A model generated the notes under the pieces. That model was not told the DNA's origin. It did not search any database and saw only the letters and a list, made by a program, of their open reading frames with translations. Shown here piece by piece: positions 1-32,188 of a stretch of DNA of 32,188 nucleotides (positions within the stretch are counted from its first letter, which is position 1; each line of letters begins with the position of its first letter). Source of the stretch: Candidatus Staskawiczbacteria bacterium RIFCSPHIGHO2_01_FULL_39_25 (GTDB lineage: Bacteria; Patescibacteriota; Minisyncoccia; Minisyncoccales; Staskawiczbacteraceae); assembly GCA_001820095.1 (NCBI GenBank), contig MHOO01000007.1, forward strand, positions 1-32,188, read 5' to 3'. A program made the position numbers and the translations under genes.

Positions 1-2203
1 TTCAAGCGTAACCCAGGTGCAAGTGCAAGACGGCCGGGAAACCACGTGTACGTTTGAAAACACCAAGGGTGCGGGAGCAAAAGGGAAAATAAAAATTGAA
101 AAGGAGGCGTCGGGTGGAGATGGCGAATCATTTGAATTTAGCATAGAAGGCTCCACGAGCACTACGTCACTGGTTACCATATATCAAAATAATGGAACAG
201 AAGATGAGGAGGTGGATGCAGGCACGTATTCTATTACTGAACTCCATCAGGACGGCTGGAAGCTTGATTCTGCTTCTTGCGCTGGTGGCGCCTTTGACCA
301 GGAAGACGACGGTGTATCAAGCGTTATTGTTACTGCCGGCCAAATCACTACGTGTAATTTTGTTAATCGTAGAACCACAGAAGTGGATAAATGCACCGAA
401 GAATACAATACTTGTACCGAAGAATGCGGTGAAGATGATGAATGCTGGGTTGGATGCGCTAATGACTATGATACCTGTACGGATGAATGTACGGTTGAAT
501 ATAATGCCTGCATAGAAGACTGCGGTGAAGATGATACGTGTATGGTTGGGTGCGCAAATGACTATGATATGTGTACCGACGATCCAGAACAAGAGAAAGG
601 AATCCTAAAAATCATCAAGGAAACTAATAGCGGCGACGGAACCTTTGATTATTACATTGAGCCAACATCTTCATCATCATCCAACACCTGCGACACCGAC
701 TACGATCAATGCCAAAGCAATTGTTTCAGCTCTCCTACCTGCATGCAGGATTGCGAGGATCAGTACATACTATGCCAAGCGGCATCGGAAGAAGAGTCGG
801 GGTCATCGGAAGAAGACCAATGCACCGCTGACTACAACGCATGCATAGATGAATGCGGAGAGGATAACGACTGCCAGATTTTCTGCAATGCCGAGTATGA
901 GGCGTGCGCGGAAGGTCAAACAATCTACCCCGAAATCCAAACCGCCAGCGTTACCACTGACGAGGGAGTAGGTTCAAGCGACCCAATAGAATTACAAGGG
1001 TCATCAACTAACACCTGCGATGATGAATACGATGCCTGCGTGGAAGGCTGTGGTGATGATGATGAATGTTCTGTCGGATGTGGTAATGCCTTAGATACTT
1101 GTACAGATGATGCAGAGGCAGAAGCAAAAACCTACACCGTCACCGAAGAAGTCCCTGATGGCTGGGAGTTTGAATCAGTGCAATGCCTTGATGGAGAGGG
1201 AAATGAGGTGGGAACGCCCGGAGAAGATGGCGAGGCAAGCATTACCGATGTGGAGGTGGTACAGGGGCAGATTACTACCTGCATGTTTAAGAATAAATTA
1301 AGCAGCTTGCTTATTGTTAAATATACCGAAGGCGGGGACGATACCTTTAATTATTCCATTAGGCCTACCCCGGAAACCAATCAATGTATTACTGACTACA
1401 ATGCTTGCATAGAAGATTGCGGTGATGACGACGAATGTTCAGTGGGATGCGGCAACGAATATGATACATGTTCAGATGAGTCGGAGGCGTCAGAGGGCGA
1501 CCAATGCACCACTGACTACGAAGCTTGCGTAGAAGACTGCGGAGATGACGATGAATGCTCCGTTGGATGCGGAAATGGCTACGATACCTGTTCAGATGAG
1601 CAAATAAACTTCCCAGAGGTTAAAACCGCCAGTGTTACCACAGAAGATGGAGAAGGCTGGAGTAATCCGATTGATTTAAGCGCTTCTTCATCGCCTTCAT
1701 CATCCAACACCTGCGATGCTGACTACGACCAATGCCAAAGCAATTGTTTCAGCTCTCCTACCTGCATGCAGGATTGCGAGGATCAGTACATACTATGCCA
1801 AGCGGCATCGGAAGAAGAGTCGGGGTCATCGGAAGAAGACCAATGCACCGCTGACTACAACGCATGCATAGATGAATGCGGAGAGGATAACGACTGCCAG
1901 ATTTTCTGCAATGCCGAGTATGAGGCGTGCGCGGAAGAGTCAGTTGTAAAAAAATGGGATGTTATTGAAGAAGTTCCCGAAGGCTGGGAGTTTGAGTCAG
2001 CTGTTTGTACCAACGAGGCGGGAGACGAAGTGGGAACACCTGGCGAAGATGGCGAGCCGGGAGTCACAGGAATAGACATTTCCGAAGGAGAATCCATTAT
2101 CTGTGAATTCTACAATAAAGCCAAAAAACCCGAACGGCAGGAAAGATCAAGCGGCAGTGATGTGAAAATTTATGTCCCCTTATTCCCAACTGACCGGCCG
2201 TAA
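1..2203 (+). CDS. giant acidic Cys-rich surface protein, 5' partial
   Basis: The reading frame is open from the first bases of the window, so the gene starts upstream; a GTG at 17 is just an internal codon. At least 734 codons are present. Visible fold: three prealbumin/SpaA-like beta domains, recognised by recurring phrases such as GDGTFDYYI, EEVPDGWEFES and a closing TTC-x-F-x-N-K. Around and inside these sit nine 29-residue modules with exact spacing C-x6-C-x3-C-x5-C-x3-C-x6-C, at nt 392-478, 488-574, 689-775, 821-907, 1016-1102, 1385-1471, 1505-1591, 1712-1798 and 1844-1930. Modules 3-5 and 6-9 interrupt domains 2 and 3 at loops. The protein is very rich in Asp and Glu. There is no C-terminal membrane segment or LPxTG; it ends in a basic stretch then PLFPTDRP. 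I infer an exported, disulfide-rich cell-surface adhesin or stalk protein; the family of the Cys module is not one I recognise. Confidence 0.8.
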   Translation, partial: SSVTQVQVQDGRETTCTFENTKGAGAKGKIKIEKEASGGDGESFEFSIEGSTSTTSLVTIYQNNGTEDEEVDAGTYSITELHQDGWKLDSASCAGGAFDQEDDGVSSVIVTAGQITTCNFVNRRTTEVDKCTEEYNTCTEECGEDDECWVGCANDYDTCTDECTVEYNACIEDCGEDDTCMVGCANDYDMCTDDPEQEKGILKIIKETNSGDGTFDYYIEPTSSSSSNTCDTDYDQCQSNCFSSPTCMQDCEDQYILCQAASEEESGSSEEDQCTADYNACIDECGEDNDCQIFCNAEYEACAEGQTIYPEIQTASVTTDEGVGSSDPIELQGSSTNTCDDEYDACVEGCGDDDECSVGCGNALDTCTDDAEAEAKTYTVTEEVPDGWEFESVQCLDGEGNEVGTPGEDGEASITDVEVVQGQITTCMFKNKLSSLLIVKYTEGGDDTFNYSIRPTPETNQCITDYNACIEDCGDDDECSVGCGNEYDTCSDESEASEGDQCTTDYEACVEDCGDDDECSVGCGNGYDTCSDEQINFPEVKTASVTTEDGEGWSNPIDLSASSSPSSSNTCDADYDQCQSNCFSSPTCMQDCEDQYILCQAASEEESGSSEEDQCTADYNACIDECGEDNDCQIFCNAEYEACAEESVVKKWDVIEEVPEGWEFESAVCTNEAGDEVGTPGEDGEPGVTGIDISEGESIICEFYNKAKKPERQERSSGSDVKIYVPLFPTDRP
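674..914 (+). repeat. 241 bp direct repeat, copy 1
   Basis: Encodes Cys modules 3 and 4 plus the Ser/Glu linker between them. It matches 1697-1937 (offset 1023 bp, in frame) with only four mismatches, all near its 5' end, by eye. Other modules in the gene are far more diverged at the DNA level, so this copy pair is recent or kept alike by gene conversion. Confidence 0.9.
1697..1937 (+). repeat. 241 bp direct repeat, copy 2
   Basis: Second copy of the 674-914 repeat, encoding Cys modules 8 and 9. The two copies occupy different loops of successive prealbumin-like domains (before the PEIQTASVTT strand in one, after the equivalent strand in the other), so the block has moved relative to its host domain. 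Confidence 0.9.
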
Positions 2204-2352
2204 TATTTCCCCCAATTTACTTTAATAGAGATATTAGTTAAAATATATAATTAATTAAGTATTTATTGTTCGTACTAGGTCGATACGAAAAAAATAGTAA
2301 ATATGCTAAGTATTTTTGCACTATTCTAAAATAATGCAAAAATGCTTGGAAA

Positions 2353-2358
2353 TATAAT
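2353..2358 (+). promoter_or_regulatory. candidate -10 box for the FKBP gene
   Basis: TATAAT ends 8 nt before the ATG at 2367, which would give a leaderless transcript. No good -35 is visible at the right distance. An inverted repeat, TTTTTGCA (2313-2320) and TGCAAAAA (2335-2342), lies just upstream and could be a regulatory site or chance in AT-rich DNA. Confidence 0.4.
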
Positions 2359-2366
2359 TTAAAAAA

Positions 2367-2831
2367 ATGCAAAAAACAGTCTTAATATTAATTATCATTG
2401 TACTGTTAATTGGGGTAATTTTAGGAATATATTTCCTAACCATGAGTTCTAATAACGGTACGGTTCCGGCTGCCAACCAAAATACCAAGTCAAATAACTT
2501 TGAAATCCAAGGCATGAAAGTTGAAATACTAAAACAGGGAAGCGGAGAGGCGGTAAAAGCAGGGGACAGGGCTACGGTTCATTACGTAGGCACCTTGCAA
2601 GATGGAAAAAAGTTTGATTCAAGCATTGATAGGAATGCTCCGTTTACCTTTACGGTAGGGGAAGGCAGGGTGATTAAGGGTTGGGATTTGGGAGTGGTAG
2701 GAATGAAAGTTGGAGAGAAGAGAAAATTAACTATTCCGCCTGAATTAGCATACGGATCAGTAGGGTTCTTAATGATCCCCAAGAACGCAACATTAACCTT
2801 TGAGGTTGAATTACTGAAAATTAACCAGTAG
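2367..2831 (+). CDS. membrane-anchored FKBP-type peptidyl-prolyl isomerase
   Basis: 154 residues. Residues 4-25 form one hydrophobic helix with no lipobox or clear cleavage site, followed by an Asn/Thr linker and a single FKBP domain (about 45-154). Family hallmarks are visible: VHYVGTLQDGKKFDSS, the VIKGWDLGVVGMKVGE core and the closing NATLTFEVELL. The usual flap motif GxGxxIPPN is shortened to VGFLMIPKN. FKBPs catalyse cis-trans isomerisation of X-Pro bonds; the anchor places this one outside the membrane, where it would help fold exported proteins. Single-gene unit: its own -10 box upstream and a strong terminator right after the stop. No Shine-Dalgarno. Confidence 0.92.
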   Translation: MQKTVLILIIIVLLIGVILGIYFLTMSSNNGTVPAANQNTKSNNFEIQGMKVEILKQGSGEAVKAGDRATVHYVGTLQDGKKFDSSIDRNAPFTFTVGEGRVIKGWDLGVVGMKVGEKRKLTIPPELAYGSVGFLMIPKNATLTFEVELLKINQ

Positions 2832-2841
2832 GAGGTATTCT

Positions 2842-2879
2842 AAAAAACCGTCCCGACTTCGGTCGCGGACGGTTTTTTT
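2842..2879 (+). terminator. intrinsic terminator after FKBP
   Basis: AAACCGTCC pairs with GGACGGTTT, and the loop itself closes with an inner CGAC-TTCG-GTCG stem (a stable C(UUCG)G tetraloop) and one bulged C. A run of seven T follows. The AT side flows directly into the promoter of the next gene. Confidence 0.93.
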
Positions 2880-2880
2880 G

Positions 2881-2889
2881 TGGTAAAAT
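2881..2889 (+). promoter_or_regulatory. extended -10 promoter of the RnfD-FNR gene
   Basis: TG-G-TAAAAT is an extended -10 (TGnTATAAT type). The ATG at 2898 begins 8 nt after it, so transcription should start at or next to the start codon. The same TGGTAAAAT string occurs upstream of caxA. Confidence 0.5.
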
Positions 2890-2897
2890 ACTTATAT

Positions 2898-4424
2898 ATG
2901 TTTACGATAATCAATATAGACAATTTCCTTAATAGAATAACAATGTATAGGCTTGCATTGTACTGCCTTATATTTTTATGGTTGGCAGGATTTCTTTCAT
3001 CATTTTTTGGCATACTGCCATTTGCTCCCCAGGATCTCATTTTTTCTTCAGCGGTCATAATAATTGCATCCGCAGCGATCAATGCCGCACTTTCATATCT
3101 TTTTAAAGCCCCGTCAAATACAGAATCAACCTATATTACAGCGCTTATTTTAGCGTTAATCATAGGCCCTGAAAAAAGTCTTTCGGGCTTCCTGCCCTTA
3201 ATAATAGTAAGCGCATTAGCGATAACATCAAAATACATCGTAGCCATCAATAAAAAGCATGTTTTTAATCCCGTTGCTTTTGCCATTGTCTTTGCTCCGT
3301 ATCTGTTCTATTACTACCCAAGCTGGTGGATTAGCAGTCCCTATTTGGCGCCATGGGTACTCCTCATAGGCTTTTTAATTGTAAGAAAGTTGCAAAGGAC
3401 TGACCTTGTAGCAAGTTTCCTACTCGTTTATCTGGCAGTTTCATTGGGCGCCAGTACGCTAAACCTTGAGAATATTATTTTTCAAATAAAAAATATAGTG
3501 GCATACTCGCCAATATTATTTTTTACCTTTGTTATGTTAGTAGAACCCGCCACCACTCCTTCTACCAGACTATTAAGGATGCTCTATGGGTCATTGGTGG
3601 CGTTCTTGCTTGCGCCGTTTATACATATTGGCAGCCTTTACTTTTCACTAGAGTCAGCACTGTTAATCGGCAATATATTTTCTTTCCTTGTCAGTTCTAA
3701 GAGAAAATGGATTTTAACATTACGCCGCAAGGAAATAGTTTCCCATAACACAGTTAATTTTGCCTTTGATGCTGCAAAAAAGATATCATTTAAGCCGGGC
3801 CAGTATTTAGAATGGACATTGCCCCACCATCCCCAAGATGCCAGGGGAATGAGGCGTTATTTTACGATTGCCTCAAGTCCTACGGAAAAACAAATGATGC
3901 TGGGAGTTAAATTCTATGAAAAGCCAAGCTCTTATAAGAAAACTTTGGCTTCTTTGAATCTAGGTGAAAAAGTAACAGCTGCCCAATTGGCGGGTGAGTT
4001 TATTATGCCGAATGATAAAAGTAAAAAACTGGTTTTTTTGGCCGGGGGCATTGGCATAACTCCCTTCAGGTCAATGATTAAATATCTTTTAGATATTAAA
4101 GAAAAACGGGATATTATCTTGTTATATGCAAATAAAAGTGTTCATGATATTGCTTATAAAGAAGTTTTTGACCAAGCGGAAAAAGAGCTTGGTATCCAGG
4201 TGGCATATATATTAGAAAAAGCATCTGAAAATTCACCCTATTTTAATGTTAGGCAAGGTATTATTAATAAGGATTTTATTATGGAGAAAGTACCTGATTT
4301 TAAAGAAAGGATTTTTTACATTTCGGGTCCAAAATCAATGATTGATTCTTTTAAGAAAACCCTTAAAGAAATCGGCGCGCAAAAACACCATATTAAAACA
4401 GACTTCTTTCCTGGCTATACATAA
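2898..4424 (+). CDS. RnfD/NqrB-like membrane domain fused to ferredoxin-NAD(P)H reductase domain
   Basis: 508 residues from ATG 2898, chosen over GTG 2880 (inside the promoter) because of the extended -10 8 nt upstream; ATG 2943 is another option. Residues about 15-265 are a multi-helix membrane domain resembling RnfD/NqrB, with the HVFNP motif near residue 121 and EPATTP near 216. A Thr for covalent FMN cannot be assigned with confidence because the preceding SG of the RnfD/NqrB motif is missing. Residues about 270-508 are an FNR-type reductase: RRYFTIASS (FAD phosphate/isoalloxazine loop, about 319), GGIGITPF (NAD(P) pyrophosphate loop, about 383) and ISGPKSM near the C-terminus. It probably moves electrons between cytoplasmic NAD(P)H and a membrane or outside acceptor. 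No other Rnf or Nqr subunit is in the window. A cupredoxin gene follows. Confidence 0.82.
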   Translation: MFTIINIDNFLNRITMYRLALYCLIFLWLAGFLSSFFGILPFAPQDLIFSSAVIIIASAAINAALSYLFKAPSNTESTYITALILALIIGPEKSLSGFLPLIIVSALAITSKYIVAINKKHVFNPVAFAIVFAPYLFYYYPSWWISSPYLAPWVLLIGFLIVRKLQRTDLVASFLLVYLAVSLGASTLNLENIIFQIKNIVAYSPILFFTFVMLVEPATTPSTRLLRMLYGSLVAFLLAPFIHIGSLYFSLESALLIGNIFSFLVSSKRKWILTLRRKEIVSHNTVNFAFDAAKKISFKPGQYLEWTLPHHPQDARGMRRYFTIASSPTEKQMMLGVKFYEKPSSYKKTLASLNLGEKVTAAQLAGEFIMPNDKSKKLVFLAGGIGITPFRSMIKYLLDIKEKRDIILLYANKSVHDIAYKEVFDQAEKELGIQVAYILEKASENSPYFNVRQGIINKDFIMEKVPDFKERIFYISGPKSMIDSFKKTLKEIGAQKHHIKTDFFPGYT

Positions 4425-4458
4425 CTACATTTTAGCGGTATAGTAAGTTTTATATATT

Positions 4459-4648
4459 ATTAATAACCTTGAATTACGAACTGCCAGTTTGAAAAGCCAG
4501 TTTCAGGTCTTTTCCCCAAATTTGGGTCGCAAATTCGCTATAATTTTTTCCCGTAGCCTTTGGCTACGATAAAAAATTCTATCAAATTTCCGCCTTCCAA
4601 ATTTGGGCAAAATCCTCTGAAGGCATTTCGTAATTCAAGGTAATAATT
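4459..4648. repeat. ~190 bp imperfect palindrome (MITE-like)
   Basis: The ends CCTTGAATTACGAA (4467-4480) and TTCGTAATTCAAGG (4627-4640) are exact reverse complements. Internal blocks also pair: CCCAAATTTG with CAAATTTGGG, AATTTTTT with AAAAAATT, and at the centre CGTAGCC-TTT-GGCTACG (4552-4568). The whole gene gap folds as one long interrupted hairpin. No ORF inside. It resembles a non-autonomous inverted-repeat element; no target-site duplication is clear. Confidence 0.7.
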
Positions 4649-4660
4649 ATTTCATTTTCT

Positions 4661-5146
4661 ATGAACAAATATATTATTCCGGGCATTATAGTTATTGCCC
4701 TTCTTGCAGGAGGATACTTTGTATTTACTAGCAATAATCTTGCCGGGTTATCGCAAAACCCTAACCAGCAATCTAGTGAAGTCCAACAGCAGTTAAATGG
4801 CACCGTTGAAAATACTGTTACGGTGGTGCCTGCAAATCACGAGGTTATATATACTGATCCCGGTTACTCGCCATCAGAGTTAATCATAAAAATAGGGGAT
4901 ACCGTTACATTTAAAAACCAAAGCTCAAGAGAGATATGGACAGGTTCGGCCATGCATCCTGTTCATACCGCCTATAGCGGCACGTCATTGCAGCAGCATT
5001 GCCCTGATCCATCAAACACTTCATTTGACCAATGCAAATCAGAACAGCCTGGCACGTCATGGTCGTTTACGTTTACTAAAGCGGGAACATGGGGATATCA
5101 TAACCACGTCAACGCTTCCCACTTTGGGAAGATTATTGTAAAGTAA
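4661..5146 (+). CDS. membrane-anchored cupredoxin with a His-rich (non-type-1) metal site
   Basis: 161 residues: one N-terminal helix (about 4-23), a Gln/Asn linker, then a cupredoxin beta domain from about 55. Candidate ligands are His99 and His102 (MHPVHT) and His147, His149 and His154 in GYHNHVNASHFGK. The Cys expected before the C-terminal His in plastocyanin is replaced by His147, so a blue type-1 site is not expected; a type-2-like all-His site is more likely. Cys114 and Cys125 could form a disulfide. The family is recognisable as plastocyanin/azurin-like; its partner is unknown. It sits 236 bp downstream of the RnfD-FNR fusion, beyond the palindrome, and ends at a strong terminator, so it may be an outside electron carrier or a copper-binding protein. 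Confidence 0.82.
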   Translation: MNKYIIPGIIVIALLAGGYFVFTSNNLAGLSQNPNQQSSEVQQQLNGTVENTVTVVPANHEVIYTDPGYSPSELIIKIGDTVTFKNQSSREIWTGSAMHPVHTAYSGTSLQQHCPDPSNTSFDQCKSEQPGTSWSFTFTKAGTWGYHNHVNASHFGKIIVK

Positions 5147-5163
5147 AACCTAAGGATCCGATA

Positions 5164-5202
5164 AACAGCCCTACGCTTTGAAGCGCAGGGCTGTTTTCTT
5201 TT
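5164..5202 (+). terminator. intrinsic terminator after cupredoxin
   Basis: AACAGCCCTACGCTT pairs with AAGCGCAGGGCTGTT across a TG loop with one A-C mismatch, followed by TTCTTTT. Its T tract touches the -35 box of the typA promoter. Confidence 0.92.
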
Positions 5203-5229
5203 GACATTAATGTTTTTTTATTATATAAT
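5201..5229 (+). promoter_or_regulatory. consensus promoter of typA, leaderless
   Basis: TTGACA (5201-5206), a 17-bp spacer and TATAAT (5224-5229): a perfect sigma-70-type match. The ATG at 5237 lies 7 nt after the -10, where transcription should begin, so the mRNA has no room for a ribosome-binding site. Confidence 0.9.
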
Positions 5230-5236
5230 CCCTTCT

Positions 5237-7045
5237 ATGAATAAGATTAGGAATATCGCTATTATTGCCCACGTAGATCACGGAAAAACCACCTTAGTGG
5301 ATGCGCTTTTGCGGCAGTCAAAAACCCAGATGAAAAAAGAAGTTGCCGCGCAGGAAATGATTATGGACAGCAATGAATTGGAACGGGAGCGGGGGATTAC
5401 CATTTTTTCTAAAAATGCTTCGGTGCAATTCAATGGGATAAAAATAAATATCATTGATACTCCGGGCCACGCCGACTTTGGCGGAGAAGTAGAGCGGGTA
5501 CTCAACATGGCTGACGGATGCCTATTGCTTATTGACGCAAAAGAAGGACCAATGCCCCAAACCAGATTTGTGCTGAAAAAAGCTTTAGAAATGGGCCATA
5601 AGATTATTGTGGTTATCAATAAAATAGATAAGCCGGGGGCACGGCCGCAATTTGCATTAGAAGCTACTCTTGAACTTTTCTTGGAATTGGGCGCGGGAGA
5701 CCATTCCTTGGATTTTCCAGTGGTCTATGCTTCGGGCCGTGATGGAAAGGCGGGATTGCAGCCAGATTTGGAAAAGATGGAAAATATCAACCCGATTTTT
5801 GATGCCATTGTCCAGCATATTCCTTCGCCCATTGCCGATATCCAAAAACCGTTGCAGATGCTGGTTACTTCTATTAGCGCAGATAATTTTAAAGGAAGAA
5901 TAGCGGTGGGGAGGGTATATAACGGATCTATAAAGTCCGGCCAGGAGATAATCCAAATAAATCGGCAGGGGATGCAAAAGAAATACCGGCTGACCTCCCT
6001 TATGACCTTTTCCGGATTGCAAAGAATTGAAACTGATACCATTGAAGCTGGTGATATTGCCGCCATTGCCGGCATAAGCGATGCCACAATTGGTGAAACT
6101 ATTACTGATCCTGAAAACCCTCAAGCGCTTCCCATAATTAATATTGAGGAACCGACGGTGAAAATGACATTCATGGTCAATGATTCTCCGTTTGCCGGAA
6201 AAGAAGGCGAATTCTGCACGTCGCGCCAGATACGCGAACGCTTGTTTAAAGAACTAGAAACCGATGTAGCGTTAAAGATTGAAGAAAGCGAAGGAAACTG
6301 GATTGTGGCGGGCCGAGGAGAGCTGCACTTAGCTATTTTAATTGAACGGTTGAGAAGAGAGAGGTATGAGTTCCAAGTTTCACGGCCGCAGGTTATTATG
6401 CGACAAATTGACGGTAAAACCATGTGCCCTTATGAAAAAGTGTTTATTGAAGTTCCCGAAAAATACCACGGGGCAGTAATGCAAAAACTGGGGGCTCGGA
6501 AAGGCGAGCTGAAAGAAATGAGAAGCCATGAAACAACGGTTTTTTTAGAATTTATTATTCCTACCAAAGGGCTTTTCGGCTACCGGTCAGAGTTCTTAAC
6601 TGATACTAAGGGACTTGGCATCATGAACACCAGTTTTCACCAGTATATGCCAGACCCGGGAAATTGGAAAGAAAGATCGCAGGGTTCGCTGGTGGCTTCC
6701 GAATCAGGCGATACTAATTTATACGGATTAATTAATGTGCAGGACAGGGGAGTGCTGTTCTTTGGCCATGGGGTACCGGTGTACCAGGGGCAGGTGATGG
6801 GGCAGAATTCCAGGTCAGAAGATATTAGGGTGAATGTATGCAAAACAAAACAGCTTTCCAATATGCGGTCTAAGGGCGAAGGGTCAGATGAGCATTTTAA
6901 CACCCCAAAAACGATGGGGCTGGAAGACGCTTTGGAATATATTGGGGATGACGAGTTAGTAGAAATAACCCCAAAAAATATCCGTATTAGGAAAACATAC
7001 CTCACGGAAATAGAAGCCAAAAGGGCAGAACGGCAAAGCAAGTAG
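5237..7045 (+). CDS. typA: TypA/BipA ribosome-associated GTPase
   Basis: 602 residues from ATG 5237. An upstream in-frame ATG/TTG extension is rejected because it would start inside the -35 box. EF-G-like translational GTPase: AHVDHGKTT (G1, residues about 10-18), RGIT (G2), DTPGHADFGGEVER (G3), NKIDKPGARP (G4), then beta-barrel, EF-G III/V-like domains and the TypA-specific C-terminal domain with GTKGLFGYRSEFLTDTKG-like and SQGSLVASESG phrases. Length matches the family (about 600). TypA acts on 50S ribosome assembly and stress or cold adaptation. It is a single-gene unit. Confidence 0.97.
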   Translation: MNKIRNIAIIAHVDHGKTTLVDALLRQSKTQMKKEVAAQEMIMDSNELERERGITIFSKNASVQFNGIKINIIDTPGHADFGGEVERVLNMADGCLLLIDAKEGPMPQTRFVLKKALEMGHKIIVVINKIDKPGARPQFALEATLELFLELGAGDHSLDFPVVYASGRDGKAGLQPDLEKMENINPIFDAIVQHIPSPIADIQKPLQMLVTSISADNFKGRIAVGRVYNGSIKSGQEIIQINRQGMQKKYRLTSLMTFSGLQRIETDTIEAGDIAAIAGISDATIGETITDPENPQALPIINIEEPTVKMTFMVNDSPFAGKEGEFCTSRQIRERLFKELETDVALKIEESEGNWIVAGRGELHLAILIERLRRERYEFQVSRPQVIMRQIDGKTMCPYEKVFIEVPEKYHGAVMQKLGARKGELKEMRSHETTVFLEFIIPTKGLFGYRSEFLTDTKGLGIMNTSFHQYMPDPGNWKERSQGSLVASESGDTNLYGLINVQDRGVLFFGHGVPVYQGQVMGQNSRSEDIRVNVCKTKQLSNMRSKGEGSDEHFNTPKTMGLEDALEYIGDDELVEITPKNIRIRKTYLTEIEAKRAERQSK

Positions 7046-7068
7046 AAATTTCAGAAAAAAGCAAAGTA

Positions 7069-7097
7069 TTGACAAGGGTTTTTTAGTATGCTATAAT
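7069..7097 (+). promoter_or_regulatory. consensus extended promoter of the small orphan gene
   Basis: TTGACA (7069-7074), 17-bp spacer, TATAAT (7092-7097), plus TG-C just before the -10. This is one of the best sigma-70-type promoters in the window. Unlike the others it lies 133 bp before its start codon. Confidence 0.92.
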
Positions 7098-7103
7098 GGA
7101 GAT

Positions 7104-7230
7104 ATAGGTGGATTTTTAATTCTGACCTGTTATAGTGAGTTTGAAGAAGGGTGTGTTGCTCTTCTGGGGGTGACCCGAGATATCTTGTTGCCATGGCAAG
7201 TGATCTCATGGAAGTAAAGGAGGACATATC
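7104..7230 (+). promoter_or_regulatory. structured 5' leader with strong ribosome-binding site
   Basis: Predicted untranslated leader of about 127 nt. It can form GAAGA/TCTTC (7144-7165) and a longer stem GAGAT-CTTG...CAAG-ATCTC (7178-7208) capped by the palindrome TTGCCATGGCAA (7188-7199). AAAGGAGG (7216-7223) ends 7 nt before the ATG at 7231. I match it to no known riboswitch. Confidence 0.55.
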
Positions 7231-7422
7231 ATGGCTATCCAGAAGAATCTGCGGCGCAGGGTTAAAACGGGAGTTATACGGCTTCGCCGTCCCATCCCTA
7301 ATGAGCGCGAGGAGGCTGAACGCCTCTTCATGCTGAATCTTCTGTCGGACTTCAGTCCGGCAGAGATCAAGCAAAGGGCCTACGATGGCCCGGAACAAAC
7401 CGTCGAGGTTTGCCTCGACTAA
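7231..7422 (+). CDS. small orphan protein (63 aa)
   Basis: 63 residues, not recognised. The N-terminus is strongly basic (QKNLRRRVKTGVIRLRR) and the rest acidic and amphipathic, with no membrane segment or Cys pair. It is supported as a real gene by the consensus promoter and an ideal GGAGG 7 nt before the ATG. The DNA is clearly GC-richer than its neighbours and dense with short perfect hairpins inside the frame: ACGGC-TTC-GCCGT (7278-7290), GAGGC-TGAAC-GCCTC and CGGAC-TTCA-GTCCG. This suggests either a transferred gene or a structured RNA that happens to have a frame. An overlapping frame starting upstream lacks a ribosome site. Confidence 0.6.
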   Translation: MAIQKNLRRRVKTGVIRLRRPIPNEREEAERLFMLNLLSDFSPAEIKQRAYDGPEQTVEVCLD

Positions 7423-7440
7423 TAGCACAACGTTTTTTTT
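7402..7440 (+). terminator. candidate terminator of the small orphan gene
   Basis: Perfect stem GTCGAGG-TTTG-CCTCGAC (7402-7419) over the last codons, followed 13 nt later by eight T (7433-7440). The gap between stem and T tract is longer than usual. Confidence 0.4.
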
Positions 7441-7528
7441 CACATGGGGCATGGATTCTGATCCAGCCCCTATTTTATTTATAGCAAAGGCAGTATAATA
7501 AAGTAAAATTAATTTCAAATTCAAAATT

Positions 7529-7546
7529 CCTGCCTGCGCAGGCAGG
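7529..7546. repeat. GC-rich 18 bp perfect palindrome
   Basis: CCTGCCTGCGCAGGCAGG is a perfect palindrome in otherwise very AT-rich intergenic DNA (7423-7634). The rest of that gap is low-complexity repetition of AAATTTGAAATTTA and TTTATCATT units with no gene. A related GCCTGCCGG palindrome occurs at 29284. Confidence 0.8.
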
Positions 7547-7634
7547 CAAAAACAATTTAAAAAGCACTAATTTAAAAATTTGAAATTTATCATTGTTTTT
7601 AAATTTATCATTTTAAATTTGAAATTTACATTCT

Positions 7635-8015
7635 ATGCCAATAATAAATTTTCTTGCGGCGCTCATCGGGGGTTCAATGGCTATTATTGCCTTATCATTG
7701 CTCATACGGCCAAAAAGTATCCAGAGCCTATTGGGTCTTATGGAGCATGAAACTGCTGTATTAGTTCATGGAATATTAAGGGTGGTTTTGGGCATTGCCA
7801 TACTCTTAAGTTATAGCGTATGGGATGCAAGTTGGAAGGCGCTAATAACCTTTTTTGGCTGGGCACTGCTGCTTTCCGGTGCTTTTCTCTTGCTTTGGCC
7901 GGAAAGGGTTTCCCAATTTATCGCAAAGATAAAACAAAGCAGCTGGATTGCCATAATTCCGCTTTGCGTAGTTTTGGTCGGATGCTTTTTACTATACGCG
8001 GGATTTGCATGGTAA
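7635..8015 (+). CDS. small four-helix integral membrane protein
   Basis: 126 residues, almost entirely hydrophobic with about four membrane helices (roughly 5-25, 43-60, 68-88, 102-123) and short charged loops. There is a LLIRPKSIQSLLGL phrase after helix 1. I do not recognise the family with confidence. No Shine-Dalgarno. Its last 7 nt overlap the start of msrA in another frame, so the two are probably cotranscribed and translationally coupled; a link to oxidative stress or the envelope is only inference. Confidence 0.65.
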   Translation: MPIINFLAALIGGSMAIIALSLLIRPKSIQSLLGLMEHETAVLVHGILRVVLGIAILLSYSVWDASWKALITFFGWALLLSGAFLLLWPERVSQFIAKIKQSSWIAIIPLCVVLVGCFLLYAGFAW

Positions 8016-8563
8016 ATAAAACCGGCAAAGAAACTATTGTATTTGGCGGAGGATGTTTTTGGTGCACCGAGGCAGTTTTTAAGATGTTGCAAGGAGTTAT
8101 TTCGGTTAACCCAGGATACGCTGGTGGTACTACCAAAAACCCAACGTACGAAGATATTTGCAACGGCGGTACGGGTCATGCAGAAGTAATTAAAATAGAA
8201 TATAATCCAGAAGTTATTTCACTTGAAACGCTATTAACCGTATTTTTTGCCACCCATGACCCAACCACCAAAAACCGGCAGGGAAATGATGTGGGTGAGC
8301 AGTATCGGTCAATTATATTGTGCGACAAAGCCGATCAAATAGAACTAGCAAAAAAATTTATTGCAGATTTAAATAGTTCAAATAAAAAAGGCGCGCCAAT
8401 CGTTACGGAAGTTAAGCCCTTAGATACATTTTACCCTGCCGAAGATTATCATAAAAACTATTACGAAAATAATAAGAATCAATCATATTGTCAGGTAGTG
8501 ATTAATCCAAAATTAAAGAAGGTTCAAGAACATTTTACGGATTTATTAAAAAAGAAACTGTGA
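8009..8563 (+). CDS. msrA: peptide methionine-S-sulfoxide reductase MsrA
   Basis: 184 residues from ATG 8009, which overlaps the preceding stop by 7 nt; a longer open frame upstream is not homologous and shadows the previous gene. GGGCFWC at 13-19 holds the catalytic Cys16; GYAGGTTKNPTYEDICNGGTGHAE and DVGEQYRSII are family hallmarks. Reduces the S-epimer of methionine sulfoxide using thioredoxin-type electrons. No signal peptide, so cytoplasmic. A C-terminal Cys in QSYCQV may resolve the sulfenic acid. msrB follows 120 bp downstream. Confidence 0.97.
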   Translation: MVNKTGKETIVFGGGCFWCTEAVFKMLQGVISVNPGYAGGTTKNPTYEDICNGGTGHAEVIKIEYNPEVISLETLLTVFFATHDPTTKNRQGNDVGEQYRSIILCDKADQIELAKKFIADLNSSNKKGAPIVTEVKPLDTFYPAEDYHKNYYENNKNQSYCQVVINPKLKKVQEHFTDLLKKKL

Positions 8564-8683
8564 ATCTAGAATCTGGAATCTTGAAGCTGGAATAGAATAC
8601 TGAATATTGAATGTGAGGCGGTGTATTCTAAATTCGAAATTCAATTCAAGATACTAGATACTAAATTCAAGATTCTCGTTATA

Positions 8684-9058
8684 ATGTATGAAGAAGAACT
8701 AAAAAATAAACTAACTCCGGAACAATATAGGGTTTTAAGAGAAAAGGGGACTGAAAGGCCTTTTTCAGGAAAATATGTCCACAGAACAAATGATGGAAAT
8801 TATGTGTGCGTGGTTTGCCAAAACCCTTTGTTTTCGTCTGATGCTCAATTTGATTCAGGGACCGGCTGGCCCAGTTTTGATAAGGCGATTGAAGGATCAA
8901 TAACATATAATGAAGAAACTGATAGTAGAACTGAAATTATATGCGCCAAATGCGGCTCTCACTTGGGCCATGTCTTTGACGATGGCCCAACCCAAACGGG
9001 CAAACGATATTGCATAAATTCGGTGTGTTTAGATTTAAAAAGTAAAAAATATACATAG
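8684..9058 (+). CDS. msrB: peptide methionine-R-sulfoxide reductase MsrB
   Basis: 124 residues from ATG 8684; an in-frame upstream extension to 8621 is made of low-complexity intergenic repeats (GAATCT/ATTCAAGAT units) and is rejected. Zinc cysteines CVVC (42-45) and CAKC (87-90), [19 protein letters not shown] and the catalytic Cys110 in RYCINS are all present. Reduces the R-epimer of methionine sulfoxide and so complements MsrA. The two are separate proteins here rather than the fused form. Ends with a short basic tail; no export signal. Confidence 0.96.
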
Positions 9059-9135
9059 TATATTTTTCGCACGGTCGGAATAAAAAAATACAAGCTGCGG
9101 CGCGCATTTTCATATTCCTCCCTTAGCTCAAAAAT

Positions 9136-9390
9136 ATGAATCCAGAAAATAAAATAAGTTTACGATCAGAACTATCAGAGGACAGGGAAAAAGACCCTGA
9201 AAAAGCAAGTGATATGGAGTTTGCATTTTTTATTTTGCAGCATATAAAAAATCCTTGTGAAATTGCAATAGAGTCTGGCGTTAAGGAGCATATCCGAGAT
9301 TTTTATATCAGATTAGCAAAAGAAGAAATTATCAAGATGAAAAATCCGGATGCCATAAAAGTATTAGAAGATGAAATTAAAAAATACTGA
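9136..9390 (+). CDS. small acidic hypothetical protein (84 aa)
   Basis: 84 residues, charged and mainly helical, starting MNPENKISLRSEL. No Cys, no membrane segment and no recognised motif. Residues 25-84 look like two amphipathic helices (FAFFILQHIKNPCEIAIE, then DFYIRLAKEEIIKM). Ten bp before the MFS transporter, so likely in one transcript with it. No ribosome-binding site. Function unknown. Confidence 0.55.
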   Translation: MNPENKISLRSELSEDREKDPEKASDMEFAFFILQHIKNPCEIAIESGVKEHIRDFYIRLAKEEIIKMKNPDAIKVLEDEIKKY

Positions 9391-9400
9391 TATTTAAAAC

Positions 9401-10591
9401 ATGAAAGATATAAAAGAAAAAATACTCGGCATCCGGAAAAATGTATTTTTCTTGGGAATCGTCAGCTTTTTTAATGACTTTTCCTCTGAAATGGTCCAGT
9501 CGGTAATGCCGGTTTTTTTAACGGTCAATTTAGGCGCACCTGCTTTTTTTGTGGGGTTCATTGAAGGGATAGCCGATGCGCTCTCAAGTATTTTTAAATT
9601 AATTTCCGGGTGGATTTCTGATAAAATTGGCAAGCGGAAAAAACCGGCGGTATTAGGCTACAGTGTATCGGTTATTACCAGGTTATTTTTAGTAGCGGTA
9701 ACTAATTTTTGGCAAGTTTTAATACTGCGAATAATTGATAGGGTAGGAAAGGGAATTCGCAATAGCCCGCGGGATGCCTTAATTGCCGAATCCACGCCAA
9801 AAGAGGAACTGGGAGTATCGTTTAACTACCATAGGATGATGGATACTTTGGGGGCCACCTTAGGGCCTCTATTGGCTTTCGCCCTGCTTTTTTATATAAA
9901 AGACGGGTATAAGATACTATTTTTCGTAGCTTTCTTGCTGGGACTTTTTGCTATTGGAAGCTTTGTATTTGTGGAAGAAAAAAAGGCAAATAAAGGAGAG
10001 TATAAGAAAAAAGCCATAAAACTAGACTGGAATATTTTTAAAGAGCATAAAAAATTTATTTTTGTAGTGGGTTCGCTTTTTGTACTGGGATTAGGGGCTT
10101 TGCCGTTGGGATTAGTTTTGTTAAAAGCAAAAGAAATTGGATCCATTGGAAACGTACCCTTAATGTATTTTATTTACAGCTTAACGTTTGTCATTGTGGC
10201 AATTCCCCTTGGCAAACTGACTGATGTTATTGGAGAAAAGCCGGTCATTGCAGGCGGATTTACTTTAGCTGCTCTGTCATACCTTGGATTAGCTGTAACC
10301 AGCCACTTAGGCGCCCTTATATTCTTTTTTATGACACTGGGAATTTATTCGGCCTGCACCGATGGCATGCAACGGGTCATTGCGGCAAAAGCATTAAGCA
10401 ATGATTTAGCCGCCACCGGCCAAGGATTTTTAAATATGGCGCTGGGGTTCTCTTCATTAGGAGCGGGAATTATCGGGGGCCTTTTATGGACTTTAATTAA
10501 TTCTCAAGCGGCATTTTTATATGCGGCATTCGCTTCAGTCATCGGTTTGATATTGTTTTCAATTATCGCAAAAGTAAATATCAAAATTTAA
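9401..10591 (+). CDS. MFS transporter (12 TM)
   Basis: 396 residues and about 12 hydrophobic helices. Motif A is visible as GWISDKIGKRKKP in the loop after TM2, and RIIDRVGKGIRNSPRDALIAEST is typical of a MFS subgroup annotated as uncharacterised or multidrug-like. SFFNDFSSEMVQSVMPVFL near the N-terminus fits the same subgroup. The substrate cannot be deduced. It follows the 84-aa gene by 10 bp and ends in a strong symmetric terminator. Confidence 0.9.
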   Translation: MKDIKEKILGIRKNVFFLGIVSFFNDFSSEMVQSVMPVFLTVNLGAPAFFVGFIEGIADALSSIFKLISGWISDKIGKRKKPAVLGYSVSVITRLFLVAVTNFWQVLILRIIDRVGKGIRNSPRDALIAESTPKEELGVSFNYHRMMDTLGATLGPLLAFALLFYIKDGYKILFFVAFLLGLFAIGSFVFVEEKKANKGEYKKKAIKLDWNIFKEHKKFIFVVGSLFVLGLGALPLGLVLLKAKEIGSIGNVPLMYFIYSLTFVIVAIPLGKLTDVIGEKPVIAGGFTLAALSYLGLAVTSHLGALIFFFMTLGIYSACTDGMQRVIAAKALSNDLAATGQGFLNMALGFSSLGAGIIGGLLWTLINSQAAFLYAAFASVIGLILFSIIAKVNIKI

Positions 10592-10603
10592 AGATATTAC
10601 ATA

Positions 10604-10645
10604 AAAAATATTCGGGCGTTCTGCAGAACACCCGAATATTTTTTT
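10604..10645 (+). terminator. intrinsic terminator after the MFS gene
   Basis: AAAAATATTCGGG pairs with CCCGAATATTTTT, one C-A mismatch, then a self-complementary GTTCTGCAGAAC cap. T tract on the plus strand, A tract on the other side, so it could work both ways. Confidence 0.93.
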
Positions 10646-10687
10646 ACCAAAGTCAATGGTTAAAGGTCAAATGTTAAATGTCAATTT

Positions 10688-10714
10688 CTGTCACTCTTGA
10701 CAATTGACTGCTAA
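10688..10714 (+). promoter_or_regulatory. CIRCE-like HrcA operator
   Basis: CTGTCACTC-N9-GACTGCTAA. Compared with the known CIRCE (TTAGCACTC-N9-GAGTGCTAA) the left arm matches 6 of 9 and the right arm 8 of 9, with the exact 9-nt spacing. The N9 contains the -35 hexamer of the hrcA promoter, so a bound repressor would block RNA polymerase. No second CIRCE was found before dnaK or dnaJ. Confidence 0.7.
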
Positions 10715-10725
10715 TTTAATAACAT
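10697..10725 (+). promoter_or_regulatory. hrcA operon promoter, leaderless
   Basis: TTGACA (10697-10702), 17-bp spacer and TAACAT (10720-10725). The ATG at 10732 follows after 6 nt, so the transcript should be leaderless. Overlaps the CIRCE-like operator. Confidence 0.75.
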
Positions 10726-10731
10726 ACCATT

Positions 10732-11217
10732 ATGATAACAGATCGCCAAAGAATAATTTTAAATGCCCTTATTAAAGAATACATTGATTCAGCCGAACCC
10801 ATAAGCTCTGAACTTTTAAAGAAAAAGTCTAGTTTAGATATTTCTCCTGCTACCATCCGCAATGAATTACAGGAGTTAACTGACCAAGGATATATTATGC
10901 AGCCGCATACTTCTGCGGGCAGAGTGCCGACAAATAAGGGATATAAATATTTTGTTGAAATAATATTTTCCGAGCCATCAAAAGAATTTCTGGAAAAAGA
11001 AATTGAACAAGCAAGGGAAAAAATAGATGATGAATTAAAAGCGGCAAAAGAACTTATTGATTCTTTAACTCAAATATCAACGACATTAAGTTACACAAGG
11101 TTGCAGAATAAAGACACCATTTTTGAAGTGCTAAAAATTATCGGGCCATCACAGGCAACGTACGATAAAAATATCAGCTTAATACATAAGTTATTAGAAG
11201 AATTAGAAAATTTTTAA
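10732..11217 (+). CDS. hrcA: short-form heat-shock repressor HrcA
   Basis: 161 residues against about 340 in typical HrcA. Residues 1-75 are the winged helix-turn-helix DNA-binding region with DISPATIRNELQ and the hallmark QPHTSAGRVPTNKGY. A charged helix follows (80-110). The last ~28 residues (LKIIGPSQATYDKNISLIHKLL) resemble the extreme C-terminus of full HrcA (xGPxRMDYxxVIxLL), so the middle GAF-like and insert domains appear to have been lost while both ends remain. HrcA represses chaperone operons through CIRCE and needs GroE for activity in well-studied bacteria; how this form senses stress is unclear. First gene of the hrcA-grpE-protease-dnaK cluster, 9 bp before grpE. Confidence 0.88.
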   Translation: MITDRQRIILNALIKEYIDSAEPISSELLKKKSSLDISPATIRNELQELTDQGYIMQPHTSAGRVPTNKGYKYFVEIIFSEPSKEFLEKEIEQAREKIDDELKAAKELIDSLTQISTTLSYTRLQNKDTIFEVLKIIGPSQATYDKNISLIHKLLEELENF

Positions 11218-11226
11218 TTAAAAATT

Positions 11227-11754
11227 ATGGCAGAAGAAAATATCCAAGATACCCAAGACAATGTATCGGAAAGCATTCAAAAAGAAGCCGATGAGTTGCA
11301 AGAGTGCAAGAAAAAGCGCGATGAGTATTTGAATAATTGGAAACGCAGCGCGGCCGATTTTATCAACTATAAAAAAGAAGAAATGGAGCGGATCGGGTTT
11401 TTAGCAAAGTACGCCAAAGAAGATGTTATCTATAAAATTTTGCCAATACTTGATAGTTTTTATTTAGCAGAAAAACAGCTGCCAGAAAAATTAAAAAGAG
11501 GGGAAGAGGGAACGCCGCAATCCATAGAATGGACTAAAGGATTTTTACAGATACAAAACCAAATTGCAGAATTTCTAAAAAAAGAGGGGATTGAGGAAGT
11601 CCAAACTGTCGGCAAGCCATTTGATCCAAATTGCATGGAGGTTGTAGAAGAGGTGGAAGGGGGTGCATCCGGAATAGTAGCCGAAGAACTCCAAAAAGGG
11701 TATATAATGCAAGGAAAAGTCCTGCGTCCGGCAAAAGTAAAAATTAGCAAGTAA
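11227..11754 (+). CDS. grpE: nucleotide exchange factor GrpE
   Basis: 175 residues. Acidic N-terminus, then the long coiled-coil helix (about 15-65) with NWKRSAADFINYKKE, ILPILDSF, and the C-terminal beta domain ending GYIMQGKVLRPAKVKIS, all typical GrpE. It releases ADP from DnaK and so resets the chaperone cycle. 9 bp after hrcA and 4 bp before the protease gene, so it is surely in the same transcript. Confidence 0.96.
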   Translation: MAEENIQDTQDNVSESIQKEADELQECKKKRDEYLNNWKRSAADFINYKKEEMERIGFLAKYAKEDVIYKILPILDSFYLAEKQLPEKLKRGEEGTPQSIEWTKGFLQIQNQIAEFLKKEGIEEVQTVGKPFDPNCMEVVEEVEGGASGIVAEELQKGYIMQGKVLRPAKVKISK

Positions 11755-11758
11755 ATAT

Positions 11759-12445
11759 ATGAATAATTTACCACAAAAAATAAAAGAGACCAGGCAATCA
11801 ATAGTGGCAATTGGATTTAATCCAAATCCTAATCAAATAACTATTTTAGGAAGCGGATTTATTTGTGAAGGAAAAATAATTACCGTAGCCCACCTACTAA
11901 ATAACCTTTCTGAAGATCAGATCAAAAATTTAAAGGCCAATGTGATGGTTGAACAAGTGGGAAGGGATTTAGAAAGATATCAATGGATGCCAATCACATT
12001 GCATTCAGATAAAAAAGATATAAAAAATGATTTAGCAGTATTTGAATTTGAAACAAAGCCTGAAAATATAAAAAATTTAATATTGAGTGATTCAGAAAAT
12101 GTAGAAATAGGACAGGATACATATTTTATCGGATTTCCCTATGCCGCACAATTAATTAACGATGGATTTGGGGTAACATTGGTAGTTAACAAAGGAATTA
12201 TAAGCAATATAAAACGAGATGGTACTGACCCTGATCGTAAAAGAAATTGGTTTATTATTGACGGTATTTCAAACCCGGGAAATTCGGGATGCCCGGTCAT
12301 TAATGCAGAAACGAATGAAGTAATCGGGGTTATGAGCATTTCTTTTAGAACACCTTCTCAAGTAGTAAAAGAACTTGATATTCGCGAGCCCATGCACATT
12401 GCAGGAGCAAAACCAATAAATTTAGTAAGGCAACTATTAAAATAA
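11759..12445 (+). CDS. trypsin-fold serine protease without signal peptide, in the heat-shock operon
   Basis: 228 residues. Chymotrypsin/HtrA-like triad: His45 (ITVAHLL), Asp91 (KNDLAVFEF) and Ser176 in GNSGCPVIN. No N-terminal hydrophobic segment and no PDZ domain, so it should be cytoplasmic and, if active, a stand-alone protease. It sits 4 bp after grpE and 83 bp before dnaK, which suggests a role in removing damaged proteins alongside the DnaK system. HtrA/DegP relatives are normally exported, so location and context are unusual. No ribosome-binding site; translation likely follows grpE. Confidence 0.83.
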   Translation: MNNLPQKIKETRQSIVAIGFNPNPNQITILGSGFICEGKIITVAHLLNNLSEDQIKNLKANVMVEQVGRDLERYQWMPITLHSDKKDIKNDLAVFEFETKPENIKNLILSDSENVEIGQDTYFIGFPYAAQLINDGFGVTLVVNKGIISNIKRDGTDPDRKRNWFIIDGISNPGNSGCPVINAETNEVIGVMSISFRTPSQVVKELDIREPMHIAGAKPINLVRQLLK

Positions 12446-12466
12446 TCAAATTTATACTTTTCAATT

Positions 12467-12494
12467 TTGTTTCGTAAATTAAACATTATATAAT
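12467..12494 (+). promoter_or_regulatory. candidate dnaK promoter
   Basis: TTGTTT (12467-12472), 16-bp spacer, TATAAT (12489-12494). A predicted start near 12501 gives a leader of about 28 nt, which consists of two tandem TTCGAAATTCAAAA units (12499-12526) and has no Shine-Dalgarno. Confidence 0.5.
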
Positions 12495-12528
12495 TTATTC
12501 GAAATTCAAAATTCGAAATTCAAAATTA

Positions 12529-14430
12529 ATGTCAAAAATACTAGGAATTGATTTGGGAACAACGAATTCGGCTATGGCCGTGGTGGAAAATGGCGAGCCG
12601 AAAATTATAGAAAATAAAGAAGGAGCAAGAACCACGCCGTCTATTGTGGCTATCACCAAAGCTAGTGAACGGGTGGTGGGTGTTTTAGCTAAGCGCCAGG
12701 CGGTTACCAATCCCCATAACACTATTTTTTCTGTCAAAAGGCTGATCGGCCGGAAATTTTCTGATGCCGAAGTCCAACGTGATAAAAAGCTTCTGCCCTA
12801 TGAAATACGCGAGTCACAAGATGGCGGCGTAGATGTGAAAATGGGGGACAAGTGGCTAAATCCGGCTGAAATTTCAGCGATGATTTTGCAAAAATTAAAG
12901 GCAGATGCGGAAGCAAAATTAGGAGAAACAATTACCGAAGCTATTATTACCTGCCCGGCCTATTTTGATGATTCACAGAGGAAAGCCACGAAGATTGCCG
13001 GTGAAATTGCCGGATTTGATGTAAAAAGGGTAATTAACGAACCAACCGCCGCAGCCTTAGCTTATGGGCTTAATAAAAAGAAAGATGAAAAAATCTGCGT
13101 GTATGATTTTGGCGGAGGAACGTTTGATATTTCCATTTTAGATGTGGGAGCCGATACGGTTGAAGTAAAAGCTACCGGCGGAGACACGCACCTTGGCGGG
13201 GATGACTTTGACCAGCGCGTTATGGATTGGATTGTCGGTGAATTTAAAAAAGACAACGGTATTGACCTGCAAAAAGATAATTTGGCATTGCAGAGAATTA
13301 AAGAAGCGGCAGAAAAGGCAAAAATAGAATTATCAAGCAGTATGGAAACCGAAATTAATTTGCCGTTTATTACTTCAGGAAGCGACGGCCCAAAGCACTT
13401 GCTGTATAAATTAAGCAGGTCGCAATTTGAAAGCATGGTGGGCGACTACATAGAAAAGTCCATTGAATTAGTTAAAAAAACATTGCAGGAAGCGGGGCTT
13501 CAGGCTTCTCAAATTAATGAAGTGGTCATGGTGGGCGGGCAAACCAGAATGCCAAAAATCCAAGATGAGGTGAAAAAATTGTTTGGCAAAGATCCCAATA
13601 AAGAGGTAAACCCGGATGAAGTGGTGGCTATTGGAGCGGCAACCCAGGGCGGAATTATGCAAGGAAATGTGCGGGATGTGCTGCTGTTGGATGTAACACC
13701 GTTATCGCTTGGCATTGAAACGATGGGCGGGGTTTCAACGGTACTGATTTCAAAAAATACTACCGTACCAACTGCCAAAACGCAGGTGTTTTCAACGGCT
13801 GCCGATAACCAGCCGTCGGTTGAAATCCATGTGTTGCAGGGCGAGCGGCCATTGGCCCAAGACAACAAGACTCTTGGCAGGTTTATGCTTGATGGAATTC
13901 CATCTGCTCCGCGCGGCACTCCGCAAATTGAAGTCATTTTTGACATAGACGCCAATGGAATTCTAAACGTTTCGGCAAAAGATAAGGCAACCGGGAAATC
14001 CCAGTCTATTAAAATTGAAGGGTCCTCTGGCCTTTCAAAAGAAGAAGTTGAAAAAATGAAAAAAGATGCCGAAATTCATGCCACCGAAGACAAGAAAAAG
14101 CAAGAAGCCATTGAGGTAAAAAATTTAGCTGACAGCATGGTGTATACGGCAGAAAAAACATTAAAGGACGCGGGAGACAAGGTGCCAGCTGATATGAAAA
14201 AAACCGCAGAAGAAAAAATTGCGGCGTTGAAGGAATCACAGAAAGCTGATAGCATTGATGATATAAGGGTAAAGACGAAAGATCTGTCAGAGCATATGCA
14301 GAAGATCGGCACGGAGTTGTATAAAAATAACCCGTCTCAAACGTCTCATAATCAGGAAGGCAAAAAGACAGATGAAAAACCAAAGGATGAGCCGAAGGCA
14401 GAAGAAGGAGAGTTTAAGGAAAAAGAATAA
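12529..14430 (+). CDS. dnaK: chaperone DnaK (Hsp70)
   Basis: 633 residues. [14 protein letters not shown] (phosphate 1), [27 protein letters not shown] (phosphate 2) and [13 protein letters not shown] (adenosine) mark the ATPase domain; the linker [18 protein letters not shown] leads into the substrate-binding domain and a helical lid. The tail after about 600 is a charged Lys/Glu/Pro stretch without the EEVD-like end. Length is normal. Downstream of the protease gene with its own likely -10 box, so it can be read both from the hrcA promoter and separately. dnaJ follows 377 bp later, beyond an opposite-strand gene. Confidence 0.98.
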
Positions 14431-14464
14431 AAAAGCGTCGAATTTCTTGTGAAATTGACGCTTT
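14429..14464 (-). terminator. intrinsic terminator between dnaK and the antisense small gene
   Basis: AAAGCGTC(G)AATTTC pairs with GAAATTGACGCTTT, one bulged G, loop TTGT. The uninterrupted T run is on the minus strand, so it best serves the minus gene at 14478-14705, although the hairpin also follows the dnaK stop directly. Confidence 0.82.
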
Positions 14465-14477
14465 GAGCGAAGCAATG

Positions 14478-14705
14478 CTACTGTTTTTTGCCACAGAAAA
14501 GGCAGTAATTATCACTGCCATAGCAATGAGAATCCCCAAAAGTTTCACAACTGTAGCGGGAGATTGAATGAATTGATAACTTTGGCCGATTCTTCTGGGG
14601 CAACGCCATCCATCTTCGCCGCTGGCGATTGTGCAAATACATAGCACATCCGATGAGAAAGAAGGGTATTAAAAACATTGCTACCATACCCAACACCTGA
14701 TTCAT
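14478..14705 (-). CDS. small membrane-anchored orphan protein, antisense between dnaK and dnaJ
   Basis: 75 residues from ATG 14705, chosen because GGAGG ends 7 nt before it; an in-frame ATG 33 nt further up lies before that site. One N-terminal membrane helix (about 4-25), then a basic RQRRR stretch, then a Cys-containing tail CETFGDSHCYGSDNYCLFCGKK with four Cys that could bind a metal. Not recognised. Another minus frame over 14414-14647 contains a second hydrophobic segment (VVKLLGILIAMAVIITAF), so an ancestral two-helix protein with a frameshift is possible. It has its own promoter and terminator, which supports expression. Confidence 0.55.
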   Translation of the reverse strand: MNQVLGMVAMFLIPFFLIGCAMYLHNRQRRRWMALPQKNRPKLSIHSISRYSCETFGDSHCYGSDNYCLFCGKKQ

Positions 14706-14775
14706 GAGCATGCCTCCAAAAAAGTGCAAATAAGGCAAATATTTCGCGAAGTGCTCATAGTTACCTTATAATTTA

Positions 14776-14803
14776 ATGATAACACATATAAAAATATCGT
14801 CAA
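14776..14803 (-). promoter_or_regulatory. promoter of the antisense small gene
   Basis: On the minus strand: TTGACG (14803-14798), 16-bp spacer, TATCAT (14781-14776). Start near 14769 gives a leader of about 64 nt ending in GGAGG. The -35 is only 4 bp from the dnaJ start codon, so the two genes are divergent and their promoters must overlap. Confidence 0.55.
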
Positions 14804-14807
14804 TAAC

Positions 14808-15896
14808 ATGGACTATTATGAAATTCTCGGTATAACTAAAAATGCCAGTCAAGAAGAAATAAAGAAGGCATTCCACAAACTGGCTCATAAGTATCATCCT
14901 GATAAGGGAGGCGATGAAAAGAAGTTTAAAGAGATAAATGAAGCTTATCAGATCCTTTCAAATACCGAAAAGCGCGCTCAGTATGACCAATTTGGAAGGG
15001 TGTTTGATGGGGCGGGAGCTAATGGAGGGCAAGGACAGGACTTTACCTGGGCATGGCAAAACCAGTCGCAGAATTTTGACTTTGAGGATTTAGGCGATGT
15101 ATTTGAAAACTTTTTCAGTTTTGGCGGGGGCGGGGGCGGACGCAGGGCTTCACGAAAAGATATCAGAAAGGGAAAAGACATTCAAGTTGACATAGAAATC
15201 AGTTTGGAGGAAACGTTACGGAAAACAGAACGCAAGATTACGCTGACAAAGATGCTTTTATGCCACCGTTGCCATGGAAAAGGGGCTGAACCGGGAACTA
15301 AAATCAATGAATGCTTTTCTTGCAGAGGTACTGGCCAGCTTCAGCAAATCAAGAAAACTATTTTAGGGTCATATACCAGTTTTACGGTTTGCCCGGCCTG
15401 CGGCGGCGAGGGAACCAAGCCTGAAAAGCCCTGCAATGTCTGCAAAGGGGAAAGCAGAGTAAAAGGTTCAGAAACCATTGATGTTATTATTCCTGCCGGC
15501 ATAGATAACAATCAAGCACTGGAAGTTGAGGGCAAGGGAGATGCAGGCAAAAAAGGCGGCAAGGCGGGAAACTTATATGTGCGGATTTATGTAAAAGAGC
15601 ATTCGGTATTCAAGAGAAAAGGTGATGATTTATATATTTCCCAAGAGGTCGCTTATTCGCAAGCAATTTTAGGAGATGAAATTGAAATTCCAACCTTAGA
15701 AGGAACGCAAATTCTATTGACCGTGCCACAGGGGACTGAATCGGGAAAAGTATTAAGAATTTCCGGAAAAGGCATACCTCATTTTGGAGGGTACGGCAGG
15801 GGAAATATGTATGTTGAATTAATCATCAAAACCCCAAAGAAAATTTCAAAAAAACAGAAAGAACTGCTTGACGAATTACGCCGAGAAGGGCTATAG
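14808..15896 (+). CDS. dnaJ: co-chaperone DnaJ (Hsp40)
   Basis: 362 residues, full type-I architecture: J domain (about 1-65) with HKYHPDKGG and AQYDQFG, Gly/Phe-rich linker, a zinc region with four repeats starting CHRCHGKG, CFSCRGTG, CPACGGEG and CNVCKGES (the last has Glu-Ser for Gly-x-Gly), and the C-terminal substrate-binding domains with the usual LYVRIYVKEHSVFKRKGDDL block. It delivers substrates to DnaK and stimulates its ATPase. Start ATG 14808 gives the expected MDYYEILG. No Shine-Dalgarno. Confidence 0.98.
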   Translation: MDYYEILGITKNASQEEIKKAFHKLAHKYHPDKGGDEKKFKEINEAYQILSNTEKRAQYDQFGRVFDGAGANGGQGQDFTWAWQNQSQNFDFEDLGDVFENFFSFGGGGGGRRASRKDIRKGKDIQVDIEISLEETLRKTERKITLTKMLLCHRCHGKGAEPGTKINECFSCRGTGQLQQIKKTILGSYTSFTVCPACGGEGTKPEKPCNVCKGESRVKGSETIDVIIPAGIDNNQALEVEGKGDAGKKGGKAGNLYVRIYVKEHSVFKRKGDDLYISQEVAYSQAILGDEIEIPTLEGTQILLTVPQGTESGKVLRISGKGIPHFGGYGRGNMYVELIIKTPKKISKKQKELLDELRREGL

Positions 15897-15925
15897 CGAA
15901 TTATTCTAATTAACCTAATTTCTAA

Positions 15926-15954
15926 TTGACCTAATGAAATCCCAATGCTATAAT
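15926..15954 (+). promoter_or_regulatory. tRNA-Lys promoter
   Basis: TTGACC (15926-15931), 17-bp spacer, TATAAT (15949-15954) with TG-C before the -10 box. Transcription should start about 60 nt before the tRNA. Confidence 0.88.
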
Positions 15955-15990
15955 TCACAAAGTTTTAGAAGTTTAGTATAATTAGAAATT

Positions 15991-16018
15991 CCCATTTTTC
16001 GCTACAGCGAAAAATGGG
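15991..16018 (+). other. perfect hairpin immediately 5' of tRNA-Lys
   Basis: CCCATTTTTCGCT-AC-AGCGAAAAATGGG, ending 3 nt before the tRNA. There is no T tract, so it is not a terminator; it would be part of the precursor leader and might influence RNase P processing. Confidence 0.75.
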
Positions 16019-16021
16019 CAC

Positions 16022-16093
16022 GCTCCTATAGCTCAACGGTAGAGCAGTTGCCTTTTAAGCAATTGGTTCCAGGTTCGAATCCTGGTGGGAGCA
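16022..16093 (+). tRNA. tRNA-Lys (UUU)
   Basis: Folds fully by eye: acceptor GCTCCTA/TGGGAGC, D arm GCTC/GAGC, anticodon stem GTTGC/GCAAT with loop CTTTTAA (anticodon TTT), T arm CCAGG-TTCGAAT-CCTGG and discriminator A. CCA is not encoded. 72 nt. It reads Lys AAA/AAG codons. Its last ~20 nt recur twice downstream. Confidence 0.97.
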
Positions 16094-16096
16094 CAA
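16077..16096 (+). repeat. tRNA-Lys 3' tail, copy 1 (native)
   Basis: GAATCCTGGTGGGAGCACAA. The same 20 bases recur exactly at 16216-16235 and 16503-16522. This resembles the core of a tRNA-targeting integrase attachment site. Confidence 0.8.
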
Positions 16097-16134
16097 ATTA
16101 AGGCAGCGGTCAAAACCGCTGTTTTAATTTGTGC
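16091..16134 (+). terminator. tRNA-Lys terminator hairpin
   Basis: Core CAGCGGT-CAAA-ACCGCTG followed by TTTTAATTT. The outer stem pairs GCACAAATTAA, which includes the tRNA 3' end, with TTAATTTGTGC. Confidence 0.85.
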
Positions 16135-16212
16135 TTGCACTGTGGTGAGAGCCTGGCCTCCGCTTGACGTTTTCGTCCGCAGGCGAAACCCCGCTGGCTT
16201 TCGAGAACTGCC

Positions 16213-16235
16213 TTCGAATCCTGGTGGGAGCACAA
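16213..16235 (+). repeat. tRNA-Lys 3' tail, copy 2
   Basis: TTCGAATCC-TGGTGGGAGCACAA, identical to the end of the tRNA but preceded by unrelated sequence, so there is no intact tRNA. About 139 bp downstream of the native copy. Confidence 0.85.
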
Positions 16236-16278
16236 AAAGAAAGGCACTTCATTTTTTGAGGTGTTTTTCTTTTTGTGC
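16230..16278 (+). terminator. terminator attached to tRNA tail copy 2
   Basis: Inner stem CACTTCA/TGAGGTG with a T5 loop, then TTTTTCTTTTT. Outer arms GCACAAAAAGAAA and TTTCTTTTTGTGC mirror the layout of the native tRNA terminator with different sequence. Confidence 0.8.
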
Positions 16279-16402
16279 TTTTAACGCAGGATTCGAACCT
16301 AGGAAGGGGTCGGGAGCGGGTCTCTGGCTTTCTGCGAAGCAGAAACCATGACCTAGGAGAAGTCCTTCCCGTGTAGGAAAACAGCCGTAGCGTTAGAAAC
16401 CG

Positions 16403-16447
16403 GCGAGACGCGAGAGTCTTTTGCGAAGCAAAAACTCCCGTCTGTGG
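16403..16447 (-). repeat. tRNA-associated structured element, copy A
   Basis: On the minus strand CCACAGACGGG - 22 nt stem-loop - CTCGCGTCTCGC. The same two blocks, 11 and 12 nt exact, flank a different stem-loop at 28107-28154 beside tRNA-Ala. AGACG pairs with CGTCT to close the structure. In this copy AGAAACC/GGTTTCT adds an outer stem (16396-16454). Confidence 0.75.
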
Positions 16448-16502
16448 GGTTTCTAAAAAGCGAACGAAGTGAGCGCTGATTCAAGCGAAGCAAAGCTTCG
16501 CG

Positions 16503-16522
16503 GAATCCTGGTGGGAGCACAA
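16503..16522 (+). repeat. tRNA-Lys 3' tail, copy 3
   Basis: GAATCCTGGTGGGAGCACAA again, preceded by unrelated hairpin sequence. 287 bp beyond copy 2. Confidence 0.85.
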
Positions 16523-16528
16523 TAATTC

Positions 16529-16555
16529 CCAAGAGAGATTATTTCTTGGTTTTTT
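16529..16555 (+). terminator. terminator attached to tRNA tail copy 3
   Basis: CCAAGA/TCTTGG stem with a 9-nt loop, followed by six T. Confidence 0.75.
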
Positions 16556-16613
16556 GTTTGCATTTTTACTTAAAAAAAGTCAGAATGAAAATAAATAATT
16601 TTATTAAATTAAA

Positions 16614-17033
16614 ATGTATAATTCATTTTCCATTGGAGTGTTTGGAATAATATTTGATCAACAAAACAGGATTTTGCTTTGTCATAGGTGCGATTATGAT
16701 GTATGGAACTTGCCAGGAGGTGGTTTGGAAAAAGGAGAATCTCCCTGGGATGGTGTGAAAAGAGAAGTCAAAGAAGAAACTGGATTAGGAGTAGAAATTT
16801 CTAAATTAATCGGTATTTATACTAAACCCAATGAAAATGATATTGTTTTTTCCTTTACTTGTAATATAGTTGGAGGAAAAATTATTTTAAATGAAGAAGC
16901 AGACAAAATTGAGTATTTTTCAATTGATGATTTACCACATAATATTTCTCCTAACCATATAGAAAGGATTAAAGATGCTTTTCAGGGTTCAAAAGAACTT
17001 ATTTTTAAAACACAAACTGGTAAGTCTCTATGA
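16614..17033 (+). CDS. Nudix hydrolase
   Basis: 139 residues. The Nudix box Gx5Ex7REUxEExGU is complete: GGLEKGESPWDGVKREVKEETGL (shown broken: GGLEKGE, then REVKEETGL), around residues 37-58, providing the Mg2+-binding Glu residues. Such enzymes hydrolyse nucleoside diphosphates linked to another group; the exact substrate cannot be read from sequence (WNLPGGGL suits the MutT/NUDT-like subfamily). The gene is AT-richer than its neighbours, lies just past the tRNA-Lys relic region, and has no Shine-Dalgarno. Confidence 0.9.
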   Translation: MYNSFSIGVFGIIFDQQNRILLCHRCDYDVWNLPGGGLEKGESPWDGVKREVKEETGLGVEISKLIGIYTKPNENDIVFSFTCNIVGGKIILNEEADKIEYFSIDDLPHNISPNHIERIKDAFQGSKELIFKTQTGKSL

Positions 17034-17101
17034 AATTAATTAAAAAAGGAAACCCTTAGGCTTATCAAGCACATTTCTATCTTGATATTTTTACTTTTCT
17101 A

Positions 17102-17186
17102 TATAATATTAGGGCAGTACGCCAAAAACGGTTTTTGGCTTTAACAATCCGATAGATGTATCTTATCGTAAAAACGGAGGCAGAAC
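17102..17186 (+). promoter_or_regulatory. promoter -10 and structured leader of the sulfotransferase gene
   Basis: TATAAT at 17102-17107 (a -35 at the right distance is weak). The leader contains GCCAAAAA-CGG-TTTTTGGC and CGATA...TATCG, then GGAGG ending 6 nt before the ATG at 17187. Confidence 0.5.
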
Positions 17187-17975
17187 ATGAAACTTAAGCC
17201 ACTTTTTATTACTGCTCCCTCTAGGAGTGGGAGTACACTGCTTACTAGGTTGCTTAATTGTACTACTAATATAGTAGTGGTAAATGAGCCGATTAATTCG
17301 GTTGATATTACTGATAGAGATAATATTACAGCCATATTCCATACTATTGAGGAAAACTTGAGACATGGTTTTGTAACCCAAAGGGTTGATCAGGGAGGAA
17401 TGGAAGTAACGGACACATTTCCTCCCTCTAAAATGAAATGGGAAGACTTGAGCCGTTCTTCAAAGGGTGTAAGAGTTATTGGTGTTAAAAAACCTTTTCC
17501 CGCTTTTTCCAATAAAGATTTTTTTAGACCATTTACTCAAGAGTGACCATCTTTTGTAAAATGGATGCTTAAGGAAATGAAGGGCGGCGTAGTTGCAATA
17601 GTAAGAGACCCAAGATTCACAATCTTGTCCTGGAAGACAACATTTGAAGCCTTAAAAGAAAGTACTGAAAATCAATGTGTTGCATGGAATTTTATCGCAA
17701 ATACAATTTTGTCCTCTCGAAAATTAGGAGTAAAGATTATCCGTTACGAAGATTTAATCCAAAATCCGACTTCAGTTATCGAAATAATAGCAAACCATCT
17801 TGGGGTAAAAGCAAAGTTTAGGAAACCATTGCCAATCATTAAACAACTTGCTATCGAGGATTTTCTCGTCACCAAAGGTATCTCAATTGGTTCTGCTGAA
17901 GTAGATTTCATGGTAATCGAAAGGGTGTGCGGTAAAATAGCCAAACGTTTTGGCTATACCAGCATGCACAAATAA
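17187..17975 (+). pseudogene. sulfotransferase-family gene interrupted by in-frame TGA
   Basis: Two consecutive frames in the same phase (17187-17546 and 17547-17975) join into one 262-codon protein. The first half has the 5'-phosphosulfate loop SRSGSTLLTRLLN (residues about 12-24), the second the 3'-phosphate motif VRDPRFTILSW and a YEDLIQNP phrase, together a PAPS-type sulfotransferase fold. The break is the TGA at 17544-17546 (GAG TGA CCA). TGA is an ordinary stop elsewhere here (msrA, the 84-aa gene), so this is a nonsense mutation, a sequencing error, or readthrough; UGA followed by C is a known leaky context. Strong GGAGG 6 nt before the ATG. Sequence is otherwise undecayed. Confidence 0.72.
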
Positions 17976-17981
17976 TTTAGC

Positions 17982-18013
17982 AAACCACCCATAAAATAAA
18001 GTGGTTTTTTATT
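17982..18013 (+). terminator. terminator after the sulfotransferase gene
   Basis: AAACCAC (17982-17988) pairs with GTGGTTT (18001-18007), then TTTATTTT. Confidence 0.7.
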
Positions 18014-18098
18014 TTAAATAAAATTCGAACTATACATTTCTTGCTTTAATTTACTCCAATCAAGCGTTCTGAATGTGTCCAGTAAGGAGCACTAGAAT

Positions 18099-18133
18099 AT
18101 TAGAAAGCCGCAGTTTATCTGCGGCTTTCTAAT
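18099..18133. terminator. bidirectional terminator hairpin
   Basis: ATTAGAAAGCCGCAG-TTTAT-CTGCGGCTTTCTAAT, 15 perfect base pairs, placed between the converging sulfotransferase and caxA genes. Confidence 0.85.
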
Positions 18134-18159
18134 TTCTACTTCCAGAATGAAATATTTAT

Positions 18160-19113
18160 CTATTGAAAAATAATCACTAAAATATATATAATGTAAATCA
18201 ATATGAATAAGACCCCTTGCCACCTTTCTAGGTGGTGTTTTTTTCCAACAAACATAAATAAGAAAAGTAGGAGAGTAGCAATAACTGTCATGAGGACATC
18301 CCTCATTAATAAGTTGCTAAATGGCAGGGGATTAATAACTGCGCTCATTCCCAAAATCCAGAATATATTGAAAATATTAGAACCTACAATGTTGCCTACG
18401 GCAATGTCAGCATTCTTTTTATAGGCAGCTACAGCTGATGTTGCAAGTTCAGGCAATGATGTGCCCACAGCCACAATGGTAAGTCCGATTATTGCCTGGC
18501 TGATGCCAAGGTTTACTGCAATTAATACAGCCGTATCAACAACCAGCTTACCCCCGATAGTTAGAGCTGCTAATCCTCCTATTACCATTAAAACTGACTT
18601 AAAAATAGGCCTTTCTTTAATATTGCCTTGTTCGCTTTCTCCTTCTGCTTTACTGATGCCGAAGGTGTAGTAAAGAAAAATTACAAAAAAAGCTATTAAT
18701 ATTAAACCATCAATGCGCGTTAGTTCAGAAGAAACTCTGCCGTCAAGTATCATGTCGTTTGCCATAATGGCAACTGCAATGATGGCCAGCAAGCTTAATG
18801 GGATTTCTTTAAAAACAGTTCCTTTTTGGATTGCCAGAGGGTATATAACTGCTGAAATTCCTAAAATAAGAAGAATATTAGCTATATTGCTTCCTAAAAT
18901 ATTTCCAATAGCAATATCGGTGTTGCCTTGTATGCTGGCAAATAGATTTACTATCAATTCGGGAGCCGAGGTACCGAATGCAACAATGGTCAGACCGATT
19001 ACCAAAGCTGAAATACCGAATTTTCTTGCAAAAGAAGAAGCGCCGTCAACTAAAACATCGGCGCCCTTAATGAGCAATACAAACCCGGCAATCAATAAAA
19101 TATATTCAATCAT
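18160..19113 (-). CDS. calcium/sodium antiporter, YrbG/CaxA family
   Basis: 317 residues with about ten membrane helices and two inverted alpha repeats: GTSAPELIVN + GNILGSNIANILLILG in the first half, GTSLPELATS + GNIVGSNIFNIFWILG in the second. The Glu residues of both PEL motifs are the cation ligands in this family (K+-dependent/independent Na+/Ca2+ exchangers). It would extrude Ca2+ in exchange for Na+ or H+. Length is standard. An extended -10 (TG-G-TAAAAT, minus strand 19153-19145) lies about 31 nt upstream. No Shine-Dalgarno. Confidence 0.94.
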   Translation of the reverse strand: MIEYILLIAGFVLLIKGADVLVDGASSFARKFGISALVIGLTIVAFGTSAPELIVNLFASIQGNTDIAIGNILGSNIANILLILGISAVIYPLAIQKGTVFKEIPLSLLAIIAVAIMANDMILDGRVSSELTRIDGLILIAFFVIFLYYTFGISKAEGESEQGNIKERPIFKSVLMVIGGLAALTIGGKLVVDTAVLIAVNLGISQAIIGLTIVAVGTSLPELATSAVAAYKKNADIAVGNIVGSNIFNIFWILGMSAVINPLPFSNLLMRDVLMTVIATLLLFLFMFVGKKHHLERWQGVLFILIYIIYILVIIFQ

Positions 19114-19176
19114 ATAGTGAGATAGTTACAAAAGTCTTCAGTCTATTTTACCACGAAAAAATAGTTATCAGTAGGT

Positions 19177-19345
19177 CTAATGAACAATGGAAGCAAAAAT
19201 CAGTCCAACTTCTTCCCGTGGAACCATGCCAAAGCCGACTATATTTTTGTTTACCTTTCCGGCAAAAAACCGGATACATATTTTCCGATTATGACAACTA
19301 TGGTTACCTTTAATTTGACGATTGCTATTATTTCAAATATAATAA
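19177..19345 (-). pseudogene. remnant of a CPA-type Na+/H+ antiporter
   Basis: The minus strand encodes, in two phases joined at a run of six T, KLKVTIVVIIGKYVSGF then FAGKVNKNIVGFGMVPREEV, then GLIFASIVH and a stop at 19177. GMVPRxEVGLIFA is the signature of the antiporter domain of CPA2/NhaP-type exchangers, near the C-terminal part of the domain. Only ~55 codons survive, with a frameshift and no start, so it is a fossil. The promoter of the plus-strand gene at 19350 lies inside it. Confidence 0.62.
19315..19343 (+). promoter_or_regulatory. promoter of the Met/Cys-rich membrane protein gene, leaderless
   Basis: TTGACG (19315-19320), 17-bp spacer, TATAAT (19338-19343). ATG 19350 begins 6 nt after the -10. 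Confidence 0.85.
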
Positions 19346-19349
19346 GAAA

Positions 19350-19751
19350 ATGATGTTATTGGGTGCAAAAAACATAATTGCCCTGGGGATCATTGCTTTT
19401 TTAGTAATGAGTTTTTGGAGTTTGTCTTCTATGTCTATGGATATGAATGGTCGCATGATAAATTGTCCTTTTATGAATGATTCTTCAAATTTATGTCAGA
19501 TGAGCGTTGCAGAACATATTAGCCAATGGCAGCAATTTTCTACAATAATTAGAGAAAGAGTTTTACTGTTATCTTTTTTATTAATTTTTCTTTACTCTGC
19601 AAGATTTTCTATTGCCGCACAAGCATACGAAAAACTAAAGCATCATCGGTTCCGCAACTATTTTTATCGGTATAAACCAGAACTAAAACTTTTTAACCAT
19701 TTAGCCCTAGCTTTCTCTGACGGTCTCATTCATTCAAAAATCTACGCCTAA
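19350..19751 (+). CDS. small membrane protein with Met/Cys-rich outside loop
   Basis: 133 residues. Helix 1 about 8-27, helix 2 about 70-86, then a basic cytoplasmic or peripheral tail. Between the helices, residues 28-51 contain six Met and two Cys (Met28, 30, 32, 36, 42, 51; Cys39, Cys49), a composition typical of extracytoplasmic copper-binding segments. The family is not named to my knowledge. Leaderless start. It lies directly upstream of a copper-handling operon, so a copper-binding or sensing role is a reasonable inference but unproven. Confidence 0.7.
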   Translation: MMLLGAKNIIALGIIAFLVMSFWSLSSMSMDMNGRMINCPFMNDSSNLCQMSVAEHISQWQQFSTIIRERVLLLSFLLIFLYSARFSIAAQAYEKLKHHRFRNYFYRYKPELKLFNHLALAFSDGLIHSKIYA

Positions 19752-19798
19752 CAAAAAAGCCTGTTTTTAGTATGCGGTATTTTTGTTGGGCGTTTTTG
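19752..19798 (+). terminator. weak candidate terminator
   Basis: AACAAAAA(A)GCC pairs with GGGC-GTTTTTGTT with one mismatch and a loop of about 26 nt. May give partial readthrough into the copper operon. Confidence 0.35.
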
Positions 19799-19834
19799 TT
19801 TGAATAATATTAACTTTAAAATGATACATAGCAT

Positions 19835-20881
19835 ATGAGCCAAGAACATATATATTCCGTAAAAGGAATGCACTGCGCGGCCTGCGAAGTGCTAATTGAA
19901 AAAAAGATTTTGGAAATTCCCGGAGTAAAGGCGGTTGATGCTTCCACGGCAGACGGAAAAGCAACTATTGAATACGAGGGCGAAAAGCCCAATATTAGTG
20001 CGTTAAACGACATTTTCAGAAAAGATAATTATACTTTTTCTGAAAAGCAGCTTACCAGCAAAGAAGATGTTTCTGGAAGTTCGGGGAAAGGAAATCCAAT
20101 GCTGGTAGGATTCGCTATCGCTGTAGGCATTATGATGGCATTCTTGTTGCTAGACAGGCTGGGGATATCCGGACTTTTTAATATCAGCTCAACATCTTCA
20201 TTGATTTCATTTTTTGGGTTTGGTATCTTGGCAGGACTTTCCAGTTGCGCCGCCTTAATAGGCGGTATGGTATTGTCATTGTCAAAACAGTGGAATGAGC
20301 TATATTCACCAGAAGATTCTTCTTCAAAAAAGTTACAGCCCCATCTGCTTTTTAATATCGGCCGCATACTTTCGTACGCGGTTTTCGGAGGAGCCCTTGG
20401 GCTCATTGGCAGTAGATTGGCTTTATCATTTATCGTAACTGCCTGGCTAGTAGTGGCGATCTCCTTGCTAATGGCTGGCTTGGGTTTGCAAATGTTGGGA
20501 GTAAAAGCCTTCCGAAGATTTCAATTTGGGTTACCAAAATTTATCACGAGAATTATTGCAGACGAGAAGCAATTCCATGGAAAGTATATGCCGTTTGTCA
20601 TGGGGGCATTAACATTTTTCCTTCCTTGCGGATTTACCATTACTGCCCAAACCATAGCTCTTTTATCCGGAAATGTTTGGCAGGGAGCGGGAATTATGGG
20701 ATTTTTCGCCTTGGGCACCGCTCCAATACTTTTGCTTATCGGACTATCAAGTGTTAAGTTTTTTTCCAGACCTCACTGGGCAAACACATTCTCAAAGGTT
20801 GCAGGGTTTTTAGTCTTGTTCTTTGCTCTATGGAATGTCTATAGCCAAATGAATTTACTGGGCTTAATCGGCCGTAATTAA
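19835..20881 (+). CDS. HMA domain fused to DsbD/SafE-like membrane transporter
   Basis: 348 residues. Residues 5-70 are a heavy-metal-associated domain with GMHCAAC (11-17). After a Ser/Gly linker, about six to eight helices form a DsbD_2/SafE-type domain: LAGLSSCAALIGGMVLSLSK, LLFNIGRILSYAVFGGALGL and FFLPCGFTITAQTIALLSG. The paired membrane Cys (SSCAA and LPCGF) match the redox or metal-carrying Cys of CcdA/DsbD relatives. The fusion suggests copper passing from the HMA domain to or through the membrane domain, or thiol transfer to outside cupredoxins. First of four closely spaced genes (gaps 14, 14 and 20 bp). Confidence 0.88.
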   Translation: MSQEHIYSVKGMHCAACEVLIEKKILEIPGVKAVDASTADGKATIEYEGEKPNISALNDIFRKDNYTFSEKQLTSKEDVSGSSGKGNPMLVGFAIAVGIMMAFLLLDRLGISGLFNISSTSSLISFFGFGILAGLSSCAALIGGMVLSLSKQWNELYSPEDSSSKKLQPHLLFNIGRILSYAVFGGALGLIGSRLALSFIVTAWLVVAISLLMAGLGLQMLGVKAFRRFQFGLPKFITRIIADEKQFHGKYMPFVMGALTFFLPCGFTITAQTIALLSGNVWQGAGIMGFFALGTAPILLLIGLSSVKFFSRPHWANTFSKVAGFLVLFFALWNVYSQMNLLGLIGRN

Positions 20882-20895
20882 TTAACACCACCCAT

Positions 20896-21324
20896 ATGAA
20901 CCAAAAAAATAATCTTATACCATACCTCTCAATCGGAGCCATTATAGTTACCGCGCTTATTTCAGGATATATTATCCTAAAACCAAATGATCAAACAGGA
21001 AATCAAACTCAAAACGCGAATGGTTTGGCACCCATAGTTAACGGCAAACAGGTCATCCAAATGACCGTGAAGGCAGTTTCTTATTCCCCCAATTTCTTTA
21101 AGGTAAAAGCTGGAGTGCCGGTGCGGTGGGAAATCACCTCTTCTGGCCAGCCCGGATGCGCTAGCGGAGCAATATTTTCAAGCATCCTGCCCAACGGATC
21201 CGTATATCTAAATCCTAATCAGGGTCAGGTAACTCTTGCAGAATTTACTCCCCAAAGCCCGGGAACATACCGATTTAGCTGTTCCATGAACATGGCAAAG
21301 GGAACGATAGAAGTAGCAAATTAG
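20896..21324 (+). CDS. membrane-anchored cupredoxin with Cys/Met ligands (1)
   Basis: 142 residues: N-terminal helix (about 7-28), linker, cupredoxin domain from about 50 ending FSCSMNMAKGTIEV. Candidate ligands are Cys88 (QPGCASG, in place of the usual His), Cys129, Met131 and Met133. No His in the site, so a thiolate-rich Cu(I) site is more likely than a blue electron-transfer site. This fits the Cupredoxin_1-type proteins that accompany copper ATPases. Faces outside. Part of the copper operon. Confidence 0.86.
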   Translation: MNQKNNLIPYLSIGAIIVTALISGYIILKPNDQTGNQTQNANGLAPIVNGKQVIQMTVKAVSYSPNFFKVKAGVPVRWEITSSGQPGCASGAIFSSILPNGSVYLNPNQGQVTLAEFTPQSPGTYRFSCSMNMAKGTIEVAN

Positions 21325-21338
21325 CCATTTCAACAAAT

Positions 21339-21698
21339 ATGATAATAGATAAAATTATAGTAACTTTATTAGGCATAATGGGCATTGCTTTTACTTATTG
21401 GTTTTTCCTGATGAAAAGAAGTAAAGAAGTCATCGTCAAAGATTCCATTGATATTATTGTGGATGGAGGATATTCTCCTGAAGTCATCAGTATTGCAAAG
21501 GGAAAAACCACAAAAATAAATTTCCTAAGAAAAGATCCAACTGATTGTTTAGAAGAGGTGGTATTGTCGGATTTTAAGATTCGCAAACACTTGCCGCTTA
21601 ATCAAAAGATCACCATTGAACTTACTCCGCAAAAGGCGGGAGAGTTCGGCTATGCCTGCGGCATGAATATGTATCATGGAAAAATCATCGTCAAATAG
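21339..21698 (+). CDS. membrane-anchored cupredoxin with Cys/Met ligands (2)
   Basis: 119 residues: helix 4-24, then a short cupredoxin domain with [14 protein letters not shown] near the start and [14 protein letters not shown] at the end. Candidate ligands Cys70 (PTDCLEE), Cys107, Met109, Met111 and possibly His113. A diverged paralogue of the preceding protein with the same C-x-M-x-M signature. Located directly before the copper ATPase, so probably receives or delivers Cu(I) at the outer face. Confidence 0.86.
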
Positions 21699-21718
21699 AA
21701 ATTGCTAACACAATTTAT

Positions 21719-23947
21719 ATGGATATTAAAAAAACATTTTCGGTAAAAGGAATGCACTGCGCTTCATGCGTTACACTCATTGAGCGTTCGCTTAAGGAAG
21801 TTGAGGGGATAAAAAACGCCACGGTAAATTTGGCTACTGAAAAAGCGACGGTAACGTATGATCCTTTAAAGGTAAACGACAGCCATCTTAGTTCAGCAGT
21901 CGCAAACGCCGGGTATCAAGCATTTCTTGGAGACGAGATGACGCATGAAAGAGATGAACAGGCAGAAAAGAAAAAAGAACTTCAGGCCTTAAAAATAAAA
22001 GTTATTGTTAGTCTTGCGTTGGGCGCCCTAATTCTTTGGGGTAGTTTTCCCGGCCTTATGAACACTGCCCCAAAGATTCTGCAGAATTTCTTGGTTCAGT
22101 TGCTGTTGGCAACCCCAGTCCAGTTTTGGGCCGGGTGGAGCTTCTACCGCGCAACCATATCTGCCCTTAAACATAGGATAGCCAATATGGATACCTTGGT
22201 CGCCATTGGTACGACGGTTGCATATGTATATTCAGCTTTCGTTACGGTTTTACCTCATGTAGTTGAGAGCATTGGCATTGAAGCATTCCCATATTTTGAC
22301 GTGGCCACCATTATTATCGGCTTGATTTTGCTTGGCCGTTATTTTGAAGCTAAGGCAAAAGCTGGCACCTCGGAAGCCATTAAAAAACTCATTGGTCTGC
22401 AAGCGAAGACCGCTCGAGTTATTCGTGATGGCAAAGAAGCGGATATTTCTATGAGCGAAGTAGAAATTGGCGATCTTATCCGTGTCCGTCCAGGCGAGAA
22501 GATCCCGGTTGATGGCGTGATTGAAGAAGGCGAATCAAGTATTGATGAGTCAATGGTTACTGGTGAAAGCATTCCGGTAGATAAAACAAAAGGTGACACG
22601 GTAGTGGGCGCAACAATCAACAAAACCGGAACTTTCACATTTAAAGCAACAAAGGTGGGACAAGAGACTATGCTTGCTCAAATTATTAAGCTCGTGCAGG
22701 AGGCTCAAGGAAGCAAAGCTCCCATTCAAAGATTGGCCGATTTGGTATCATCATACTTTGTGCCCGCAGTATTAATGCTTGCCATTATTACCTTTGTGGC
22801 ATGGTATGTAATAGGCCCTGCGCCGGCATTAACGTTTGCGCTTTTAAATACCGTTGCCGTACTCATTATCGCTTGCCCATGCGCCATGGGGCTTGCCACA
22901 CCCACTGCTATTATGGTGGGTACGGGCAAAGGAGCAGAACAAGGTATTTTAATTAAAGATGCCGAAAGCTTGGAAATCGCCCATAAAATTAATACGATTA
23001 TTTTTGATAAAACAGGAACGCTCACAAAGGGAAAACCGGAGGTTACCGATATTATTGTTGTAGATGATGCCAATAAAGATGAAGCATTAAAGATAGCTGC
23101 TTCGCTGGAAAAAGGATCGGAACATTCGCTTGCCGAGAGCATCGTAAAAGATGCGGAAAATAAAAACCTTGCGTTGAGCAAGGCGGAAAAATTCCAGGCA
23201 ATTCCGGGCCATGGAGTAGAAGGCATTATTGAAGGGAAAAGAGTTATTTTCGGCAATAGGAAGTTAATGCAGCGAGAGAATATTTCTATCGGATCCCAAG
23301 AAGGAAATATCAGCCAATTAGAAACTGAAGGTAAAACGGTTATGATGCTCGCGGTCGCGGGAAAACTCATCGCCCTTATTGCCGTTGCCGATACGGTAAA
23401 AGAAAGCGCACTAGAGGGTGTTAAACAGCTTCAAAGACTCGGTATTGAGGTGGCAATGATTACCGGGGACAACCAACGCACCGCAAATGCTATCGCTCAA
23501 AAAGTTGGCATCACAAGGGTCTTAGCTGAAGTGTTACCCAATCAAAAAGAAGCCGAAGTAAAAAAAATACAGGCAGAAGGCAGAATAGTGGCAATGGTCG
23601 GCGATGGCATTAATGATGCTCCGGCATTGGCAGCGGCAGATGTTGGAATTGCGATGGGAAGCGGAACTGATGTTGCTATTGAGGCAGCAGATATCACACT
23701 CATTAATAAAGATTTAAAGTCAGTTGCCACAGCAATTATCCTTTCAAAGAAGACTATGAAAACCATAAGGCTTAATCTTATATGGGCATTCGGTTATAAT
23801 GTTATTTTAATTCCCGTAGCAATGGGATTACTCTATCCGTTTTTCCATATTTTGCTTAATCCTATTTTTGCGTCAGTGGCGATGGCAACGAGTTCGGTGT
23901 CTGTAGTTTCTAATTCACTATTGTTAAAGAGAAAGAAAATCAATTGA
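21719..23947 (+). CDS. copA: copper-translocating P1B-type ATPase CopA
   Basis: 742 residues. One HMA domain (GMHCASC 11-17), eight helices, actuator TGES (281-284), the CPC metal motif in TM6 (386-388), phosphorylated Asp in DKTGT (430-434), TGD and GDGIND (628-633), and TM8 [13 protein letters not shown]. These define Cu(I) P1B-1 export ATPases. The nucleotide-domain HP motif reads SEHSLA instead of SEHPLA (467-472): the His remains but Pro is Ser. Last gene of the HMA-DsbD/cupredoxin/cupredoxin/copA operon. It pumps cytoplasmic Cu(I) outwards, probably towards the two cupredoxins. Confidence 0.96.
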
Positions 23948-24033
23948 TAATAACTTTTTAATGAAATTATTTTAATATTATGTTATTATAAAACTAGCAT
24001 TAAAAATAATATTATTAAAATCATAGAAATTAT

Positions 24034-24807
24034 ATGGAAAACCAATATATGCAGCCGCAAGGCCAGCCGTTGAATAAAAATTTAGCGGTAATATGTGGAA
24101 CTATTATCGTAATCTGTATTTTAATAAGCGGTACGATCTTATTAGGAAAAAATAGTAAAAATGATAATTCTGCAAATCAGCAGAATAATAATGGAAACCA
24201 GCAGCAAAACGGAAATCAAAAGGGCGGTCCTGTAGAAGTTTCTATGGACGACGATGCAGTGTTGGGCAGTGCTAATGCCCCTGTGACACTTATTGAATTT
24301 TCTGATTATGAATGCCCGTTCTGCAAAAGGCATTTTATGGAAGTCTACCCGCAAATTAAAAAAGATTATATAGATACTGGAAAGGTAAAATTAGTATTTA
24401 GGGATTTCATTGCGGTCCAAGGGCATAACCCTTTGGCAACTTCAGAGGCAATGGCGGCAGAATGCGCAGGGGACCAAGGAGGGGATTCAGCATATTTTAA
24501 ATATCACGATGAAATATTTAAAAGAACTACTTCCGGAGGAAGCGGCCTGTCGCTTTCAGAACTTCCAAATATTGCCAGGAGTATCGGACTTAATGCTGCT
24601 ACTTTCCAAAATTGTTTAGACTCTAATAAATTTAAAAATGAAGTAAGTAAAGATAATGCCGACGCTTCCAAAGCTGGCGTAAGCGGCACTCCATCATTCT
24701 TTGTAGGCAAATCAACTAATGATGGAGTAATCCAAGGCACTATTATTGTGGGAGCCCAGCCGTATTCTGCTTTTCAGGCGGCTTTAGACCAAGCGCTTGG
24801 CAACTAG
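24034..24807 (+). CDS. membrane-anchored DsbA-like thiol oxidoreductase
   Basis: 257 residues. N-terminal helix (about 16-38), a low-complexity Asn/Gln linker (43-62), then a DsbA/BdbD-type thioredoxin fold: VLGSANAPVTLIEFSDYECPFC with active site Cys94-Pro-Phe-Cys97, an inserted helical domain, and the cis-Pro loop GVSGTPSFFV. Would make or exchange disulfides in exported proteins, which are Cys-rich in this window. 86 bp after copA across an AT-rich gap, so probably separately transcribed. Ends with a perfect hairpin. Confidence 0.93.
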   Translation: MENQYMQPQGQPLNKNLAVICGTIIVICILISGTILLGKNSKNDNSANQQNNNGNQQQNGNQKGGPVEVSMDDDAVLGSANAPVTLIEFSDYECPFCKRHFMEVYPQIKKDYIDTGKVKLVFRDFIAVQGHNPLATSEAMAAECAGDQGGDSAYFKYHDEIFKRTTSGGSGLSLSELPNIARSIGLNAATFQNCLDSNKFKNEVSKDNADASKAGVSGTPSFFVGKSTNDGVIQGTIIVGAQPYSAFQAALDQALGN

Positions 24808-24837
24808 CTTTATAAATTTAGGATATATTTTGTCTGC

Positions 24838-24869
24838 CTTGCGGCTCACACCATCGTGTGAGCCGCAAG
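24838..24869 (+). terminator. perfect 14-bp hairpin after the DsbA-like gene
   Basis: CTTGCGGCTCACAC-CATC-GTGTGAGCCGCAAG. No real T tract follows (TGTTTAT), so termination may be inefficient or factor-dependent. Confidence 0.6.
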
Positions 24870-24903
24870 TGTTTATAGGTCTTACAGATACCGGGTGAAT
24901 CCC

Positions 24904-24933
24904 TTGACAAATGCAACTAATTTGCATTAAGAT
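24904..24933 (+). promoter_or_regulatory. fur-family gene promoter, leaderless
   Basis: TTGACA (24904-24909), 18-bp spacer, TAAGAT (24928-24933). ATG 24940 begins 6 nt after the -10, the same geometry as other leaderless genes here, which supports this choice of -10. Confidence 0.75.
24910..24928 (+). promoter_or_regulatory. palindromic operator, probably Fur/Zur-type autoregulation
   Basis: AATGCAA-CTAAT-TTGCATT: a perfect 7-bp inverted repeat with a 5-bp centre filling the spacer between -35 and -10 of the regulator gene. Size and AT-rich symmetry fit operators of the Fur family. Confidence 0.7.
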
Positions 24934-24939
24934 ATAAAC

Positions 24940-25365
24940 ATGGATAATAATTTTACGGAAAATCTTAAAAAGGCGGGATATAAAATCACCAAACCCCGCC
25001 TTGTTTTACTTGGTTTGCTATGTAAAGCAAAACATCCTATGAGCGTAAAAGAAATAGTAAAAAGCATAGGGAGTAAAAAGATTAACCAGGTGACCGTCTA
25101 CCGTATTCTTACTGCTTTTAAAAAAGCTGGAATTATTGCCCAGGTAGATTTTCAAGCAGGTTGCGCATACTTTGAAGTACGAGATAATGGCGACCATCAT
25201 CATATTATTTGTACCGAGTGCAAGAAGGTAGAAGATTTTGTGGGTTGTGATTATGATGCGTTATCTAACGAAGCGCTTAAGCAGAGCAATGATTTTAAAA
25301 AAGTGATGCATCATTCATTTGAGTTATTTGGCATTTGCAATACATGTATATTAAAGCAATCCTAG
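24940..25365 (+). CDS. Fur-family metalloregulator, probably Zur-like
   Basis: 141 residues. Winged helix (about 1-75) with QVTVYRILTAFKKAGII, then the dimer domain with DHHHIICTEC (His86-88, Cys91, Cys94), MHHSFELFGIC and a second CxxC (CNTC 133-136) for structural zinc. Fur-family proteins repress metal-uptake genes when metal is bound. znuA, znuC and znuB follow, so zinc is the likely signal; Fur or Mur identity cannot be excluded. Starts leaderless with its own palindromic operator, so it probably autoregulates and controls the downstream zinc genes. Confidence 0.9.
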   Translation: MDNNFTENLKKAGYKITKPRLVLLGLLCKAKHPMSVKEIVKSIGSKKINQVTVYRILTAFKKAGIIAQVDFQAGCAYFEVRDNGDHHHIICTECKKVEDFVGCDYDALSNEALKQSNDFKKVMHHSFELFGICNTCILKQS

Positions 25366-25387
25366 AATAAATCCGAATCACGAAGCA

Positions 25388-25456
25388 CGAAATCCGAAAC
25401 ACGTTTTGTTTCGAATTTCGAAATTCGGATTTCGAATTTCTTTTACGAAGTAAAAG
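25388..25456. repeat. nested inverted repeats in the fur-znuA gap
   Basis: CGAAATCCGAA (25388-25398) pairs with TTCGGATTTCG (25424-25434), with GAAAC/GTTTC inside. A separate small hairpin CTTTTAC-GAA-GTAAAAG (25440-25456) ends 4 nt before the znuA ATG and could hinder or guide ribosomes. Confidence 0.65.
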
Positions 25457-25460
25457 CAAT

Positions 25461-26387
25461 ATGGATAAAAAAATATTATTTAGCATAGGCGGGGGGTTAT
25501 TATTGTTAGGATTATTGGGATTCATAGCAACTGTTGCCAATAAACCTGAACTTCCATCAAATAAGCTTCTTGTAACTGCCAGTTTTTACCCCTTGTATTT
25601 TTTTTCTGAACAGATTGCGGGGGATAAAGCTATCGTGATTAACATAACACCGGCGGGCGCAGAGCCGCATGAATATGAGCCGACTGCACAGGATATAGCA
25701 AACATCTATGAAGCTAAATTGCTTATATTGAATGGCGTGGGATTAGAACCTTGGGGTGATAATATGAAGCAAAATATTGATCCTAATAAAACTAAAATAG
25801 TAGAAGTAAGCGAAGGCGTTGCTAATAACCAATATGAAAATAAAGAAGGTGGAATAACCCAAGACCCTCATATTTGGCTTAACCCTCTTTTAGCAAAAGA
25901 GATAGCAGTTAAAATAGCCACGGGGTTCATACAAGCAGATCCTGAAAATAAAAATTTTTATGAATTTAATCTGGACGCTTTAAAAGAAAAGTTAGATGCT
26001 TTAGATGAAGAATATAGACAAGGATTAAAAACTTGCCAGCAAAAAAATATCGTAACTTCACATAATGCATTTGAATATTTAGCCAGTGCGTATGGATTAC
26101 GGCAGGTTCCGATTTCAGGAATTTCTACTGAAGAAGAACCAAGCGCCCAAGATTTAGTCCAAGTTGCTAAATTTGTAAAAGACAACAAGGTAGAATATAT
26201 CTTTTTTGAAACTTTGGTGAGCCCTAAATTAGCTGAAACTATTGCAAATGAAGTTGGTGTCCAAACCCTTGTCTTAAATCCTATTGAAGGTTTAACTAAA
26301 GAAGAAATAGGAAAAGGCAAAAATTATTTCACTGAAATGCAAAATAATTTAAAAAATTTACAAATAGCACTGCAATGCAAGCCATAA
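25461..26387 (+). CDS. znuA: zinc ABC transporter substrate-binding protein ZnuA-like
   Basis: 308 residues. The N-terminal helix (5-26) has no lipobox, so it probably stays as a membrane anchor. Cluster A-I metal-binding fold with His70 (AEPHEYEPT), His137 (DPHIWLNP) and His201 (SHNAFEYLA), plus the acidic ligand region in IFFETLVSPKLAE. The His-rich loop between the first and second His seen in many ZnuA is absent. Zinc is favoured over manganese by the context of a Fur-family regulator, but MntC/PsaA-type specificity is possible. Overlaps znuC by 13 bp. Confidence 0.9.
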   Translation: MDKKILFSIGGGLLLLGLLGFIATVANKPELPSNKLLVTASFYPLYFFSEQIAGDKAIVINITPAGAEPHEYEPTAQDIANIYEAKLLILNGVGLEPWGDNMKQNIDPNKTKIVEVSEGVANNQYENKEGGITQDPHIWLNPLLAKEIAVKIATGFIQADPENKNFYEFNLDALKEKLDALDEEYRQGLKTCQQKNIVTSHNAFEYLASAYGLRQVPISGISTEEEPSAQDLVQVAKFVKDNKVEYIFFETLVSPKLAETIANEVGVQTLVLNPIEGLTKEEIGKGKNYFTEMQNNLKNLQIALQCKP

Positions 26388-27151
26388 ACCATACCAAAAA
26401 TATTGTTGAAGTTAATAATGTGTCTTTTCATTACGGATCTTATCAAGTATTAAAAGATATTACTTTCAACATACATAAGGGAGATTACTTAGGGATTGTT
26501 GGCCCTAACGGCGCCGGGAAAACCACCCTTATAAAAATAATATTGGGGCTTCTAAATGCATCTAAGGGGTCAGTAAAACTATTTGAAACTGATAGTAAGT
26601 CATTTAAAAATAGATCGCTCATCGGATATGTTCCCCAAAAGGCAACGAATTTTGATATGAATTTCCCTGCTACCGTAATGGAAGTAGTGTTAATGGGAAC
26701 CTATGCCAGAAGGGGGTTGTTTCACAAAATACGTCCAGAAGACCGCCAGTCAGCTGAACAAGCATTAAAACAAGTCCGTATGTGGCAATATAAAGATAGT
26801 TTAATAGGGGATTTATCAGGAGGCCAGCAGCAAAGGGTTTTTATTGCACGAGCTTTAGCAAGCCGGCCGGAAATTATTTTTTTAGATGAGCCAACCACGA
26901 GCATTGATAAAAAATCCCAGGATGGTTTTTATGCATTGCTCAAAGAGCTTAATCAAAAAGAACATTTGACATTAGTAATTGTATCCCATGATATTGAGAG
27001 AATCACCAAAGAAGCCATGCATATTGCCTGCGTTGACTGTACCCTGGTCTGCCATGCTTCTCCAGAAGAATTTCTAAAAGAGAGCAAGTCATTAAACCTT
27101 TTTGGCCAAGAGGTAAAAATTATCTCGCATCACCATAGTAACAACAAATAA
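26375..27151 (+). CDS. znuC: zinc ABC transporter ATPase ZnuC-like
   Basis: 258 residues. Walker A GPNGAGKTT (about 45-53), Q-loop VPQK, signature LSGGQQQR, Walker B IIFLDEP and the switch His in VSHD, all intact. C-terminus ends in ISHHHSNNK. Powers metal import with ZnuA and ZnuB. The start overlaps the end of znuA by 13 bp, indicating translational coupling; no ribosome-binding site. Confidence 0.94.
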   Translation: MQAINHTKNIVEVNNVSFHYGSYQVLKDITFNIHKGDYLGIVGPNGAGKTTLIKIILGLLNASKGSVKLFETDSKSFKNRSLIGYVPQKATNFDMNFPATVMEVVLMGTYARRGLFHKIRPEDRQSAEQALKQVRMWQYKDSLIGDLSGGQQQRVFIARALASRPEIIFLDEPTTSIDKKSQDGFYALLKELNQKEHLTLVIVSHDIERITKEAMHIACVDCTLVCHASPEEFLKESKSLNLFGQEVKIISHHHSNNK

Positions 27152-27155
27152 GGGT

Positions 27156-27953
27156 ATGTTTTTAGATATTTTCCAATACAGTTTTATCGTTAGGGGATTG
27201 GAGGCAGGAGTTATCATTGCCATTATTGCGCCGTTAATCGGCATTTTTTTAGTATTACGCCGATATTCTCTGATTGCCGATACCTTGTCCCATGTTTCGC
27301 TTGCTGGCATTGCTATAAGCTTGCTATTGGGGTTGAATCCCATTATTACGGCGCTAGCAACCACCATAATTGCTTCTCTAGGCATTGAAAAATTAAGGAC
27401 TTCTAGAAAGATATATGGCGAAACGGCTTTAGCCCTTTTCCTTTCAGGAAGTTTAGCATTAGCCGTAGTTATCTTAAGTTTAGCCCATGGGTTTAACGCT
27501 AATCTCTTTAATTACTTATTTGGCAGCATTGTAACAGTAACGGCCAAAGATATCTATATTATTTTGTCATTAGGGACGGTAGTAGCGGTAATCCTTGCTC
27601 TATTTTATAAAGAATTGGTGTATATTACGTTTGATGAAGATTCTGCAAAAGTAAATGGCATTCCGGTAAAACTTATTAACACCATTCTTATCATGCTTAC
27701 TGCCATAACCATTTCCTTAGCTATTCCTATTATTGGAGTTTTACTCATTGCCGCTCTTATCGTAATCCCTGTTGTTACGGCGCTTCAACTAAAAAAAAGT
27801 TTTACCCAGACCATTATCTATGCTGAAATTATTTCTATTTTTTCAGTTATTGCCGGCATCATAGCTTCTTTTTATTTTAATCTTTCTACGGGAGGAACTA
27901 TTGTCTTGCTTATGCTTGCTATTTTTGTGGTTACATTTTTCGTAAAAAAATAG
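27156..27953 (+). CDS. znuB: zinc ABC transporter permease ZnuB-like
   Basis: 265 residues, about eight membrane helices, ABC-3 family. Hallmarks: LRRYSLIADTLSHVSLAGIA near the N-terminus, FGSIVTVT, and IPIIGVLLIAALIVIPVVTALQL towards the C-terminus (the coupling helix region). 4 bp after znuC. Completes a full metal-uptake transporter. Confidence 0.94.
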   Translation: MFLDIFQYSFIVRGLEAGVIIAIIAPLIGIFLVLRRYSLIADTLSHVSLAGIAISLLLGLNPIITALATTIIASLGIEKLRTSRKIYGETALALFLSGSLALAVVILSLAHGFNANLFNYLFGSIVTVTAKDIYIILSLGTVVAVILALFYKELVYITFDEDSAKVNGIPVKLINTILIMLTAITISLAIPIIGVLLIAALIVIPVVTALQLKKSFTQTIIYAEIISIFSVIAGIIASFYFNLSTGGTIVLLMLAIFVVTFFVKK

Positions 27954-27982
27954 ATAAGGTTACTGTTTTTTGATAAAAATTG

Positions 27983-27991
27983 TGGTATAGT
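27983..27991 (+). promoter_or_regulatory. extended -10 promoter of the tRNA-Ala transcript
   Basis: TG-G-TATAGT. A weak -35 (CTGTTT, 27963-27968) lies 17 bp upstream. Predicted leader of about 170 nt before the tRNA, which is unusually long. Confidence 0.5.
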
Positions 27992-28027
27992 AGGAAAGTA
28001 AATTATCTAAGAATTAATATCTAAATC

Positions 28028-28059
28028 TGTCAAAATTCCACCTTGTTGGAATTTTGACA
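28028..28059 (+). other. perfect 13-bp hairpin in the tRNA-Ala leader
   Basis: TGTCAAAATTCCA-CCTTGT-TGGAATTTTGACA. No T tract follows. Role unknown; could be a processing site. Confidence 0.75.
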
Positions 28060-28106
28060 CCTACTCATTTAAAATTTTAAATTTAAAATTAAAAATTCCA
28101 CTTTTA

Positions 28107-28154
28107 CCACAGACGGGGCGAATTTGCTAAAGCAAATTGCGCCTCGCGTCTCGC
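28107..28154 (+). repeat. tRNA-associated structured element, copy B
   Basis: CCACAGACGGG - 25 nt containing ATTTGCT-AA-AGCAAAT - CTCGCGTCTCGC. The end blocks are identical to copy A (minus strand, 16403-16447), while the middle stem differs in sequence but is kept as a stem. Ends 16 nt before tRNA-Ala. Confidence 0.75.
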
Positions 28155-28170
28155 AAGCAAAATGTGGCTG

Positions 28171-28241
28171 GGGCCCATAGTAAATCGGCATTACGGATCC
28201 ATGGCATGGATCAGGGCCGGGTTCGATTCCCGGTGGGTCCA
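28171..28241 (+). tRNA. tRNA-Ala (GGC)
   Basis: Acceptor GGGCCCA/TGGGTCC contains G3-U70, the classic alanine identity pair, and discriminator A73. D arm GTAA/TTAC with GG in the loop, anticodon stem GATCC/GGATC with loop ATGGCAT (anticodon GGC), T arm CCGGG-TTCGATT-CCCGG. 71 nt, CCA not encoded. The anticodon arm is itself almost a perfect palindrome. Reads GCC/GCU. Confidence 0.93.
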
Positions 28242-28271
28242 CTTCTTATTGTGCGACAAAAAGGTGGGAAG

Positions 28272-28297
28272 AAAAAAGAGACATTTGTCTCTTTTTT
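28272..28297 (+). terminator. tRNA-Ala terminator
   Basis: AAAAAAGAGAC-ATTT-GTCTCTTTTTT; strong and symmetric. Confidence 0.92.
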
Positions 28298-28330
28298 ATT
28301 TGCTGGTTATATGGTAATTTACGAGATAAT

Positions 28331-28876
28331 ATGAAGAAAATTTTGCAAAAAAGTTTTTTTGACCGTGATACAGAAACCGTAGCCCGGGAGTTGTTAGGGA
28401 AGTTTTTAGTCCGGAAAATCGGCAACAAGGAAATTCCAGTTATGATTACTGAAACAGAAGCGTATGACGGGCCAGATGACCAGGCAAGCCATGCGTCTAC
28501 CGGAAGAACCAATAGGACTGAAGTGATGTTCGGCCATCCGGGGACTTGGTATGTGTACCTGTGCTATGGCATGTATTTTATGCTGAATATTGTAACCCGC
28601 GAGCAACACTATCCTGCCGCCGTGCTTATCCGCGGAGCAACATTGGAAAATCATGATAAGGTATTGCTTAATGGTCCGGGCAAACTTACTAAATTTTTGG
28701 CTGTTGATAAAAATCTTAATAACAAAAAAACGGATAAAGCCACTGGCCTCTGGCTTGAAGACAGGGGAGTAGGTATTTCTGAAAAGCAAATTATTAAAAC
28801 TTCTCGCATCGGGGTTGCCTATGCAGGGCCGGTTTGGTCAGCTAAAAAAATGCGCTTTGTATTAGAGTTAGGCTAA
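28331..28876 (+). CDS. 3-methyladenine DNA glycosylase (AAG/Mpg family)
   Basis: 181 residues. Mpg hallmarks: ARELLGKFLVRK, ITETEAYDGPDDQASHA (catalytic Glu and the intercalating region), GTWYVYLCYGMYFMLNIV, AVLIRGA, NGPGKLTKFL and the closing TSRIGVAYAGP. Excises alkylated bases such as 3-methyladenine and hypoxanthine to start base-excision repair. Length is normal for bacterial members. No Shine-Dalgarno; GATAAT touches the ATG. The stop codon lies in the loop of a hairpin. Confidence 0.95.
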   Translation: MKKILQKSFFDRDTETVARELLGKFLVRKIGNKEIPVMITETEAYDGPDDQASHASTGRTNRTEVMFGHPGTWYVYLCYGMYFMLNIVTREQHYPAAVLIRGATLENHDKVLLNGPGKLTKFLAVDKNLNNKKTDKATGLWLEDRGVGISEKQIIKTSRIGVAYAGPVWSAKKMRFVLELG

Positions 28877-28889
28877 GCCTAACTCTAAT
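28861..28889. other. perfect 13-bp hairpin with the stop codon as its loop
   Basis: ATTAGAGTTAGGC-TAA-GCCTAACTCTAAT. The TAA loop is the stop of the glycosylase gene. No T tract on either side, so it may stabilise the mRNA end or separate the converging genes. Confidence 0.8.
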
Positions 28890-28893
28890 AAAA

Positions 28894-29256
28894 TTACCGG
28901 ACGGAAAATTTCCTTTTTCTTCTTATATTAATAATTATTAAAGCAATAATTTCTAGGATGAGGGATCCTAAGATAACAGCTTTAATAATAACTGATGGAT
29001 CCCAATCTACCCTAAGCAACGGATCAGCAGAATTTTGCGGAGTATTCATTACCGTAGTTTGAGGAGTAGTATTTGCAGGGTTATTGGAAACAGCAACATT
29101 ATTAGCAATGTTGGTATCGGGAGGGCTGTTATTGATATGAAAATTATTTGGATCATCGCCGGTTGATAACGTGCCCGTAATTTCTGAAGCTTGGGCCGAG
29201 GGCGTTATTGCCATAACGGCAATAAAAAATAGAAATATATAGAATATTTTTTTCAT
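28894..29256 (-). CDS. small exported protein with C-terminal membrane anchor
   Basis: 120 residues from ATG 29256 (MKKIFYIFLFFI), chosen as the best signal-peptide start; ATG 29262 and 29280 are in frame. Signal peptide with likely cleavage after SAQA, a Asn/Pro/Thr-rich spacer (about 25-75), then one membrane helix (VIIKAVILGSLILEIIALII) and a basic RRKRK end. So a short outside linker tethered at its C-terminus. No recognised domain. Downstream of the plastocyanin-like gene on the same strand and probably cotranscribed. Confidence 0.65.
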   Translation of the reverse strand: MKKIFYIFLFFIAVMAITPSAQASEITGTLSTGDDPNNFHINNSPPDTNIANNVAVSNNPANTTPQTTVMNTPQNSADPLLRVDWDPSVIIKAVILGSLILEIIALIIINIRRKRKFSVR

Positions 29257-29283
29257 AATCATAATAGGGGAGCCCCACACCCC

Positions 29284-29312
29284 TAGGCCTGCCGGGTTTG
29301 CCGGCAGGCCTA
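29284..29312. repeat. GC-rich palindrome between two surface-protein genes
   Basis: TAGGCCTGCCGG-GTTTG-CCGGCAGGCCTA, 12 perfect pairs, no T tract. Resembles the 7529-7546 palindrome in its GCCTGCC core; probably the same class of intergenic repeat. Confidence 0.75.
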
Positions 29313-29320
29313 TTAAATTT

Positions 29321-30145
29321 CTACTGGGTTCTTATGCCGAAATTAGTTGAGTATGTTCCTGTTGGCGTTCCCGAAGGAATTTTAGCTTCTACGGTTATTT
29401 GTATATGCCTTCGGTTAGGTTGCGGAAAGGCATCAAGGTTGCCCGTAAGGTACATTGACGAGCTATAGGTGTCGGGATAACGGATGTAAATTGCGCTGTT
29501 GGCAGTCGTTGCGTTATTAGATTGGGAAGAATAAAACCTCATGTTATTTGCCACCGGTATGCTGCTGCCTCCATTTGTCATAAGCCAATTTGAGAATTTC
29601 ATAGATAAGTACCTTTCATCTAATGGCACCGTAACATCAAAGATCCATTTCCATCCGTTTTCAAAGGTGCCATCTGCAGCTCCAGAGCCCTTTACGGTAG
29701 TAATCCCATTAATAACGATTGGGTTTGATGCTTGGGTAACTGAAGCCGTTAACGAGGTAGATGTAGTGCCGCTCGTGCCGCCGTCAGTAGCTGCTTGAAC
29801 GATGATAATGCCTGCCATTCCAACCCCTCCCGCAGACCCATGGAAGGTGCAGTGGTAATAAATGGTTCCTGAAGTATTAAAGGTGTGGCTATAGGTTCCT
29901 CCTGAATTTATACTGCCGCTGTCAAATGAGCCGTTGTCAGCGGTTACGGTATGCGCCATATAACCGTCATTGGTCCATGTAATGGTGGTTCCTTCTTCAA
30001 TGGTGATGGTATAGGGAGAAAATATGTTATCAATCATTCTCACGGAGGCTTGAGTGGCCGCATTAACGCTTGCTAGAGGGGAAAATGCCATTAAAAGAGA
30101 ACTGATGACCGCCATCATTTTATTTGCAATGATTTTTGAATTCAT
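29321..30145 (-). CDS. secreted plastocyanin-like protein with C-terminal beta domain
   Basis: 274 residues. Signal peptide (1-29, cleavage near VNAA). Plastocyanin domain about 33-117 with a complete type-1 copper set: His65 (MAHTVT), Cys99, His102 and Met110 in YYHCTFHGSAGGVGMAG. The second half (about 135-274) is a beta-rich domain ending GTPTGTYSTNFGIRT, not recognised by name, but its style recurs in surface proteins of related bacteria. No anchor, so secreted or held by the second domain. The only classical blue-copper site in the window, so the best candidate for true electron transfer. Confidence 0.88.
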   Translation of the reverse strand: MNSKIIANKMMAVISSLLMAFSPLASVNAATQASVRMIDNIFSPYTITIEEGTTITWTNDGYMAHTVTADNGSFDSGSINSGGTYSHTFNTSGTIYYHCTFHGSAGGVGMAGIIIVQAATDGGTSGTTSTSLTASVTQASNPIVINGITTVKGSGAADGTFENGWKWIFDVTVPLDERYLSMKFSNWLMTNGGSSIPVANNMRFYSSQSNNATTANSAIYIRYPDTYSSSMYLTGNLDAFPQPNRRHIQITVEAKIPSGTPTGTYSTNFGIRTQ

Positions 30146-30268
30146 AATTTTTAAAAGGGATTTTTTATATAGGCCTTAAAAAGTTCGACCTTTGTATAGA
30201 TATGGGACGGTACGGCGTCTTACTTCTTACAGGTGAAGGTGCTGAAGGATTGCCAAAGTCCGAAAGTC

Positions 30269-30297
30269 TTGACAAAAGGTCTTGATAGGTGTATAAT
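30269..30297 (+). promoter_or_regulatory. consensus promoter of the Cys-rich surface protein, leaderless
   Basis: TTGACA (30269-30274), 17-bp spacer, TATAAT (30292-30297), then 6 nt to ATG 30304. A second ATG follows at 30307. Confidence 0.9.
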
Positions 30298-30303
30298 TAA
30301 GTT

Positions 30304-31692
30304 ATGATGGTAAAATCTCAAATGGGCTTAAAAATAGGAGCCAGCCTTGCCGGGATGGCCGTTTTGCTTATTATATTGGTTATTCCCATGAGCGTTTTTG
30401 CCTATGGAAAAACCGTATGTTCCAATGGAAATTGTTCTTATGTGGCATGCTTTAGCAGCGGGGATTGCGGCAACAGCCGGTTTATAGGCGCTCAGACCTG
30501 CCGGGGAAATGATATCTACCAGAATTATATTACCTATACCTGTAATAATGCCGGAACTCCGCAAGCAAACTGCACCTCGTTAACCGCGCCCCAATACCAG
30601 CAATCGTGCGCGTCCGGTCAACAGTGCCGCAGCGGCGGTTGCTATACTAATACAAGCTCTGGCTCAAGTTATAGTTCAAATACCAACTACTCATATCAGT
30701 ATGCTACAACCAATAACAATACCCAATGCAATGCTTATTTGTATAAAAAGTGCTCGGGAAACTCCGTATACTGGTATGATGCCTGCGACAACAAGCAGAG
30801 CCTTTTCCAAGCCTGTAATGCAAGCCAATCGTGCCAAAATGGCCAGTGTGTAAGCGGCCAAGCTTACAACCAGGCTTCTCCGGCATCACATGCCAGAACC
30901 AGCTGTTACGGGAATGATCTCTATTGGTATGATTCCCAGGGAATGGCGCAAGATATTTTTAAAAGCTGTACCGATGCTAACTCATGCACGGTTGACAGCT
31001 GCTCAAATGAGCAATGCAGAAATGAATTGCGGTGCGATGGGTCAACGTGCGCTGTTGGTTCTGCGGATTATGCAGCTTACTGCGGCAATCAATTTGGTCA
31101 AAATCAGAATGTAGGTAATAACCAGCCAGGTTATATCCAAAGCATATCGCTTTCGGTATTCGGCAGAAAGGAAGGCGAATCTGCATGGGTGAAAAATATT
31201 ACGGCTGCAGGCAATAGCAAAATTGAAATTCTAGCCGTGGTTAAAAACATTTCATCTTCTACGATGAATGGAGTGGTCATTAGAACCGATATCGCCAACA
31301 ACAGTATTCTTGCAGATAATGTAAAAGTTGATAATCTTGTACTGCAGGGCAACCTTGTTGCGGGAATTGACCTGGGGACCATTTCTCCTAATACTTCCAA
31401 ATTAATAACATTTACAGGAACTATACAGCCTCAAAATGCCCAGATTATTAGCAATATAACCGTAAAAATCGCTTCGAGCGGCGTTGCTGATGTTGATTCT
31501 GTAATGGTTACCATAGAGCCAATCCCTGCAAATCAGAATCTATCTAATGTAAGCACTGCCGCGGCTACGGCAGGAAGTTCTAACTCTCCTGCTATGGATT
31601 TTCTTAAACGATGGTATATTTGGATGATTATTAGCATCGTTGCAGTCGTATTATTTATTATCATCTTCAGAAAACTCTCGTCAAACGTATAA
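30304..31692 (+). CDS. Cys-rich cell-surface protein with C-terminal anchor
   Basis: 462 residues. N-terminal signal or anchor helix (about 10-33). Residues 38-260 are rich in Cys and Asn/Ser; two repeats share the phrase C-x-GNxxYWYD followed by pairs of Cys (CSGNSVYWYDACDN and CYGNDLYWYDSQGM). Residues about 275-415 form a beta domain resembling DUF11-type repeats (KIEILAVVKNISSSTMNGVVIRT). C-terminal membrane helix (about 438-457) with short basic end. Likely disulfide-stapled and displayed outside; ligand unknown. Leaderless start from a perfect promoter suggests strong expression. Confidence 0.82.
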   Translation: MMVKSQMGLKIGASLAGMAVLLIILVIPMSVFAYGKTVCSNGNCSYVACFSSGDCGNSRFIGAQTCRGNDIYQNYITYTCNNAGTPQANCTSLTAPQYQQSCASGQQCRSGGCYTNTSSGSSYSSNTNYSYQYATTNNNTQCNAYLYKKCSGNSVYWYDACDNKQSLFQACNASQSCQNGQCVSGQAYNQASPASHARTSCYGNDLYWYDSQGMAQDIFKSCTDANSCTVDSCSNEQCRNELRCDGSTCAVGSADYAAYCGNQFGQNQNVGNNQPGYIQSISLSVFGRKEGESAWVKNITAAGNSKIEILAVVKNISSSTMNGVVIRTDIANNSILADNVKVDNLVLQGNLVAGIDLGTISPNTSKLITFTGTIQPQNAQIISNITVKIASSGVADVDSVMVTIEPIPANQNLSNVSTAAATAGSSNSPAMDFLKRWYIWMIISIVAVVLFIIIFRKLSSNV

Positions 31693-31714
31693 AAGCACTC
31701 TTTGTTTTTCAAAA

Positions 31715-31739
31715 GCTCCGGATTATTCCCGGGGTTTTT
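31715..31739 (+). terminator. terminator after the Cys-rich surface protein
   Basis: CTCCGG pairs with CCGGGG (one T-G pair), loop ATTATTC, then TTTTTGTTTT. Confidence 0.75.
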
Positions 31740-31746
31740 GTTTTAG

Positions 31747-31775
31747 TTGGCAACATAGGTATTTTCTGATACAAT
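31747..31775 (+). promoter_or_regulatory. promoter of the murL-like gene
   Basis: TTGGCA (31747-31752), 17-bp spacer, TACAAT (31770-31775) with TG-A before it (extended -10). ATG 31788 follows after 12 nt, so the leader is at most a few nt. Confidence 0.75.
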
Positions 31776-31787
31776 AATTAGATAAAC

Positions 31788-32188
31788 ATGACAAAAAAAG
31801 CTGTTTTTTTTGAGTTTACCTCGTACACATTTGAACCTGGAAAAAAAAGGATTCTTTTTAATTACAAAACAGAATTTAATGATGGCACGTCTCTTTTATT
31901 TACAGAAACCGTACTTTTGCCTGCCATCCCTAAAATGGGGGGCTTGCCAAAAGGTTTAATTGATTCTCTTTTAAAAAGCCTCCATATTATATTGGGCATT
32001 AGCTACTATAAATTTTATTGTGCGACAAAAGTGAGGCTGCCGTATGCGCTGTCAAAAAAAGAAGCAGACTTCTGGAATACGGTATATAGCAAGGGATTAG
32101 GGGAATTTTTTTATAATAATAAGCTAGATCCTAAGCGTTTTTCACCCCAGTTTCCTTATAGCAAAGCGACGCATCCTGTACCGTATTT
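31788..32188 (+). CDS. MurL-like UDP-MurNAc-L-Ala-L-Glu epimerase, 3' partial
   Basis: First 133 residues; runs off the window. Phrases FNYKTEFNDGTSLLFTETV, LHIILGISYYKFYCATKVRLP and YSKGLGEFFYNNKLDP match my memory of the MurL family (SYYK and GLGEFxYxN are characteristic). MurL, with a MurD2-type ligase, makes the D-Glu of peptidoglycan by epimerising UDP-MurNAc-L-Ala-L-Glu, replacing the usual glutamate racemase route. If right, a MurD2-like ligase should lie nearby downstream. Recognition is from memory of motifs only. Confidence 0.6.
   Translation, partial: MTKKAVFFEFTSYTFEPGKKRILFNYKTEFNDGTSLLFTETVLLPAIPKMGGLPKGLIDSLLKSLHIILGISYYKFYCATKVRLPYALSKKEADFWNTVYSKGLGEFFYNNKLDPKRFSPQFPYSKATHPVPY

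Follow-up and report, generated by a model that had tools for sequence, protein, structure and literature searches.

Gene content and domain layout

The window, by which we mean the whole 32,188-nucleotide stretch analysed here (contig C7 of the Candidatus Staskawiczbacteria assembly), begins with an open reading frame on the forward strand (2-2203, 733 codons) that lacks a start codon, since the contig ends at base 1. This frame is the 3' part of a gene for a giant secreted protein. In a search of the genome, the second-best match to the window protein was located at the end of contig C4 (77152-82630; also L014:11153-16630) and was 69% identical to the first domain described below. The C4 frame runs open to the contig end and encodes an N-terminal part of ~1.8 kaa, in which, read by eye, a signal-peptide-like hydrophobic segment is followed by IPT/TIG-like and two thrombospondin-like Cys segments. 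Both pieces pass the curated cut-off of the prealbumin-like Pfam family SpaA_4 (PF24514; 27.3 bits), the C4 piece with 204.9 bits over 8 stretches and the window protein with 96.6 bits over 3 stretches (E = 1.9e-27 for the whole protein).

In a genome of the same genus (G005), a tRNA-binding gene, a gene for a 1342-aa SpaA protein and an FKBP gene follow each other in this order; the tRNA-binding gene is the neighbour on the C4 side and the FKBP gene is the neighbour on the C7 side. In G003, G010 and G012, too, the FKBP gene lies close to the giant gene, and the tRNA-binding gene precedes the giant gene in G009. Given this conserved gene order, C4 and C7 very probably carry a single gene of ~2,600 codons, with a short piece missing between them. 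The full product would then very probably be a secreted protein of ~2,600 aa with IPT/TIG and prealbumin-like (SpaA_4) domains, of which the window encodes the C-terminal third; the N-terminal segment and the domain types point to a location at the cell surface. Charge changes along the protein, from neutral toward the N-terminal side on C4 to strongly acidic toward the C-terminal side.

Three prealbumin-like domains can be delineated in the window protein. Domain 1 (62-388, forward strand as all features below unless stated otherwise) gives the best SpaA_4 stretch (residues 30-124) and has no inserts, whereas domain 2 (593-1312) and domain 3 (1298-2131) are each interrupted at two loops. The protein ends in a short, charged tail (2132-2200); read directly, the C-terminus contains neither an LPXTG-type sorting signal nor a membrane anchor, and the SpaA proteins of same-genus relatives likewise have short tails that contain Pro. 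Pfam search of the window protein returned SpaA_4 only, and NCBIfam and PDB sequence searches returned no match, which rules out one known family spanning the whole region.

Immediately downstream of the giant gene, in a place that is conserved in relatives, lies a gene for an FKBP-type prolyl isomerase with an N-terminal hydrophobic segment (2367-2831), a possible folding helper at the surface. Much farther downstream (19835-27953), the window contains a cluster of genes that handle copper and zinc, encoding DsbD-like/HMA proteins, cupredoxins, a P-ATPase assigned to the copper type from its sequence, Fur, ZnuA and ABC partners; a DsbA-like gene lies within the cluster.

Nine cysteine modules between and within the beta domains

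We identified nine exact matches to the pattern C-x6-C-x3-C-x5-C-x3-C-x6-C, all in the frame of the giant gene and together spanning 392-1930. The same pattern had no match in the other frames of the window and none elsewhere in the genome (743 kb, 12 contigs), and chance origin is ruled out by 2000 shuffles of the protein, none of which produced it. Modules 1 (392-478) and 2 (488-574) are located between domains 1 and 2 and are joined by a Cys-x3-Cys junction. Loop 1 of domain 2 holds modules 3 (689-775) and 4 (821-907), and loop 2 holds module 5 (1016-1102); loop 1 of domain 3 holds modules 6 (1385-1471) and 7 (1505-1591), and loop 2 holds modules 8 (1712-1798) and 9 (1844-1930). Seven residues are invariant across the nine modules, namely the six Cys and a Tyr four residues past the first Cys. 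A variant tenth module, with the palindromic spacing C-x3-C-x6-C-x4-C-x6-C-x3-C, is present on the C4 part of the gene. The module copies are dispersed, and no tandem-repeat array was found at the DNA level.

The insertion points were located by aligning the skeletons of domains 2 and 3, that is, the domains minus their modules, with uninterrupted domains; this alignment replaced an automatic one of domain 2 against domain 3, which had paired the copied cassettes described below rather than the loops. Two insertion points are common to both domains, one after the strand FxYxIxPT and the other just before the strand TYxVTEE. Domain 1, like the interrupted skeletons of domains 2 and 3, resembles SpaA/prealbumin-like surface-protein domains (PF24514, SpaA_2), from which the protein differs in that its loops are filled with Cys hairpins and no sorting motif is seen. 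Unlike domains 2 and 3, the prealbumin-like domains of the same-genus relatives examined are uninterrupted: in the SpaA proteins read from five genomes of the genus, no such module was found and the empty loops are visible, so the insertions look specific to the lineage of the window.

Modules 3 and 4 with their linkers (copy A, 666-914) and modules 8 and 9 with theirs (copy B, 1689-1937) are 97% identical over 249 nt, and all seven differences fall within the first 41 nt, so that the last 208 nt are identical (707-914 and 1730-1937). Copy A occupies loop 1 of domain 2 and copy B loop 2 of domain 3; because the loops differ, the repeat reflects cassette copying and not duplication of a whole domain. 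By this comparison, a two-module cassette was copied recently to the following domain, where it sits in a different loop, although misordering of segments during assembly could lie behind the exact 208-bp repeat. A preliminary description of this DNA had proposed nine mirror-spaced six-Cys modules in the same span, with modules 3-5 and 6-9 interrupting two successive beta domains, a first domain free of internal inserts, and hairpins that can be swapped; the pattern matches fall at the same coordinates, the skeleton alignment bears out both the interrupted and the insert-free domains, and the identical cassette in two different loops supports exchange.

Predicted structure and disulfide pairing

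AlphaFold2, run on module 6 together with 20 other module sequences, predicted a helical hairpin with a first helix at residues 2-18, a short turn and a second helix at residues 22-40 (mean pLDDT 87, about 95 in the core). When domain 3 was modelled with its inserts, the beta strands were confident and modules 8 and 9 each formed two helices; modules 6 and 7 were of low confidence in this model because no aligned sequence covers them. A Foldseek search with the domain-3 model gave no significant fold match, the weak neighbours including streptococcal pilins. Counted from the turn of the predicted hairpin, the Cys of either helix stand at offsets 0, 4 and 11 and on the same helix face, an arrangement that fits nested pairing of Cys 3 with 4, 2 with 5 and 1 with 6.

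Many relatives of the module in other genomes have another Cys at a distance of exactly four residues beyond the module. In 35 curated modules, this outer Cys is present on both sides in 18, on neither in 10, on the N-terminal side only in 6 and on the C-terminal side only in 1 (Fisher p = 0.0006 for co-occurrence, calculated on a set curated by hand and ignoring relatedness). Five of the 6 modules with only the N-terminal outer Cys have a Cys directly after the module, a possible partner. Gain in pairs is expected if one more disulfide is added at the open end of an antiparallel hairpin, and it indirectly supports the three nested disulfides (1-6, 2-5, 3-4) that each hairpin probably contains.

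The window encodes a membrane-anchored DsbA-like thioredoxin, a candidate disulfide maker (24034-24807; Pfam PF13462/PF01323), and DsbB is encoded elsewhere in the genome, outside the window; a VKOR-type oxidase was searched for and not found. The presence of DsbA-like and DsbB proteins makes oxidised disulfides outside the membrane plausible. The two-helix hairpin anticipated in the preliminary description is what structure prediction returns, and the DsbA-like gene that it had named as a possible maker of the disulfides is indeed present, with DsbB elsewhere in the genome.

Relatives of the module

A profile HMM of the module was insensitive in large genomes (hits in 2 of 193 genomes, with modules of exact spacing missed), and the spacing pattern was therefore used instead. 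We scanned the DNA of species genomes and viral contigs with this pattern; most raw matches were due to chance or to antisense low-complexity repeats and were removed by filtering on open reading frame and composition. Among the matches listed, modules were found in Phycisphaerae, Alphaproteobacteria, Desulfovibrionaceae, Acidobacteriota, Leptospiraceae, Myxococcales, Methanoregula and at least one viral contig, with about 35 further examples overall from several phyla. As the first scan required the Tyr, its conservation in that set holds by construction. When the Tyr was dropped from the pattern, a scan of the phylum to which the Myxococcales genome belongs recovered many more modules, most of them C-terminal in small proteins whose N-terminal part includes a hydrophobic segment; in the resulting set, 11 of 21 modules have an aromatic residue where the Tyr would be, and 15 of 21 have one at the mirror position of the second helix. 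Eight-Cys palindromes, C-x3-C-x6-C-x3-C-x5-C-x3-C-x6-C-x3-C, occur in proteins of Myxococcales and Methanoregula that look secreted (L055, L142, L362 and others).

In one case (L127, 1862-3208, reverse strand), the module appears, on sequence grounds, to interrupt a loop of an RHS-like protein, the RHS match being weak (E = 0.013). Another module appears, likewise on sequence grounds, to interrupt a protein of a viral contig (L175, 13173-14333, forward strand) for which we found neither related phage records nor a PHROG family; relatives of domain 1 were not found in viral contigs. Within the phylum of the window, modules were found in 2 of 380 genomes, the other convincing one being C-terminal in a membrane protein (L391 of genome G137). 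By eye, this small protein resembles a CPR pilin-like protein.

Pfam searches with 20 of the relatives and NCBIfam searches with 10 gave no family above cut-off. Judged from these sequences, the module is an unnamed, recurrent disulfide-hairpin micro-domain of several bacterial phyla and an archaeon. Accordingly, the view of the module as a peculiarity of the window protein does not hold, rare as it is among CPR-type bacteria (2 of 380 genomes). A literature search on bacterial nested-disulfide hairpins and on SpaA proteins of CPR bacteria returned nothing relevant.

Possible functions

Taken together, the above observations suggest a stalk, conserved within the genus and composed of IPT/TIG and prealbumin-like domains, that would end in hairpin-filled domains. 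In this species, the loops of the terminal domains would have been filled with strongly acidic helical hairpins, each an antiparallel helix pair held by three nested disulfides (1-6, 2-5, 3-4) that the DsbA/DsbB system would form outside the membrane. Projecting from the loops, the hairpins would offer rigid contact surfaces that can be exchanged for one another, and copying between loops would involve cassettes with one hairpin or two. The most likely role of such a structure would be binding to a partner cell or surface, which for the hairpin-bearing stalk is our best guess; to this reading as a whole, a stalk with loop-inserted, disulfide-clipped and copied hairpin cassettes that binds a partner, we assign a probability of roughly 0.6.

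Under an alternative that we regard as unlikely, the modules are stabilisers or spacers only, disulfide pins that guard long stalk loops from proteases and have no partner of their own. The modules are repetitive and near-identical, several of them stand in tandem, and relatives live well without them, all of which would suit such a role. However, uninterrupted domains need no such pins, the cassettes have been duplicated and moved to new loops, and elsewhere there are small proteins, apparently secreted, that have the module as their main feature.

Somewhat less probable still is metal binding, in which the cell surface would capture copper, zinc or calcium, either through reduced Cys along the helix pair or through the densely placed acidic residues. 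The net charge of each module here is between -6 and -10, that of the 733-residue part is -152, and copper and zinc genes (HMA/DsbD-like, cupredoxins, ZnuA, Fur) are located on the same contig, although ~17 kb or more away. The Csp copper-storage profile did not match the window protein, and one relative is weakly similar to the Csp1 family (E = 0.0012, 19.1 bits, far under the curated cut-off of 100 bits). Against capture of metal, most modules elsewhere are not acidic (net charge -6 to +4), outer Cys tend to be gained in symmetric pairs, as disulfides would be, and DsbA and DsbB are present. Because all modules here are acidic and most of those elsewhere are not, acidity itself may be the function of the modules in this protein.

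CHCH (twin CX9C) mitochondrial proteins are helix-turn-helix proteins with nested disulfides; their spacing is absent from the modules, which show 6-3-5-3-6 in nine of nine cases and belong to a bacterial, secreted protein. Antimicrobial peptides are generally positively charged. The plant alpha-hairpinins, helix-loop-helix peptides with the motif C-x3-C-x(4-20)-C-x3-C, include a published six-Cys variant, C-x3-C-x3-C...C-x3-C-x3-C (PMC11591084). The inner four Cys of the modules (C-x3-C-x5-C-x3-C) satisfy the alpha-hairpinin motif, and the AlphaFold2 model predicts the same helix-loop-helix; the modules differ in having an additional outer Cys pair at x6, in being strongly acidic and in lying inside a large bacterial protein. 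The Pfam family Antimicrobial21 did not match the window protein up to E = 1 and reached E = 0.35 in one relative only (11.1 bits, cut-off 27 bits). No PDB sequence relative of the module was found, and Foldseek gave no significant neighbour in the PDB; the weak matches include 1vib (E = 3.5, not significant), a neurotoxin entry that shares the architecture of two antiparallel helices clipped by several disulfides and differs from the module in being an animal toxin of other length and without sequence relation. Antimicrobial or toxic hairpins displayed on a surface stalk against competitors or a host, for which the alpha-hairpinin motif (PMC11591084) and the weak 1vib match could be cited, are highly improbable given strongly acidic modules that are embedded in beta domains rather than free and have no detected sequence relation to such peptides.

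Returning to the partner-binding stalk, the module here is probably a mobile, self-folding disulfide unit placed in stalk loops. A bolder extension, which we consider tentative, is that a widespread, horizontally reusable micro-domain inserts into the loops of beta-scaffold surface proteins, the window protein, the RHS-like protein and the protein of the viral contig being the cases at hand, and that this bacterium diversifies a host-binding stalk by loop-to-loop copying; if true, this would be a disulfide-pin counterpart of variable-loop diversification. In the sequences scanned, Pfam and NCBIfam gave no family for the hairpin despite its recurrence in several bacterial phyla and an archaeon. 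What is new and of interest here is the use of a variant of the disulfide-stapled helical hairpin as a loop-inserted, duplicated cassette in a giant protein of a small-genome, CPR-type bacterium. Whether such bacteria retool giant surface proteins through cassette copying thereby becomes testable, with closely related species that lack the modules as ready-made empty controls, and the hairpin, being small, stable and tolerated in loops, is of interest as a scaffold in protein design.
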